A stretch of DNA of 64,000 nucleotides, taken from contig NZ_JACDXT010000048.1 of assembly GCF_016464015.1 (NCBI RefSeq), positions 1 through 64,000 on the forward strand, given 5' to 3'. Position 1 is the first letter of the stretch. Every line of letters starts with the position of its first letter. Source of the stretch: Psychrobacter sp. bablab_jr014. Lineage in GTDB: Bacteria; Pseudomonadota; Gammaproteobacteria; Pseudomonadales; Moraxellaceae. The notes under the pieces are model-generated. The model saw nothing but the letters and a program-made list of their open reading frames with translations. It did not search any database and was not told where the DNA came from. The position numbers and the translations under genes were made by a program. This document shows positions 1 to 64,000 of this stretch, piece after piece.

Positions 1-232
1 GACTATTTTTTAGGCGATTCGAGGTTAAAAATAATAAGTTTAGTCATTCTAAGCGTTTATTTTTAACGATGAAGCGGCAAAAAAGAGTCCTGTCCCTGCG
101 GGCTGATGCTAAAATTGCCCCATACTGCGTTGCAAATCTCGTTAAGGCATCTGCATTATCGTCGCTTTGCGCCTTGTCTGGAACAATTTTAGCGATCAGC
201 AGTGCCTATTTGCGAATGTTCAACACGCCCTA
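1..232. repeat. Repeat-like intergenic element with nested inverted repeats, left end probably outside the window
   Basis: Non-coding stretch with two imperfectly nested inverted repeats: TTAAAAATAA (about 25-34) against TTATTTTTAA (about 58-67), and GCTGATGCTAAAATTG (about 101-116) against CAATTTTAGCGATCAGC (about 184-200). Its right end, read on the minus strand from 232, is TAGGGCGTGTTGAAC. The first ten bases are the same as the terminus of the 175-bp repeat found elsewhere in this window, so it may be a second family using the same ends. The left boundary cannot be placed. That it is a dispersed repeat is inferred, because only one copy is visible here. Bases 233-362 hold no gene, only the leader of phhB. 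Confidence 0.4.
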
Positions 233-362
233 ATAAGCCATCATTCTATCTATGCTGTGCATTTCTGTAGACCAAACAAAAGGATATCTCGCCACCTACC
301 ATCTAATTTTTCAACCCCCTCTTATGGTCATCATCCATCATAATTAAAAAAAGGAATCCATT

Positions 363-671
363 ATGAGTAGCTTATCGGATAAACAAGTAGACTTGCAGCT
401 AGAAGATTTGGCAGGCTGGCAGCGTGATGGCAATAGTATCGTTAAGACTTACCATTTTAGCGACTTTATTGAAGCCATCAGCTTTATGACCCAAGCCGCG
501 TTTTATGCTGAGGCGCTAGAGCACCATCCAGAATGGCGCAATGTCTATAATGTGGTCGAAGTACGCTTAATGACGCACGATACAGGCGGCATCACCAGCC
601 ATGACATTCGCCTTGCCAAACGCATGGAGTACATTATCAGCTCACGCAATAAAGAAACGACTGCAGGTTAA
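363..671 (+). CDS. phhB: Pterin-4a-carbinolamine dehydratase
   Basis: Predicted to dehydrate 4a-hydroxytetrahydropterin to quinonoid dihydropterin, recycling the pterin cofactor of aromatic amino acid hydroxylases in the cytoplasm. The 102-residue length is normal for the family. The signature block is clear: [20 protein letters not shown] (residues about 50-69) contains the conserved HHPEW pair of histidines, followed by THDTGGIT and a terminal helix DIRLAKRME. The start is supported by AAGGAAT eight bases upstream. No phenylalanine hydroxylase gene lies nearby, so its partner is not known from this window. It is followed by a strong hairpin terminator and appears monocistronic. Confidence 0.93.
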
Positions 672-690
672 TTTTTACTGATTTAAAAAT

Positions 691-717
691 AAAAAAACGT
701 CCTAGGACGTTTTTTTA
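691..717 (+). terminator. Rho-independent terminator after phhB
   Basis: Perfect palindrome AAAAAACGTCCTAGGACGTTTTTT directly after phhB, with A- and T-runs on both sides, so it can work in both directions. It also lies downstream of the minus-strand DUF1328 gene (774-929). Confidence 0.85.
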
Positions 718-773
718 TTGCGCTTTATCCACTTGGTGGACGAAATTGAGTGTTTGACTCAATAGCATAGTGC

Positions 774-929
774 TTACATTTTGCGGCTAACGAAAGCCAC
801 GATAAACAAAATGACAGCAACGGCTAGGAAGATATAAGCAAGGTTGGCTGACAAGCCAGCGACGCCACCGAATCCTAGTAAACTGGCAATAAGCGCAATC
901 ACAGCGAAGATAATGGCCCAGCGAAACAT
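774..929 (-). CDS. DUF1328 family small membrane protein (YtjA-like)
   Basis: A 51-residue protein, [20 protein letters not shown] at its start, then [20 protein letters not shown] and a C-terminal [11 protein letters not shown]. The two hydrophobic helices separated by a glycine-rich turn, and the opening MFRWAIIF, match the DUF1328/YtjA family of inner-membrane peptides, which are often stress-induced. Their function is not known. The start codon at 929 has AAGGAG at a good distance. It is transcribed alone and converges with phhB across the shared terminator at 691-717. It is short enough to be missed by automatic calling, but family resemblance and ribosome binding site make it convincing. 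Confidence 0.88.
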
Positions 930-1295
930 AGTTATTCTCCTTAATTACAGGTCAGTGGATATTTTTGTCCGTTGTCATCACTGACCGTATCGTTATTTTT
1001 GGTGTTATATTGTGAATGCTATGACATTTTTTTAGGAAATGCTTAATAACATTCGTTTTTTTCGTTTTGCTTTATGATTATAGCGTAGCAATATTTCTTT
1101 TAAAAACAACGTTCCTTTTGGTAAATATCTCCCTACCTTATGTAATCTATGTAGTGCTATTGACAGCATTATCACCAGTTTTGTGACTGCACTCTATCGC
1201 TGTTTATGTACGTTGTGCTAGTCCTGCTATACTGCTTTTATATATACAGTCTTTTGATAATCCGTATTTTGATAACAACGACAAAGAGGCGTGTC
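930..1295. other. Intergenic region between divergent genes, AT-rich
   Basis: 366 bases between the DUF1328 gene (minus) and the reductase gene (plus). It must hold both promoters. The only specific match seen is an extended -10 box for the plus-strand gene at about 1225-1233. No gene, RNA or repeat was recognised. Confidence 0.6.
1225..1233 (+). promoter_or_regulatory. Candidate extended -10 promoter of the reductase gene
   Basis: TGCTATACT (TG-n-TATACT) lies about 60 bases before the chosen ATG at 1296. It lies inside the longer reading frame that opens at 1206, which is an argument for the downstream start. No good -35 is seen, consistent with an extended -10 promoter. Confidence 0.4.
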
Positions 1296-2582
1296 ATGAC
1301 ACCAGCATCCACTTCATCTGAATTAAGCTCATCTACTGCGCATGCAAGCGATATCACAAAGCGTCCTTATGACATCGTTCTGTACGGCGCAACCAGCTTT
1401 GTTGGACAAATTACGGCGCGTTACTTGGCGGATTTTTTGAGCGCGCAGACAGATTCGACACGGCGCTTTGCGATTGCAGGTCGTGATAAAGCCAAATTAA
1501 AAAAGCTGCAAGACACATTAGCAACGCCAGCAGATATCGTGATCGCTGATAGTGAAGATAAGCAGTCACTTGATGAGATGACGCAGCAAACGCGGTTGAT
1601 TATCTCAACCGTTGGCCCTTATTTGCGTTATGGCGCGCCGCTGGTAGCAGCATGCGCAAAACACGGCACCGACTATATTGACCTGACAGGTGAGACGCTA
1701 TTTATTAAAGACATGATGGATGCGCATGGTGATACTGCCAAAAAAAGCGGCGCGCGTATCGTCCATTGCTGCGGCTTTGATTCTATCCCTTCTGATTTGG
1801 GGGTGTATTTTACCCAAGCGTGTGCCGAAAAGATATTTGGTCAGGTGTGTCAGCAAGTCCAAATGCGCGTGGTCAAAGCCAAAGGCGGACTCTCAGGCGG
1901 GACGATTGCTTCAATGACCGACCTATTCGCCGAAGCCAGCAAAGATCCAAAACGCCGTCGTCAGCTTGGCAACCCTTATTTGCTCAATAGCGACAACAAC
2001 CCACCGAATGTCAAACAAGTCAACATTACCAAACCGCGCTATGACCACGAGCATGAGCATTGGGTCGCGCCTTTTGTAATGGCGAGTATCAACACTCGCG
2101 TGGTGCATCGCAGCAATCAACTACAAGACTATGCCTACGGTCGCGACTTTTTGTATGATGAGGCCACATGGATGGCAGATGGTATCAAAGGACAGTTACA
2201 AAGCTACGGTATGAGTGCAGGGCTGCTTGGTCTGACCACGGCACTTAGCTTTGAGCGCAGTCGTAACTTTTTGACGCAGCATATATTGCCCAAGTCAGGC
2301 AGCGGCCCATCAAAGGAAGAACAAGAAGCGGGTCATTATACGTTGCGCTTTTTTGGGCAGATGAGTACAGGTGAAACACTGACGACTGAAGTCACAGGGG
2401 ACAAAGATCCTGGTTATGGCAGCACGTCACGTATGCTCGCGCAATCTGCCTTATGTCTGCTGGATATGTCTCAATCCAGCGTGGGCGGCGGATTTTGGAC
2501 ACCTGCCACCGCCATGGGTGATGCATTAATTGAGCGCTTAGAGGCACACGCAGGGCTAACTTTCAGTCAGCTTAAGCCTTAG
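1296..2582 (+). CDS. Saccharopine dehydrogenase family NAD(P)-binding protein (enoyl-reductase-like)
   Basis: A 428-residue protein with an N-terminal Rossmann motif in DIVLYGATSFVGQITARYLA, then RFAIAGRDKAKLKKL, and the ISTVGPYLRYGAPLVAACA and DYIDLTGE blocks typical of the saccharopine-dehydrogenase-like family. The closest known group is the trans-acting enoyl reductase type (mycobacterial Rv2953-like), where related enzymes reduce lipid intermediates. In gammaproteobacteria the substrate is unknown. The HCCGFDSIPSDLGVYF block (about residue 160) is also characteristic. The reading frame extends upstream to 1206, but the added residues are hydrophobic and unlike the family. ATG 1296 has AGAGG upstream and follows a candidate promoter. 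No neighbour suggests a pathway. Confidence 0.8.
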   Translation: MTPASTSSELSSSTAHASDITKRPYDIVLYGATSFVGQITARYLADFLSAQTDSTRRFAIAGRDKAKLKKLQDTLATPADIVIADSEDKQSLDEMTQQTRLIISTVGPYLRYGAPLVAACAKHGTDYIDLTGETLFIKDMMDAHGDTAKKSGARIVHCCGFDSIPSDLGVYFTQACAEKIFGQVCQQVQMRVVKAKGGLSGGTIASMTDLFAEASKDPKRRRQLGNPYLLNSDNNPPNVKQVNITKPRYDHEHEHWVAPFVMASINTRVVHRSNQLQDYAYGRDFLYDEATWMADGIKGQLQSYGMSAGLLGLTTALSFERSRNFLTQHILPKSGSGPSKEEQEAGHYTLRFFGQMSTGETLTTEVTGDKDPGYGSTSRMLAQSALCLLDMSQSSVGGGFWTPATAMGDALIERLEAHAGLTFSQLKP

Positions 2583-2957
2583 CTTAGCATTGAATAAAGA
2601 TTGACTCAAAACACTAACGCACTGTAAATAAACCATATTGGCTCATGTTTGTGTTTTATTATGTGCGTTATTCTGTCTGTAATTTTTGTTAATGATTATA
2701 TTAATTGTAAATTAAATATATTATTTAGCTGAATTAAATTACTTATATATCATAATCTTAAGAAAATATGCTTGTAATATTAAGACAAAATAAAGAATAT
2801 TAGTGACCAAAGGTATTTTTCTTATTGAGACGCTTGTTTACCAAGTGATAACAGAGTATGGCGTCACCCTTACACAGATAGACAAAAGCGTGACGCTGGT
2901 CAAGCTTTCACTACTGAAACGCGCATATCGGTGCTGTTAGGCTGTTCGTGGTTAAAT

Positions 2958-2985
2958 TTGACACGCTATGCGTATGCCTGATAAT
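2958..2985 (+). promoter_or_regulatory. Sigma-70 type promoter for the 3071 gene
   Basis: TTGACA at 2958-2963 and GATAAT at 2980-2985 with a 16-base spacer. This predicts a start of transcription near 2992 and a leader of about 80 bases ending in CAGGAGG before the ATG at 3071. Confidence 0.6.
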
Positions 2986-3021
2986 TTTTCTTAAACCATT
3001 ATTTTTACTGGAAAAATTATC
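2980..3021 (+). promoter_or_regulatory. Perfect 11-bp inverted repeat overlapping the -10 box
   Basis: GATAATTTTTC (2980-2990) and GAAAAATTATC (3011-3021) are exact inverse copies 20 bases apart. The left arm contains the -10 hexamer. It could be a DNA operator for a dimeric regulator, or a hairpin that involves the start of the transcript. Which of these applies is not visible from sequence. Confidence 0.45.
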
Positions 3022-3070
3022 TTATAAGCATGCGTAGCAGCTTTCGTAAAACAGTTCAGGAGGATTTATC

Positions 3071-3799
3071 ATGAATCAGCGTATATTACCTTTATCAATG
3101 ATGATTAGTGCCGCTATTGCTATCCCAAGTTTAGCAACTGCTGCACCAGTCAACCAAGCAGCCGTAACTCCAGCAGATATGCGTACTGCTCCAGCGCAAA
3201 ATACACTACAACAGCAAGTCATGGACGAAGATGGCGAGCTGATGGCAACCCAGCCGGGTCGTGTGGACATTGATGGAGATGTGAATGCGGATGCCAATAT
3301 GGCTATGGACGGCGACATGGCTATGGACGGCGACATGGCAATGGACGACGATATGCCTATGGCTGATCCTGCGCAAGCACAGATGGTAACTCAAGCTGAT
3401 GCCCAAGCACGTATGGCTGCCGAAAATCAAGCGATGGCGCAAGCACGTGCACAGCAGCAAATGGCTGCCCAAGCCGATGCACAAACCAGTGTAGCTACCG
3501 AAAATCAAGCAAATGCACAACCGGCAGCAGCTGATCAAGCAGCACAAGCGCGTATAGATGCTGAAAGACAAGCGATGGCACAACAGCAAGCCATAGCGCG
3601 TCGACAAGCCATGACTCAAAATAACGACTCACGCTTGGCAGGTGAAGCACAACAAGGTAACGTCACCCCTGCTGATCAACGCAGCACGCCAGCACCAATT
3701 ACTTTGCAAGAGAAGAAAAAAGACAAGCGCGGTGAGCTGTTAGCCACTCAGCCTGGTGAAGTAGAATTCAACGAAATGCGCCGCTTTTCAGTACGTTAA
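3071..3799 (+). CDS. Exported low-complexity protein with duplicated end modules, function unknown
   Basis: A 242-residue protein with a Sec signal peptide, probably cut after Ala-24/25 (SLATAA/APVNQ). It has no cysteine. Residues 32-68 and 198-233 are copies of one module: VTPADxR(T/S)xPAxxTLQ, then GEL(M/L)ATQPG(R/E)V. Between them lie an acidic Met-Asp repeat with MAMDGD units (about 76-97) and an Ala/Gln/Met-rich segment (about 98-190) likely to be helical or disordered. The N-terminal module is acidic where the C-terminal one is basic (VMDEDGEL against KKKDKRGEL). It is probably periplasmic. It has its own promoter and an excellent ribosome binding site (AGGAGG). No family is recognised. 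It may be a surface, stress or metal-binding protein, but nothing proves this. Confidence 0.75.
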   Translation: MNQRILPLSMMISAAIAIPSLATAAPVNQAAVTPADMRTAPAQNTLQQQVMDEDGELMATQPGRVDIDGDVNADANMAMDGDMAMDGDMAMDDDMPMADPAQAQMVTQADAQARMAAENQAMAQARAQQQMAAQADAQTSVATENQANAQPAAADQAAQARIDAERQAMAQQQAIARRQAMTQNNDSRLAGEAQQGNVTPADQRSTPAPITLQEKKKDKRGELLATQPGEVEFNEMRRFSVR

Positions 3800-3883
3800 T
3801 AATGCGTAGATAACAGTATTAGCTAGATGACAGCATTAACACTGGCAAAGCTAAGAATAAACGCATCGTAAATTAAAACGCAT

Positions 3884-3915
3884 AAAAAAAGGCAGCCCAT
3901 GAGCTGCCTTTTTTG
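3884..3915. terminator. Bidirectional terminator between the exported protein gene and tex
   Basis: AAAAAAAGGCAGC, a six-base loop CCATGA, then GCTGCCTTTTTT. The A-run and T-run let it serve the plus-strand gene ending at 3799 and the minus-strand tex ending at 3947. Confidence 0.85.
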
Positions 3916-3946
3916 TTGTCTGTAAGACGTTAAAACGCTCGGCGCA

Positions 3947-6451
3947 TTATTTGCTTTTGGTCACACCCGCTTCTTGTAGCAATGCGCCAAAAGTGCCGAT
4001 TTTGTTGGCGGCGGGCTTTTGCTCAGCGGCATTGTTGCGTGGCGATTTTGACGCGCCTTGCTCTTTACGCTTACCGCGCTCATTGCTGCTGCGACGTTTG
4101 TTTTGCGTGCCGTCATTATTGCCATTGCTACCACTGTTGCGACGTGGACGCGGCGAGCGCTCGGTTTTGGTAGGTTTGCTTTCGCCTTCAGGCTTCATAC
4201 TAAAGCCGATACGTCCGCGTGCTTCATCAATCGAGATGACACGTACTGAGACAATATCGCCAGGTTTGACGCGGTTCATCGGGTCAGCGACAAAGTCATT
4301 GGCCATCTGCGAGATGTGTACCAAGCCATCTTGGTGCACGCCAACATCGACAAAACAACCAAACGCAGTCACATTGGTAACCACGCCTTCGAGCGTCATG
4401 CCTTCTTGCAAGTCTTTAATGCTGTTCACATCATCGCGGAAGCTGGCGGTTTTAAACTCAGGACGTGGGTCGTGTGCGGGCTTGGCAAGCTCAGTAATGA
4501 TGGCGCGTAAGCTGACATTGCCATCGCTATTTTCAATCGCACTGGGGTCAATGCCATCTAGCGCGGCTTGGTTGCCAAGCACATCTGGTAAGGTTTTATC
4601 CAGTTGCGCAAGCATGCTGTCGACAAGGGCATAGCTCTCAGGATGCACGCCTGTGGCATCCAAAGGATTGTCGCCATCGCGTACGCGTAAAAAGCCTGCC
4701 GCTTGTTCAAAGGTTTTTGCGCCAAAGCGGGGTACACTTTTAAGTGCTTCGCGGCTGGCAAACGCACCATGCGCTTGACGGTAATTGACGATTTGCTGTG
4801 CCACATTGCGGTTTAGACCTGCGATGTGCGCTAGGATAGCAGGACTTGCGGTGTTCACGTCCACGCCAACCGCGTTCACGCTGTCTTGGGTGACTTTATC
4901 AAGACGGTCTGCCAGTTGGTTTTGGTTGACATCATGCTGATATTGTCCAACGCCAATGGCTTTCGGGTCTACCTTCACCAGCTCAGACAAGGGGTCTTGC
5001 AAGCGGCGAGCGATAGAAACCGCGCCACGTACCGACACATCTAGTCCTGCCAACTCATCACTGGCAAGCTCACTGGCAGAGTAGACCGATGCGCCTGATT
5101 CATTGACGATGACAGCAGTTGCTTGAATAGCGCTGTCACTGCTTAGAATCTCTTTGATCATCGCGTCCGTTTCGCGGCTGGCAGTGCCATTACCGATGGC
5201 GATTAAATCGACATTATACGTGGTCAGCAAGTCTTTAATGATCGCTTTGGCTTCTGTCATTTTGTTGTCAGGGGCAAACGGATAGACGGTCGCGACCACA
5301 GGCTTGTCTTCGTTGTCGCTCATCACGTGACCTTGCGCGTTAATCAGCGCCATTTTTACGCCGTGACGGATACCAGGGTCAACGCCAAGAATAACCTTGC
5401 TGCCCGCAGGCGCGCCCATCAGCAGATGCTCAAGGTTGCTTGCAAATACATCAATGGCATCGGCTTCAGCGACGAGACGCTTTTCAGTCAATAGGCGGTG
5501 CTCGATATGCGGACGCCATTTTTCTTTCCATAAGCGGTTGGCAGCGTCCAATAAGAAGGTACGGCGCGCATCAGGCGTGGTGCTGTCGATATTAAAATGC
5601 TGGGTAATACGCTCGATAAACGGCGCATCTTCGCCCTCAATTTTGAGTGCCAAGACGTTTTCTTGACGACCGCGCAGCATGGCGAGCAGACGATGATTAG
5701 GCAGTTTGGCAAGGCTTTCGCTGTGCTCAAAGTAGTCTTTGAACTTTTCGCCGACTTCGCGTTTTTCATCACTGGCGACACTTGAGACGATACGCGCGGT
5801 TTTGGCAAAGCTGGTGCGCAAGGTATCGAGCAGCTCTAGCGCCTGCGTCCATTCATCAATGATGATGGCTTCTGCACCCGCCAGCTGTTTGTCCGCATCG
5901 CTAAAGTCCACCTCAATCACATTGCCGCTGTCATCGACAATCTCGGCAGGCAACTGATAATCAGCAAGCGCATCGGTTGGGGTGATGGCTTGGTTTTGCA
6001 GTGCCTCTGCGACCACTTGTAAGCCAGCGGCGCGGGCTTTGGCAGCCAATGAGCGGCGGCGCGGGCGGTATGGCAGATAGATATCTTCAAGCTCAAGCTT
6101 GGATTCAGCATTGTCGATACGGTCTTGCAAGGCGTCAGTCAGATTGCCTTGGGCACGCAGCAACTCGGTGATTTTGGCGCGGCGTACGGCCATATCACGC
6201 TCATACACCAGTGCTTTTTCGAGCGCACGCAGCTGCGTATCATCCAGATTTTGGGTCTTTTCTTTACGATAACGCGCAATAAAAGGCACGGTTGCGCCTT
6301 CGTCATACATTTGGACAAACGCATCAACTTGAGCAGTCTTAATGCCAAGCGCGCGAGCCAATTTATTATGAATATTCGCGTGTGTGGTTGCATCTAAACC
6401 CTGCGTTGCGGCTTGGGCTTCTGAAGGCTGTTGGGTATCAGTGCTACTCAT
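3947..6451 (-). CDS. tex: Tex family transcription accessory protein (S1 RNA-binding)
   Basis: 834 residues. The Tex architecture is visible in order: N-terminal helical domain with VPFIARYRKEKT, a YqgF/RuvC-like fold domain beginning at ILGVDPGIRHGVKMALI, a helix-hairpin-helix pair (VNTASPAILAHIAGLNRNVAQQIVNYR region) and a C-terminal S1 domain (GVVTNVTAFGCFVDVGVHQD..LVHISQM). It ends in a basic, Gly/Asn/Arg-rich tail of about 75 residues, longer than in most Tex proteins. Tex binds nucleic acid and influences transcription and virulence gene expression; its biochemical role is not settled. The frame opens at 6529, but the first 26 residues are unlike the family, so ATG 6451 is chosen although no strong ribosome binding site is seen. 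Divergent from the ompR-like gene. Confidence 0.93.
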   Translation of the reverse strand: MSSTDTQQPSEAQAATQGLDATTHANIHNKLARALGIKTAQVDAFVQMYDEGATVPFIARYRKEKTQNLDDTQLRALEKALVYERDMAVRRAKITELLRAQGNLTDALQDRIDNAESKLELEDIYLPYRPRRRSLAAKARAAGLQVVAEALQNQAITPTDALADYQLPAEIVDDSGNVIEVDFSDADKQLAGAEAIIIDEWTQALELLDTLRTSFAKTARIVSSVASDEKREVGEKFKDYFEHSESLAKLPNHRLLAMLRGRQENVLALKIEGEDAPFIERITQHFNIDSTTPDARRTFLLDAANRLWKEKWRPHIEHRLLTEKRLVAEADAIDVFASNLEHLLMGAPAGSKVILGVDPGIRHGVKMALINAQGHVMSDNEDKPVVATVYPFAPDNKMTEAKAIIKDLLTTYNVDLIAIGNGTASRETDAMIKEILSSDSAIQATAVIVNESGASVYSASELASDELAGLDVSVRGAVSIARRLQDPLSELVKVDPKAIGVGQYQHDVNQNQLADRLDKVTQDSVNAVGVDVNTASPAILAHIAGLNRNVAQQIVNYRQAHGAFASREALKSVPRFGAKTFEQAAGFLRVRDGDNPLDATGVHPESYALVDSMLAQLDKTLPDVLGNQAALDGIDPSAIENSDGNVSLRAIITELAKPAHDPRPEFKTASFRDDVNSIKDLQEGMTLEGVVTNVTAFGCFVDVGVHQDGLVHISQMANDFVADPMNRVKPGDIVSVRVISIDEARGRIGFSMKPEGESKPTKTERSPRPRRNSGSNGNNDGTQNKRRSSNERGKRKEQGASKSPRNNAAEQKPAANKIGTFGALLQEAGVTKSK

Positions 6452-6774
6452 ATCCGTATCAATCGCTTTAAAATGTAGTTTCGCATTATAACAAAAGCTG
6501 CATGAATAAAAATCCTTTTTATACGCCAATGATTTTATACAGCTTTTTGGCTAAACAATGCGTTTGATGACTGATTTGACAAGGGTTTTAAACAAACCCA
6601 TACAGCAATTGTGTATGCAGGTGATGCAATTAATGATGCAATCTTATACACTAAAGGTAAGGGGTTATATTTTTGTGTTGATTTGCTTTGACCATGCTTG
6701 GTTTTACCATAACCATTACACCAAACCAAGGCGTAACCTTGAACAATAATAACGCTTATTAAAGGACTGTTTTC

Positions 6775-7527
6775 ATGACTGATAATACCGATACTATGAC
6801 GCAGCGTATTTTGGTGGTTGATGACGATGCCCGTTTACGCTCCCTATTGCAGCGTTTTTTAGAAGATGATGGCTTTGTGGTGCGCACCGCGCATGACGCC
6901 AGCCAAATGGACAAACTGATTCAACGCGAGCTGTTTTCTTTAATTGTGCTTGATTTGATGTTGCCTGGCGAAGATGGTATCAGTATCTGTAAACGTCTGC
7001 GTGAAGACAACGGCGACATTCCTATCATTATGTTGACCGCAAAAGGTGGCGATGCTGACCGTATCGCAGGTCTTGAAGCAGGCGCGGACGATTATCTGCC
7101 TAAGCCCTTTAACCCAAAAGAGCTGTTGGCACGTATTAAAGCCGTACTGCGCCGCCAAAACCGCGAGTTGCCAGGCGCACCAAGCTACCAGTTAGAAGTG
7201 GTGGAGTTTGGTCCATGGACGTTAGATTTGTCTACGCGTACCCTAAAGCGCGATGGCAACGTGGTAACCTTGACCACAGGTGAGTTTTCGGTACTAAAAG
7301 CACTCGTGCAGCACCCACGCGAGCCATTGACCCGCGATAAGCTGATGAACCTCGCTCGCGGACGCGAATGGGGGGCGATGGAGCGCTCTATTGATGTGCA
7401 AGTTTCACGCTTGCGCCGCTTGATTGAGGACAATCCATCACAAGCGCGCTATATCCAGACTGTATGGGGTGTGGGCTATGTGTTTGTGCCTGACGAGACT
7501 GAGGTAGAGGCTACCCCTGCGTCATAA
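6775..7527 (+). CDS. ompR: OmpR family response regulator
   Basis: 250 residues. Receiver domain about 10-125: the acidic pair in ILVVDDDARLR, phosphoacceptor Asp-60 in LIVLDLMLPGEDG, the Thr in IIMLTAKG and Lys in DDYLPKPFNPKEL. It is followed by a winged-helix DNA-binding domain of OmpR type (about 150-240, ending SRLRRLIEDNPSQARYIQTVWGVGYVFVP). The NPKELLARIKAVLRR linker and GVGYVFVPD end resemble OmpR itself. A good ribosome binding site AAAGGA precedes ATG 6775. No sensor kinase is adjacent: the downstream gene is a CobW GTPase. If this is OmpR, its EnvZ partner is encoded elsewhere. Confidence 0.87.
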   Translation: MTDNTDTMTQRILVVDDDARLRSLLQRFLEDDGFVVRTAHDASQMDKLIQRELFSLIVLDLMLPGEDGISICKRLREDNGDIPIIMLTAKGGDADRIAGLEAGADDYLPKPFNPKELLARIKAVLRRQNRELPGAPSYQLEVVEFGPWTLDLSTRTLKRDGNVVTLTTGEFSVLKALVQHPREPLTRDKLMNLARGREWGAMERSIDVQVSRLRRLIEDNPSQARYIQTVWGVGYVFVPDETEVEATPAS

Positions 7528-7660
7528 TGAATGATACGAAAGCTCACTTTTAAACGACAGGCGGCGCAGTGATGTGCCGCTTGTGTGTTTTACCACCGCT
7601 ATCTTTTATACTGCCGCTCGGCAATGTCGCCTATTCGCCAATAAAAAAGACCTTTTCGTT

Positions 7661-8782
7661 ATGCGCTCTTCTCCTTCTATACACAATGTTCCTTGCACAT
7701 TAGTCACTGGCTTTCTAGGCGCAGGGAAAACCACGCTTATCAAGCGTTTGCTTGCTACTAAAGTGCCTGATGCGCGCTGGGCGCTGTTAATCAATGAGTT
7801 TGGGCGCATTGGTATTGATGGGGCGCTGGTCGATAGCGCAGCGGCAGATAAGGCAGTTGCCATTCGTGAGGTCAGCGGCGGCTGTATTTGCTGCACCAGC
7901 CAGCTACCGCTGCAAATTGCCATTATGCGTCTGCTTGCTGAGCATCGTCCTGATCGCTTGTTGATTGAGCCGACAGGACTGGCGCACCCAAAAGTATTGA
8001 CCCAGCAGTTAAGTGAGCCGCATTGGCAACATACCCTATCCATGCGTGCCGTGATGACGGTGCTACATGCAGGACAATGGCAGCAGCCAAAATACCGCAA
8101 GCATGACGGCTACTGCGCCCACATCAAAGCCGCGGATGTGGTGCTGGTCAATCGTTATGAAACGCTGGATAATGGCGAACGCGAGGCGCTATCGGCATGG
8201 ATACAAACGCTCAATGCCAATGCGCGGCTGATTTGGGACAGTCATGATGATGCTGAGCAAACGCAGACATCAGCGGTACTGTCAGAGCTGTTAAACTCGC
8301 AAAGCCACTTGATTGGGCAGCAAACACAGCGTCTACAGCGTTTTGGGTTGCAGTCACCGCAGCAAGTCGCGATGAGTACGCCAAAAGCCGAAAACACAGA
8401 TGCCAAGGCGCTGCCCTATCGCTATCACGACATTCAAGAGGGCGTGTTGATTGCAGGTTGGCGCTTGCCAAGCGATTGGCAATTTGACGGCAATGCGTTG
8501 CAAGATTGGCTGCTCGCCCTACCCGATTGGCAGCGCATTAAAGGCGTGGTACATACCAAAACAGGCTGGCAACAGCTGAACTTTACCCCTGACAGCGTAT
8601 CCACACGCACTACCGAGCCGCAAGCGGACAACCGCCTTGAGGTGATATTATCTGTCTCTGTAGATGATAAAAATCAAGAAGATAACGCGCATAAAAAAGC
8701 GCCAAGCCGTGGGGATAACCCTATCGACTGGGCGCCTTATGATACGGCGCTGATGGACTTGGTTTTGCCTAGCCCATCTTAA
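7661..8782 (+). CDS. CobW/COG0523 family GTPase, putative metallochaperone
   Basis: 373 residues. Walker A GFLGAGKTT (17-25), then NEFGRIGID, the metal-binding GGCICCTS motif (73-80, Cys-75, 77 and 78) and a guanine-specificity region around VLVNRYE. A CobW C-terminal domain follows (from about 265: LPYRYHDIQEGVLIAGWRLP). COG0523 GTPases deliver zinc or cobalt to client proteins. No histidine-rich tail is present. The frame opens at 7574, but ATG 7661 places the P-loop at the usual distance from the N-terminus. It lies 133 bases after ompR and converges with the YbiI-like gene. The metal and client are not determinable here. Confidence 0.86.
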   Translation: MRSSPSIHNVPCTLVTGFLGAGKTTLIKRLLATKVPDARWALLINEFGRIGIDGALVDSAAADKAVAIREVSGGCICCTSQLPLQIAIMRLLAEHRPDRLLIEPTGLAHPKVLTQQLSEPHWQHTLSMRAVMTVLHAGQWQQPKYRKHDGYCAHIKAADVVLVNRYETLDNGEREALSAWIQTLNANARLIWDSHDDAEQTQTSAVLSELLNSQSHLIGQQTQRLQRFGLQSPQQVAMSTPKAENTDAKALPYRYHDIQEGVLIAGWRLPSDWQFDGNALQDWLLALPDWQRIKGVVHTKTGWQQLNFTPDSVSTRTTEPQADNRLEVILSVSVDDKNQEDNAHKKAPSRGDNPIDWAPYDTALMDLVLPSPS

Positions 8783-8827
8783 ACGTTAGCTTTACGCCTG
8801 ATGCTACGCTATTCACATTGAACGCTA

Positions 8828-9094
8828 TCAACGCAACTGACTGTCTTTACTGCCGCGCCGATTGTATATCTCAGTAGCTTGCGCGTCTTTTTCCAGCTCG
8901 ACTTGGCAGCCAATACAGTACTGCACCCCAGGCACCGCCTCGCGCCGCGCCTTTGGAATCGGCTCGCCACATTCATCACAATATTCTCGGCTTTCGCCTG
9001 TTGGCATCGCCCGTCTGGCACGCTCTAGCGCGTCATTGACGGTTGCATCCATTTGTTCGTGTTCTGCGCCATCGCGCGCCCAGCCACCTGCCAT
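8828..9094 (-). CDS. ybiI: DksA/TraR-type zinc finger protein (YbiI-like)
   Basis: 88 residues. The whole protein resembles E. coli YbiI: it starts MAGGWARDGAEHEQ, has ALERARRAMPTGESREYC, a four-cysteine zinc finger (CDECG...CIGC, about residues 41-64) and ends YNRRGSKDSQLR. These short DksA relatives carry the C4 finger but lack the long coiled coil of DksA. Their target is uncertain. A frame start at 9100 exists, but AAGGA sits directly against it, whereas ATG 9094 has correct six-base spacing. It converges with the CobW GTPase gene. Confidence 0.85.
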   Translation of the reverse strand: MAGGWARDGAEHEQMDATVNDALERARRAMPTGESREYCDECGEPIPKARREAVPGVQYCIGCQVELEKDAQATEIYNRRGSKDSQLR

Positions 9095-9172
9095 AATCAT
9101 TCCTTATTCTATTTAGCTAATAATTGCTTTTAGAACAAATAGATGGGGGCGGCTGGGGGCAATTTCAATGCG

Positions 9173-9422
9173 TTATACTGGGGCTTGCAGACGTGTGCGC
9201 ACCGCCATTAAGGCAAAGCCGAGTAGGTTGCGCCCGCACCACTGATTGGGGGCTTGGGCAGCAGTATTGTCCTTTGCCAAGCCAATGCCCCAAATGCGGT
9301 CTACAGGACTGGCTTCAACGAGGATAGCCGCCTTTGTGCGTGTGTCCCCAAAAAAAGACATACGTCACTGGGTTGCCTTGATTGACATACGTTATCAGCT
9401 CGGCGTTATTGGTTAGGTTCAT
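9173..9422 (-). pseudogene. NADAR (YbiA-like) family gene, internally deleted and frameshifted
   Basis: A start at 9422 with a good ribosome binding site (AAGAGGG) reads MNLTNNAELITYVNQGNPVT then YVFFWGHT and stops soon after at GGYPR. This is a NADAR-like N-terminus. Immediately after, in another frame, comes the conserved C-terminal half: KAAILVEASPVDRIWGIGLA and NLLGFALMAVR, ending at 9173. Intact NADAR proteins are about 150-180 residues; here about 80 remain, so the middle has been lost and the two ends no longer share a frame. NADAR enzymes are N-glycosidases acting on ADP-ribose or riboflavin-pathway intermediates. The product is very likely inactive. It lies between ybiI and yciK. Confidence 0.7.
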
Positions 9423-9461
9423 ATGACCCTCTTTATCATTCGCGCGTGATGCTGTGCGGCG

Positions 9462-10292
9462 TTAGTCTTTGGGCTGCAAGGCGACCACTTGCCCACGTGT
9501 GCCAATGCTCTCATCACTCATCAGACACACATAGCCTGGCATAATCTCTTCAGGTGTTTTTAGGCTCATGGGGTTTTCACCAGGATAGGCGTGGGCGCGC
9601 ATGTTGGTACGTGTCGCGCCTGGATTAATGCAGTTAAAGCGCAGGTTGGTGGTGTTTTGCGTCTCTTGGGTAAAGATATCGCTCATGCCCTCGACCGCTT
9701 GCTTAGATAAGGCATACGCGCCCCAGAATGCGCGTGGATGCGTACCAACAGTGCTGCTGGTAAAGACGACCGACCCGTGTGCGGCGGTTTTTAGCAGCGG
9801 CAGTAATGCTTGCGTCAACATAAAGGTGGCGTGAAAGTTGACCTTCATGACTTTATCAAAAGTATCGACATCGTACATCTCAAGCGGCGTCAGCGTACCC
9901 AAGATACCTGCATTGTGCAAAATGCCGTCTAATTGCCCAACTTCTTTGTCAATCAGGCGCTCAAGCTGCTGCATCTCGGCATAGGTTGCGCCTTCTAGAT
10001 TCATCGGCAGCATGGCTGGCTGTTTACCGCCCGCGCTTTCAATCTCATCATATACCGCTTCGAGCTTACTCATGGTGCGCCCAAGCAGCAGCACGGTTGC
10101 GCCATAGCGCGCGTAAGTCAACGCCGCGATGCGTCCGATACCATCGCCCGCCCCTGTCACTAAGATGATTTTGCCATCCAAGCAGTTGTCACTGGGCGCA
10201 AACTGACGGATGTCATCGTGGCTGAGCGCAGGCACATTGGTGGTCGGCGCACTGGCGGCAGGTTGTGGTGCGGTGTTGGGTTGGTCACTCAT
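9462..10292 (-). CDS. yciK: SDR family oxidoreductase (YciK-like)
   Basis: 276 residues. Short-chain dehydrogenase with a cofactor motif TGAGDGIGR (about 46-54), NAG in LHNAGILG, the Ser of VVFTSSTVG and the catalytic YALSK. The C-terminal NPGATRTNMRAHAYPGENP and the late PEEIMPGYVCLMSDES match YciK, an SDR of unknown substrate. An N-terminal extension of about 35 Ala/Pro/Thr-rich residues precedes the fold. In Pseudomonas yciK follows ubiG and mupP, and the same order is seen here, although a terminator separates it from the phosphatase gene. Confidence 0.85.
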   Translation of the reverse strand: MSDQPNTAPQPAASAPTTNVPALSHDDIRQFAPSDNCLDGKIILVTGAGDGIGRIAALTYARYGATVLLLGRTMSKLEAVYDEIESAGGKQPAMLPMNLEGATYAEMQQLERLIDKEVGQLDGILHNAGILGTLTPLEMYDVDTFDKVMKVNFHATFMLTQALLPLLKTAAHGSVVFTSSTVGTHPRAFWGAYALSKQAVEGMSDIFTQETQNTTNLRFNCINPGATRTNMRAHAYPGENPMSLKTPEEIMPGYVCLMSDESIGTRGQVVALQPKD

Positions 10293-10336
10293 GCGATTCT
10301 CACTACAAATTTTATGAATAATAAAAGCTAAAAAAC

Positions 10337-10370
10337 GCTGCGCCTATCAAAGAAGATAGGCGCAGCAAAA
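10337..10370 (-). terminator. Terminator after the phosphatase gene
   Basis: Twelve-base perfect stem GCTGCGCCTATC (10337-10348) with GATAGGCGCAGC (10355-10366) and a six-base loop. On the minus strand it is followed by G then a run of Ts, placing it between the phosphatase (stop 10377) and yciK (start 10292). Confidence 0.8.
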
Positions 10371-10376
10371 AATACA

Positions 10377-11084
10377 TTACAAATATTCGAACTGTTTAGA
10401 GGACAAAAGCTTGCTTAGCTCCTCAGGCGTCTCGACCACATAGTCTGCACCCCATTTTTTTATACTGTCTTTGTCTTCAGACGGAATGTAGCCGTAGGCA
10501 GCCAAAATAGTAGTCATGCCCGCCGCGTTGCCCGCTTCGATATCACGCACATGATCCCCTGCATAAATGACGCTGGCCGCTGCTCCACGCGGGATACCCA
10601 ATTTTTCGAGCGCCATATTCATGGGCTCAGGGTCAGGCTTACTGCGTGAGACGTCCTCTGGGCACACAAGTACCGCACAGCGCTTGTCCAAGTCCATCGC
10701 TTCGAGTAGCGCATTGGCAAGGTGGCGCGGCTTATTGGTCACAATACCCCATGGGACATTTTTCTTTTCAAGGCGTATTAAAGCCTCATCAAGACTGGCG
10801 AACAGTTGGCTGTCGACACAGATGTCGGCTTCATAATCGTCCAAAAACTGCTGGCGATACCCTTGCAATTCTTCGTCCGTAAACTCGGTCTGCTGATTGT
10901 GTTCCAGCATGAGCTTTACCATGGCAGATGCGCCTGCGGAGACCTGCTCGCGAATCTGCTCGGCTGGTGGGACTTGCCAGTTGTTTTCGGCACTCATCAC
11001 GTTGATGATACGCACAAAATCATTGGCGGTATCAATCAATGTGCCATCCAAATCAAACAATACAGCTTTCACAAATTGACTCAT
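10377..11084 (-). CDS. HAD family phosphatase, MupP / phosphoglycolate phosphatase type
   Basis: 235 residues. HAD motif I FDLDGTLIDT with both aspartates (about 10-19), motif II Thr in GIVTNKPRHLA, motif III Lys in SRSKPDPEPMNMALEKLG, and motif IV GDHVRDIEAGNAAGM. By sequence alone it would be called phosphoglycolate phosphatase (gph). The order ubiG, this gene, yciK is the arrangement in which Pseudomonas carries MupP, the N-acetylmuramate-6-phosphate phosphatase of the peptidoglycan recycling bypass, so that role is at least as likely. The choice between the two is inference from context. Starts 56 bases after ubiG ends and ends in a strong terminator. Confidence 0.82.
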   Translation of the reverse strand: MSQFVKAVLFDLDGTLIDTANDFVRIINVMSAENNWQVPPAEQIREQVSAGASAMVKLMLEHNQQTEFTDEELQGYRQQFLDDYEADICVDSQLFASLDEALIRLEKKNVPWGIVTNKPRHLANALLEAMDLDKRCAVLVCPEDVSRSKPDPEPMNMALEKLGIPRGAAASVIYAGDHVRDIEAGNAAGMTTILAAYGYIPSEDKDSIKKWGADYVVETPEELSKLLSSKQFEYL

Positions 11085-11140
11085 AATTTAGGCTCTTATC
11101 GTTTATTAATCACAAATAGGGCATTATGCGGTAACAGTTG

Positions 11141-11917
11141 TTATGTTAAAGGCTTATGTACCGCCAGCATATAATTGACATCGACATTTTGTGCCAACCA
11201 ATAGCGCTTGGTCAATGGATTATAATGCAGACCAATCAAGTCTTGACGCGCAAATCCTGCATTCATGCTCATTTTATCCAGCTCGGCTGGGGTGATAAAT
11301 TTGGCATAATCGTGCGTGCCGCGATCAAGCAGGCGCAAGACATACTCGGCACCAATAATGGCAAATAGGTAAGATTTTGGGTTACGGTTAATGGTCGACA
11401 TCACGCACACGCCGCCTGGCGCAAGCAGCTCATAGCAGGCATCGACAATCGCGCTTGGGTCAGGCACGTGCTCGAGCATTTCCATGCAGGTCACAACGTC
11501 AAACTGCCCTTTGTGCGTTTTTGCCAATTCTTCAATGGCAATGTGCTGATAGCGCAAAGTATCGCTTAAGCCTGACTGCTCTGCATGCACGCTTGCCGCT
11601 TTGAGGTTTTCTTCCCCCAAGTCAATGCCTGTGACATCTGCGCCGCGCTGCGCCATCGACTCTGCCAAAATACCGCCGCCACAGCCGACATCGAGTACGC
11701 GCTTGCCTGTTAGGCCTTGGGCAGCGGTTTTTTCGGCATCTGTGCCTTGGTAGCCTTGCTTGACGTTTTGTTCTATCCAGTTTAGGCGCAGCGGATTAAT
11801 CTGATGCAAAGTGGCAAACGCGCCGTTTTTGTCCCACCACTCATTGGCCAATTTGGTAAATTTATTGACTTCACTGTGGTCAACATTGGTGTGCGCTGCG
11901 TCGGTTGCTTGGCTCAT
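11141..11917 (-). CDS. ubiG: Ubiquinone biosynthesis O-methyltransferase
   Basis: 258 residues. Class I SAM methyltransferase carrying out both O-methylation steps of ubiquinone synthesis. The family opening is seen in EVNKFTKLANEWWDKNGAFA followed by LHQINPLRLNWIE. SAM motif I is VLDVGCGGGILAESMA, motif II GIDLGEENLKAA, and EMLEHVPDP and YVLRLLDRGTHDYAKFITP are typical of UbiG. The frame extends to 12019, but ATG 11917 has AAAGGAAA upstream and gives the standard N-terminus. First gene of the ubiG-phosphatase pair; divergent from dsbA. Confidence 0.95.
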   Translation of the reverse strand: MSQATDAAHTNVDHSEVNKFTKLANEWWDKNGAFATLHQINPLRLNWIEQNVKQGYQGTDAEKTAAQGLTGKRVLDVGCGGGILAESMAQRGADVTGIDLGEENLKAASVHAEQSGLSDTLRYQHIAIEELAKTHKGQFDVVTCMEMLEHVPDPSAIVDACYELLAPGGVCVMSTINRNPKSYLFAIIGAEYVLRLLDRGTHDYAKFITPAELDKMSMNAGFARQDLIGLHYNPLTKRYWLAQNVDVNYMLAVHKPLT

Positions 11918-12228
11918 AGGGTTTCCTTTATTGTCATTATCATGCACGCTTTGGCGCATGCGTTTGCGCTTCATGTTAGCATGGGCGCTTATATTTTGTC
12001 GTCGGCACATCGTCACCAATTGTGTATTTATGGCAATGGCGCTATCATCGGCACCGTAGGGTTTAGCCAGTTAGAGTGGCTTAATAATTGCTGACAGCAT
12101 TCCAACCATTCCTTAAGAATCGCCTGTACCGCTGCGATTATTTTACGTTACTATATACAGATTACCATCAACCCTTTATCATTTATGCTTCGCATTTTTA
12201 TCCGTCTACATACTTTCAAGGAAACCGT

Positions 12229-12849
12229 ATGAAACGTGTCATCGCATTGACTGGGCTGGCTTGTGCTATTGGACTTGCCAGCATGAATACCCAAGCCGCT
12301 AACTATGTTGCAGGAAAAGACTACCGCGTATTGGACAATCCTGAAAACATCAGTGGTGATGCCATCATCGTACGTGAGTTTTTTTGGTATGGCTGCCCGC
12401 ATTGCTACAAGCTGAACCCACACATGGAAAAATGGGCAAAAACCAAAGACAAAGATGTGGCATTCTTTAAAACCCCAGCGGCGCTAAACCCCGTTTGGGA
12501 AGCGAATGCTCGTGGTTTTTATGCTGCGCAATTGCTTGGTTATGAAGACAAAACCCATGACAAGCTGTTTGACGCCATCCATAAAGGCAACCAAAAACTG
12601 TTTGACCAAAAATCACTGTCAAACTGGTATGCCTCGCAAGGCGTTGATGCGAAGAAATTTAACAGCCTATACAATTCATTCGCGGTTGGCACCAAAATCG
12701 GTCGCTCACAAGCAGGCGCAAAACGCTATCAATTGACGGGCGTACCTGCAGTTGTGGTACAAGGCAAATACGTGGTCACTGGTGAAGACGCCAAAGTGGC
12801 GCAAGTGGTTGATTATTTGGTCGATAAAGCACGCGCTGAGAAAAAATAA
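12229..12849 (+). CDS. dsbA: Thiol:disulfide interchange protein DsbA
   Basis: 206 residues. Periplasmic oxidant of cysteine pairs in exported proteins. Signal peptide about 1-23 (cut after TQA), redox site CPHC at 56-59 in FFWYGCPHCYKLNP, and a cis-proline loop TGVPAVVVQGKY near residue 170. The thioredoxin fold is interrupted by the usual helical insertion. The reading frame is open from 12088, but ATG 12229 starts the signal peptide and has CAAGGA upstream. DsbB is not encoded in this window. Ends in a bidirectional terminator shared with darP. Confidence 0.94.
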   Translation: MKRVIALTGLACAIGLASMNTQAANYVAGKDYRVLDNPENISGDAIIVREFFWYGCPHCYKLNPHMEKWAKTKDKDVAFFKTPAALNPVWEANARGFYAAQLLGYEDKTHDKLFDAIHKGNQKLFDQKSLSNWYASQGVDAKKFNSLYNSFAVGTKIGRSQAGAKRYQLTGVPAVVVQGKYVVTGEDAKVAQVVDYLVDKARAEKK

Positions 12850-12872
12850 GCCAAACGCTTATAAGCAGCAAA

Positions 12873-12899
12873 AAGCCAAGCATCAGCTTGGCTTTTTTT
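12873..12899. terminator. Bidirectional terminator between dsbA and darP
   Basis: AAGCCAAGC, loop ATCA, GCTTGGCTT followed by a T-run. An A-run lies on the other side. Confidence 0.85.
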
Positions 12900-12939
12900 A
12901 TGACCTTTATTGCTCATACCGCTACCCTTTAGGACGGTC

Positions 12940-13449
12940 TTATTTTAGATTTGAGAGCAGCGCCACTTCACGAATATAGCTCATCAAGTCCGCTTCTGAC
13001 TCTTGCAATAACTCATCGTCTTGCAAGTGCTTGGCGTACTCAATCCATAATAGTAGCTGATACAAGCTGTTGCGCTCGGAGGCTTTGTATTGCTTTAAAA
13101 ACTGCTTCATTGTGCCTTCATCATTGATGTTTAGGCGCGCGTACCAGCTTTCGATTTTTGAGACTTGCTCCCGCGCAAAGACGATGTTAAATAAGGCATT
13201 GACAAGCGCATGGCGGTCTTCTTCGCTCATTAATTTGCCCACGCGCTTGATTTGACGGTTGCGCGCACTGGCACTGCTCAAGTCCGCCAGCGCCATCAAT
13301 TCCGCCATAAAATAATCACTGGCAGGGATTTTTTTGAGCTGTTTTTTGGACAGTTCAGCCAGCGGTACAGATAGCAGCTGCAAGCGCTCGTGGGCTTTTT
13401 TTAGCTCGGTACGCGAGACGCGCATGTCATGTTCTGACCAATCAATCAT
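12940..13449 (-). CDS. darP: Dual-action ribosomal maturation protein DarP (YjgA, DUF615)
   Basis: 169 residues, all helical and charged. The YjgA/DarP pattern is present: SRTELKKAHERLQLLSVPLAELSKKQLKKIP, then FMAELMALADLSSASARNRQIKRVGKLM and a C-terminal LMSYIREV. DarP binds the 50S subunit precursor during large-subunit maturation. Starts 41 bases after rapZ and is probably in the same transcript. Similarity to the E. coli protein is moderate, so the detailed role is by family. Confidence 0.85.
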   Translation of the reverse strand: MIDWSEHDMRVSRTELKKAHERLQLLSVPLAELSKKQLKKIPASDYFMAELMALADLSSASARNRQIKRVGKLMSEEDRHALVNALFNIVFAREQVSKIESWYARLNINDEGTMKQFLKQYKASERNSLYQLLLWIEYAKHLQDDELLQESEADLMSYIREVALLSNLK

Positions 13450-13490
13450 AAGGGTTCTCTATTACTTAAGTATTAAGGGCACACGCGGAC

Positions 13491-14447
13491 TTACCAGCGG
13501 TGCTTTTCACGGTGTTTGGCGGATAGTGTCATCGCTTCGGGCAAGCGCGCTTGTAAATACTCGGCTAAGGCTTCGGTGATAAATACCGAGCGGTGCTTGC
13601 CGCCTGTGCAGCCAATGGCAATGGTGACAGTGTGCCGATTGTTGTACAAAAAATCAGGCAGCCAGCGCGCCAGAAACTTGCCAATGTCTTCGCGCATCTC
13701 ATCGACTTCAGGATAGTCGGCAAAAAACGTCGCAACGGGCGCATCGAGTCCTGTCGAGCCGCGCAATTGCGGATTCCAATGCGGGTTGGGCAAGATACGC
13801 ACATCAAACACAAAATCGGCGTCTATCGGACTGCCGTATTTAAAGCCAAAGGACAGCAAGTTGACCATGATTTTATTGGCGACTTCTAGATGGTCGCGCA
13901 GGCACTCTTTGAGCTCATGGATATTTAATTTGCTGGTATCAATCTTGATGTCCGCGCGGCTGGCAATTGGCTCCAGCAGTTCAACTTCTTTTTGAATCGC
14001 GCCTGGTAGATTGCCGATACTGTGCGCGTTTTCCGCGCTCATTAAAGGATGCAAGCGGCGTGTGGCGTTAAAGCGCGCAACCAAAATGCTCTCTTGCGCC
14101 GTGACATAAATGACGCGAACAGCCGTTTTGCCATGGCGCTCTTGTAGCGTATCACGAATCGCACCAAACTTGCTCAAATCGGCACGCGGCGAGCGAATAT
14201 CCACGCCAAGCGCAATGCGATAAATGGCACTGTCATTGATCAATTTGTCTGCCACCTCAGGCACAAGCGCAAGCGGTAAATTATCAATGGTATAGTAGCC
14301 AAAATCCTCTAGGATATTGAGTGCAGACGTCTTGCCTGAGCCTGAGCGGCCTGAAACGACCAAAATACTGATCGTCCTATTATCCTCATCATTATGAGTG
14401 GCTACGTGTGTCTCATCGCTGGGGTATTGCTGTTTGACATTGTCCAT
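13491..14447 (-). CDS. rapZ: RNase adapter protein RapZ
   Basis: 318 residues. P-loop GRSGSGKTS at 33-41, followed by ALNILEDFGYYTIDNLP, which is diagnostic for RapZ. The C-terminal domain carries TVTIAIGCTGGKHRSVFITEALAEYL. In enterobacteria RapZ presents the small RNA GlmZ to RNase E and senses glucosamine-6-phosphate. Whether GlmZ exists in this genus is unknown, so the RNA target is uncertain. A 25-residue hydrophilic N-terminal extension precedes the fold. Followed by darP. Confidence 0.93.
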   Translation of the reverse strand: MDNVKQQYPSDETHVATHNDEDNRTISILVVSGRSGSGKTSALNILEDFGYYTIDNLPLALVPEVADKLINDSAIYRIALGVDIRSPRADLSKFGAIRDTLQERHGKTAVRVIYVTAQESILVARFNATRRLHPLMSAENAHSIGNLPGAIQKEVELLEPIASRADIKIDTSKLNIHELKECLRDHLEVANKIMVNLLSFGFKYGSPIDADFVFDVRILPNPHWNPQLRGSTGLDAPVATFFADYPEVDEMREDIGKFLARWLPDFLYNNRHTVTIAIGCTGGKHRSVFITEALAEYLQARLPEAMTLSAKHREKHRW

Positions 14448-14547
14448 GACGTGCCCTTTACACCTATTCCCATTTGCCAGCGCCTGTATTGCCGCGCTGG
14501 TGTGTCCTAAACCTACTTACCCATCTATTGGTTTCACTCACCATTGA

Positions 14548-15456
14548 TTACGCGCTAAGCGTGACCATCAGGTTATCCAGTAGACGCGCTTTACCGAGCC
14601 ATGCTGCCGCCAAAATCACTAAAGCTCTCGTGTCAGTATCCTTGCTGGCTGGCGTATTACTGGCGTCTGTGCTGCTCTCTTCTATAAATAAAGGCTGTAG
14701 CGATTGCGTACGCACTTCAAGATAGTCAATCTCAAAGCCTGCCTCAGTCAAGCGCTCGGCGGCGCGGGTGATGGCATCAGCAAGGCTGTCTTTGGTCAAT
14801 GGCGCACTGTCTTGTAATTCATTTGCCAGTTGCTGCAAGGTTGCTTGTAGTTTGGGCGCGCGTGTCCGCTCATCGGTATTTAAATATTGATTGCGCGAGG
14901 ATAATGCCAAGCCATCGGGCGCACGAATAATGGGCGCGGAGATGATATGAATGGGATAGCTCAAATCGATCACCAACTGTTTGATAATCGCCAGCTGCTG
15001 ATAGTCTTTTTGTCCAAACACTGCCACATCGGGCTGAACGATGTTAAACAGCTTGGACACCACCACGCCCACACCATCAAAATGCGTGGGACGAGAGCGC
15101 CCGCACAGCTCAGCCGTAATCGCACCTGCGCGTACCGATGTCGCCAGTGGCAGTATCGGGTACATCTCGGCAACCTCGGGCGCAAAAACAAAATCTGCGC
15201 CGACGGTTGCCAGTTTTTCAACATCCGCATCGAGCGTGCGCGGATAACTGTCAAAGTCTTCGCCAGCCCCAAACTGTGTGGGATTGACAAAAATACTGAC
15301 CACCACGATATCGGCATATTGCTTGGCAATATTGACCAACTCTAAATGACCGTCGTGCAGATTGCCCATCGTCGGGACAAGGGCGATGCGCTGCGTAGAG
15401 CGCAATGGCTGCAAGGTCGCGCGCAGCTCTGAAATGGTAGAAAACGTCGTTGGCAT
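14548..15456 (-). CDS. panC: Pantothenate synthetase (pantoate-beta-alanine ligase)
   Basis: 302 residues. Joins pantoate and beta-alanine with ATP to make pantothenate. The nucleotidyltransferase signature is in LVPTMGNLHDGHLELV with the HDGH motif. FVNPTQFGAGEDFDSYPRT, FGQKDYQQLAIIKQLV and LALSSRNQYLN are the conserved substrate and KMSKS-type blocks. ATG 15456 is preferred over the adjacent GTG at 15459. It is separated from panB by a 243-base gap that holds the 175-bp repeat element, so the usual panBC pair is split by an insertion. A Ser/Thr-rich loop is inserted near the C-terminus. Confidence 0.95.
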   Translation of the reverse strand: MPTTFSTISELRATLQPLRSTQRIALVPTMGNLHDGHLELVNIAKQYADIVVVSIFVNPTQFGAGEDFDSYPRTLDADVEKLATVGADFVFAPEVAEMYPILPLATSVRAGAITAELCGRSRPTHFDGVGVVVSKLFNIVQPDVAVFGQKDYQQLAIIKQLVIDLSYPIHIISAPIIRAPDGLALSSRNQYLNTDERTRAPKLQATLQQLANELQDSAPLTKDSLADAITRAAERLTEAGFEIDYLEVRTQSLQPLFIEESSTDASNTPASKDTDTRALVILAAAWLGKARLLDNLMVTLSA

Positions 15457-15527
15457 CACAAGGCTCTTTTTAAAGATTTACAAGAAAGACACGCCTTAGC
15501 AGCGCACTCAAAAAATGACCTAAAGAC

Positions 15528-15702
15528 TAGGGCATGTCCCTAATTCAAGCGGTTTATGACTAAATGGGCTAAAAATGGCTAAATCTTTGGCAAACGATGT
15601 CAAATAGCTGGCCAATATCTTGATATTACCTGCGCTATCTTCCTTGTTTGCCTGCGATTTATCTCATTTTTATCACCATTTTTAAAATAGGGACACGACC
15701 TA
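15528..15702. repeat. 175-bp TA-flanked repeat, copy 1 (between panB and panC)
   Basis: Non-coding element with inverted ends TAGGGCATGTCCCTAATT (left) and TAGGTCGTGTCCCTATTT (right, read inward on the minus strand). It is flanked by TA. It closely matches copy 2 (19436-19609) over its whole length, including an internal palindrome AATATCTTGATATT. The size, inverted ends and TA target suggest a MITE-like non-autonomous element; no transposase is present in the window. The right-hand TA plus the first element base forms the TAG stop codon of panB (15700-15702). Confidence 0.8.
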
Positions 15703-16503
15703 ATCAAACTGGTGCTCAGCACGCGGAAATTTACCTGCGCGCACGTGCTCCTGATACAGACGAAATGCGCCTTCGATACTGCGGCTGGTATTGCCCTCAT
15801 CGGTCAAAAAGTCGTGCACAAAACGCGGCACACGACCATGACGCAGCCCGAGCATATCGTGCATGACTAAAACCTGCCCATCTGTATCTGCACCTGCGCC
15901 TATACCAATGACAGGAATAGCGACCGCTTCGGTCACGGCTTTGGCTAAAGCAGCAGGCACGCATTCGAGTACCAAAAGCGCCGCGCCTGCCTCAACGACC
16001 GCTTTGGCTTCTTGAAGCAATAAAGCAGCAGCGTCCTCGGCACGTCCTTGGACTTTATAGCCACCAAAGACATTGACCGATTGCGGCGTCAAGCCCAAAT
16101 GCACGCAGCTTGGCGTGCCTGCTTTAGCAAGGGTCTTGACGATATTGCACAGCTCCGCGCCGCCTTCTAATTTGACCACATGCGCGCCCGCTTGCATCAG
16201 CGTGCGGCTATTAGCAATCGCATCCTCAAGCGTGCTGTAGCTCATAAATGGCAAATCCGCGATAATCAATGCATGCTGATTGCTGCGCGCGACATTCGCC
16301 GTATGATATGCCATATCTGCTACGGTCACAGGAACCGTCGAGCTGTGCCCTTGCACCACCATACCAAGGCTGTCACCAATCAAAATGGTATCAATCTCTG
16401 CGTTGTCCATCATGCGCGCAAACATGGCGTCATAACAGGTTAGGCAAGTGAACTTTGTTCCCTCTTTTTTAAACTTATTCAGGGTGGAGAGTGTCGTCAT
16501 CAT
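15700..16503 (-). CDS. panB: 3-methyl-2-oxobutanoate hydroxymethyltransferase
   Basis: 267 residues. Adds a hydroxymethyl group from methylenetetrahydrofolate to ketoisovalerate, the first committed step to pantothenate. Conserved blocks: [37 protein letters not shown] (metal-binding Asp), [10 protein letters not shown] and [22 protein letters not shown]. Two consecutive ATGs (16503 and 16500) can serve as start. It follows folK by 72 bases in a run pcnB-folK-panB. Its stop codon TAG is made by the end of the repeat element inserted between it and panC. Confidence 0.95.
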
Positions 16504-16575
16504 CTACTCACTGTCTTGTTAAGGCAAGTCGTTTATGCTTCGATGGCTGTGGCTAGGCAGGTTATCGCGCTCGCA

Positions 16576-17112
16576 TTATGTCTGCTCAAAGCGCTTGATG
16601 CCTTGCCAATCATTGGCTAAAGGATGCGCGCTTAAGGCTTGACCTTCGATTTGTGCCACTGCGCCCAGCTCTTTTAGGGGCAGTAATACAAAGTTGCGCT
16701 CATGTAGGCCACTATGCGGCACAGTCAAGCGCGGCTCATTGATTTGCGCATCACCGTATAACAAAATATCGACATCCAAGCTGCGCTCACCCCAGCGGCG
16801 CTCACGCACTCGCGCCGCTTGCTGCTCTAACAGCTGGCAGTAATCGAGCAGCGCTATGGGTGATAAGGTGGTTTCTATACGGACAGCCGCATTGATAAAA
16901 TCAGGCTGGTCTTGCGGTCCCATCGGTACCGATTGATACAGCGATGATGCCGCCACATTTTGAATATGCGGGTGCGCCGCGAGCGCTTGTACTGCGCGCT
17001 GCACATGCTCTGTTGGCGTACCCATAGCATTACTCAAATTGCTGCCCAAGCCGATATAGCAGATCGTCCATACCGAGTCTGACGCAGTATGTTTTGATGT
17101 TGTTGCGCTCAT
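16576..17112 (-). CDS. folK: 6-hydroxymethyl-dihydropterin pyrophosphokinase (HPPK)
   Basis: 178 residues. Transfers pyrophosphate from ATP to hydroxymethyl-dihydropterin in folate synthesis. CYIGLGSNLSN at the start, SLYQSVPMGPQDQPDFINA, then the ATP and metal loop RRWGERSLDVDILLYGD and the HxxxxxRxFVL block HSGLHERNFVLLPL are all typical of HPPK. The start codon lies three bases after the pcnB stop, so translation is probably coupled. The N-terminus carries a short extra segment before the first strand. Confidence 0.95.
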   Translation of the reverse strand: MSATTSKHTASDSVWTICYIGLGSNLSNAMGTPTEHVQRAVQALAAHPHIQNVAASSLYQSVPMGPQDQPDFINAAVRIETTLSPIALLDYCQLLEQQAARVRERRWGERSLDVDILLYGDAQINEPRLTVPHSGLHERNFVLLPLKELGAVAQIEGQALSAHPLANDWQGIKRFEQT

Positions 17113-17115
17113 GAC

Positions 17116-19245
17116 TTATCCTTGCTCAGTATCAGGCTGGCGCGTCTCTTGCGCGTGGGTATCCTCGGTCGCTGCATTGCTGGGCTCGCGGCGGCGACGC
17201 TTGGCAGGGATAGGCCCTTTATTTGGAACGGTCCCTGCGCTTGGCGCGTTATCTGCTGATGCTAATGCCTTTGCGCTTGGCTTTTTCGTAGTGCGCTTTT
17301 TGGGTGCAGATGACACACTATCGACATCATTGCCTTTATTGTCTTGCGCTGTTTGTGCTTTGGTTGTCACGCGTGGCTGTTTTGCCGTTGCTTTAGGGGG
17401 CGTTTGCGGCTGCTGTTCTGTCTGCGCCGTGTCGTTTGCTACCGACCTTTTAAGTGCGTCTTGGTTTAAATGCAAGGCGCGGCGGCGCTTAAACGGTATC
17501 GGCTGATTGCTATTGCCCGCCTCTTCTGGCGTTTTTGCAATCACAGGCGGCACGCTATCAGGCGCAGGCTTGGGCACTTTGGCAACCACAGGCGTGGCTG
17601 GTGCTTTTTTGCTGGGCGCTTGGGTCTCTGCTACGGCATCCGTCTTATTTTTTGCTTTTGGCGCGTGATTTTTTGCCTCGTTGGTGGGCACTTGTGGCGC
17701 GTCAGAAGCGGTGTTGTTTGCCGCTTGATAATCTTCGAGCTTTGGTACGACAGGGTTATTACGAATCACAAATAACGGCTGTGGACGCTTTTCTTTACCG
17801 CTGTCATTGCTAGCTAAAGATAGGCGCTGCAACTGCTGCAACTCGTGCGTGTCTTGCTTGAGCTGCTGCTTGTCGGCACGGCGAGTACGGCGACGACTGC
17901 GGCTGCTTTCTTGCGCGGCGTCTTGCTGCTCAGTGGTTGGGGGCTCTACGCGACTGTCGATAACGGGTGAGACGTCTTTTTGGCGCTTACGATTACGGCT
18001 GCGTTTATGCGCGCCGCGGCGTAGGCTGTCATCAAAATTGGCAATCGCTTGTTGCTGCTCAGACTCTGACAACGTTTGATAATGCTGCCACCATGCGCCC
18101 ATGCCATTCGTTGACTCGGCAAGCGGATGGCGGTCGCCGCACTCTTCACGCAAGAGCAAAAAGTCAAACCCAGCGCGGAAACGCGGATGCTCGGCAAGAT
18201 GAGCAATTTGTTTGCTGCGCGGGGCAGACAGTTTGGGCTGGAGCAGCCAAATATCGCGGATAAACTGCTCGGCAAATTTTGGAATCGCAGTTTTGATGCG
18301 CTGGCGGTCAATGACTTTGCTCGCAGCTTGCATTTGCGCGTCGGCAAATGGCATGTTGCGCTTTTTAAACTTATCGAGTTGATACAGGTAGTTGTCCCAC
18401 AAAAGCGCGGCATAGAAAAACGCAGGATTGATGCTTTTGCCTGCACCAATACGCTTGTCTGTATTTACGGCAACTTGCTGCACAAGCGGGGTTGGCTCGC
18501 TTGGTGGGTAGATAATCAGATGCGCCATCGCGCCCGATTCAAACAGCAGCGGCAATAACGGCACCAGATAGCCGCCTGTGAACATCTTTTGCGACTCGTC
18601 ATACAGGCGGTGTGGCGAGATTTGGTCAAGCAGCGCCCAGTTGTCATCATGGAACTGCGCGGCCAGTGCGTCATCAAACTCAAAGCCCAGCTTGGCTTTA
18701 AAGCGCAGGGCGCGCAATAGGCGCACAGGGTCTTCTTCGATACGCACAGGCGCATCGCCTAATAGGCGTAACGTCTTGCTATTGATGTCATCAACCGCAC
18801 CGCAAAAGTCATGTACGATGCCTTTGAGCGGTTGATAATACAGCGCGTTAATCGAAAAGTCGCGGCGGGCAAAGTCTTGCTGGATATCGCCCCAGACATT
18901 ATCGCGGATTAACATGCCATCTTGAGTGGTGTGCGCATCGCTGGTCGGCGGCGCACGAAAGGTCGCCACTTCAATCAGGTCGCGTCCTGAATACACATGC
19001 GCGAGCTGAAAACGGCGACCGATGACACGGCAGCGCTTGCCAAACACGTCTTTGACCTCGTGCGGCTTGGCATCGGTAACGGCATCAAAATCTTTGGGGC
19101 GCAGACCCAATAAAGTATCACGGACACCGCCGCCGACGATATAGGCGTCAAATCCTGCTCGTGACAGGGTAGCGATGACTTCGATGATAGAATTGGGTAA
19201 TTCAGATTTATTCAGTTCTAACTGCTTGGCGGCACGCTCGGCCAT
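17116..19245 (-). CDS. pcnB: Poly(A) polymerase I with long disordered tail
   Basis: 709 residues. Adds poly(A) tails to RNA 3' ends, promoting decay. Nucleotidyltransferase core: GGGVRDTLLG (38-47) and the catalytic DFDAVT (52-57), then IEVATFRAP, RRDFSINALYY (metal-binding) and EDPVRLLRALRFKAKLGFE. The neck and body continue to about residue 410. Beyond that lie some 300 residues of Lys/Arg, Pro, Ala, Thr and Gln-rich sequence of low complexity. E. coli PcnB has about 455 residues in total. ATG 19245 with AAGGAG at seven bases is chosen over 19275. First gene of pcnB-folK-panB. Confidence 0.93.
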   Translation of the reverse strand: MAERAAKQLELNKSELPNSIIEVIATLSRAGFDAYIVGGGVRDTLLGLRPKDFDAVTDAKPHEVKDVFGKRCRVIGRRFQLAHVYSGRDLIEVATFRAPPTSDAHTTQDGMLIRDNVWGDIQQDFARRDFSINALYYQPLKGIVHDFCGAVDDINSKTLRLLGDAPVRIEEDPVRLLRALRFKAKLGFEFDDALAAQFHDDNWALLDQISPHRLYDESQKMFTGGYLVPLLPLLFESGAMAHLIIYPPSEPTPLVQQVAVNTDKRIGAGKSINPAFFYAALLWDNYLYQLDKFKKRNMPFADAQMQAASKVIDRQRIKTAIPKFAEQFIRDIWLLQPKLSAPRSKQIAHLAEHPRFRAGFDFLLLREECGDRHPLAESTNGMGAWWQHYQTLSESEQQQAIANFDDSLRRGAHKRSRNRKRQKDVSPVIDSRVEPPTTEQQDAAQESSRSRRRTRRADKQQLKQDTHELQQLQRLSLASNDSGKEKRPQPLFVIRNNPVVPKLEDYQAANNTASDAPQVPTNEAKNHAPKAKNKTDAVAETQAPSKKAPATPVVAKVPKPAPDSVPPVIAKTPEEAGNSNQPIPFKRRRALHLNQDALKRSVANDTAQTEQQPQTPPKATAKQPRVTTKAQTAQDNKGNDVDSVSSAPKKRTTKKPSAKALASADNAPSAGTVPNKGPIPAKRRRREPSNAATEDTHAQETRQPDTEQG

Positions 19246-19606
19246 GCACATACTCCTTGCCGGTACTCTTGACATCTCCTATAAACACAGTGTTTATAAG
19301 ATAAATGTACCCGCTAGTTTAACAAATTTTGCAGGCGCTTGGGGCGTTATGACGCGATGTTCGTGGCTATTTTGTCAGCAGCCGACCAAGCGGTGAGTAA
19401 ATGCCCGCCAGCGGTCAGTAATTAGGTGCGACGCTTAGGGCGTGTCTTCAATTCAAACGCTTACGGCTAAACGGGCTAAACATGGCTAAATCTTTGGCAA
19501 ACGGTGTCAAATAGCTGGTCAATATCTTGATATTATCTGTGCTATTTTCCTTGTTTGCCTGCGATTTATCTCATTTTTATCACCATTTTTAAAATGAAGA
19601 CACGCC
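19246..19606. other. Intergenic region between comEA-like and pcnB
   Basis: 361 bases. The right-hand part of the comEA side is repeat copy 2 (19436-19609). The rest, 19246-19435, should hold the pcnB promoter on the minus strand. No gene was seen. Confidence 0.6.
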
Positions 19607-19609
19607 CTA
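19436..19609. repeat. 174-bp TA-flanked repeat, copy 2 (downstream of the comEA-like gene)
   Basis: Same element and orientation as copy 1. Ends TAGGGCGTGTCTTCAATT (left) and TAGGGCGTGTCTTCATTT (right, inward). The inner bases of the two ends match each other inside each copy (TTCA here, CCCT in copy 1) but differ between copies. TA flanks both sides. The right TA and first element base form the TAG stop of the comEA-like gene. Removing one TA and the element would restore a TAA stop. Confidence 0.8.
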
Positions 19610-19975
19610 GTCAATCACGCGGATGCGGGCGCGGTTTTTCTCAAACGTCGCCGCGCCGATGCCTTTGACTTTGGTGATGTCCTTTGGTGTGGCAAAACCA
19701 CCAAACATCTCGCGGTATAAGATAATGGCGCGGGCTTTGCTGCTGCCAATGCCTTGCAACGTCGTCAGTTCTGCTTCGCTGGCGCGGTTGATATTGATGC
19801 TCTGATTATTCACGCGCTTTTGCTGCTGCGTATTTTGGACAGTTAACGCGTCATACGCGGCACGGGCATCGGCGTAACACAAGGGCGCGGCAACCGCTTG
19901 AGTGCTTACCAGTGTAAACAGCGCGAGCAGCCAAAAACTGACGCCAAGATTGCTTAATAAGCGCGCGTTATTCAT
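19607..19975 (-). CDS. comEA: ComEA-like helix-hairpin-helix DNA-binding protein
   Basis: 122 residues. Signal or anchor segment at residues 8-29 (NLGVSFWLLALFTLVSTQAV ending in AA), then a spacer and a helix-hairpin-helix pair: ININRASEAELTTLQGIGSSKARAIILYRE and KDITKVKGIGAATFEKNRARI. This is the ComEA domain, which binds incoming double-stranded DNA in the periplasm during natural transformation. Short secreted relatives also exist with less clear roles. The start overlaps the end of mazG by eight bases, so it is translated from the mazG transcript. The stop codon is provided by repeat copy 2. Confidence 0.85.
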   Translation of the reverse strand: MNNARLLSNLGVSFWLLALFTLVSTQAVAAPLCYADARAAYDALTVQNTQQQKRVNNQSININRASEAELTTLQGIGSSKARAIILYREMFGGFATPKDITKVKGIGAATFEKNRARIRVID

Positions 19976-20846
19976 GGCGCTTGGCGTCTTGCCACAAGGC
20001 TTCCATCTCCGCCAGATTGCTCGCCTCTACCGAGCTGCCTTTGGCGGCAAGCTGCGTTTCAATATGACCAAAGCGCGATTTAAACTTATGCACGCAGGTC
20101 AACACGGCAGCTTCAGCCTCAAAATCAAGCTTACGCGCCACATTGACGAGGGCAAACAAGCAATCGCCCAGCTCTTTTTCCAGCTCGCGGCGGGTGTCTG
20201 CACTTAAGGTGCTTATCTTATCATCTGTCGGTATGAGCGCCTTTAGCTCATCAATTTCTTCATCGAGTTTGTCTACGGCACCCGCCACGCCGTCCCAATC
20301 AAAACCCAGCTTGGAGGCTTGTTTTTGTATCGCTTGCGCTTGCATGAGGGCGCTGCCCGCTTTGGTCGCATCGAGGGTGCGTCTTGGTTTACCGCGTTTG
20401 GCACGCGCCGCTTTTTCAAAGGCTTTGATTTCATCCCAGCGCGCTTTGACCGCGTCTTTATCAGGCAGGCTTTCGGCATCAAAAACGTGCGGATGGCGGC
20501 GTATCAGCTTTTCTTGCAAGGTCTGTACGACATCAGCAAAGTCAAAGCGCCCCTGCTCGGCATACAACTGGCAATGGAACACCACTTGTAACAGCACATC
20601 ACCCAGCTCGCCTGCGATGTCTTCGTCATCATTGTCTTGGATGGCATCAACCAGCTCGTAGACTTCTTCTAGCGCATAAGGAATCAGGCTGTGATTGTCT
20701 TGTTTTTTGTCCCACGGACAATCAACGCGCAGCCGCGCCATTAGCGCCAATAAATCAGACATATCGCCACTGGCAGGCGGTGTGCCAACTGCAGGCGCAG
20801 GCGCATGAGCAGGTTTAAAATAAGGGGTGACAGGCGTGTTTGACAT
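19968..20846 (-). CDS. mazG: Nucleoside triphosphate pyrophosphohydrolase MazG
   Basis: 292 residues. Hydrolyses NTPs to NMP and pyrophosphate and lowers ppGpp-linked or damaged nucleotide pools. The first MazG domain opens with LLALMARLRVDCPWDKKQDNHSL and has the metal-binding EEVYELVDAI and GELGDVLLQVVFH helices (about 60-100). The second domain has ELEKELGDCLFALVNVARKL (about 225-245). An extra 28 residues rich in Pro and Ala precede the first domain. Overlaps comEA. Divergent from algC. Confidence 0.94.
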   Translation of the reverse strand: MSNTPVTPYFKPAHAPAPAVGTPPASGDMSDLLALMARLRVDCPWDKKQDNHSLIPYALEEVYELVDAIQDNDDEDIAGELGDVLLQVVFHCQLYAEQGRFDFADVVQTLQEKLIRRHPHVFDAESLPDKDAVKARWDEIKAFEKAARAKRGKPRRTLDATKAGSALMQAQAIQKQASKLGFDWDGVAGAVDKLDEEIDELKALIPTDDKISTLSADTRRELEKELGDCLFALVNVARKLDFEAEAAVLTCVHKFKSRFGHIETQLAAKGSSVEASNLAEMEALWQDAKRHE

Positions 20847-21034
20847 AGGTATATCCTAGCATCGGTAACGGCATTACGGCGGACAGACCGTAACGCAAAT
20901 AAAATACAAATAGTGTATCATCGAATGCAAACAGGCGGACATACGGCTTATGTTTTGTTTGTGCCTTTGTGTTTGTCACGCCCCTATTCTTGCTCATTTT
21001 TATACTGCTTTTTATTTTTCGGAGCTTTTTTTGT

Positions 21035-22543
21035 ATGTCTGACCATTCTGTAACCGCTCATGCGACACCGCGTGATCCTGCTGAGTTTTCGCCCATCACG
21101 ATTACGTGTTTTAAAGCTTATGACGTGCGCGGCGAGCTGGGCGTCACTTTGGATGCCAAGATTGCTTATCGTATCGGACGCGCCTTTGCCCAGATTTTGC
21201 GCACGCGGTTTTTGGACAATCAAAACAATCATGGCGCTAAAGATGATGCGTCACTTTGGCAAAGCTTACAGCCTGTTGTGGTGGTTGGCTATGACATTCG
21301 TGAGTCAAGTAGCGAGCTTGCGACAGCCACGATGACTGGTATTATGGATGCAGGCGTGGATGTGCTTGATATCGGTATGACAGGCACTGAAGAGGTGTAC
21401 TTTGCCACCAGTCATGTACAGGCGCTTGGCGGCATTGAAGTGACTGCCAGTCACAATCCGATCAATTATAACGGCCTAAAACTGGTACGCGAGCAGTCTA
21501 AACCCTTAAGCGGTGATGACGGACTTGCCGAGATTCAAGCATTGGCAGAATCAGGAGACTTTACCACCAGCGCGCGCGGACAAAAACATACCGATACCGA
21601 TAAAAGTGCCTATATACAAAAGCTCATGAGCTTTGTCGATACCAATAAATTACGTCCGCTAAAACTGGTCATCAACTCAGGCAATGGCAGCGCAGGTCCT
21701 GTGGTGGATAAACTTATTGAGCAATTGCAAGCGGCTAGCGCGCCACTTGAGATTGTCACCATGCACCACACGCCTGATGGCAGCTTCCCCAATGGCATCC
21801 CCAATCCGATGATTATTGCCAATCGTGTCGCTACTCAAGAGGCGGTACTCGCGCACAATGCTGATATGGGCATTGCCTTTGATGGGGATTTTGACCGCTG
21901 TTTTTTCTTTGATGAAAATGCGCGCTTTATCGATGGCAGCTACGTGGTAGGCATGCTCGCGCAAGCCTTTTTAAACAAATATCCCAATGAGACCATCGTC
22001 TACGACCCACGCGTGTTGTACAACACCGAAGCGGTCATCAAAGCGCACGCGGGGCAAGCGGCGATGAGCAAATCAGGACATTCGTTTATCAAACAAGTGA
22101 TGCGCGAGTCAAAGGCCGTCTACGGCGGTGAGATGTCAGCACACCATTATTTCCGTGATTTTTGCTATTGTGACAGCGGCATGATTCCGTGGTTGTTGAC
22201 CGCTGAACTGCTTTCCACCACACAAAAGCCGTTGTCCGAGCTGGTTGACGATTACATCAGTGCATATCCCAGCTCAGGTGAGCTGAATTTTCGTCTGACG
22301 CACACCGATGCGCCTACACTGATTGACAATATCGCGGCTTATTTTGCTGTGCAGTCACCAAAGACAAATACATTAGATGGCCTGAGTATGGATTTTGACA
22401 CGTGGCGTTTTAACGTGCGTGCGTCTAACACCGAGCCTTTGATTCGTCTTAATATTGAAACCCGTGGCGACAATGCCCTATTGGAAGAAAAAGTGACTTT
22501 GCTACAAGCTTGGCTGGCAACCCAAGGCGCGGTTGCCGCGTAA
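21035..22543 (+). CDS. algC: Phosphomannomutase / phosphoglucomutase
   Basis: 502 residues. Interconverts hexose 6- and 1-phosphates, giving glucose-1-phosphate for galU and mannose-1-phosphate for surface sugars. Phosphoserine loop TASHNP with Ser-139, metal loop FDGDFDRC, sugar-binding GGEMSAHHYF and phosphate-binding RASNTEPLIRLNIE near the C-terminus all fit the AlgC family. The frame opens at 20969 with hydrophobic residues, but ATG 21035 gives the family N-terminus (ITCFKAYDVRGELG) and has GGAG upstream. It faces the galU-pgi-ugd-like operon; the gap is 37 bases and contains a hairpin without a T-run. Confidence 0.93.
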   Translation: MSDHSVTAHATPRDPAEFSPITITCFKAYDVRGELGVTLDAKIAYRIGRAFAQILRTRFLDNQNNHGAKDDASLWQSLQPVVVVGYDIRESSSELATATMTGIMDAGVDVLDIGMTGTEEVYFATSHVQALGGIEVTASHNPINYNGLKLVREQSKPLSGDDGLAEIQALAESGDFTTSARGQKHTDTDKSAYIQKLMSFVDTNKLRPLKLVINSGNGSAGPVVDKLIEQLQAASAPLEIVTMHHTPDGSFPNGIPNPMIIANRVATQEAVLAHNADMGIAFDGDFDRCFFFDENARFIDGSYVVGMLAQAFLNKYPNETIVYDPRVLYNTEAVIKAHAGQAAMSKSGHSFIKQVMRESKAVYGGEMSAHHYFRDFCYCDSGMIPWLLTAELLSTTQKPLSELVDDYISAYPSSGELNFRLTHTDAPTLIDNIAAYFAVQSPKTNTLDGLSMDFDTWRFNVRASNTEPLIRLNIETRGDNALLEEKVTLLQAWLATQGAVAA

Positions 22544-22580
22544 CGCTATCTGCCTATCCATCAAGGACAGCATCGCTTTA

Positions 22581-23930
22581 TTAATGCGCGCTGCTGTCCT
22601 TACGTCGTCCAGTACCGATATAATCCCCCGTTAAAGCGTTGACTTCTTCAGCTGAGAGTATATTTTGTGCATCAAATATTGGCATGGCACTGCTGTTTAA
22701 GCGCGTGATATTGAGTGGCTCACTCAGCGCATTAATGATAAACAGCGCTTGTACATCAAGCATTTCATAGGGCTCATCAATCAAGGTCAGTAACGGCTGC
22801 TCGGCATAGTGATCAGCAAGCTCTGCCTGTGCCTTATCAGCATAGACGAATGTTTTAATCCCATATGACCACAGCAAATGCAGCAATGCATGAATGGCTG
22901 ACCCTGCCGTGCGTCCCGAGCCTGACTTGTAACTGCCTCCCCAAATCAGTACGGTTTTGCGCTCAATAAAACCATCAAAATATTGCCAAAATTTACGGAA
23001 TATCAGCTCTTTTTGATCATTATTGATGTGATCGGTCGCGCACAATAATGGGGTGTCGATACCATGATGACGGGCAAACTGCTGCATGGTAGCAAGCTCG
23101 GTCGGCAGCGTATGACCACCAAAGCCCCAACCTGCCTGCAAGTAACTGCTGCCCACACGCGTATCCAAACCCATAATACGCCCGACATTATCAATATCCA
23201 CGCCAAGACCATCGGCCAGTCGTGACATCTCATTCATAAAGCTGACGCGTGTTGCGAGCATCGTCATAATACTGCTGCGTGCAAACTCAATCGTCGCGAT
23301 GTCTGCAGTGTGACTGGCATGAGCATGCTGCATCAGCGCTCGCAATGGCACGAGCTTTTGCTCACTATCAGCGGTCTTTTCACCAAGCAGCCAAAGTGCA
23401 GGCGCCAGCATTGAACCAAACGCTTCGCCATCTTGCAAGAACACAAACGGCACGTAATACACCCAAGTACGCTGCAAGGCATCCGCGTGCGCGGCCACTC
23501 GACCAATCGGCTGGATACCACTGAAAACAATGGGACATTGCGGCTGATTGCTGCGGTTAAATGCCGCAATCCAAGTGGCGTCTTGCCAAACGCTCGCAAT
23601 GTTGTCCAAAAATAGCCAATATAAAGCAGGTTCGGTTTGTTTGTCTTCGGTTCTTTTTTCTAAGTCATCGTCTTCATAGGTGGCTAACACATCCTTTGGC
23701 TGCATGGGTAGCGATTTGCATAAGATTTGACCCTTGGCCACATACATTTGCCATAAGGCTTGTAAGTGATGCTCAAAAGTGTACTGCTGTATTTGTTGCG
23801 CAAGCGCCGTTTCATCGGCGTATAAATGCACGCAGTGCCCAAGACTGGCAAGTACCGTAGCACTGGTGATGGCTTCGATACCATGACCGACAAGCACACA
23901 GGGCGCTTTAGTGATTTGCGGCAGGGTCAT
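22581..23930 (-). CDS. UDP-glucose 6-dehydrogenase-like protein lacking catalytic residues
   Basis: 449 residues with the overall layout of UDP-glucose/GDP-mannose dehydrogenases: N-terminal nucleotide-binding region (LVGHGIEAITSATVLASLGH), a central helix LATRVSFMNEMSRLADGLGVD and a C-terminal domain. The active site is gone. In the block aligning with the catalytic GGSCFPKD it reads GGHTLPTE, so the cysteine is Thr-274 and the aspartate Glu-278. The catalytic lysine and asparagine (EMIKYASN in canonical enzymes) correspond to Arg-218 and Met-222, and the conserved STVPVGT and PEFLREG blocks are also lost. It starts three bases after pgi and is third in galU-pgi. A working dehydrogenase is unlikely; a structural or regulatory role is possible. 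Confidence 0.75.
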   Translation of the reverse strand: MTLPQITKAPCVLVGHGIEAITSATVLASLGHCVHLYADETALAQQIQQYTFEHHLQALWQMYVAKGQILCKSLPMQPKDVLATYEDDDLEKRTEDKQTEPALYWLFLDNIASVWQDATWIAAFNRSNQPQCPIVFSGIQPIGRVAAHADALQRTWVYYVPFVFLQDGEAFGSMLAPALWLLGEKTADSEQKLVPLRALMQHAHASHTADIATIEFARSSIMTMLATRVSFMNEMSRLADGLGVDIDNVGRIMGLDTRVGSSYLQAGWGFGGHTLPTELATMQQFARHHGIDTPLLCATDHINNDQKELIFRKFWQYFDGFIERKTVLIWGGSYKSGSGRTAGSAIHALLHLLWSYGIKTFVYADKAQAELADHYAEQPLLTLIDEPYEMLDVQALFIINALSEPLNITRLNSSAMPIFDAQNILSAEEVNALTGDYIGTGRRKDSSAH

Positions 23931-23933
23931 GAT

Positions 23934-25616
23934 TTACTCCTTGTGCGCGGCGGTTGATGCGCCGTTTTGGTACTGCTGAATGTGACGCAATAGCGCGTTG
24001 GTCGAGGCATCAAAATCCGCTGGTGCTTGCTCAGCTAAGACATGATGTACAGAGGTGGCGACTGCCTTACCCATCTCCACGCCCCACTGATCAAAAGGAT
24101 TCACATCCCAAATGCTCGCCATCACATAGACCTTGTGCTCATACAGCGCAATCAAAGCGCCCAAACTGTATGGCGTTAGGGCATCTAATAACAGCGTTGT
24201 CGATGGCTGATTGCCGCGATAATGCTTATGGCTGTCCGCTTCGATACCTTGTTGCTCACTGGCATTACCAAAAGCGAGTACGCGACTTTGCGCCAAACAG
24301 TTGGCGAGTGCCAGCTGGTGCTGGTATTGCAAGCTGGCTGCTGATGCCTGATGGTGATAATGCGCCACACAAGCAATAAAGTCACAAGATACTTGCTGCG
24401 TACCTTGATGCAGCAGTTGATAAAAAGCGTGCTGCGCGTTTGAACCCACTTCTCCCCACAATATCGGGCAAGTATTATGATCCAGCGTGTCGCCTTGATG
24501 GGTAACCGACTTGCCGTTACTTTCCATCTCCAGCTGGGTTAAATAGCTGGGTAAGGCATGTAAGCGCCCATCATAAGGCAATACGGTATGCGCATGAATA
24601 TCTAAAAAGCTGCTGTTCCACACCGCAAGTAAGCCTAAAATAACAGGCAAGTTTTTGTCAAAAGACGTGGTGGCAAAGTGCTCATCCATATTGTGCGCGC
24701 CTGCCAGCAGCGCCCGAAAATTGTCCATGCCAATACGAACGGCTACGGTCAAACCAATGGCTGACCACAGTGAAAAACGTCCGCCAACCCACTCCCAAAA
24801 TTTTAATTGATTTTCAGGATGGATGCCCCACTCGCACATACGTGCGGCATGGGTTGAAATACCAATAAAGTGGCGACGTAGCACACTGTCATCACTACCA
24901 AGACGCAGTTTGGCGGCATCAAACAGCCATGTACGCGCCGTTTCGGCATTGGATAATGTATCTACCGTAGAAAATGATTTGGACGAGATAATAAATACGG
25001 TGGTCTCAGGACTTAAGCGCTTTAAAACATTGTCCAGCTGACTGCCATCCATATTGGACACAAAATGCACGGCAATGTCGGTATCTGCCCAATCATCCAG
25101 TGCCGAGGTGACCATAAGCGGTCCCAAGTCTGAGCCGCCCACACCGATATTGACCACATCGGTAATGGCTTTACCCGAAAACCCACGCCAAGTCCCTTCG
25201 CGGATACGATTGGCTAAGCGTTCCACTTGGTCAAGACTCTCGTGCACGTCATTGACCACATCAGTGCCCGCCACCGTAAGCTTGGCATCCTTAGGCAAAC
25301 GCAATGCGGTATGTAAGGCAGGACGTTGCTCACTGCTATTGACCGTTGCACCTTGAAGCAAATCATCAATACGCGCTTGTAGATCACAGCTATCAGCCAA
25401 TGCAAATAAGGCTTGCATTACCTCATCATCGACACACTGCTTACTGTAATCCATATACAAAGACGCCGCCGTCACACGAAAATACTCGGCGCGCTTTGGA
25501 CTATCAGCGAACAACGCCGTAATGGACCAAGACTGCTGTGCCAACGCTGTAAGCCGCTGCCACGCCGTAGAGGTGCGTGCTTGAGGATATATGTTTGGCT
25601 GGACGTAATCCGTCAT
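23934..25616 (-). CDS. pgi: Glucose-6-phosphate isomerase
   Basis: 560 residues, the usual bacterial length. Interconverts glucose-6-phosphate and fructose-6-phosphate. Signature blocks: DVVNIGVGGSDLGPLMV, FISSKSFSTVDTLSNA for substrate phosphate binding, GGRFSLWSAIGL (family signature), the catalytic Glu/His region MESNGKSVTHQG and the C-terminal signature QWGVEMGKAVA. The frame extends to 25742 but ATG 25616, two bases beyond the galU stop, has GATGAGG at a fair distance and gives the normal N-terminus. Co-transcribed with galU and the Ugd-like gene, so fructose-6-phosphate is routed to UDP-glucose through algC across the way. Confidence 0.95.
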   Translation of the reverse strand: MTDYVQPNIYPQARTSTAWQRLTALAQQSWSITALFADSPKRAEYFRVTAASLYMDYSKQCVDDEVMQALFALADSCDLQARIDDLLQGATVNSSEQRPALHTALRLPKDAKLTVAGTDVVNDVHESLDQVERLANRIREGTWRGFSGKAITDVVNIGVGGSDLGPLMVTSALDDWADTDIAVHFVSNMDGSQLDNVLKRLSPETTVFIISSKSFSTVDTLSNAETARTWLFDAAKLRLGSDDSVLRRHFIGISTHAARMCEWGIHPENQLKFWEWVGGRFSLWSAIGLTVAVRIGMDNFRALLAGAHNMDEHFATTSFDKNLPVILGLLAVWNSSFLDIHAHTVLPYDGRLHALPSYLTQLEMESNGKSVTHQGDTLDHNTCPILWGEVGSNAQHAFYQLLHQGTQQVSCDFIACVAHYHHQASAASLQYQHQLALANCLAQSRVLAFGNASEQQGIEADSHKHYRGNQPSTTLLLDALTPYSLGALIALYEHKVYVMASIWDVNPFDQWGVEMGKAVATSVHHVLAEQAPADFDASTNALLRHIQQYQNGASTAAHKE

Positions 25617-25617
25617 G

Positions 25618-26499
25618 TTATTTTGCCTCATCTGCCAATTGCTGCTCAGCAAAATACATAAACGCTTGCATGTATGAACGCATGTCGCCTGCGTCATAAC
25701 TTGCACCCTGCATGGTGGTGACCTGCACGCCTTGGGTCGCAATCAACGCATCAATGGCATCAGTCAGCTGAATCTCACCGCCGACGGAGGCTGTTGTGTT
25801 TGCTAAATAATCAAAAATTTGCTGGTCAAACACATAGCGTCCCACCACCGCCAAACGCGATGGTGCGTCCGCAAGTGCAGGCTTTTCGACAAAACCAGCG
25901 ACATTAAACGATTGATTGCCAATCTCATTTTTCGTTTGCGTTGTCTCAGTATTGTCACTCAGGCGCGCAATACCGTATTTATGCACGTCACTATCGGCAA
26001 CTTTATCTACCAAAATTTGCGACTGCCCATCACGAGCAAACTGCCCAAGCATATAAGCCAAATTGTCGGTCTGCATATCGGTCGTAAATGGATCAAGCAC
26101 CACATCAGGCAGTAACACGGCAAAATTATTTTGACCAACAATCGGACGCGCTGCCAATACCGCATGCCCAAGTCCTAAGGGCTTACCTTGGCGAATCATT
26201 GACACGCTTACATAATTAGGCAGCCAGTTTAGACTGTCCGCAAGATCGTCTTTGCCTTTTTGGCGCAGCTGGGTGTCGAGCTCGGCATTAACATCAAAGT
26301 AGTTTTCAATCGCGCTTTTTTGCGCATGACCGACGAGCACAATATGCTTGATACCTGCCGCTATCGCTTCTTCAACCACATAATGAATGGCGGGACGATT
26401 GCCAAGGGGCAGTAGCTCTTTAGGGACAGATTTAGACAGCGGCAGCATTCGCGTGCCAAAACCTGCCACTGGGATTACCGCATGTGTTACCGTCGTCAT
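25618..26499 (-). CDS. galU: UTP-glucose-1-phosphate uridylyltransferase
   Basis: 293 residues. Makes UDP-glucose from UTP and glucose-1-phosphate. The nucleotide-binding loop is AVIPVAGFGTRMLPLSKSVPKELLP, followed by HYVVEEAIAAGIKHIVLVGH, the LGLGHAVLAARP block, LLPDVVLD and the FVEKPALADAPSRLAVVGRYV and GGEIQLTDAI blocks. ATG 26499 (GAGG upstream) is preferred to 26520. First gene of galU-pgi-ugd-like on the minus strand; its product would be the substrate of a working Ugd, which makes the degenerate Ugd-like protein in the same operon notable. Confidence 0.95.
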   Translation of the reverse strand: MTTVTHAVIPVAGFGTRMLPLSKSVPKELLPLGNRPAIHYVVEEAIAAGIKHIVLVGHAQKSAIENYFDVNAELDTQLRQKGKDDLADSLNWLPNYVSVSMIRQGKPLGLGHAVLAARPIVGQNNFAVLLPDVVLDPFTTDMQTDNLAYMLGQFARDGQSQILVDKVADSDVHKYGIARLSDNTETTQTKNEIGNQSFNVAGFVEKPALADAPSRLAVVGRYVFDQQIFDYLANTTASVGGEIQLTDAIDALIATQGVQVTTMQGASYDAGDMRSYMQAFMYFAEQQLADEAK

Positions 26500-26573
26500 A
26501 GAGACCTCGTTGTTCTTCATTTAATTGTCGTATTATTGGGTATTATAAAATCACAAAGCCCACAGTATAGCAG

Positions 26574-26611
26574 CAAAAAAAAAGACACCCCATCATAGAG
26601 GTGCCTTTTTT
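26574..26611 (-). terminator. Terminator of the suc operon
   Basis: On the minus strand: AAAAAAGGCACC, loop TCTATGATG region, GGTGTC then about ten Ts. Stem has one G-T wobble. Lies 42 bases after the sucD stop and upstream of galU. Confidence 0.8.
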
Positions 26612-26652
26612 GTAGCTTAAGTGCAGCGCACTCATCTAGCGACTGCCAGAGA

Positions 26653-27528
26653 TTACCAGCCGGTAACTTCTTTTAGTTTTTCGCCGATTTTTGATGGGTC
26701 GCGTGTGTACGCGATGCCCGCATCTTCAAAGGCTTTAAACTTATCTTCAGCAGTACCTTGGCCACCAGAGATGATCGCACCAGCGTGACCCATACGCTTA
26801 CCAGCAGGTGCAGTGACACCAGCGATGTAGCCAACAACAGGCTTGGTTACGTTTTCTTTGATGTAAGCGGCGGCTTCTTCTTCAGCGGTACCACCGATTT
26901 CACCGATTAGGATGATGGCTTCGGTTTGCGGGTCTTCTTGGAACAGTTTTAGTGCATCGATTTGGTTCATGCCTGGGATTGGGTCACCACCGATACCGAT
27001 ACAAGTTGACTGACCAAAGCCTAGCTTGGTGGTCTGCGCAACCGCTTCGTACGTTAGTGTACCAGAGCGAGAGATAACGCCCACTTTACCTGGCAAGTGG
27101 ATGTGACCTGGCATGATGCCGATTTTGCACTGACCTGGAGTGATAACGCCTGGGCAGTTTGGACCAACCATACGCACGTCGCCCGCTTCTTCGATGTAGC
27201 GTTTGGCTTTTAGCATATCGATGGTTGGTACACCTTCGGTGATAACCACGATCAGCTTCACGCCCGCGTCAACCGCTTCGATGATTGAATCAAGAACGAA
27301 AGGTGCTGGTACGTAGATCACAGAAGCGTCTGCTTGAGTCGCTTCCATCGCTTCGCTCATGGTGTTAAATACTGGCAAGCCTAGGTGCGTTTGACCGCCT
27401 TTACCTGGCGTAACACCGCCAACCACTTTGGTGCCGTATTCGATGGCTTGTTCAGAATGGAACGTACCGTTTTTACCAGTAAAACCTTGTACCAATACTT
27501 TGGTATCTTTATCAATTAATACACTCAT
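26653..27528 (-). CDS. sucD: Succinyl-CoA synthetase alpha subunit
   Basis: 291 residues. With SucC it converts succinyl-CoA to succinate and makes ATP or GTP. CoA-binding domain [46 protein letters not shown] and the [10 protein letters not shown]-type block [15 protein letters not shown]. The phosphohistidine loop is [20 protein letters not shown] near residue 245. Good ribosome binding site AAGGAAA. Last gene of sucAB-lpdA-sucCD. Confidence 0.97.
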
Positions 27529-27602
27529 TATGTTTTCCTTGTATTCGGTTGTCTTATGACGGCAGTGCCAATAACGGGCAAGCTGCCATCACGTCGGGGC
27601 TA

Positions 27603-28769
27603 TTACGCTTTTACAGCGTCGACAATTTTTTGTGCAGCGTCAGACAGACCTTGCGCTGAAATCAGTTTTAGACCTGATTCGTTCAGGATTTGTGCGCCTT
27701 TCTCAGCGTTGTTACCTTCTAGGCGAACAACAACTGGTACTTGTACGTCAACTTCTTTAACTGCTGCGATAATCGCTTCAGCAATCATGTCACAGCGTAC
27801 GATACCGCCGAAGATGTTGATAAGAACGCCTTCAACACTGCTGTCTTCTAGGATGATTTTGAATGCTTCAACCACACGCTCTTTGGTCGCGCCGCCGCCT
27901 ACGTCTAGGAAGTTGGCTGGCTTGCCGCCGTACAGTTTGATGATGTCCATGGTCGCCATAGCAAGACCAGCACCGTTAACCATACAGCCGATGTTGCCTT
28001 CTAATGCCACATAGTTTAGGTCAAATTCAGATGCTTTTAGCTCACGCTCGTTTTCTTGTGACTTGTCACGTAACGCCGCTACTTTTGGCAAGCGATATAG
28101 TGCATTTGAGTCGATGCCGATTTTGCCGTCAACACAAACGATTTCGCCGTTTTCACGTACCGCTAGTGGGTTGATTTCAAATAGGGCAAAGTCGTTGTCG
28201 ATGAATGCTTGATAAGCGCCAGTCATGATTTTTACGAACTGGTTAACTTGCTTGCCTTCAAGACCCAATTTGAACGCTACTTCGCGCGCTTGATATGGCT
28301 GCAAGCCAACCAATGGATCAACGATAACTTTGAAGATTTTTTCTGGGGTTTCTTCAGCAACTTTTTCAATCTCAACGCCGCCTTCAGTTGACGCCATGAA
28401 CGTTACACGACGTGAAGAGCGGTCAACAACAGCGCCAAGGTACAATTCAGTTTGTACTGGATACATATCTTCTGCAACCAATACGAAGTTTACAGGCTGA
28501 CCTTCTGCGTCAGTTTGATACGTAACAAGGTTCGTGCCGATAAGCTCTTCAGCCACTTGCTTGGCTTCTTCACGAGTTTTAACCAGCTTTACGCCACCCG
28601 CTTTACCACGACCACCCGCATGCACCTGTGCTTTGATAACAGCGATATCGGTTGGGGTTTTGTCAAATGCTTCTGCAGCTTCTTCGCCGTTGCTGGCAAT
28701 GATGCCTTCTTGAATTGGCAGACCATAGCTTTTTAGTAGCTCTTTGGCTTGATACTCATGTAAATTCAT
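27603..28769 (-). CDS. sucC: Succinyl-CoA synthetase beta subunit
   Basis: 388 residues, the standard length. ATP-grasp domain beginning [18 protein letters not shown], nucleotide-binding [38 protein letters not shown] for the metal, and the CoA-ligase domain with [31 protein letters not shown] and the [17 protein letters not shown] block. Together with SucD forms the TCA step making succinate. Ribosome binding site AAAGGA. Located 74 bases upstream of sucD in the same operon. Confidence 0.97.
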
Positions 28770-28902
28770 TGATTGTATCCTTTGTTATTTACCATTAAGA
28801 AAAGTGAAACGATGCGCCCAACACAACGGGCGCGCATAACATGGCGATGATGTCAGTGCTCATGATACAAGCCTGACTTCATCGCCCGTTATGGATAATA
28901 CC

Positions 28903-30354
28903 TTATTTGCGTTTTTTGCGCTGAATCGCGTGAATCGCACGACCATCTGCTGACAATGCTGCTTCGTGTACCGCTTCAGATACGGTTGGATGCGCGAAAG
29001 TCATCAGCTGTAAGTCTTCGATGCTTGATACAAACTCCATCGCAATCATACCTTGATGCACGATGTCACCTGCGCCAACAGATACGGCATGCATGCCCAG
29101 TAGACGATCGGTTTTTGCATCAGCAACCACTTTGATAGAGCCTTGTGCTTCGCTTTGCGCAAGCGCACGACCGTTGGCAGCTAGGTTAAATGAGCCTGTT
29201 TTGACTTCGTAGCCCGCTTCAGTCGCTTCTTGCTCTGTCATACCAACCCATGCAATCTCAGGGTGGGTGTAGATGACGTTGATGATGGTGTCGTAGTTGA
29301 CTTGCGCTTTTTCGCCATGAATGCGTTCAACTGCCATCATGCCTTCTTCCATCGCTTTGTGCGCAAGCATTGGGCCACGTACCAAGTCACCAATGGCGTA
29401 GACGCCGTCTAGGTTGGTTTTGCACTGCTCATCGACTTCAACCAAACCGCGTTCAGTCAGTTGTAGACCACTGTCTTCGCCAAGCAGTTTTTCTGAGTAA
29501 GCACGGCGGCCAACACAAACGATCAGCTTGTCAAAACGCGTCTCTACTGACTCGCCTTTGTATTCGCTGGTTACAACCACTTCATCGCCTTGCACTTCAG
29601 CGTTGGTCACCTTGGTGTCGACACGGATGTCTAAACCTTGTTTTTTCAGCAGTTTACCCGCTTCTTTTGCCACGTCTTTGTCTGCTGCCGCAAGGAAGGT
29701 TGGTAGTGCTTCATAGACCACCACTTCTGCACCAAGACGACGCCATACCGAACCAAGCTCAAGACCGATAACACCTGCACCGATGATGCCAAGACGTTTA
29801 GGTACTTCAGTGAAGTCTAGCGCACCTGTTGAATCAACGATACGATCGCCGTCCGTCTTCGCTACTGGAATCTCGATAGGCACTGAACCTGCCGCTAGGA
29901 TGACGTTTTTGGCAGTGATGGTGGTTTCACTCTCATCGCTTAGCGCGGTGAATTTGATTTGCTTGTCCGCGCCTTTACCGTCTACGAGGGTGCCCCAGCC
30001 TTGTAGCCAGTCTACGCCGTTACCTTTTAGTAGTGCTGCAACACCGCCAGTCAATTGCTTAACGATACCTTCTTTACGAGCAATCATTTGCTCGATATCG
30101 ATAGCCACATCGCCTGTGCTGATGCCGTGCTCGCCAAGCTCATGCTTGGTTGCTTCATAACGGTGTGAGCTGTCTAGCAAGGCTTTTGATGGGATACAGC
30201 CGACGTTCAAGCACGTACCGCCAAGTGCTGGCTCACCCTTGTATAGGCGCTTTTCGATACACGCCACGCTCATGCCAAGCTGTGCGCCACGAATTGCAGC
30301 TTCATAACCACCAGGACCGCCGCCGATGACGACCAAATCATAATTTTCTTTCAT
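28903..30354 (-). CDS. lpdA: Dihydrolipoamide dehydrogenase (E3)
   Basis: 483 residues. Reoxidises the lipoyl groups of the 2-oxoglutarate dehydrogenase complex and passes electrons to NAD. FAD motif [20 protein letters not shown], redox disulfide in [16 protein letters not shown] (Cys-48 and Cys-53), NAD motif [27 protein letters not shown] block [18 protein letters not shown] and the catalytic His-Glu in [13 protein letters not shown]. Placed between sucB and sucC, so it is the E3 of the oxoglutarate complex here and may also serve pyruvate dehydrogenase if no other E3 exists. Confidence 0.96.
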
Positions 30355-30526
30355 AATAGGTATCCATTTTTTGTCTGTTGTGTATGAGAGCGCTGGTTTT
30401 ATTACTGACCAATACTGTCAGCTCGCAAAGTAAAAACACAGCGGCTTATGGGCAGCGAACGCGATACGCGTGCGCTGCCTAAGCTAAAAAGCTTGTATCA
30501 GTCATCACCGATACAAGCTTATCCCC

Positions 30527-31765
30527 TTATAGGTCAAGCAGCAACATGGCTGGGTCTTCGACCAATTCTTTGATAGTAACAAGGAACTGTACAGCTTCTT
30601 TACCATCGATCATACGGTGGTCATAAGACAGTGCCAAGTACATCATTGGCAAGATTTCAACTTTACCATCGACAGCCATTGGGCGATCATTGATAGCGTG
30701 CATGCCCAAGATAGCGGTTTGTGGTGGGTTTAGAATTGGCGTTGACATGAGTGAACCAAATACGCCACCGTTTGAGATGGTGAACGTGCCGCCAGTCATG
30801 TCTTCGATGCCAAGCTTGCCTTCTTGTGCTTTTTTACCGAACTGACGGATGGTGCTTTCAACATCAGCCATGCTCATGCGGTCGGTGTCACGAAGTACAG
30901 GAACCACTAGGCCACGGTCTGAAGATACCGCTACGCCGATGTCATAGAAGCCGTGATATACGATGTCATCACCGTCTAGTGACGCGTTAACTGCTGGGAA
31001 ACGTTTTAGCGCTTCGGTAGCCGCTTTTACGAACAATGACATAAAGCCTAGACGTACGCCATGACGCTTTTCAAACTTGTCTTTGTACTTAGCACGCATG
31101 TCCATCAAAGGCTTCATGTTGACTTCGTTAAATGTGGTCAACATTGCAGTGTCTTGTGAGGCTGACAGTAGACGCTCAGCAACACGCTTACGCAAGCGGG
31201 TCATTGGCACGCGCTTTTCACTACGCTCGCCTACAGATTCTGCTACAGGACGACCGTTGTCAGTCGTGATGCTGCTGTCAGATTTTAGGGTTGGGTTTGC
31301 CATATCCGTTTTGGTAACACGACCGCCACGGCCACTGCCTTCAACGTTCTTTGGATCAATACCGCTTTCTTTCGCCGCTTTTCTGACCGCTGGGCTTTGA
31401 TCTTTATGATCCGCTTCGTTTTCTGCTGGTGCTTGCTTTGGCTCGCCACCGTCAGCCGCTTGCTTTGGCTGTACTGGGGCAGCTGGTTGATCGGTATCAA
31501 CCGCAGGTGCAGGGCTGTCGCCTGCCGTCGCGCCTGCTTCAAATTCAGCAATCAGCTCGTCTGACTCAACGGTGTCGTCTACTTGTTTGACGATTTTGGT
31601 AACAACGCCATTGTCTGGTGCGACCACTTCTAGGACAACTTTGTCCGTTTCAATTTCAGCCAATAGTTCGTCACGGCTAACTTGTTGACCTTCAGTTACG
31701 TGCCACTCAACGATGGTGCCATCAGCAACTGACTCTGGAAAAACGGGGGCTTTAATCTCAGCCAT
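30527..31765 (-). CDS. sucB: Dihydrolipoyllysine succinyltransferase (E2 of 2-oxoglutarate dehydrogenase)
   Basis: 412 residues. One lipoyl domain at about 1-75 with the lipoylated lysine in [11 protein letters not shown], then an acidic Ala/Pro/Gln linker, a peripheral subunit-binding domain ([32 protein letters not shown], about 123-155) and the catalytic core from about 180 with the active-site [13 protein letters not shown]. Start ATG 31765 has AAGGAG. Lies 162 bases after sucA and 172 before lpdA. Confidence 0.97.
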
Positions 31766-31927
31766 CGATATACTCCTTAGATTTGGATATTTATATGCGT
31801 TATTAAGTCGTGATAGGCAGTCAATACTGTGTGCAACAGTGTCACTGATAGGTATTGCCAGTACTGACTGTCATCGCCTGCTTCATGTGTCTTCTATAAT
31901 CTATAACCTTAACGTCTGTCACTTATC

Positions 31928-34780
31928 TTACTTTGCCAGCTCATCGACACTGATACCAAGACCGCCTGCGATCAGTGCTTGCTGCTGCTGAGCATGCAGT
32001 TTTGGCGACCCTGTCGCAGGAGCGGCGCTCGGTGGACGTGCCACTGGCTCCATGACTTTTGCCTTGGTTGGATGTGGTACGACGATACGGAACATATGCG
32101 GCGCTAGATAGTACCAAGCACCTTGGTTCAATGGCTCTTCTTGCGTCCAAACGATTTCTTTTAGGTTGCTGTATTTTTCGATCTCAGCAATCAAGCGTTT
32201 TTCTGGCAATGGATAAAGCTGCTCAATACGGACGATGGCCACATGATCAAGGCCAAGCGCACGGCGCTGCTCAAGCAGATCATAGTAGACCTTACCACCA
32301 CATACCACTAGGCGGGTGATGGCGTCTGCATTTTGTGCATCAATCTCTGGCAATACCGTTTCAAACTTACCATTTGCCAATTCATCGAGCGTTGAGGTTG
32401 CCAACTTATGACGCAGCAAACTCTTTGGCGACATGACAATCAATGGCTTACGAATCGGACGTACGGCCTGACGACGTAGGGCATGGAAAATCTGCGCTGG
32501 CGTGGTTGGCGTAATCACCTGCATGTTGTCTTCAGCACATAACTGTAAGAAACGCTCAAGACGTGCTGATGAATGCTCAGGGCCTTGGCCTTCAAAGCCG
32601 TGTGGCAATAGCATGGTTAGACCGCACACGCGCTGCCATTTGGTTTCGCCACTTGAAATGAACTGGTCAATCACGACCTGCGCACCATTAACGAAGTCAC
32701 CAAACTGCGCTTCCCAAATAATCAACGCATTAGGTACTGTGGTGGCGTAGCCATATTCAAACGCGAGTACGGCTTCTTCTGACAACAATGAATTGTACGT
32801 GGCAAAGCGTGCTTGGTTTTCGCTGATATGAGCAAGCGGTACATACATGCTGCCATCAGCTGTGTTGTATAGCTCAGTATGACGGTGTGAGAACGTACCA
32901 CGGCCAACATCTTCACCAGTAATACGCACTAAAGTATCGTCATTATCGACCAGTGAAGCGTAGGCTAGCGTTTCGGCCGCGCCCCAGTTGAGTGGCTCTT
33001 CGCCCGTTTGCATGGCAAGACGCTGATCCACCACTTTTTGTACTTGACGCTGCAGTTTGTAGCCCTCAGGGACTTCTGCCATACGGCGACCGTACGCTTT
33101 TAGCTTTTCAATATCAACGCCAGTATCCCAGTCATCAACAAGGTCATGACCTAAGTAAGGCTTCCAGTTCACATACAAGCTACTGTTTGGTTCAAGAACA
33201 AGAGAGTTAACCACATACTCACCACGGTCTAGTGACTCACGGTAGTTGTCTTCGTATTCGCTTTCGACGTCTTTAGTTAAGACACCTTCAGCAATAAGCT
33301 TTTGTGCGTATAGCGCACGCGTGGTTGGCAATTTTTTGATGATGGCGTACATCAATGGCTGAGTCGCTGATGGCTCATCGGCTTCGTTGTGACCATTACG
33401 GCGATAGCAGAACAGGTCGATAACGATGTCTTTACCAAATTCGTGACGGTAATCAAGGGCAAGTTGTGCCGCAAATACGACCGCTTCAGGATCATCACCG
33501 TTTACGTGCAAGATAGGCGCGTGTACCATTTTGGCAACGTCAGTACAGTACTCGGTTGAGCGTGCATCTTCTTGACGGCTGGTCGTGAAGCCAACTTGGT
33601 TGTTGATGATGATATGTACTGTACCACCTGTGGTATAAGCGCGGGTCTGCGACATTTGGAACGTTTCTTGTACCACGCCCTGACCTGCAAATGCGGCATC
33701 ACCATGCACCACGATAGGCAATACCATGTTGCCTGTGGTGTCATTACGGCGTACTTGACGTGCACGTACTGAACCTTCAAGTACAGGTGAAACAATCTCA
33801 AGGTGCGATGGGTTAAAGGCCAATGCCAAATGCGCCTCACCACCTGGCGTCATCACGTTTGATGAGTAACCATTGTGGTATTTTACATCGCCTGAACCTT
33901 TTTCTGGCTGTACTTTGCCATCAAATTCGTCAAACAAGTCGGCTGGGTTTTTACCCAAGATGTTTACCAATAAGTTTAGGCGACCACGGTGCGCCATACC
34001 GATAACCATCTCTTTGGTGCCGTAGCCACCTGCACGCTGAATGATTTCATTCACCGCAGGGATAAAGCTCTCACCACCTTCTAGACCAAAACGTTTTACG
34101 CCCGTATATTTACGTGCTAGGTATTTTTCTAGGCCTTCAGCAGCGGTCAAACGCTCAAGAATTGATAGGCGCTTTTCTTTATCAAATTTGATATGGCCGT
34201 GATTGGTCTCAAGATAACGCTCTACCCAGCGTTTTTCTTCGCTGGTGTTCACGTGCATGTATTCAATACCGATACTGCTACAGTACACACGCTCTAACAC
34301 TTCGACAATCTCGCCCAATGTGGCTTCTGATTTGCCAATGTTTAAATCGCTGGTTGGGAATACGGTGTTCAAGTCATTTGCTGACAGACCATGAAACTCA
34401 AGGGTCAAATCTTCAATGAGCGGACGAGGGTGCAGTTGTAATGGGTCAAGCTTGGCATGGCGATGACCACGGCGGCGGTAGGCCGAGATTAGCTTTTGTA
34501 CGCCCATTTGTTTTGGGTCAATACAATGGCCATTATTGGTAGCACCTTCGGTAATAATGGTGCCTTTATTGGCGGTTTGATTGCGAGCCAGTAGAAGGAA
34601 CTGGTCTTTAATGGCATTGTGCTTGGCATCAGTGGCAGATTGATACTGCTTAAAATACTGCTGCCACTCTTCATCGACACTGTTCGGGTCGGTTAAGAAT
34701 TGCTCGTAAAGGGATTCAAGATAATGGGCATTGTCAGCTGCAAGTTCAGTATGAGCTGAATCTTTAGGGTTACTATTCAT
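31928..34780 (-). CDS. sucA: 2-oxoglutarate dehydrogenase E1 component
   Basis: 950 residues, normal for OdhA/SucA. Thiamine-diphosphate enzyme that decarboxylates 2-oxoglutarate and passes the succinyl group to SucB. The N-terminal YLESLYEQFLTDPNSVDEEWQQYF docking segment is present, followed by GMAHRGRLNLLVNILGKNP, the TPP-binding region around VVHGDAAFAGQGVVQE and NNQVGFTTS, the transketolase-like domain with GEDVGRGTFSHRH and FEYGYATTVPNALIIWEAQFGDF, and the C-terminal EEPLNQGAWYYL. First gene of sucAB-lpdA-sucCD. A candidate promoter lies about 380 bases upstream. Confidence 0.97.
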   Translation of the reverse strand: MNSNPKDSAHTELAADNAHYLESLYEQFLTDPNSVDEEWQQYFKQYQSATDAKHNAIKDQFLLLARNQTANKGTIITEGATNNGHCIDPKQMGVQKLISAYRRRGHRHAKLDPLQLHPRPLIEDLTLEFHGLSANDLNTVFPTSDLNIGKSEATLGEIVEVLERVYCSSIGIEYMHVNTSEEKRWVERYLETNHGHIKFDKEKRLSILERLTAAEGLEKYLARKYTGVKRFGLEGGESFIPAVNEIIQRAGGYGTKEMVIGMAHRGRLNLLVNILGKNPADLFDEFDGKVQPEKGSGDVKYHNGYSSNVMTPGGEAHLALAFNPSHLEIVSPVLEGSVRARQVRRNDTTGNMVLPIVVHGDAAFAGQGVVQETFQMSQTRAYTTGGTVHIIINNQVGFTTSRQEDARSTEYCTDVAKMVHAPILHVNGDDPEAVVFAAQLALDYRHEFGKDIVIDLFCYRRNGHNEADEPSATQPLMYAIIKKLPTTRALYAQKLIAEGVLTKDVESEYEDNYRESLDRGEYVVNSLVLEPNSSLYVNWKPYLGHDLVDDWDTGVDIEKLKAYGRRMAEVPEGYKLQRQVQKVVDQRLAMQTGEEPLNWGAAETLAYASLVDNDDTLVRITGEDVGRGTFSHRHTELYNTADGSMYVPLAHISENQARFATYNSLLSEEAVLAFEYGYATTVPNALIIWEAQFGDFVNGAQVVIDQFISSGETKWQRVCGLTMLLPHGFEGQGPEHSSARLERFLQLCAEDNMQVITPTTPAQIFHALRRQAVRPIRKPLIVMSPKSLLRHKLATSTLDELANGKFETVLPEIDAQNADAITRLVVCGGKVYYDLLEQRRALGLDHVAIVRIEQLYPLPEKRLIAEIEKYSNLKEIVWTQEEPLNQGAWYYLAPHMFRIVVPHPTKAKVMEPVARPPSAAPATGSPKLHAQQQQALIAGGLGISVDELAK

Positions 34781-35156
34781 AATAATCGTCTATTTGATAG
34801 ATAAATGAATGGAGTCAAGCTTGTCGTGTGTCATTCGTCGTATCTCTGGCATTGCTGCCAATCAACATCATTCCATGTTAAATACGAATTACTAAAACTA
34901 CAAATGCTACTAACGGTAGCACCGTTCTTCTTAATACCAAACCATCGAGTGCTGACCAGCACAGTATTACAATAAAAGGCCGTATTCACTCACTTCATAC
35001 TTACGCATATCAATCATGGTAAGTGATGAATATGACTGTCTAACGACCTCAATCTATAAATCGACCTGTCCTTTGTCTAAAACAAATATATCTCAAACAA
35101 AGCGCTGGTACTCATCGACAAACGCTGCTGTCTGTACCGAACATACACTGCTATCA

Positions 35157-35165
35157 ATTATAACA
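35157..35165 (-). promoter_or_regulatory. Candidate extended -10 promoter for sucA
   Basis: On the minus strand TGTTATAAT (TG-n-TATAAT), a consensus extended -10. No convincing -35. It would start a transcript near 35150, giving a long leader before the sucA ATG at 34780. Confidence 0.4.
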
Positions 35166-35540
35166 TGTATATGACTGGTAACATAGTTTGTTTGCTCAAT
35201 ATTAAGTATTTCATCAGCCAATAGTTATTATTGACGCAAACTCAATCCACACCTGCGATGGGGCTTTCTTACTTATTGATTTAACGCGCCAATATTGGCT
35301 TAAAAACACACACAATCATAGCACTTTTAGTACGTGGTTTTCACGTGGTGTTTGCCAGTCTAATGTTGCAGATTCTTATCAGTACTATCTATATAGCATC
35401 ACAAACACACCAATGCCACTGACGCTAATATTTATTCATTCTGCGCTTATTAATTATGATATACAAGGCTCGGCACAGGACTCCTCGCGATTGCAGACGT
35501 ATTCTATACAAACACGTACTGTATACTTTTTAGGCGACAA

Positions 35541-35572
35541 AAAAAACACCGCCAACGAGGGGCGGTGTTTTA
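35541..35572 (-). terminator. Terminator of the sdh operon
   Basis: On the minus strand AAAACACCGCC, a short loop, GGCGGTGTTTTTTTT, 22 bases after the sdhB stop. Confidence 0.85.
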
Positions 35573-35594
35573 ATGGACTCAAGACAGCGTGTGT

Positions 35595-36305
35595 CTAGCC
35601 TGCCATGTCAATAAGCATATTACGCAGATGACCGATCGCTTGCGTTGGATTCAAGCCTTTTGGACATACTGACACGCAGTTCATGATACCACGGCAGCGG
35701 AACAGACTGAACGGGTCGTCTAAACGTGCCAAACGCGCTTGTGTATCCGCATCACGGCTATCGGCCACAAAACGGTATGCATTTAGCAGCGCTGATGGAC
35801 CTAGGAACTTATCAGGGTTCCACCAAAACGATGGGCAACTGGTTGAACAGCACGCGCACAAGATACACTCATACAGACCGTTTAGTTTTTCGCGGTCAGC
35901 AGGTGACTGTAAGCGCTCAGTTGGCGGCGCTGGCTGGTCATTGATTAAGTACGGATGTACTTTTTCATACTGCTCGTAGAACTGGTTCATATCAACCACC
36001 AAGTCACGTACGACAGGCAAGCCTGGTAGCGGACGGATGGTGATTTTTTCTGGCAAGGTATTCATGTTAATCAAACATGCCAAGCCATTTTTGCCATTGA
36101 TGTTCATACCATCTGAACCACAGATGCCTTCACGGCATGAACGGCGGAAAGTGATGGTTTCATCTTGCTTTTTCAGACGTAATAGTACATCAAGTAGCAT
36201 GCGATCAGACTCTAACAGTTCAATCGTATACGTTTGCATACGTGGGGCTGCGTCCACATCAGGATCGTAGCGATAAAGTTCGATGGTGCGAGTACCTCGG
36301 CTCAT
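35595..36305 (-). CDS. sdhB: Succinate dehydrogenase iron-sulfur subunit
   Basis: 236 residues. Carries electrons from SdhA to ubiquinone. Three clusters are seen: [2Fe-2S] ligands in SCREGICGSDGMNINGKNGLAC, [4Fe-4S] in CILCACCSTSCPSF and [3Fe-4S] in CRGIMNCVSVCPKGLNP. SFWWNP with its Trp residues near the quinone site is conserved. The frame begins with a GTG at 36320, but ATG 36305 has GGAG upstream. Last gene of sdhCDAB. Confidence 0.97.
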   Translation of the reverse strand: MSRGTRTIELYRYDPDVDAAPRMQTYTIELLESDRMLLDVLLRLKKQDETITFRRSCREGICGSDGMNINGKNGLACLINMNTLPEKITIRPLPGLPVVRDLVVDMNQFYEQYEKVHPYLINDQPAPPTERLQSPADREKLNGLYECILCACCSTSCPSFWWNPDKFLGPSALLNAYRFVADSRDADTQARLARLDDPFSLFRCRGIMNCVSVCPKGLNPTQAIGHLRNMLIDMAG

Positions 36306-36463
36306 AATGCTAAACTCCACACATAGGTGACTTGCGGGCAGATAAGGAGGATACCATGCCCAGCGCTGTTGATATGCTGGGCGGGTAGCTATCGCTGGCA
36401 GTCACCTTTAATAGTAAAAAATAAAGGGTAAAACGATTAAGCGTTATTGGACGGAATCTAGGA

Positions 36464-38314
36464 TTAGTAGACGCGAACTTTAGGCTCGATATAATCCACA
36501 GTCAGTGGGCTCTTGCGCACAGGTTTATAGATAATACGGTTACCTTCAGAGTACCACAGTGTATGCTTCATCCACTCGATATCGTTACGACCGTTTGGTG
36601 CAACCTTGTCATCGCTTGGACGGTCATAATCAAGTACGCTGTGCGCGCCGCGGCTTTCGTGACGATGCGCCGCTGAAATCATAGTCGCTTTTGCCACTTC
36701 GTATAAATTCGCCACTTCCAGCGCTTCGATACGCGCTGTGTTAAAGACTTGTGACTTATCCGCTAGATGGATGTTGTTTACTTTGTCTTCTAGCGCCAAG
36801 ATTTTATCCACACCTTCATCCATCAAGGCTTGGGTACGGAATACACTGGCGTGTTTTTGCATGGTTGCACGAATCTCATCCGCAACTTCTTGCGCATTAT
36901 AGCCTTCGGTTGATTGCTGCAACTTATTCAAGCGACCAACAGTAAAGTCCAATACGCGTGGGTCTAATGGCTTGTAGTCGTGGTCGGCTTGATGGTACTC
37001 ATCAACAATGTGTTTGCCCGCAGCACGACCAAAGACCACCAAATCTAGCAATGAGTTGGTACCCAAACGGTTAGCACCATGGACACTCACACACGCACAC
37101 TCACCAATGGCATACAGACCTTTTACGACGTTTCCGTGCGCGTATAGACCGTCTTCATCCGTACCTGCTTCTAGGTCTGGCTTAACCACTTGACCATGAA
37201 TGTTGGTTGGGATACCGCCCATCATATAGTGAATGGTTGGAATCACTGGAATCGGCTCTTTAGTGATGTCAACGTTGGCGAAGTTTTTGCCGATCTCAAA
37301 GACTGATGGCAGACGCTTCATGATGGTCTCTACGCCTAAGTGAGTCATGTCCATCACGATGTATTCGCCATTGGGACCACAGCCGCGACCTTCTTTGATC
37401 TCTTGGTCCATTGAACGTGATACCAAATCACGTGGTGCCAAGTCTTTCACGGTCGGTGCATAGCGCTCCATAAAGGCTTCGCCATCTTTGTTACGCAAGA
37501 TAGCACCTTCACCACGGCACCCTTCAGTCAACAGTACGCCAGCACCTGCAACGCCTGTTGGGTGGAATTGCCAAAACTCCATATCCTGTAGTGGAATGCC
37601 TGCACGTACTGCCATGCCAATACCATCACCCGTATTGATATACGCGTTGGTTGAGGCGGCAAAGATACGACCTGCGCCACCTGTTGCAAGGACTGTGATG
37701 GGTGACTGGAATACCGCGACTGTACCTGTCTCTTGCTCAATCGCTACCACGCCATTGATGTTGCCAGCGTCGTCTTTAATCAAGTCAAGCGCAATCCATT
37801 CGATAAAGAACTGGGTGCCTTGTTGTAGGTTTTTTTGATACAAGGTGTGTAGTAGTGCGTGACCTGTACGGTCAGCAGCAGCACACGCGCGTTGTACCGC
37901 TTTTTCGCCGTAGTTTGAGGTGTGACCGCCAAACGGACGCTGGTAGATGGTGCCATCTTCATTACGGTCAAATGGCATGCCCATGTGCTCAAGCTCATAC
38001 ACCACTTTTGGTGCTTCGCGGCACATGTACTCAATCGCGTCTTGGTCGCCGAGCCAGTCAGAACCTTTTACGGTGTCATAAAAGTGGAAATGCCAGTTGT
38101 CATTACTCATGTTACCAAGACTGGCACCAATACCGCCTTGAGCCGCAACGGTATGTGAACGGGTTGGGAATACCTTGGTAATCACCGCAACATTCATACC
38201 TGCTTCTGCAAGCTGCAATGAAGCACGCATACCCGAACCGCCACCACCAACGATGACCGCATCGTAGTTGAGGGTTTTGATATTACTAATGGTATTATCT
38301 TGTTTTGTCGCCAT
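36464..38314 (-). CDS. sdhA: Succinate dehydrogenase flavoprotein subunit
   Basis: 616 residues. Oxidises succinate to fumarate. FAD-binding VIVGGGGSGMRASLQLAEAG (20-39), covalent FAD histidine His-54 in SHTVAAQGGIGASLGN, substrate block HTLYQKNLQ and the catalytic Arg region REGRGCGPNG and PRDLVSRSM, then HYMMGGIPTNIHGQV and SVHGANRLGTNSLLDLVVFGRAAG. Ribosome binding site TAGGAAA. Lies 249 bases after sdhD and 158 before sdhB. Confidence 0.97.
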   Translation of the reverse strand: MATKQDNTISNIKTLNYDAVIVGGGGSGMRASLQLAEAGMNVAVITKVFPTRSHTVAAQGGIGASLGNMSNDNWHFHFYDTVKGSDWLGDQDAIEYMCREAPKVVYELEHMGMPFDRNEDGTIYQRPFGGHTSNYGEKAVQRACAAADRTGHALLHTLYQKNLQQGTQFFIEWIALDLIKDDAGNINGVVAIEQETGTVAVFQSPITVLATGGAGRIFAASTNAYINTGDGIGMAVRAGIPLQDMEFWQFHPTGVAGAGVLLTEGCRGEGAILRNKDGEAFMERYAPTVKDLAPRDLVSRSMDQEIKEGRGCGPNGEYIVMDMTHLGVETIMKRLPSVFEIGKNFANVDITKEPIPVIPTIHYMMGGIPTNIHGQVVKPDLEAGTDEDGLYAHGNVVKGLYAIGECACVSVHGANRLGTNSLLDLVVFGRAAGKHIVDEYHQADHDYKPLDPRVLDFTVGRLNKLQQSTEGYNAQEVADEIRATMQKHASVFRTQALMDEGVDKILALEDKVNNIHLADKSQVFNTARIEALEVANLYEVAKATMISAAHRHESRGAHSVLDYDRPSDDKVAPNGRNDIEWMKHTLWYSEGNRIIYKPVRKSPLTVDYIEPKVRVY

Positions 38315-38565
38315 TACGGTTTCCTAATGCTTGTTAAGTAAATACAAGACTGCTTGCCATCCTCTATTGTACGCCGATTGCGCAATAAAAACAGCAACAT
38401 TATCAAAGTCTTGCAACCACTTACTAAAATGTGCATAGCCAATATCTGTGTGCGCCTCTCAATTTGGGCGTGGATAAGGCTTTATGGTAGCTTGGCCATA
38501 GCAAGGGCTATTTGCTTTGCTATAGCACAGCACTAAATACAGATAAAACAGAGGCTTGTGAGCGA

Positions 38566-38970
38566 TTATACGGCAGCAACGAAGCCGTTACCCCAAAAGA
38601 TAATGATGCCCCAAAATAGAAAGACTAAAATGGCAATAATCATTAACGTTTGTAGTACCAAACGTAGTTTTGGCGCGCTCTCACCCAATTTTCCAGAAGT
38701 GATGTAGTCGGTAAATACCGTCCACATGCCCACCCAAGCGTGACCTGCGAGTGCCAATACCGCCACCAAACTAAATAGGCGCATCGGTAAACTGGTCATG
38801 AACGATGACCACTCGATAAACGTGACATTACCATGCGTCAAAAAGAAGCCCAGTAGGACCAAACTGTACACTGCCAAAACGACAGCACTGATGCGCTGGA
38901 CAATCCAATCGCGTGAGCCTGAGCCCGTGAGACCGGTGGCGCTTTTGATTCCTGAGTTATTTTTAATCAT
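38566..38970 (-). CDS. sdhD: Succinate dehydrogenase membrane anchor subunit D
   Basis: 134 residues with three transmembrane helices (about 28-50, 62-85 and 105-130). Opens with SGIKSATGLTGSGSRDWIVQRISAVVLAVYSLVL, the conserved region of SdhD, and has the haem ligand candidate in ALAGHAWVGMWTVFTDYI. Its ATG overlaps the stop of sdhC in TAATG, indicating translational coupling. A longer frame to 38985 is less likely. Together with SdhC binds haem b and ubiquinone. Confidence 0.92.
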   Translation of the reverse strand: MIKNNSGIKSATGLTGSGSRDWIVQRISAVVLAVYSLVLLGFFLTHGNVTFIEWSSFMTSLPMRLFSLVAVLALAGHAWVGMWTVFTDYITSGKLGESAPKLRLVLQTLMIIAILVFLFWGIIIFWGNGFVAAV

Positions 38971-39356
38971 TAGAACATCACCCATACAAATGACGCGACA
39001 ATTAGAATCGCTGCAATAACAAAGCTGATCATCGCAGCAGCGCGACCAGATTTTAGCTCTTCAGTCTTGCCCATATCAGCAAGTAAATGCTTGATGCCCA
39101 TCACAAAATGGTAAGCGATTGAGGCCACAAAAATCCATGCGATAAAACGTACAAGAACATTATCAAAGACTGTTGCAAAACTCTCAGGCGATGCCAAAGA
39201 ATTCTGTAATAGCCACAGCATGACAGGAATCAATAAGAATAAAATAATGCCAGAGATGCGATGCAGAATAGAGGCGATCGCGATTGGCGAGCGGTTAACA
39301 CTCACCACTTGGCTTAGAGGCAGATCAATAGGTCGGTTGCTTTTCACAGCGGGCAT
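38970..39356 (-). CDS. sdhC: Succinate dehydrogenase cytochrome b556 subunit
   Basis: 128 residues. SdhC signature near the start: NRPIDLPLSQVVSVNRSPIAIASILHRISGIILF with the Ser/Arg of the quinone site, and the haem-ligating His in YHFVMGIKHLLAD. Three transmembrane helices. The frame extends to 39416, but ATG 39356 (PAVKSNRP) fits the family length; its ribosome binding site (AAAAAGG) is very close to the start codon. First gene of sdhCDAB, with a candidate promoter about 480 bases upstream. Confidence 0.92.
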   Translation of the reverse strand: MPAVKSNRPIDLPLSQVVSVNRSPIAIASILHRISGIILFLLIPVMLWLLQNSLASPESFATVFDNVLVRFIAWIFVASIAYHFVMGIKHLLADMGKTEELKSGRAAAMISFVIAAILIVASFVWVMF

Positions 39357-40353
39357 CCTTTTTGCAGTTATACTCTTATGACTCACAAGCACCACGGCAA
39401 ATACTGCCATGCTCAAAGCATTATAAGAGACGGATAAGATAAGGAAGAGCTAGCTGACTTGTTAGTTTGCGCTAAATTTGGGGTATGAAAACGGCTGATA
39501 GGCAATCATCATCTGTTTTTTTGGATAGCACGGCATATCCATTACTGTCTGTAACTATACAGAATAAGAGCTTTGAAGATTTGACCTTATTAAGATCAAC
39601 GTCAAAACCTTTCAGTAAATCATAAAGCAAAAAAAAGACAACACAGCGTCGTCAGAAACAGACGGTTGCCATGAGTGCCACTAGATAGGCTGCTACTACG
39701 TTTACATATTAACCGTCAATCAGCCAAAAATGCACCTATAAACGCAGCAAAATATCAGTCAATGCTTTTAATCAATCGGTTTGTCTGAACATACCGCAAA
39801 TGTAGCGAAGCTAATATCAGTCAAATTGCCCTAATTATAAAATGACTGGCAAGCAATTACAAATTTATCCACTGAATAATGAATATCATGTAAATTTCAA
39901 CAAATCTGTAAGTGTGAGCCATATAATGTGCCACACATTGCCAATGTATAGATAATTATAACCGCATTTGCTCAACCTTGCTGTTTATTTACCCTTTATT
40001 TTGGCAATTTATAACTAGCTAAGCGTATAAGGACAAAGGACAGTCCGTTTTGGTCTGCTGATTGAGTGATAAACCTTACTTTAACTATTTTTTTCCTAAA
40101 TGGCCTAAGATACATATTTTGATACAAATGCTCATGCGTGTCAGTGCCCTATTTACAAGGGATTTGCCCGATTGGGCCCTAAAACTTTTTTCAACTCACG
40201 CAAGATAGCTGCTAAGATAGCCTCACTAAAGAGATGTCAAATTAATTCCATTCCTTTTTATATTTCAATGGAAAACGCCAATGAGCGTTGTATCTATCAA
40301 GTATTTAAACCGCTTACCTATTTGAACCAGCTACAATAAATGGAGAACAATTC
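39357..40353. other. Long divergent intergenic region between sdhC and gltA
   Basis: 997 bases, very AT-rich, no gene recognised in any frame. It should carry the promoters and control sites of the sdh operon and gltA. A good minus-strand promoter is at 39834-39862. The region is long for such a spacing and could hold a small RNA, but no clear terminator was seen. Confidence 0.55.
39834..39862 (-). promoter_or_regulatory. Candidate sigma-70 promoter of the sdh operon
   Basis: On the minus strand TTGTAA (39857-39862), exactly 17 bases, then TATAAT (39834-39839). Predicts a start near 39827 and a leader of about 470 bases to sdhC. Confidence 0.5.
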
Positions 40354-41634
40354 ATGGCTGATAAGAGTGCAAAACTGATTGCAGATGGCAAGGAATATGA
40401 CCTACCAATTATGGAAGGCACACTAGGACGTCCTGTCCTTGACGCAAGTGCAATACAAGATGCTGGCTACTGGTCATATGACCCTGGTTTTAAAGTCACA
40501 GCGCCTGTTGAATCAAAAATTACTTACATTGATGGTAATAAAGGCGAGCTGTTGCACCGCGGCTACCCTATCGATCAGTTGGCTGAAAGTGCAGAGTATC
40601 TAGAAGTTTGCTACGCCCTATTGCATGGCGATTTGCCAAACCAAGAACAAAAAGACGATTTTTATAAAAAAGTTCGTAAGCATTCAGCTGTACATGACCA
40701 GCTGCGTAAATTTTTTGAAGGTTTCCGTCGTGACGCGCACCCTATGGCGATTATGGTCGGTGTGGTCGGTGCATTGTCTGCGTTTTATCATGAAGGCCTC
40801 GATGTCAGCGAAGAACAGCACCGTGAAATCACGGCGATTCGCTTAATTGCAAAAATGCCAACCCTTGCTGCAATGAGCTATAAGTACTCACAAGGCGAGC
40901 CGTTCATGTATCCGCGTAATGACTTTAACTACGCTGAAAACTTCCTGTACATGATGTTTGCGAGCCCTGGCGATGTCAACTACCAAGTAAATCCTGTCAT
41001 CTCTAAAGCGATGGATCGTATCTTTACTCTGCACGCAGACCACGAGCAAAACGCCTCGACCTCAACCGTTCGTTTGGCAGGCTCTACAGGCGCGAACCCT
41101 TATGCCTGTATCGCTGCGGGTATCGCCGCGCTTTGGGGACCATCACATGGTGGTGCCAACGAAGCGGTACTAAAAATGCTCGATGAAATCGGTTCAGTTG
41201 AGAACGTGCCTGAATTCATGGAAAAAGTAAAACGCCGTGAAGTGAAGCTAATGGGCTTTGGTCACCGTGTTTACAAAAACTTTGACCCACGCGCCAAAGT
41301 CATGAAAGAGACGTGTGACGAAGTATTGGCAGATTTGGGTATCAATGATCCAAAACTTGAGCTGGCTATGAAGCTTGAGCAAATCGCCCTAGAAGATCCG
41401 TACTTCGTTGAGCGTAACCTGTATCCAAACGTAGACTTTTACTCAGGCATTATCCTAAAAGCTATTGGTATTCCAACCTCTATGTTTACGGTTATCTTCG
41501 CCCTAGCGCGTACCGCAGGCTGGATCAGCCACTGGTTAGAAATGCACAGCGCACCGTTCAAAATCGGTCGCCCACGCCAGCTATATACTGGTGAAACGCA
41601 TCGTGATTTTGTCAACATCGAAGACCGTAAGTAA
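40354..41634 (+). CDS. gltA: Citrate synthase (type II, hexameric)
   Basis: 426 residues. Condenses oxaloacetate and acetyl-CoA, the entry to the TCA cycle. The N-terminal beta domain ([25 protein letters not shown]) is that of the NADH-regulated gammaproteobacterial type. Catalytic blocks: [55 protein letters not shown] and the Asp/Arg region in [35 protein letters not shown] preceded by ATGGAGAAC. Divergent from the sdh operon. Confidence 0.97.
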
Positions 41635-41766
41635 GTCTTTGCCGTTTTTGTCAAAACATATACCGTGCTTTATGTAAGCAGCTTGACCAAGGCTGGGTTG
41701 CTTACCCTCTATTGTCCACGCCAAACGGCTACCGTCGTACTGTCAAACGAGGTAAGGCAATGCAAA

Positions 41767-41793
41767 AAATCCCGCTATCTGCGGGATTTGTTG
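41767..41793 (+). terminator. Terminator downstream of gltA
   Basis: AAATCCCGC, loop TATCT, GCGGGATTT then TGTTGT. Short but perfect nine-base stem 133 bases after gltA. Confidence 0.65.
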
Positions 41794-41863
41794 TGTCTAT
41801 CCTGTTGACCCTAGCCTTTGGCATATCCTGCTTAAAAGCATCTTGATGAATGACACCGAGTTA

Positions 41864-42772
41864 TCATTGCTGATAACTCTCTAACGTCTCTTCATACTTT
41901 TGAATTTGCTCATCATAGTCTTTCATGGTGCTGTTAAATTTATCCATTAACGCTTCAAATTCAGCTTGCTGGGCTGCTTTAACATTTTGCATATCAATCG
42001 CTTGCTGGGCTTCAATCTGCTGCCAAACCTGATGCTGTACCACAAGACGCGCTAAAGCAGGGCTTTTGAGCACCAGTCTGTCGGCAATTTCTGTATGCTC
42101 AAAGAGTCCCGGCACTAACGAGGCCACATTCAGCAGTGTGTTCATCTGCGTGGCGGTTAGTGATTGATTATCAGCGGTATATAAGGCGCGCATGGCGTCC
42201 TGATACTGGTCAATAATGTCTGTCTCATCAAGCTGCTCAGGCGCGCGCGGCTCTAGGGTGACCTTTTGTAATACCGCAAGATCACGCTCACCCGCTTCGA
42301 CACTGGTATTGATATCTTCGCTGCTCGCTGCACTAGCGGCAGTATCCTGCGCGTCATTTGCCATACTGGTGTTGCTGTTAGCATTATCGCTATTTGCTGT
42401 TACTGGGTTGGTCTCAGAATCGGCAGGTGCTGTCACTTGTCCATTCGTCATATCCGTTGCCATGGTCGCATCAGCAGCTTGCAAGGATTCATATTCTGCT
42501 TGCAAACGGCGCTGTAGGGCTTGTTTTTGCATGACGTAACGCGGCTGAAAAGCTTCGATACGTGCCGCAGCCGAGTCACTTGGCGTCACAGGTGCAATAC
42601 GTTTGACCGATTCATTTTGTGTGTCTGCTGCGCTCTGCGTGGGGGTGGTTTGTTCCTGACAGGCACTCAGCAACAAAGCGCCTGACAAGACAGCCGCTGT
42701 TAGAGCGCGTTTTTTACGCGTTTGTGTCATTAAAGTGGTCGGCGCAAGGGTTGAGGTCAGATGAGTGAACAT
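41864..42772 (-). CDS. Predicted lipoprotein of unknown function with C-terminal coiled coil
   Basis: 302 residues. Type II signal peptide with a long n-region (to about 22), hydrophobic LTAAVLSGALLLSAC and lipobox LSAC, Cys-38 being the lipidation site. The mature protein has an Asn/Ser/Thr/Ala-rich linker (about 100-150), a mixed helical domain and a C-terminal coiled coil from about 255 to 302 (QQAEFEALMDKFNSTMKDYD onwards). The start is uncertain: TTG 42796, GTG 42775, ATG 42772 and ATG 42730 are possible; 42772 has AGGAG about ten bases upstream, 42730 has no ribosome binding site. No family is recognised. It is transcribed alone. Confidence 0.65.
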   Translation of the reverse strand: MFTHLTSTLAPTTLMTQTRKKRALTAAVLSGALLLSACQEQTTPTQSAADTQNESVKRIAPVTPSDSAAARIEAFQPRYVMQKQALQRRLQAEYESLQAADATMATDMTNGQVTAPADSETNPVTANSDNANSNTSMANDAQDTAASAASSEDINTSVEAGERDLAVLQKVTLEPRAPEQLDETDIIDQYQDAMRALYTADNQSLTATQMNTLLNVASLVPGLFEHTEIADRLVLKSPALARLVVQHQVWQQIEAQQAIDMQNVKAAQQAEFEALMDKFNSTMKDYDEQIQKYEETLESYQQ

Positions 42773-42927
42773 CACAGCACAGCTCCTATCGGTCAATCGA
42801 AACAGTTGGTCAAAATTAGCGGATTAAAAACATGACAAATATAGGCATGAAACTAGCCCTTTTTATCGCTATAAAAGTATAACGAAGCGCTGTTACCTCA
42901 TCGCGTCACGTCGGTAGCGATTCATAC

Positions 42928-43476
42928 TTACACTGTAAATGTAGGCTTAACAGCAGCGCGACTCTTTATATTGTCATTTAAAAATGGAATACAAGTACGC
43001 AAAGCACTACAGTCTTCATTGCGCTGCGTTTTGATAAAAAAATCCTGCACCATTCGTGCCTGTTGCTCAATACCATAAGCCGTAAAGGGCTTATTGGGTA
43101 GTAAATCGTAGTCGTAGCGACGGCTACGCAGTGCGCCACGTATGACTTTGATGCCATGCTGAACCTGCCATACGTGCGTCAATTCGTGTATCAGCCAGCT
43201 TTGGGTTAACAATGGCTTTTTGCTAAAGTCGACTGTCCAGTCATCAGGGTGAAAATAGATATATCCTTTTGGACTGACGGCGTAGTTTTTGAGCACCCAC
43301 CATGTGGTTTTTAAGCGAATGTCGTCCAGTGCCAAGCTGTCACCAAACACGCTACGCGCAAGTTCACGCTCGCCCACCGTTAATGGACGCGATAAGGGCG
43401 CGCGCCATGCTTGATAACGTGCTTTGGGCGTTAGTGCGTTAAAAAAGCGCTGAGTAAGGGATAACCGATGCGACAA
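42928..43476 (-). CDS. HExxH-motif protein, 'vgr-related'/DUF4157-like
   Basis: 182 residues, no signal peptide evident. The order LTVGERELARSVFGDSLALDDIRLK and then WLIHELTHVWQVQHG (about 113-127) matches the pattern of small proteins annotated as vgr-related or DUF4157-like, in which HELTHVWQ is a zinc-peptidase motif (HExxH). The usual substrate and secretion route are unknown. The start is TTG at 43476, supported by AAAGGAAA at about six bases; no suitable ATG exists. There is no type VI secretion gene nearby, so a link to VgrG is not supported here. Divergent from rarA. Confidence 0.65.
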   Translation of the reverse strand: MSHRLSLTQRFFNALTPKARYQAWRAPLSRPLTVGERELARSVFGDSLALDDIRLKTTWWVLKNYAVSPKGYIYFHPDDWTVDFSKKPLLTQSWLIHELTHVWQVQHGIKVIRGALRSRRYDYDLLPNKPFTAYGIEQQARMVQDFFIKTQRNEDCSALRTCIPFLNDNIKSRAAVKPTFTV

Positions 43477-43715
43477 AGCAAGTTTCCTTTAATAATGGAA
43501 GAAGATTTAAAGCACGCAGGTAGCACCTATATTGGTATGGGTCACTTTAGAAAAAAGAGCACCGTGCCAAACCGTTACGCAATGGACACAACCTATACAT
43601 GTCGCAGATGCTTGTTATTGTCGTTACCGCCATTGTTATTTTTCTTGTTTTGACAACCCTTGTTTTACAGGTTCTTGTTATTATGGTCATATTTTGATTG
43701 ATTATCGAGGATATT

Positions 43716-45011
43716 ATGCCTGCTGCCATGCACTCTGACACCCCGCTTGCTCAGCGGATGCGCCCACGGCGATTAGATGAGGTTATCGGACAAACGCATT
43801 TGCTGGCAGAGGGTGCACCCTTACGGCGGTTGGTTGCGCATAGGCACTTGCCTTCGATTATCTTACATGGCGAAGCAGGCGTGGGCAAAACGACGATAGC
43901 CATGCTACTTGCTGATGCCGTGGGACGACCGTTTCACTTATTGTCTGCCCTCAATACAGGCGTGAAGCAGCTGCGCGAGGTGTTAGAGAGTAAAGATTCG
44001 CTAAGTTTGGCTGCGCCTGTGGTGTTTATTGACGAGATACACCGTTTTAATAAAGGCCAGCAAGATGCGCTGCTCGGCGCGGTGGAAGCTGGCGACATCA
44101 CACTGATTGGCGCAACCACTGAAAATCCGTCATTTAGTATCAATAATGCCTTGCTCTCGCGCTGTCAAACGTATCGCTTAGAGTCACTTACACCCAAGGA
44201 AATTACCCAATTATTAAATCGGGCGACTCTAGAAGACACGGTTTTAAAAACGCTAGATATCGACTTGAGAGCCTGCCAGCTGATTGCGGATTTGGCACAT
44301 GGCGATGCGCGTAAGGCACTAAACATCCTTGAGATTGCAGTACAGACCGCAGACCATAGTACAGGCGTCTTAATCATCGATGATGCGCTGGTCAGTACGG
44401 TCGCCCAAAGCGCGCTGGCTAGATACGATAAGGATGGCGAGCAGCATTACAACATCGTCTCGGCAATGATTAAATCAATTCGTGGCTCGGACGCTGATGC
44501 GGCGCTGTATTGGATGGCGCGGATGTTGGTGGCGGGTGAGCCTGCCGACTTTATTGCGCGCCGCTTGGTGATTGCCGCCAGTGAAGACATTGGTAATGCC
44601 AATCCCAATGCGCTGCTGCTCGCCGATGCGGCTCTCAGAAGCGTGCAGTCTATTGGTATGCCTGAGGCGCGTATTATTTTAGGGCAAGTGGTGGTGTATT
44701 TGGCTACCAGCGCCAAAAGCAACAGCACCTATAAAGCCATTAATGCCGCCATGGCGCTAGCGGAAAAAGATGCCTCCCCTGTGCCTATGCACCTGCGTAA
44801 CGGCACCACCAAGCTGATGCGCCAGCAAGGTTACGGGCAAGGCTATATCTATCCGCACGACTACCCGCAGCATTACTATCCACAAAACTATTTGCCTGAT
44901 AATTTACTGGGCACCCGTTTTTATGAATTTGCAGACAATCAGCGCGAGCAGCACAGCAAAAAATTTATGGCGTGGTTAAAAGATCAATACCATAACTCAA
45001 AAAAATCCTAA
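43716..45011 (+). CDS. rarA: Replication-associated recombination protein A
   Basis: 431 residues. AAA+ ATPase acting at stalled replication forks. PLAQRMRPRRLDEVIGQTHLL at the start, Walker A HGEAGVGKTTIAM, Walker B VFIDEIHRFNKGQQDALL, sensor 1 LIGATTENPSFSIN and arginine finger LLSRCQTY. The MgsA/RarA C-terminal domain follows (YDKDGEQHYNIVSAMIKSIRGSDADAALYWMARML, then NIGNANP-like DIGNANPNALLLADAA). ATG 43716 with GAGG is chosen over a TTG at 43698. Confidence 0.95.
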   Translation: MPAAMHSDTPLAQRMRPRRLDEVIGQTHLLAEGAPLRRLVAHRHLPSIILHGEAGVGKTTIAMLLADAVGRPFHLLSALNTGVKQLREVLESKDSLSLAAPVVFIDEIHRFNKGQQDALLGAVEAGDITLIGATTENPSFSINNALLSRCQTYRLESLTPKEITQLLNRATLEDTVLKTLDIDLRACQLIADLAHGDARKALNILEIAVQTADHSTGVLIIDDALVSTVAQSALARYDKDGEQHYNIVSAMIKSIRGSDADAALYWMARMLVAGEPADFIARRLVIAASEDIGNANPNALLLADAALRSVQSIGMPEARIILGQVVVYLATSAKSNSTYKAINAAMALAEKDASPVPMHLRNGTTKLMRQQGYGQGYIYPHDYPQHYYPQNYLPDNLLGTRFYEFADNQREQHSKKFMAWLKDQYHNSKKS

Positions 45012-45234
45012 AACGGCGACGCTGATACGGCTGATTGATAGAATAAACCCCAAGGTAAACGGACAGTACAGCAAAAAGCCAAAAAAATCGTTAGAATAAG
45101 CCCATGCCTGTCAATCCTAACCCATCTGACCGCCCAGTGTGAGTAGCAAGCGCTGCAAAACATCAAGCGCTTATCAATAGCGGATGGACTGATGACAGAT
45201 TACTGATAATGCCTCCAAAACGACTGAGATAATT

Positions 45235-46350
45235 ATGACTTTAAATACCATTCCAGAGATTCTTGATGACATCCGCGCAGGCAAAATGGTCATCTTTATG
45301 GATGATGAAGACCGTGAAAATGAAGGCGACTTGATTATGGCCGCCACCCACGTGCGTCCTGATGATATCAACTTTATGATTACCCATGCGCGCGGCTTGG
45401 TGTGCTTGACCTTATCAGAAGCGCGTGCGCGCCAGCTAGAGCTGCCTTTGATGTCAGATCGTAACGAAGCCAAGTTCAGTACCAACTTTACGGTATCTAT
45501 TGAAGCGGCTGAAGGCGTGACCACAGGTATCTCTGCTGCTGACCGTGCGCGTACTATTCAAGCGGCTGTATCTGCAAGCGCCAAAGCCAGCGATGTGGTA
45601 CAGCCAGGCCATATATTCCCTATCGTTGCGCGTAATGGCGGCGTATTGCACCGCGCAGGTCACACCGAAGCGGGTTGTGATTTGGCACGTCTTGCAGGTC
45701 TTGAGCCTGCGTCAGTACTGGTTGAGATTATCAATGCCGATGGTACGATGGCACGCCGCCCTGATTTAGAAGTCTTTGCTAAAGAGCACAACCTCAAAAT
45801 CGGCACCATCAGCGATTTAATCAACTACCGCATTGCCAATGAACAAACCATCGAAGAAGTCTCAGCAAAGCCTTTTGAGACGGAGTACGGTACCTTTACC
45901 CTACACCGCTTCCGTGAGTTTGGCGCGGATGAGACCCATTTGGCACTGGTCAAAGGCGATGTCACCGAAGGCGTCAGCACTGTACGTGTACACGGCTTTC
46001 ACCCTTTGCGTGACCTGTTCGCTGCCAAAAACGATGCCACAGGCCGTAGCGGCTGGAGCGTACAATCGGCATTAAAAGAAATCAGCGAGTCGCCACGTGG
46101 CGCGTTGGTATGGATTGGTAGTAATGATCCTGTTGATTTGGGCGACGCGCTAGACAAAACTGCAGACAACCAATCGCTATCGACCATCACGCAGCAGCCG
46201 TACCGCAGCATTGGTGTGGGGGCTCAGATTTTGCGTCATTTGGGCATTCGCGACATGCGCCTGTTGTCATCGCCAATGAAATTTCACGCTTTGTCTGGCT
46301 TTGAGCTAAACGTGGTTGAGTCGGTTGCAGCGCCTGGTGAGGATGCGTAA
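45235..46350 (+). CDS. ribBA: 3,4-dihydroxy-2-butanone 4-phosphate synthase with degenerate GTP cyclohydrolase II domain
   Basis: 371 residues. The first 200 residues are a complete DHBP synthase (RibB), which makes the four-carbon unit of riboflavin from ribulose-5-phosphate: FMDDEDRENEGDLI with the acidic metal ligands, THARGLVCL and HRAGHTEAGCDLARLAG. The C-terminal half (about 207-365) has the GTP cyclohydrolase II fold but not its active site: the zinc cysteines of SECLTGD...LRCDCG are absent (HGFHPLRDLFAAKND) and the QEGRG block is lost. This is the RibBX type, so a separate RibA must exist. No FMN riboswitch was seen upstream. Confidence 0.92.
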   Translation: MTLNTIPEILDDIRAGKMVIFMDDEDRENEGDLIMAATHVRPDDINFMITHARGLVCLTLSEARARQLELPLMSDRNEAKFSTNFTVSIEAAEGVTTGISAADRARTIQAAVSASAKASDVVQPGHIFPIVARNGGVLHRAGHTEAGCDLARLAGLEPASVLVEIINADGTMARRPDLEVFAKEHNLKIGTISDLINYRIANEQTIEEVSAKPFETEYGTFTLHRFREFGADETHLALVKGDVTEGVSTVRVHGFHPLRDLFAAKNDATGRSGWSVQSALKEISESPRGALVWIGSNDPVDLGDALDKTADNQSLSTITQQPYRSIGVGAQILRHLGIRDMRLLSSPMKFHALSGFELNVVESVAAPGEDA

Positions 46351-46386
46351 ACACATCATTAATGCGCCACACACCCTACTTTAAAC

Positions 46387-46420
46387 AAAAAACCCATCGT
46401 ATTAAATCGATGGGTTTTTT
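46387..46420. terminator. Bidirectional terminator between ribBA and the thioesterase gene
   Basis: AAAAAACCCATCG, loop TATTAAAT, CGATGGGTTTTTT. A- and T-runs on both sides of a perfect stem. Confidence 0.88.
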
Positions 46421-46440
46421 CTATGCTGCTAAGAGTCCAG

Positions 46441-46908
46441 TTACGCACCTTCTGGCGTATGTCCGACGCTGTTTTCTAGTGCGAGCAAAGCGCGGCGCTC
46501 ACTATCCGACCAAGGCAGTTTTTGCGTGGCACTATTGTTTAAACGGACTACTACCGACTCTGCTGTCGCGACAATCGCCTCTTGCGCCACACTGTAATAA
46601 CTGTAGGCGACCGTCATACTGGTCGTGCCCAAACGCTGACAGCGTACGCCTATCAGCAGCGTGTCTGGGTAGGTCACTGGACGCAGATACTGACAGCTCG
46701 ACTGCGCCAAAACAGTCACCATATCCCCATCAAACATACCGAGCGCTTGTAAATAGGTGATACGTGCCGACTCAGCGTAACGGTAATACACCACATTGTT
46801 TAAATGATTAAAGGCATCCATCTCACCCCATTGCATCATTTGCTGATGGACAACAGGATACGCACTTAGGGCGTCAGGAGCGGGTTTCTCAAAAGTGGAA
46901 GCTTGCAT
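46441..46908 (-). CDS. Acyl-CoA thioesterase, 4HBT hotdog family
   Basis: 155 residues. Single hotdog domain with the 4HBT signature QWGEMDAFNHLNNVVYYRYAESARITYL, in which the Asp of MDAFNHLNN is the likely catalytic residue, and QSSCQYLRPVTYPDTLLIGVRC in the second half. Cytoplasmic. Members hydrolyse short or medium acyl-CoA or aromatic acyl-CoA; the substrate here is unknown. Ends opposite ribBA at a shared terminator. Confidence 0.85.
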   Translation of the reverse strand: MQASTFEKPAPDALSAYPVVHQQMMQWGEMDAFNHLNNVVYYRYAESARITYLQALGMFDGDMVTVLAQSSCQYLRPVTYPDTLLIGVRCQRLGTTSMTVAYSYYSVAQEAIVATAESVVVRLNNSATQKLPWSDSERRALLALENSVGHTPEGA

Positions 46909-46985
46909 GGTTATCCCTATTATTTATCGGTTCATCTTATTGGGCGATGGTAAAAATAATTGCCACAGTAACGCGCGTAGTCTTG

Positions 46986-47942
46986 TTAACGTTTAGGATC
47001 AGCCAATACTTGGCTGGTTAACAATGCCGTGGTGGTTGGCGCAGCAGCAATGAGTGTCTCCAAACTTTGTGACACATCAGCAAGACGCTTGGGCGCGGGC
47101 AATGCCGAGAGATTAGACAGGCGCTCTGTGCTGCTTTTTGCTGTACTTGCGCCCACATCGCTTTGGGCGGTTTGCCTTGGCATGTCTGTGCTATTAGCGT
47201 TTGTTGATACCAATAATGGACGTAATTGCGACTGCGCTTGGGATAAATAACTGACCAGCTGGTCTTTATTATGCATATTGCTCGATTGCATGGCCAAATT
47301 TAAGGTCATAATGATTTCAGAAATCGTCATGTCACGTGCCGTTATTGGCGCTGATAAGTTGTTTGCGTCAGTGCGACCTATTAACCGCCTTTGGGTGTGT
47401 AAGTAGTTTTGGATATTTTGAATGGCTAAATTTTGTAGCGCCCAAGGGCTGGACTGTGATGCTTTGGCTTGTAGGCGCTCAATATCTTTTACCAGACTTT
47501 GGCGCAGCACAATCGTCAATGCAGGCGCAATCTCATTGCTGCTTTGCGACAGCTGCCACTGCAGACCACGCAACAGCTCAATGGCAGCATCATAATCATT
47601 ATCCAGCAGCAGCTTGTCCACGGTTTTTATTTGAATGCGTAATAATGCCAACTGATTTTGTGCTTGACTGCTCGGCGCAACGCTTGGCGCAGGGGCGCTG
47701 GCCTGACTGATAGCAAACAAGCGATCGTCCATATCGTTCAAGCGTCCAATCACTTGCTCGTTACTCTGTAAGCGATTATCCATTTGCCGTTCAAAGCGCT
47801 GCTGACTGACATACAGCCAAACGATAGACGCCAGCAATATCAATATAACCAGCCACTGCAAGCGCAGCAGCAAGCTGGTTGCTTGTCGTCGCTGTTGACC
47901 CGCAGATGGGTTATTTGAGGAAGGGTTAGACTGCATAGACAT
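46986..47942 (-). CDS. hemX: HemX-like membrane-anchored protein
   Basis: 318 residues. One transmembrane helix near the N-terminus (about 27-46, LRLQWLVILILLASIVWLYV) followed by a coiled-coil region and a mostly helical periplasmic part. The position directly after hemC and hemD, together with ALLRIQIKTVDKLLLDNDYDAAIELLRGLQW and LAIQNIQNYLHTQR, identifies the HemX type, often annotated as uroporphyrinogen-III C-methyltransferase but lacking any methyltransferase fold. Its function is not established. Between hemD and this gene lies a truncated repeat, copy 3. Confidence 0.8.
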   Translation of the reverse strand: MSMQSNPSSNNPSAGQQRRQATSLLLRLQWLVILILLASIVWLYVSQQRFERQMDNRLQSNEQVIGRLNDMDDRLFAISQASAPAPSVAPSSQAQNQLALLRIQIKTVDKLLLDNDYDAAIELLRGLQWQLSQSSNEIAPALTIVLRQSLVKDIERLQAKASQSSPWALQNLAIQNIQNYLHTQRRLIGRTDANNLSAPITARDMTISEIIMTLNLAMQSSNMHNKDQLVSYLSQAQSQLRPLLVSTNANSTDMPRQTAQSDVGASTAKSSTERLSNLSALPAPKRLADVSQSLETLIAAAPTTTALLTSQVLADPKR

Positions 47943-47973
47943 AGCGACTTACCATAGTATATTGTGTCAAACC

Positions 47974-48036
47974 GACACCGTTTGCCAAAAATTTAGCCCA
48001 TTTAATCTTAAGCATTTAAATTAAAGACACGTCCTA
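47974..48036. repeat. Truncated inverted copy (copy 3) of the TA-flanked repeat, after hemD
   Basis: On the minus strand it starts TAGGACGTGTCTTTAATT and continues through GGGCTAAATTTTTGGCAAAC to GGTGTC, matching the left 70 or so bases of copies 1 and 2 with small changes, and then ends. It is in the opposite orientation to those copies. The first three bases TAG are the stop codon of hemD (48034-48036). Confidence 0.7.
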
Positions 48037-48840
48037 ACGGCCTGCTGACTGTAATGTCTGATAAATGTGCTGAGGTGTCAATTCATGTATCAGTACACAA
48101 GACAGCTGTTGCGCTTGTAACAAGGCTTGCAAGCGTACGCCCAGCACCAAGTAGCGAAAGTCATTCAACGGTTCACGTACCACTTGCGCCCAATGCGTAA
48201 ACGCGGCGCCACTACTGATCAGCACCCACGGCTTGTACGTCATACCTGTTTCTTGAGCGCGACTGTTATGCGCGATGCACCAAGCGCGGTACTGTGCGAA
48301 CGCTTCTGTAGGCAATGTGCGCGCATACCACGCAATGCTATCTACTTGTATACCGCGTGCTTGTAAGTCATCGCTCAACAGCCTTCTGCCACCATGACCA
48401 CGCCATATCAGCACCCGCGCACCCGCTTGCAAGCCTGCCAGCTCAGGCATGGCAATGAGTCCCTCATTACTGCTTACCGCTGGCGTTATCAGCTTTGAGG
48501 CAGTTAATAAAGGGTCTTGTTTTAATACCATCAGTGTCCGCCCACCAACCGCGATTACGGTGCGTCTGTGCTGTGCTGGCGGTAATATCTTTAGCGCCGC
48601 CAAGCCATATTCTGCCGCTGTCGGACTAATCACCACCAAGGCATCATACGCGCCTGCCAACCACGCCTGCATATAGCCATGCTCATCACGACCAATCGTA
48701 CAAGGGGTGAGTGCCAGCATGGGCAACGCCACGACTTCGATACCACGCGCCGTCAAATAGTCACTAAGCGCGCCTGCACGCTCATCAGGACGCGTATTAA
48801 TGAATATAGGCGCAGCGTGTTTGATGTCATGAGTCGCCAT
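48034..48840 (-). CDS. hemD: Uroporphyrinogen-III synthase
   Basis: 268 residues. Cyclises hydroxymethylbilane to uroporphyrinogen III in haem synthesis. As usual the sequence is poorly conserved. The family pattern INTRPDERAGALSDYLTARGIEVVALPML, then YDALVVISPTAAEYGL, IAVGGRTLMVL and VLIWRGHGGRRLLSDDLQARG and LISSGAAFTHWAQVV is clear. It starts 60 bases after hemC. Its stop codon TAG comes from the truncated repeat copy 3. Confidence 0.9.
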   Translation of the reverse strand: MATHDIKHAAPIFINTRPDERAGALSDYLTARGIEVVALPMLALTPCTIGRDEHGYMQAWLAGAYDALVVISPTAAEYGLAALKILPPAQHRRTVIAVGGRTLMVLKQDPLLTASKLITPAVSSNEGLIAMPELAGLQAGARVLIWRGHGGRRLLSDDLQARGIQVDSIAWYARTLPTEAFAQYRAWCIAHNSRAQETGMTYKPWVLISSGAAFTHWAQVVREPLNDFRYLVLGVRLQALLQAQQLSCVLIHELTPQHIYQTLQSAGR

Positions 48841-48900
48841 GGGTTACCTGCCCATCCTTTCGCAAAAGTACAGTAAGAATACAGTACAGTGACAGCGTGC

Positions 48901-49905
48901 TTAATCGTGGCTCAGTGCGCTCAAAATCGCACCTGCGCCTTGGTTCAATAGCTGCTCCGCCACGTCAATACCCAGCTGGTTGGCCTGCGCTTCCATCGCG
49001 TCTTGCGTCCCACTTAACGTTACACGTGATTCTGCCTTGAGCAATACGCTACCATCCGCCTCGCCCACACGTCCACGCAGCCAAAGCTCGGTCGTTGGGG
49101 CAGCGCTGTCACTGTCAGCAGTTTTGGTCTCAAGTACCGAAAATGCTGCAATCGGTACTTGGCAGCCGCCTTCTAGATGGCGGTTTAGCGCCCGCTCTGC
49201 GATTAAACGTATACGTGCTTCATTATCATTGAGAGGTGCAAGCAAGTTTAAGACGTCATTATCGTCTTCGCGGCATTCAATCGCCAGCGCCCCTTGACCT
49301 ACTGCAGGCAAGCAGACATCCACATCCAGCTCGCCACGAATACGCGCCTCTAAGCCAATGCGCTTGAGTCCACTGGTCGCAAGGATAATGGCATCGTACT
49401 CACCAGCGTCGAGCTTTGATAGACGGGTGCCCACATTGCCGCGTAGGGTTTTAATCTGTAAGTCAGGACGGTGCGCTTTGATTTGGCATTGACGACGTAG
49501 GCTGGAGGTGCCCAGTATTGCCCCTTCTGGCAGTGCTTCAAGATTCTCGTAGGTATTGGACACAAAGGCATCGGTTGGCGCTTCACGTTCACAGTACGCA
49601 CCCAGCAGTAAGCCCTCGGGTAGATGCATCGGCACATCTTTTAACGAATGTACCGCAATATCGGCCTGTCCGTCATACATTGCTTGCTCAAGCTCTTTTA
49701 CGAACAAGCCTTTACCGCCGATTTTTGCCAGCGGCGTATCTAAAATTTTGTCACCCTTAGTGACAATTTTGAGCAGCTTAATGGTCAGCGTCGGGTACAA
49801 TGCCAACAGGCGGTCGCGGATATGCTCGGCTTGCCATAGTGCCAAAGGACTTTGGCGCGTGGCGATGGTTAATGTGGTTAGCGTAGGCTTTTTTTGGGTA
49901 CTCAT
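48901..49905 (-). CDS. hemC: Porphobilinogen deaminase (hydroxymethylbilane synthase)
   Basis: 334 residues. Polymerises four porphobilinogens. [48 protein letters not shown] and [12 protein letters not shown] are conserved, and the dipyrromethane cofactor Cys lies in [14 protein letters not shown] 49905 with GAGG upstream is chosen over the TTG at 49917. First gene of hemC-hemD-hemX, next to algR/algZ, an arrangement also seen in Pseudomonas. Confidence 0.96.
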
Positions 49906-49963
49906 GACAGGCCTCAATAACAGTGCATAGTGAGCAACAGTAAAATAGATAAAGACAAAAAAA

Positions 49964-49992
49964 TACCCCTATTTAAGCATAAATAAGGGGTA
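49964..49992 (-). terminator. Terminator of algR
   Basis: On the minus strand TACCCCTTATTTA, loop TGCT, TAAATAGGGGTA followed by seven Ts. One unpaired base in the stem. Lies 50 bases after the algR stop. Confidence 0.8.
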
Positions 49993-50041
49993 GATGATAT
50001 GTAGAGATAACAAAGCAGAAATTACTGGAAGTACAAGCAAG

Positions 50042-50779
50042 CTACATGTTTTGTATTTTATCACGCAGTGCAGGCAAGTGGCGGCGGCTGACGGCCAGCG
50101 TTTCATCAATGCCTTTAAAGCGCACTTGATACTGTCCTGTATCCACGGTTTCTAAATAATCCAAATAGCTTAGATTGATAATCGCATTACGGTGTACACG
50201 GAACAGGCGCTCACCAAACTCTTGCTCCAGCTCTTTTAGCGTATCATCAATCAGTACAATGCCATCTTTGTGGCGTACTTTGACGTACTTTTGGTCGGCA
50301 GTGAAATAAAACACATCTTTTAAGCTAATCAGCTCCACTCCGCGATGGGTACGCGCTGCAATATGCTCACGTACAGGACGGGCGGTTGGGTCTTCAAGCT
50401 TACGAATTTCGTTCAATTGCGCCGCATTTAAGTTTTTTGCTGTACTAAGCGCTTCAATCAATTCATCTTTGTTGGCAGGCTTGAGCAAATACCCGATCGC
50501 ATTGGCTTTAAAGGCAGCAATGGCGTAATGGTCATAGGCTGTCACAAAGATAACCGCTGGCGGGTGTTCGAGCGCGTTTAACGCTTGTGCGCAGCGCACC
50601 CCGTCCATTTCAGGCATTCTGATATCTAATAAAATCACATCGGGCTGCTTGGCCTTTACCACACTAATAGCCTCGGCACCTGTAGTCGCCTGCGCAACCA
50701 CCTCGTGACCTGATTCTTGTACAATTCTGACCAAGCGCTCACGCGCAAGTGGCTCATCATCACAAACTACAATCCGCAT
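50042..50779 (-). CDS. algR: LytTR family response regulator (AlgR-like)
   Basis: 245 residues. Receiver domain about 1-120: VVCDDEPLARERLVRI, phosphoacceptor Asp-52 in VILLDIRMPEMDGVRCAQAL, FVTAYDHYAIAAFKANAIGYLLKPANKDEL. LytTR DNA-binding domain about 140-245 (VELISLKDVFYFTADQKYVKVRHKDG to FRVHRNAIINLSYLD). In Pseudomonas AlgR controls type IV pili and alginate. The gene order algZ-algR-hemC-hemD is conserved. Unlike there, 428 bases separate it from algZ. Ribosome binding site AGAGGA. Confidence 0.92.
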   Translation of the reverse strand: MRIVVCDDEPLARERLVRIVQESGHEVVAQATTGAEAISVVKAKQPDVILLDIRMPEMDGVRCAQALNALEHPPAVIFVTAYDHYAIAAFKANAIGYLLKPANKDELIEALSTAKNLNAAQLNEIRKLEDPTARPVREHIAARTHRGVELISLKDVFYFTADQKYVKVRHKDGIVLIDDTLKELEQEFGERLFRVHRNAIINLSYLDYLETVDTGQYQVRFKGIDETLAVSRRHLPALRDKIQNM

Positions 50780-50866
50780 GTAAATTCCTCTGTCCCAGCC
50801 TACCCAATATGCTTCGGCTCTTTTATCAATTAAATCTTGTGAATATTCTTATCTATACTTTACCAA

Positions 50867-50893
50867 ATAAAAAGCCCTTGCATAGCTTTTTAT
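50867..50893 (-). terminator. Weak terminator-like hairpin inside the algR-algZ gap
   Basis: ATAAAAAGC, nine-base loop, GCTTTTTAT, an exact inverted repeat with T-runs in both directions. Only two G-C pairs, so the stem is weak. Confidence 0.35.
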
Positions 50894-51015
50894 CGACAGA
50901 TACCCGCACATTTTATGAGCCTTTTTTTTAATGTCATTAGGACTCGCGTCTTGATATTGTATGGCTTCCGTCATTAAAGCGAATATAGAAAAAAATACGC
51001 TTTTCATTTTTCATT

Positions 51016-51030
51016 TGATAATGATTATTA
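51016..51030. promoter_or_regulatory. Fur box
   Basis: TGATAATGATTATTA matches the 7-1-7 Fur consensus TGATAAT-n-ATTATCA at 13 of 14 positions. It is 237 bases before algR and inside the gap with no iron gene next to it. Confidence 0.55.
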
Positions 51031-51207
51031 TCTGATTAAAGTAGGTAAGTATTGAGCCAACCAATATAGTGTAATGTTTGTGTCTGTAGCAACCAGAGAT
51101 ACCAAAAATATATCACGATTTGCTTAAGCGGTATATATGACGGATGACAGCGGTTATTTTTTTATAAAAAACAGTTAAAAATTTAAAACCATTATCATTA
51201 TTGAAGG

Positions 51208-52254
51208 CTATAAACCCACATCCTGCAATGGATAAGTGATGGTAGTAATAATATGTTCTTTGGTGATCATATTCTTGATAGTGGCGGTATCGCCAAAATA
51301 AGCCTGCAAGCGCTCCGCCTGTACCCGAAAGTTTAAGCGCTTTTGTAAATCGTGCTGCACAATAAAGGTTTTTTTGGGCAAGGTCACATTGATGATGATA
51401 CGCACCGTATGCTGGTGCCATGTGACTTCGACATTAATCACAATGGTCTCGGTCGTCACTTCAACGACATTAAAAAGTAAGCCTTCAAGTACACTTTGTA
51501 AGGTTAAGGCTGTAATGACCATATCATATAGAATATCGTCATCAGGCAAATGCCAGTAGACGATTAGCTTTTCGGACAAACGGATTGACTCAATCGCCAG
51601 ATAATCCTCACACAGTGCCACTTCCTCTTCAAAACTAATCTCTTGAATACCGCTAAAGCTTGCTCGAAATAAGGAAGAGATGTTTTGAAGTAAGTTGGCG
51701 GCTTTTTGCGGATTGGTCTCGATCAAGCCATTTAAACTATTAATGGTATTAAAGAAAAAATGTGGTGCCAATCGCGCTTTAATAATATCATTTTGGGCGG
51801 TCAGTTTTTGTTCAAAGGATTGGTTGAGTGCAGACAGCTCACGGTAGCTACGTACAAAGTATAATAAAAACAAAAACGTAAAGCCGCCAGTAATGACCAT
51901 CATCAGACCAACGGTTAAAATAAAGTTCGCAAGCGCATACTGCGTAAGGCCGATATTGATCATAAGTAGCAGCATCACCACTGTCCAAAACGCGGCGCTG
52001 GTTACCATGATTATTATGACAGTGATACTGACTTTAATGATGCTCATCTGCTTGATAATCGGGCGTAAATAGTCAATGAGATAAACGGCAGGAATGACGG
52101 TTAGAGCATTTCTAATAAAACGCGCAACAAAGCGCGTGATAAAGTCCAACCAAGTGTTCAAATCTTGGCGGTCTATCACGGTAACGAATAAAGACCAAAA
52201 AAATAAGTAGAGTAGCCATCGCCAAGGTGAAATCATCTGCATGAGCCTAGGCAT
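51208..52254 (-). CDS. algZ: LytS/AlgZ-type membrane sensor kinase with degenerate ATP-binding domain
   Basis: 348 residues with the chosen start. Four to five transmembrane helices (about 10-135), then a His_kinase domain with the phosphoacceptor block KARLAPHFFFNTINSLNGLIE (His-165) and EDYLAIESIRLSEKL. The ATPase part is altered: the N-box, normally LQPLVENAIKHG, reads LQSVLEGLLFNV with Gly at the Asn position (258), and no DNGxG motif follows. The frame opens at 52359, but this would overlap argH and its promoter; ATG 52254 has TAGAG six bases upstream. Partner of algR by gene order. Whether it phosphorylates AlgR is doubtful from sequence. Confidence 0.78.
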   Translation of the reverse strand: MPRLMQMISPWRWLLYLFFWSLFVTVIDRQDLNTWLDFITRFVARFIRNALTVIPAVYLIDYLRPIIKQMSIIKVSITVIIIMVTSAAFWTVVMLLLMINIGLTQYALANFILTVGLMMVITGGFTFLFLLYFVRSYRELSALNQSFEQKLTAQNDIIKARLAPHFFFNTINSLNGLIETNPQKAANLLQNISSLFRASFSGIQEISFEEEVALCEDYLAIESIRLSEKLIVYWHLPDDDILYDMVITALTLQSVLEGLLFNVVEVTTETIVINVEVTWHQHTVRIIINVTLPKKTFIVQHDLQKRLNFRVQAERLQAYFGDTATIKNMITKEHIITTITYPLQDVGL

Positions 52255-52299
52255 AAAAAACTCTAGACGCTCAGCTAGTAAGGCAACCTCATCCTTTGC

Positions 52300-52305
52300 T
52301 ATACT
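52300..52305 (+). promoter_or_regulatory. Candidate -10 box of argH
   Basis: TATACT, 36 bases upstream of the argH ATG. No good -35. It lies between the chosen algZ start and argH. Confidence 0.35.
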
Positions 52306-52340
52306 GGAGCTCTTATTTTTTTGACTTGTATTAGACCAAT

Positions 52341-53834
52341 ATGAATGCCACTTCTTCAAATCCTAATAATCCCAAGCAAGATAAAAGTTCAGCTGTTTCT
52401 GATTCTAGCATGAATACCTCACCAGCAGACAAGTCCAGTACAAGTGTCGGACAACAAATGTGGGGTGGGCGTTTTAGCGAAGCCACCGACAGTTTTGTTG
52501 CCGCATTTACCGCCTCGGTCGGCTTTGATCAGCGCTTTGCCCGCCACGACATCGAAGGCTCTATCGCGCATGCCACCATGCTAAAAGAATGCCAAATCCT
52601 GAGCGAAGAAGACGTTGCGACCATTATTGACGGTCTAAAACAAGTCTTGGCTGAGATTGAAGCGGGCGAGTTTAATTGGTCAGTGACCCTAGAAGACGTA
52701 CACATGAATGTCGAATCGCGTCTGACCGATATCGTCGGTGCGGTCGGCAAAAAACTGCACACAGGTCGTAGCCGTAATGACCAAGTGGCAACCGATATCC
52801 GTCTGTGGCTACGCGAAGAGACCGACAATATCATCGCGCTACTCATCCGCCTGCAACGTGGTTTATTAGGTCTGGCTGAGCAGCACACTGATACCATCAT
52901 GCCTGGCTTTACCCATTTACAGACCGCTCAGCCAGTCAGCTTCGGTCATCATGTGATGGCATGGTTTGAGATGCTGCATCGTGATACCGAGCGCTTAATT
53001 GACGCGCGCCGCCGCATCAATCAGATGCCACTTGGTAGCGCCGCGCTTGCGGGCACAACCTTCCCTATCGACCGCACCATCACTGCCGAATTGCTTGGCT
53101 TTGAAGGCATTTGCCAAAACTCACTAGACGCGGTATCTGACCGTGACTTTGCTATTGAATTTACCGCGGCGGCGTCGATTTTGATGATGCATCTGTCGCG
53201 CATGAGCGAAGAGATTATCCTATGGATGTCCGCGCAGTTTAACTTTGTACAGATTCCTGACCGTTTCTGCACAGGCTCATCGATTATGCCGCAAAAGAAA
53301 AATCCAGACGTGCCTGAGCTGGTACGCGGTAAAGCAGCGCGCGTGTTCGGTCAGTTAACAACCTTGCTCACGCTGATGAAAAACCAGCCGCTGGCGTACA
53401 ATAAAGACAACCAAGAAGACAAAGAACCGCTGTTTGATTGCGTCGATACTTTGACAGGCTCGCTGCTGGCGTTTGCTGATATGCTACCAAACATCGTCCC
53501 AAACAAGGACAGCATGCGTGAAGCGACCATGAAAGGCTACGCGACGGCGACTGACTTGGCGGATTACTTGGTACGCCGTGGTGTGGCGTTCCGTGACGCG
53601 CACGAAGTCGTTGGCAATGCCGTTGCCCTTGGCATTAAAGAAGGCGTGGATTTAAGCGACTTGTCTTTGGCGCAATTACAATCGTTCAGCGATGCGATTG
53701 GTGAGGATGTGTTTGATTACTTAACCTTAGAAGGGTCATTGGCAGCTCGTGACCACTTGGGCGGCACAGCACCAAACCAAGTGCTGCAAGCGGTCGCGCG
53801 CGCCCGTACGCGTATCGATGCCCTAGAAGCCTAG
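52341..53834 (+). CDS. argH: Argininosuccinate lyase
   Basis: 497 residues. Splits argininosuccinate to arginine and fumarate. [39 protein letters not shown] is the ArgH opening, [20 protein letters not shown] and [14 protein letters not shown] hold catalytic residues, and [20 protein letters not shown] is the superfamily signature. About 38 Ser/Asn/Thr-rich residues precede the normal start. ATG 52410 is an alternative. No clear ribosome binding site at either. A terminator hairpin follows at 53894. Confidence 0.94.
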
Positions 53835-53893
53835 TCTCAAAACAGTATCCGTTGCATCCCAAAATATAGGCCGCAACTGGGCAATAACAGAAG

Positions 53894-53918
53894 CACCCGC
53901 CATATTGCGGGTGTTTTT
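53894..53918 (+). terminator. Terminator of argH
   Basis: CACCCGC, loop CATATT, GCGGGTGTTTTT, 59 bases after the argH stop. Confidence 0.8.
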
Positions 53919-53989
53919 ATATCCAATAATCAGGTAAAGTAATCGTTACGTATCCCCTGATAATAATTAGAGTCATAAGGAGAATAACA

Positions 53990-54283
53990 ATGGCGGAAAC
54001 TTTTAACCCCCAGAGCAACACCGTATTTTGTCGTAAATACAAGCAAGACTTGCCCAGAATGTCATACCCACCGTTTCCCAATAAGGTAGGACAAGAGCTG
54101 CAAGACACAGTGTCTGATAAGGCTTGGAAAGAGTGGCTTGAGCACCAAACCATGCTGATTAATGAAAATCATCTGAGCATGATGGACCCTGAAGCTAAGA
54201 AATTCTTGACCGAGCAGCGCAATAAGTTTTTGGACAATGAAGACTACGAACGCCCACAAGGGTGGACGCCTGAAAACAAATAA
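53990..54283 (+). CDS. yggX: Probable Fe(2+)-trafficking protein YggX
   Basis: 97 residues. [26 protein letters not shown] at the start, then [35 protein letters not shown] and the end GWTPENK are the whole YggX family pattern, including the single conserved Cys-14. YggX protects iron-sulfur proteins from oxidation and affects iron handling. Ribosome binding site AAGGAG. Monocistronic, closed by a strong terminator shared with phoU. Confidence 0.94.
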
Positions 54284-54289
54284 ACCATA

Positions 54290-54324
54290 AAAAAGGGTCT
54301 GTTAATGCTAACAGACCCTTTTTT
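54290..54324. terminator. Bidirectional terminator between yggX and phoU
   Basis: AAAAAGGGTCTGTTA, loop ATGC, TAACAGACCCTTTTTT. Long perfect stem with A- and T-runs, serving both yggX and the pst-phoU operon. Confidence 0.9.
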
Positions 54325-54334
54325 GAGGTTTGGT

Positions 54335-55057
54335 TTAATTGTCTTTTGACGCATCGACCGCTTGCTTGACGGTATGAAAATCGCTGTGGCGCACGTCTGT
54401 GCCGCTACTGATATAAATCACCAGCTCGGCGATGTTGCGCGCATGGTCGCCAATACGCTCAAGCGCGCGCAGCACCCACATCAGATTCATCACTTGTGTG
54501 ACTTGGCGCGCATCTGACATGACATACGTCATCAGCGCCCTTACCGCCGACTGGTACTCGAAGTCAACACTACCATCATCGCGCATCACTTCAAATGCTT
54601 CGTTGGCGTGTAGTTTTTCAAAAGCCAGCAGCGCATTGTGCAGCATCAAGCGTACTTGGTTGCTCAGGTGCTGTACTTCATGGTGACAATAGGTGTTGTT
54701 GTGATTGTCGGCGGCAATTTGTTTGGCCATGTGCGCAATTTTGGTCGCTTCATCGCCGATGCGCTCGATATCTACCACGCCTTTACTCATCGCCATCACG
54801 TAGCGCAAATCACGCGCGGCAGGTTGGCGACGCGCTAAGAGCAGCAAAATATGCTCATCAATTTGCACTTCCATTTGATTGATATGGCTGTCGTACTCAA
54901 TCACTTGCTCCGCTAGTGTGCTATCGCTGTCAATTAAGGCGCGCATGGCATGCGCTACCTGCTCACCCACTTGCGCGCCCATTTGCAAAAATAAGGTCGT
55001 GGTTTCTTTTAAATCATGGTCAAAGCTGGGCGAGGTGTGCGTCATTTGATGCGGCAT
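54335..55057 (-). CDS. phoU: Phosphate signalling regulator PhoU
   Basis: 240 residues, two PhoU helical domains: FLQMGAQVGEQVAHAMRALID...IDEHILLLLARRQPAARDLRYVMAMSKGVVDIERIGDEATKIA and the second with VMRDDGSVDFEYQSAVRALMTYVM and LMWVLRALERIGDHARNIAELVIYI. The ERIGDxAxxIA metal-binding repeats are seen in both. PhoU links the Pst transporter to PhoR and keeps PhoB off when phosphate is plentiful. phoB and phoR are not in the window. Last gene of pstSCAB-phoU; ribosome binding site GAGGA. Confidence 0.95.
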   Translation of the reverse strand: MPHQMTHTSPSFDHDLKETTTLFLQMGAQVGEQVAHAMRALIDSDSTLAEQVIEYDSHINQMEVQIDEHILLLLARRQPAARDLRYVMAMSKGVVDIERIGDEATKIAHMAKQIAADNHNNTYCHHEVQHLSNQVRLMLHNALLAFEKLHANEAFEVMRDDGSVDFEYQSAVRALMTYVMSDARQVTQVMNLMWVLRALERIGDHARNIAELVIYISSGTDVRHSDFHTVKQAVDASKDN

Positions 55058-55134
55058 GATGGTGTCCTCATAAGGCCAAATTAAGACAAAAAAATATGCC
55101 GCTACAGAGTGGCATCGGTAGCAATTATGGCAGC

Positions 55135-56058
55135 TTAACCGTAACGACCTGTGATGTAGTCTTCGGTCGCTTTTTGCGTGGGGTTGGTAAAGACTTGGTC
55201 GGTCTTGCCAATCTCAACCATATCACCCAGATACATATAGGCGGTGTAGTCTGAGATACGCGCCGCTTGCTGCATATTGTGGGTCACAATCGCGATTGTG
55301 TAGTCTTGTTTTAAGTCTTCAATCAAGTCTTCAATCGCGCCTGTTGAGATGGGGTCAAGGGCGGAGGTTGGCTCATCGAGCAGCAGTACTTCAGGCTTGG
55401 TAGCCACGCCGCGCGCGATACACAAGCGCTGCTGCTGACCACCTGAGAGTGACAGACCTGAGGCGTTTAGCTTGTTTTTAACCTCATCCCACAGTGCCGC
55501 TTTTTTAAGTGCCCATTCGACACGTTCGGCCAGATCCGCTTTAGACAGTTTTTCGTACAGACGCACACCAAAGGCAACATTATCAAAAATAGACATCGGG
55601 AACGGTGTCGGTTTTTGGAACACCATGCCGACACGAGCGCGTAGCAAATTGACATCGACCGACTTGTCCAAGATATTTTGCCCATCAAGGATGATTTGCC
55701 CATCCGCGCGCATGTTGGGATACAAATCATACATGCGGTTAAAGGTGCGCAGCAGGGTTGATTTACCGCAGCCTGATGGCCCGATAAACGCGGTCACTTG
55801 GCGGTCTGGAATGTCGATAGAGATATTTTTTAGTGCATGAAAATCACCGTAATGGAAGTTTAAATCACGGATTTGCATTTTCGCTGCGGGCGTTGCTTCT
55901 TCTGTTGTGCTGCTGGCACCTGCCTGCGCCTGTGTGTTGGCTTTTGTGTTGATAACAGGGGCCGATACAGGTGGCTGGGTGGTTTTTGTGTTCACGGCTG
56001 TGCTTTCTTCTGTAAATACGGATTTGGTTTTTGGTGTCTTGATAGCGGTGTCAGTCAT
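55135..56058 (-). CDS. pstB: Phosphate ABC transporter ATP-binding protein
   Basis: 307 residues. Walker [10 protein letters not shown] (93-101), Q-loop [19 protein letters not shown], signature [14 protein letters not shown], Walker [14 protein letters not shown] and H-loop VTHN. The ABC domain begins at [12 protein letters not shown] (61 onwards). The preceding 60 residues are a Thr/Ala/Lys-rich extension not found in E. coli PstB. A start at 61 is possible, but ATG 56058 has a good AAGGA and internal sequence is in frame. Drives phosphate uptake with PstC and PstA. Confidence 0.95.
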
Positions 56059-56121
56059 GGGAGTATCCTTTTTTTCTATCTGATATGCGTTTGTGTGGCA
56101 ATGGCTGAGTCGCAGCCGTGA

Positions 56122-57015
56122 TTAATGACGCTCACGCGCACCGATATAACGGGCGATGACATTGAGCGCAAGCACCGTAAAGGTAATCAATAGCGCTGCT
56201 GCCCAAGCTAAGGCATGCCAGTTGTCATAAGGGCTCATGGCAAACTGATAAATGGTGTTTGGCATGTTGCCCATGGCGTTACTCATATCTAAGCTAAAGT
56301 ATTGGTTGTTCAGCGCTGTAAATAGCAAAGGCGCGGTCTCACCCGTGATACGGGCGAATGCGAGCAGCACCCCTGTGGTCAAGCCTGCGCGCGCTGCTTT
56401 TACCGTTACGCTGAGCACCAGTTTCCACTTAGGCGTACCAAGCGCATACGCCGCTTCGCGTAAGGTATTGGGCACGAGCAGCAGCATGTTTTCAGTAGTA
56501 CGCACCACCACAGGAATTACGATGAGTGCCAAAGCGCACGCCCCTGCCCAACCTGAAAAGCTGCCGCCTTTTACCATCAAGGCATAGACGAACAGACCAA
56601 TCACGATAGAGGGTGCTGACAGCAAAATGTCATTTAAAAAACGAATGACTTGACCCAGCTTGTTGCCGCCTGAAAATTCCGCCAAATAAATACCCGCCAA
56701 CATGCCAATCGGCGCACCGATAAACAAACCGCTACTGGCAATCATGATTGAACCCACGATGGCGTTGCGTAAACCACCCTCTGTCATCGGCGGCGGCGTG
56801 TCTGCGGTAAATACTGGCATCTCAATCAAGCCGCTCATGCCTTCGATACCGAGCGTGACCAAAATCCAAAGCAGCCAAAACAAACCAAAGACCATGGCAA
56901 AAGACGCAAAGCCCAGTCCGACCTTGTTCCACATACGGCGGCGGCGGTATAAGCCGCGGTCAATCTTTTGCGCGGGCGTGGTTGAGACAGGTGACACAGC
57001 AGTCAAGCTAGACAT
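56122..57015 (-). CDS. pstA: Phosphate ABC transporter permease PstA
   Basis: 297 residues, six predicted transmembrane helices, the first at about 35-60 (ASFAMVFGLFWLLWILVTLGI). The permease EAA-type loop is REAAYALGTPKWKLVLSVTVKAARAG, and the SSGLFIGAPIGMLAGIYLAEF and APSIVIGLFVYAL blocks identify PstA. ATG 57015 is taken as start (eight bases after AAAGGA) rather than 57021. Between pstC and pstB in the operon. Confidence 0.95.
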   Translation of the reverse strand: MSSLTAVSPVSTTPAQKIDRGLYRRRRMWNKVGLGFASFAMVFGLFWLLWILVTLGIEGMSGLIEMPVFTADTPPPMTEGGLRNAIVGSIMIASSGLFIGAPIGMLAGIYLAEFSGGNKLGQVIRFLNDILLSAPSIVIGLFVYALMVKGGSFSGWAGACALALIVIPVVVRTTENMLLLVPNTLREAAYALGTPKWKLVLSVTVKAARAGLTTGVLLAFARITGETAPLLFTALNNQYFSLDMSNAMGNMPNTIYQFAMSPYDNWHALAWAAALLITFTVLALNVIARYIGARERH

Positions 57016-57103
57016 GCACATATTCCTTTTGATTCATCGGTCGCTGGATTGACCGTTCATACAACATAACGCTTATTAAAAGTAGTAAACCGTGCGCAGC
57101 GAC

Positions 57104-58060
57104 TTAGTGTCCTGCGCGCTTGTCCATATTGCGCAGCATCAAGCGCGAGATACTCAGTACCACAAAAGTAATCATAAATAGAATCAAGCCAAGGTGTAGC
57201 AGTGACGCCAAGTGCAGTGGGTCAGAGGCTTCGGCAAATTCGTTGGCCAGCGCCGAGGTAATCGACACGCCAGAGGCGAACATACTTGGGTTGATGTTAA
57301 AGGTATTACCAATCAAGAAGGTCACCGCCATGGTCTCACCCAACGCACGACCCAAGCCCAAAATGACCCCACCGACCACACCGCCTTTGGTGTAAGGCAA
57401 GATGATTTTAAACATCACCTCCCACGTGGTCGCGCCCATACCGTAGGCGGATTCTTTGAGTAAATTGGGCACCACTGAGAACACATCACGCATGGTCGCG
57501 GCGATAAAGGGAATAATCATAATCGCTAAAACAAGCGCGGCGGTAAACAGACCAATACCCATCGGTGCACCGACGAACAGCTTACCAATCATAGGCAAAT
57601 CACCCAAATGCTCGGTCAGCCACGGCTGGATGTTATTACCAAAAAACGGCGCAAATACGAACAGACCCCACATACCATAGATGATAGAGGGAATACCCGC
57701 GAGCAGCTCAATGGCGATGCCCAAAGGCTTCTTTAAAAAGGTTGGGCACAGCTCAGTCAAAAAGATGGCAATACCAAAGCTAATAGGCACCGCAATCACA
57801 ATCGCCATAATCGAGGTCATCACCGTACCGTAAATCGGTGCCAGCGCCCCGTACTCGCCTGCAACAGGATCCCAGTTGTTGCTGGTATAAAAGTCAAAGC
57901 CAAAGGTCTGCATACTTGGCCATGCGCCAACAATCAAGGAGACCAAAATTGCCCCTAAGCTGAGCAGCACAAGCACCGCCGCTGCTTTGGTGGTATTTAC
58001 AAAGACAGCATCCCAGCGCTTTTGTTTTGCCAATTGTGTTTGCAGATTGTGCCCTGCCAT
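57104..58060 (-). CDS. pstC: Phosphate ABC transporter permease PstC
   Basis: 318 residues, six transmembrane helices. PISFGIAIFLTELCPTFLKKPLGIAIELLAGIPSIIYGMWGLFVFAPFF and the EAA loop KESAYGMGATTWEVMFKIILPYTKGGVVGGVILGLGRALGETMAV are characteristic. GTG 58066 is in frame, but ATG 58060 has GAGGTG just before. About 100 bases after pstS. Confidence 0.95.
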   Translation of the reverse strand: MAGHNLQTQLAKQKRWDAVFVNTTKAAAVLVLLSLGAILVSLIVGAWPSMQTFGFDFYTSNNWDPVAGEYGALAPIYGTVMTSIMAIVIAVPISFGIAIFLTELCPTFLKKPLGIAIELLAGIPSIIYGMWGLFVFAPFFGNNIQPWLTEHLGDLPMIGKLFVGAPMGIGLFTAALVLAIMIIPFIAATMRDVFSVVPNLLKESAYGMGATTWEVMFKIILPYTKGGVVGGVILGLGRALGETMAVTFLIGNTFNINPSMFASGVSITSALANEFAEASDPLHLASLLHLGLILFMITFVVLSISRLMLRNMDKRAGH

Positions 58061-58173
58061 AGTCACCTCAACGTTGCTCTCATTACTCGAATAGATGCGC
58101 TAAATACAAGCGATGCAACGACGCCTGCGACCCACCCCTCGGCTTGGTCACAGACGTCATGCGTTAACGGTTC

Positions 58174-59334
58174 TTACTGTGGGGTATAGACAGGGTTGCC
58201 ATCTTTATCAACCACTTGTTTCCAGCTGTCTTTAAACAGTGCCACGGCGGTATCTGAGAATGGCACGTAGTCCAGCTCAGTTGCTGCCGCGTCGCCTTGG
58301 TCGTACGCCCAGTTAAAGAAGTTCAGCACGCCTGCCACTTGTTTTGGATCTTGTGGCTGCTTGTGAACCAAGATAAAGGTCGCCGCAGCGATTGGCCATG
58401 CTTGGTCAGTTTCTGAGTTGGTAATGACTTTATAGAAGCCTTCTTGCTGAGACCAGTCGATGTCGCCTGCTGCCGCAAAGCTGTCGATTGATGGCTGTAC
58501 AAAGTTACCCGCTGCGTTTTTCAAGGTCACGTGTGACATGTTGTTTTGCTTCGCGTACGCGTATTCCACATAGCCGATAGAGTTTTGCATACGGTTCACG
58601 TAGCTTGCCACGCCTTCGTTGCCTTTACCTGCCGCACCGCGGTCAGAGGTTGGCCACTTAACGGTTTTGTCCACACCGACACTGCTTTCCCACTCTGGTG
58701 ATACTTTTGCCAAGTAGTCCGTGAAGTTAAAGGTCGTGCCTGAGCCGTCTGAACGGAATACAGTAGTAATTGGGCTGTCTGGTAGCGTCAAGTCTGGGTT
58801 TAGCGCCTTGATTGCCGCGTCATTCCACTTGCTGATGTTGCCAAGATAGATGTCCGCCAATACTTTACCGTCAAGCTTTAGTGCGCCAGGCTCAATGCCT
58901 TCGATATTCACGACAGGTACCACGCCACCGATAACGGTTGGGAACTGAATCAAGCCTTCTTTTTCTAGCTCTTCTGGCGTCATTGGCGCATCCGATGCCC
59001 CAAAATCAACCGTACCTGCAGTGATTTGCTTGATGCCGCCTGATGAGCCGATAGACTGATAGTTCACTTGGCCTTTGGTCGCTGCATTGTAGTCCGCTGA
59101 CCACTTAGCATAGATAGGCTGTGGGAACGATGCGCCCGCGCCAGTAATGCTCATCGAAACTTTGTCGCTATCAACAGGTGCTGCACTGGCTGACTGCTGA
59201 GTGCTGTCAGCGCTCGTTGCAGGGGCAGTCGCTGCGCTGTTATCCGCCGCAGGCTCTGCAGTATCGGTTGATTGGTTACATGCCGTAAGCATGAGGGTAC
59301 CACTGACGGCGACGGCTAATAACGAAAGACGCAT
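58174..59334 (-). CDS. pstS: Phosphate-binding lipoprotein PstS
   Basis: 386 residues. Lipoprotein signal with lipobox LTAC (Cys about 19), a Thr/Ala/Ser linker of about 45 residues, then the phosphate-binding fold: SMSITGAGASFPQPIYAKWSADYN, SSGGIKQITAGTVDFGASDAPM and FRSDGSGTTFNFTDYLAKVSP provide the phosphate ligands. It would be held on the inner membrane or the outer membrane facing the periplasm. ATG 59334 with CAGGAG is preferred to 59358. First gene of pstSCAB-phoU, directly under the Pho box. Confidence 0.95.
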   Translation of the reverse strand: MRLSLLAVAVSGTLMLTACNQSTDTAEPAADNSAATAPATSADSTQQSASAAPVDSDKVSMSITGAGASFPQPIYAKWSADYNAATKGQVNYQSIGSSGGIKQITAGTVDFGASDAPMTPEELEKEGLIQFPTVIGGVVPVVNIEGIEPGALKLDGKVLADIYLGNISKWNDAAIKALNPDLTLPDSPITTVFRSDGSGTTFNFTDYLAKVSPEWESSVGVDKTVKWPTSDRGAAGKGNEGVASYVNRMQNSIGYVEYAYAKQNNMSHVTLKNAAGNFVQPSIDSFAAAGDIDWSQQEGFYKVITNSETDQAWPIAAATFILVHKQPQDPKQVAGVLNFFNWAYDQGDAAATELDYVPFSDTAVALFKDSWKQVVDKDGNPVYTPQ

Positions 59335-59408
59335 GTAAAACTCCTGAAGTTTAACCACTGCTTATAAAAAGTATGTTTCTCGAATGCGTTGTATTTTGCC
59401 AAGATTTA

Positions 59409-59426
59409 ATGACAGTTTTATGACAA
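59409..59426 (-). promoter_or_regulatory. Pho box (PhoB binding site) of the pst operon
   Basis: On the minus strand TTGTCATAAAACTGTCAT, matching the 18-base consensus CTGTCATAwAwCTGTCAy at 17 positions, about 75 bases before the pstS ATG. Expected to activate pstSCAB-phoU when phosphate is low. Confidence 0.85.
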
Positions 59427-59617
59427 CTTTAGCGCAGTCGTTTTTATTAAAAAATTATTTCAAATCAAAGTAATACAAAAGCGTGATGTGTTTTTTATGT
59501 CCAAAAACACTAAAAATTGACATCAAAGCGAGACTTTTTTTTAAAAAAGCATTTGCCAAAATAGTATTAGCCGCGTGCCATGAAGTTTGTTAGTATGGGG
59601 CAGATGAACAACACTGG
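59427..59617. other. Divergent promoter region between pstS and thiC
   Basis: Non-coding. An extended -10 for the thiC transcript is suggested by TGTTAGTAT at 59588-59596, which would start transcription a few bases before the riboswitch. The rest is AT-rich without a recognised element. Confidence 0.4.
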
Positions 59618-59731
59618 CAGACTCGGGGTGCGGTGGCTAATGTGATTGGTAAAACGCCAAACAACATTGCCCATTCGCTGAGATTTCACCCGCCGAACCT
59701 GATGCGGTTAGTACCGACGCAGGGAAGTCTG
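59618..59731 (+). ncRNA. TPP riboswitch (THI element) upstream of thiC
   Basis: The conserved THI-box parts occur in order: CAGACT (P1, 59618-59623), GGGGTGC, CGCTGAGA (CTGAGA at 59678-59683), CCGAACCTGAT, GCGGTTAGTACCGACGCAGGGAA and AGTCTG closing P1 (59726-59731). It binds thiamine diphosphate and should turn thiC expression down. The expression platform in the 248 bases before thiC was not resolved. Confidence 0.93.
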
Positions 59732-59781
59732 AGATGATGTATCGTGTGTGAGTGACGTGCTGAAAGGCAACGCTTTTATAA

Positions 59782-62001
<2,220 letters not shown>

Positions 62002-62040
62002 CACCTCCTAGCGGCTCAAACATATAGCAGCACATCATAA

Positions 62041-62074
62041 AGCCCTCGCAAACGACTGCTTGCGGGGGCTTTTC
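62041..62074 (+). terminator. Terminator of thiC
   Basis: AGCCCTCGCAA, loop of seven bases, TTGCGGGGGCT then TTTC. One G-T wobble in the stem. Confidence 0.75.
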
Positions 62075-62128
62075 TTATCACTCTCCCAGCGGTTGGCTCA
62101 AACGATTAGCCAATCATGCGCACTTTTT

Positions 62129-63019
62129 TTACACCTTCGACGCCTGATAAATCTCATCAATCGAGGCGTTAATGGTTTCGGCAAATTCTTCATCGCTTTG
62201 CTGCTTGCTTAAGCCTTCGGTAAAGGCGCGTGAGAAGCTCGCGATGATGCCTGGGTTTTCGGCAAGTTTGGCACACGCATCCGTTCGGCTATAGCCACCT
62301 GATAGCGCCACGACTTTGAGCACTTTTGGATGGTCAACCAGCTCTTGGTAAAAGCCTGCTTCTTCAGGCAAAGTCAGCTTGAGCATCACTTGCTGGTCGT
62401 CGTTCAGGCGCTCAAGATTGTTTAGGATATTTACCTTTAGCAGTCGCTCGCAGCCGATTTTATCCGCGCTATTGATATCCACCTCTGGCTCAACGATAGG
62501 CATCAGACCCTTTGATAGGATTTGTTTTGCCACATCAAACTGCTGCTGTACCACCAGCTCGATACCGTCGACGTTTGGCTCATAGATGACCGAGCGCATT
62601 TTAGTGCCGAACACCGCATAGTTTTTGGCTTTATCAAGCAGCAAATCTAGATTTGGCATTGGCTTCATGACTTGGACGCCGCTCATTTGCTCTGCCAGCC
62701 CTTTATCGACCTTTAAAAACGGCACGATATTTTTATCATGCCACAGATAATCGGCGGTTGGCTTGCCATTGACTTCACGCTCCATGGTGTCTTCAAACAA
62801 AATCGCGCCAAGTACACGCTCACTGTCAAAGCAATCACAAGTCATGATACGCGCGCGCATCTCGTGTACCTGCTCAAACATTGCCTCATCGCTGTCGTAT
62901 GCATCGCTCTCAACGCCATAGTTGGCAAGCGCTTTTGGCGTACTGCCGCCACTTTGATCCAGCGCGGCGATAAAGCTAGAGCCGTCTTTGATACGCTGTA
63001 ATTGTTGTTGATATTCCAT
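62129..63019 (-). CDS. fda: Fructose-bisphosphate aldolase class I
   Basis: 296 residues. Class I Schiff-base aldolase of the bacterial type: FIAALDQSGGSTPKALANYGV at the start, ARIMTCDCFDSERVLGAILFEDTMER, MKPMPNLDLLLDKAKNY and the active lysine most probably in VMLKLTLPEEAGFY. GLMPIVEPEVDINSADK is also conserved. Cytoplasmic, splitting fructose-1,6-bisphosphate or working in gluconeogenesis. ATG 63019 is preceded by TAGGATGAG. No other glycolysis gene adjoins it. Confidence 0.93.
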   Translation of the reverse strand: MEYQQQLQRIKDGSSFIAALDQSGGSTPKALANYGVESDAYDSDEAMFEQVHEMRARIMTCDCFDSERVLGAILFEDTMEREVNGKPTADYLWHDKNIVPFLKVDKGLAEQMSGVQVMKPMPNLDLLLDKAKNYAVFGTKMRSVIYEPNVDGIELVVQQQFDVAKQILSKGLMPIVEPEVDINSADKIGCERLLKVNILNNLERLNDDQQVMLKLTLPEEAGFYQELVDHPKVLKVVALSGGYSRTDACAKLAENPGIIASFSRAFTEGLSKQQSDEEFAETINASIDEIYQASKV

Positions 63020-63226
63020 GAGGTGCTCATCCTATTTATTGTTGATAAAAGTCCAATCTTATCAGAAAAAATCGTGTTGCTGCCATGCCACTGCCAGCCA
63101 ACTTGTGTGCAAAATACCTTACCACACCGCACGCAGATTGCCTATGCTCGCACGCCGTCCGTCACCATAACATAACAGGACGTGGATGAGGACGATAGCG
63201 CGGCAAATACAGCCAAGCCAAAGGGT

Positions 63227-64000
63227 TTATAATAAAAACAGCACCAGCACGCAGCTGATGGCGAGCACGATACCGAGCAGATTGATACCGCTTAAGCGCT
63301 CTTTAAACACGCCCACACCGATGATGCTGGCAAGCGCAATCACCCCGACATTCATCGCGGTAAAGACAATACTTGGACTGTCCGCAAGCACTTGATGCGC
63401 GCGAACATAGGCATAAATGTTGCCCATATTCAGCGCACCGAGCAGCACGCCTGCCATCAGCGCGCGCGGCTGCCAGTTGGGGCGCTGAATCAATAAATAA
63501 ATGAACAATAGGATGCCTGCTAACCCAAAACTCACAAACAAGGTCAATGGAAATGCCGCGCCTTGTTTGGCGACTTGTTTAAACAAGATATCTACCGCGC
63601 CATAGCCTGCCCACACGGCAAACAGCCAAAAGGACAACGTGCTGACTTTCGCTATCGGCGTATTTTGTGTTTTAGCATCGGTGCTGTCTTTAGGCTGCGC
63701 TGGACGATACACCAGCGCAATAAGTGCCAAAAAGCCAAGCGCCAAACCAAGCAGCCGCGTTGCCGATAAGCTATCACCGAACCATACAAAGGCGGCAATA
63801 ATCGGAATAATGAGTGATAAGCGCTGCGCGGCATCGGTCGCCACCATCCCCGCTACGCCAATGGCGCGACCCAGTATCACAAACACGGTCGGCAATATTA
63901 CCCCAAGCGCCACAATAATCGCCCACGCCGTCCCCGTTAAGCTGCCAATGCTCGCCGTATCAGGCGCGAGCAATAATAAGGTCAGTAGAAAGGCAATCGG
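63227..64000 (-). CDS. EamA family (drug/metabolite) transporter, partial at window edge
   Basis: The 257 visible residues run off the right edge (the frame is open to 64000, the start lies outside). About eight transmembrane helices remain, with two EamA repeats: a first half ending in LALGFLALIALVYRPAQP, a hydrophilic linker (KDSTDAKTQNTPIAKV) and a second half beginning LSFWLFAVWAGYGAVDILFKQVA. GVGVFKERLSGINLLGIVLAISCVLVLFLL is the typical end of the second repeat. Substrate unknown. The linker between the repeats is about 20 residues. Confidence 0.82.
   Translation of the reverse strand, partial: PIAFLLTLLLLAPDTASIGSLTGTAWAIIVALGVILPTVFVILGRAIGVAGMVATDAAQRLSLIIPIIAAFVWFGDSLSATRLLGLALGFLALIALVYRPAQPKDSTDAKTQNTPIAKVSTLSFWLFAVWAGYGAVDILFKQVAKQGAAFPLTLFVSFGLAGILLFIYLLIQRPNWQPRALMAGVLLGALNMGNIYAYVRAHQVLADSPSIVFTAMNVGVIALASIIGVGVFKERLSGINLLGIVLAISCVLVLFLL

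Follow-up and report, generated by a model that had tools for sequence, protein, structure and literature searches.

A repeat of about 174 bp, some copies of which lie at stop codons in this Psychrobacter genome, is, judged by its sequence features, a non-autonomous miniature element (MITE), and its landings in stops look like a by-product of the ordinary insertion rule and not the output of a targeting system. It is highly probable that IS5-family insertion at the tetranucleotide YTAR, combined with selective loss, explains where its copies are found, with stop codons acting as predictable harmless sites and no stop-codon sensor being involved.

The window, the whole 64,000-nucleotide stretch analysed here, contains three copies. 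The sequence-only reading had described two complete copies and a truncated, inverted one, each ending at the TAG stop of a minus-strand gene, and this observation holds. Copy 1 (15528..15702, plus strand, CCT subfamily) spans 175 bp including a TA at each end (15528..15529 and 15701..15702), its target being C-TA-A, and its longest frame of at least 20 aa lying wholly inside is 21 aa. It ends at the stop of panB, which encodes a 267-aa ketopantoate hydroxymethyltransferase (15700..16503, minus strand) and whose TAG stop, at 15700-15702, consists of the duplicated TA and the G of the element. Copy 2 (19436..19609, plus strand, TTC subfamily) spans 174 bp including a TA at each end, with target T-TA-G, and ends exactly at the TAG (19607-19609) of a comEA-like helix-hairpin-helix gene of 122 aa (19607..19975, minus strand); removal of the element and one TA had been predicted to restore a TAA stop, which is what the joined empty site reads. 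Copy 3 (47974..48036, minus strand) is an inverted left part, 63 bp long, from which 10 bp are deleted internally, and ends with the TAG stop (48034-48036) of hemD, encoding a uroporphyrinogen-III synthase of 268 aa (48034..48840, minus strand). Aligned to two reference copies it scores 62 and 67, above the shuffle maxima of 25 and 24 (200 shuffles each), and a by-eye comparison of the hemD protein end with that of the nearest relative, G053, counted equally many residues beyond the last IY that the two share. The claim that every copy is bounded by TA is correct for copies 1 and 2; copy 3 has a TA on the hemD side alone and is truncated on the other. Three of three copies at stops would be rare by chance, but in the wider sets stops hold 10 of the 33 host copies that could be analysed and 25 of all 180 independent ones.

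The repetition is well beyond chance: the host genome has at least 40 matches at 78-100% identity (of 86 candidates, 40 were scored), and 49 of 60 Psychrobacter genomes contain a match. It is short, non-coding and present in high copy number, and carries terminal inverted repeats of about 13 bp starting GGGCGTGTC. The letters just inside this start are matched between left and right ends, being CTCA/CTCA in 104, CCTA/CCTA in 29 and TTCA/TTCA in 23 of 180 copies; the fifth letter differs, with A at the left end and T at the right, hence a five-letter identity between ends in only 1 of 180. A plasmid collection gave no matches beyond three Moraxella osloensis records at 74%, and none of the literature titles listed concerned the Psychrobacter element, which does not prove that no account exists.

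Across 180 independent copies, a TA/TA duplication was present in 171, a pyrimidine preceded the TA in 179 and a purine followed it in 178. The first set, reduced from 138 copies to 100 by leaving out 37 duplicates with the same flank and 1 copy at an edge, gave 93, 99 and 99, respectively. A fresh set, from regions chosen among the matches listed for three genomes and reduced from 85 copies to 80 by leaving out 5 duplicates (13 partial rows were also dropped), gave 78, 80 and 79. Host counts leave out 7 of 40 matches (L039, truncated, and L041-L046, at contig ends); L074 is a partial copy only, and host copy L035, scored as a mismatch, is in fact TA/TA, owing to a one-base trimming error. These alignments establish the insertion rule as a palindromic tetranucleotide, YTAR, of which the TA is duplicated.

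Empty sites agree with the proposed TA duplication. The sequence-only reading had suggested a comparison with strains lacking the copies, and G053, which lacks copies 1 and 2, has one TA at each site. The panB stop aligns in G053 and seven other relatives (8 of 30 loci were looked at). For the comEA-like gene, alignment covered 6 of 30 loci, of which only G053 is convincing, and its empty-site alignment has a gap of 14 bases that lies three bases away from the site. A copy-to-copy comparison gave 7 alignments, of which 2 were clean reciprocal empty sites (L185 and L203), the rest being poor or self matches. Past movement of the element is thus documented by empty and occupied orthologous sites, as read from aligned sequence.

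The effect on a stop codon follows from the rule itself. Since YTAR reads as a TAR triplet on each strand, and the first base of the element is G at both ends, a copy landing in a gene's own TAA or TAG leaves the protein intact and the stop as TAG, in either orientation. In the host and G026 sets, each of the 17 copies at a stop codon does read TAG there, and the earlier arithmetic, by which TA plus G turns either stop into TAG, is borne out.

Candidate parents are IS5-family elements of the genus, about 840 bp long, which carry the MITE's terminal letters. After removal of 10 loci without recognisable ends and 10 duplicates from 50 IS loci, all 30 independent elements were found to lie at a TA within YTAR, 2 of them in a stop codon and 4 in called genes. 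TTCA stands at both ends of L327, L328, L331, L333, L337 and L342, CCTA at both ends of L326 and L341, and CTCA at one end with CCTA at the other in L324, L325, L329 and L330; the match to the MITE covers roughly 13-18 terminal letters, with both ends matching in the TTCA and CCTA subfamilies and one end in CTCA. Two overlapping open frames (148-166 and 179-185 aa) are kept in 14 of the 30 elements, and the second frame is broken in L327 and L337. The L326 frames have matches to DUF4096 and to a DDE transposase, which NCBIfam assigns to the IS5 family, the second passing the NF033580 cut-off and the first alone falling below it. Terminal repeats shared with an autonomous element, a common target and duplication, and a parental transposase of the IS5 family were all found. 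Elsewhere in the MITE the resemblance is weak: 19 of 135 hits fall outside its ends, with E from 0.14 to 5.8 among the 10 matches listed, so the link between MITE and IS is by ends and site. As possible parents the draft host assembly yielded a decayed element, a truncated end and one IS5 element of a different type, none of them complete and end-matched; G017 and G026 yielded only distant relatives of the parent ISs, and G009 none. As the IS5-family elements share both terminal letters and site with the MITE, they are its likely movers, and mobilisation in trans by IS5-family (IS427-like) transposases is the most likely origin of its copies.

To place copies relative to genes, we used a purpose-written codon-usage caller, not annotation, on joined empty sites, with the other YTAR sites of the same stretches as background. 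Coding DNA held 5 of 180 copies as compared with 4104 of 6442 background sites (of three coding copies in one set, two lay near a called start and not at a gene 3' end), and 2 copies were observed within 30 bp upstream of a gene start, against 17.6 expected. Copies were enriched 2.0-fold at the stop codon, 3.0-fold at 0-10 bp downstream and 2.2-fold at 11-30 bp downstream; the stop itself shows no greater enrichment than the next 30 bp, and stops therefore form part of a general 3'-side zone. Avoidance of coding DNA and of the 30 bp before starts looks like the result of selection. We propose that the transposases would insert the MITE at YTAR, duplicating TA, that a copy falling in a TAA or TAG leaves TAG and an unchanged protein, and that copies in genes or just upstream are almost absent most simply through loss by selection; the remaining copies are intergenic, with the highest density at the stop codon and over the 30 bp that follow.

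A transposase that responds to the termination of translation or to the 3' end of a gene, and so prefers stops beyond the availability of YTAR, would also place copies at stops. Pooled, 25 of 175 non-coding copies were at stops where 12.5 were expected (p = 0.0007), an excess that stands out in the host genome (10 of 30 non-coding YTAR copies where 2.2 were expected, p = 3e-5) and weak elsewhere (15 of 139 outside the host, 10.1 expected, p = 0.08). It is also strong in G026 (7 of 24, 1.8 expected, p = 0.001), but the three other sets show none (4 of 63, 3 of 34 and 1 of 18), and the sets differ (p = 0.005). For at least 10 of 33 host copies at stops, the pooled rate gives p = 0.014, with the two copies that raised the idea included in the host set. 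G026 may duplicate a genome of another set, which has 15 further copies with 1 at a stop; the figure might then be 8 of 41. Scoring of copies for stop coincidence, as the sequence-only reading had advised, placed most of them away from stops, the outcome it had named as counting against its idea, because 155 of 180 independent copies lie elsewhere. The data thus do not support a preference for landing in stop codons in themselves, the enrichment there not exceeding that of the adjacent 30 bp, and of the two causes offered earlier, safe landing or selection, it is selection against harmful sites that appears likelier. Occupied and other 3'-side YTAR sites (75 versus 434) are alike in folding energy (p = 0.76) and AT content (p = 0.35), which also led us to reject a preference for terminators. 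We therefore consider stop sensing very unlikely.

Copies behind genes might instead be kept for a useful transcript hairpin, which would protect the 3' end, take part in RNase III processing or terminate transcription. On either strand the element folds along its whole length (z -7.0 and -9.3). Of 65 pairs, 16 are changed on both sides, 12 of them outside the terminal stem, as against 9.0 such pairs in shuffles and 6-8 in slid controls, and copies are enriched just 3' of genes. Matching changes in terminal repeats are, however, expected from transposase recognition, subfamily expansion inflates the two-sided counts, and RNAalifold found on the same alignment only a weak consensus of -12.8 kcal/mol. 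Loss of harmful copies predicts the same positional profile, and no terminator-like hit fell within copies 1 or 2, which makes a retained hairpin function unlikely; Rfam returned no family at threshold in 15300-19900. Distinctly unlikely, too, is a combination in which certain lineages attract or retain the MITE at stops beyond YTAR availability (10 of 30 in the host genome), and its conserved full-length hairpin serves as a movable 3' untranslated module, changing the stop to TAG and leaving the protein as it was.

Duplication of TA would also fit a TA-inserting MITE of IS630/Tc1 type, like RUP. RUP, Correia and ERIC are short repeats like the Psychrobacter MITE; RUP and Correia have TA ends with TA duplication, and RU-1 is ERIC. 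The ends of RUP resemble IS630-Spn1 (PMC3049150), whereas those of the Psychrobacter repeat match IS5-family elements, and PF13358 had no match in the host genome, the one genome searched. Membership of the IS630 type was rejected on these grounds and is extremely improbable.

IS5-family insertion at YTAR has its closest precedent in IS711 (IS6501) of Brucella, an 842-bp element that duplicates the TA of a YTAR consensus and has two overlapping ORFs which a -1 frameshift is believed to join (PMC2266754, PMC3163539). The likely Psychrobacter parents share its size, ORF layout and site; IS711 is autonomous and restricted to another genus, whereas the Psychrobacter MITE is non-autonomous. The YTAR/TA rule had already been published for IS711; the term "stop codon" is absent from the main text of both IS711 papers. 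Elements of the IS427 group of the IS5 family, such as IS1248 and ISPaes2 of Paracoccus, are 832-865 bp long with mostly 2-bp duplications (PMC3281130). The group name is applied to the Psychrobacter ISs by resemblance in size, layout and duplication, NCBIfam saying only IS5 family.

MITEAba12, like the Psychrobacter repeat, is a MITE of the same bacterial family, and ISAba12 belongs to the IS5 family. Found in Acinetobacter and Moraxella and matched to ISAba12 elements, MITEAba12 measures 111-114 bp with 9-bp duplications (PMC6382973); identity with the Psychrobacter repeat, of about 174 bp with a TA duplication, was rejected. BOX repeats of Streptococcus pneumoniae, another repeat family, supply the stop in 36 of 58 overlapping genes, with evidence for truncation that is not strong, and the passages on them give no YTAR rule (PMC3049150). 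Enterobacterial short repeat units have TA ends, a TA duplication and stem-loops, and one RU-1 copy apparently removed a normal stop, lengthening the protein (PMC2759123).

Taken together, this analysis documents a genus-wide MITE family along with its probable parents, whose matched end variants suggest end-specific recognition by the transposase. For repeats that seem to supply stops, a palindromic YTAR target together with an element starting with G (or A) that restores the stop offers a simple rule, and one that predicts where a class of IS5-family elements can insert without harm.

Two complete copies of the ~174-bp MITE lie in the window, at 15528-15702 and 19436-19609, ending at the TAG stops of two minus-strand genes, panB and a comEA-like gene respectively, and a truncated, inverted third copy (47974-48036) ends at the TAG stop of hemD, also a minus-strand gene; the repeat copies that the sequence-only reading had placed at gene stops are thus real. 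That reading also expected a single TA in strains without a copy, and this is what the nearest relative (G053) carries where copies 1 and 2 sit, with the stops aligned; the comEA alignment contains a gap of 14 bases, three bases away from the site. The panB stop position is common to seven further relatives that were aligned, taken from 30 loci. The HemD protein of G053, compared by eye, ends equally far from the last shared residues. Two further loci, L185 and L203, give clean empty sites that are reciprocal.

Aligning the host copies revealed terminal inverted repeats starting GGGCGTGTC, flanked by TA. Across 100 independent copies the flanking pair was TA/TA 93 times, AA/AA twice and mismatched five times, with a pyrimidine before the left TA and a purine after the right TA in 99/100 each. 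A second, fresh set, 80 copies drawn from three additional genomes, comprised 78 with TA/TA, one with TG/TG and one with a mismatched pair (Y before TA in 80, R after TA in 79). Outside coding interiors, use of CTAG was 2.5 times the expected level and that of TTAA 0.24 times. The rare AA duplications belong to two host copies at T-AA-G sites (L015:2020-2193 and L025:2017-2190), and the TG duplication to one copy in genome G017 (L186:1654-1827).

Because YTAR is a palindrome, TAR can be read on either strand; where this TAR is a gene's stop, insertion keeps the TA and the element adds a G, giving TAG. Removing the element and one TA at the 25 copies in stop codons left TAA as the stop in 14 cases and TAG in 11; the gene was to the left of the element in 17 and to the right in 8. 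TAG was read in place at 17/17 stop-codon copies of the host and G026 sets, bearing out the proposed reconstitution. One host copy sits at the stop codon of an RNase III gene (L017:2211-3005, contig C38), so that the mRNA for this nuclease, which acts on double-stranded RNA, may itself have a long hairpin following the stop.

We called genes on the joined empty sites and used the other YTAR sites of the same stretches as background. Pooling all sets, 25/175 non-coding YTAR copies lay at stops, with 12.5 expected (p = 0.0007), an excess in line with the suggestion that stop codons are a preferred safe landing. The host set, which includes the window copies that prompted the idea, contributed 10/30 (2.2 expected); leaving it out gave 15/139, with 10.1 expected (p = 0.08). 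The remaining counts were 4/63 for named genus and first-hit loci (4.6 expected), 3/34 for G017 (2.4), 7/24 for G026 (1.8), whose genome is represented in the named set too, by 15 copies of which 1 is at a stop, and 1/18 for G044 (1.3). The stop share differed between sets (p = 0.005), being near 30% in the host set and G026 and 0-9% in the other four; for the stop and next 30 bp combined it was similar in all six (33-51%). A preference for the stop as such was not supported: enrichment just past it was equal or greater (21 copies versus 7.0 expected at 0-10 bp, 28 versus 12.6 at 11-30 bp), the 30 bp preceding a start held only 2 copies versus 17.6 expected, and coding DNA held 5/180 copies versus 64% of background YTAR sites. 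We therefore count the stop codon as belonging to a broader 3' zone in which insertion is harmless. In folding and AT content, occupied 3'-side sites showed no difference from the others.

The host genome yielded 40 scored matches from 86 candidates, and 49/60 Psychrobacter genomes, host included, carried a match; all 75 named stretches matching the element pattern (75/75) were Psychrobacter. Six of the 40 host matches (L041-L046) end at contig ends, the repeat interior being a break point of the draft assembly. Two adjoining pieces at L026:1517-1612, close to a full copy, are perhaps a shorter, internally deleted derivative. Relatives with 74% identity over the whole element length occur on Moraxella osloensis plasmids (CP040258.1, NZ_CP024178.1 and NZ_CP024189.1).

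The whole MITE is predicted to form one long hairpin over its full length on either strand (z -7.0 and -9.3, respectively; L010:2042-2215). In alignment A1, 16/65 pairs had changes on both sides versus 9.0 in shuffles, 4/16 in the terminal stem, as transposase recognition would demand, and 12/16 in the interior, outside the terminal repeats; these are weaker evidence of function because the copies are related. RNAalifold gave only a weak consensus on the same alignment.

Searching 105 Psychrobacter genomes with the transposase piece of a decayed 826-bp host element (ends GGGCGTGTCATCAATTA) gave matches in 69 and 30 independent ISs with recognisable ends (805-860 bp), many sharing the MITE subfamily letters TTCA, CCTA and CTCA. 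Two overlapping frames (148-166 and 179-185 aa) are intact in 14/30, and those of L326 match DUF4096 and DDE_Tnp_1 (Pfam) and the IS5 family (NCBIfam). All 30 lie at TA within YTAR, two in stop codons (L294, L337) and four inside called genes. Three IS copies have an unusual right end in common, GGGCGTGTACCATTATTC or near it (L354:240-300, L339:1894, L340:1906); in L354 this end mirrors the neighbouring transposase end as a near-perfect palindrome, as though rewritten by a snap-back. IS5-family elements probably mobilise the MITE in trans; MITE-IS matches away from the MITE ends are weak, and the draft host assembly yielded no complete parent IS.

Published IS711 agrees with these ISs in length, layout and YTAR/TA rule (PMC2266754, PMC3163539), and the duplication motif of E. 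coli IS5 is given as YTAR (PMC10359306). Pneumococcal BOX repeats are likewise reported to provide stop codons, with no clear truncation (PMC3049150). No earlier description of the Psychrobacter MITE family was found among the literature matches listed. The stop-codon observation is explained by a known site rule acting in a MITE family.
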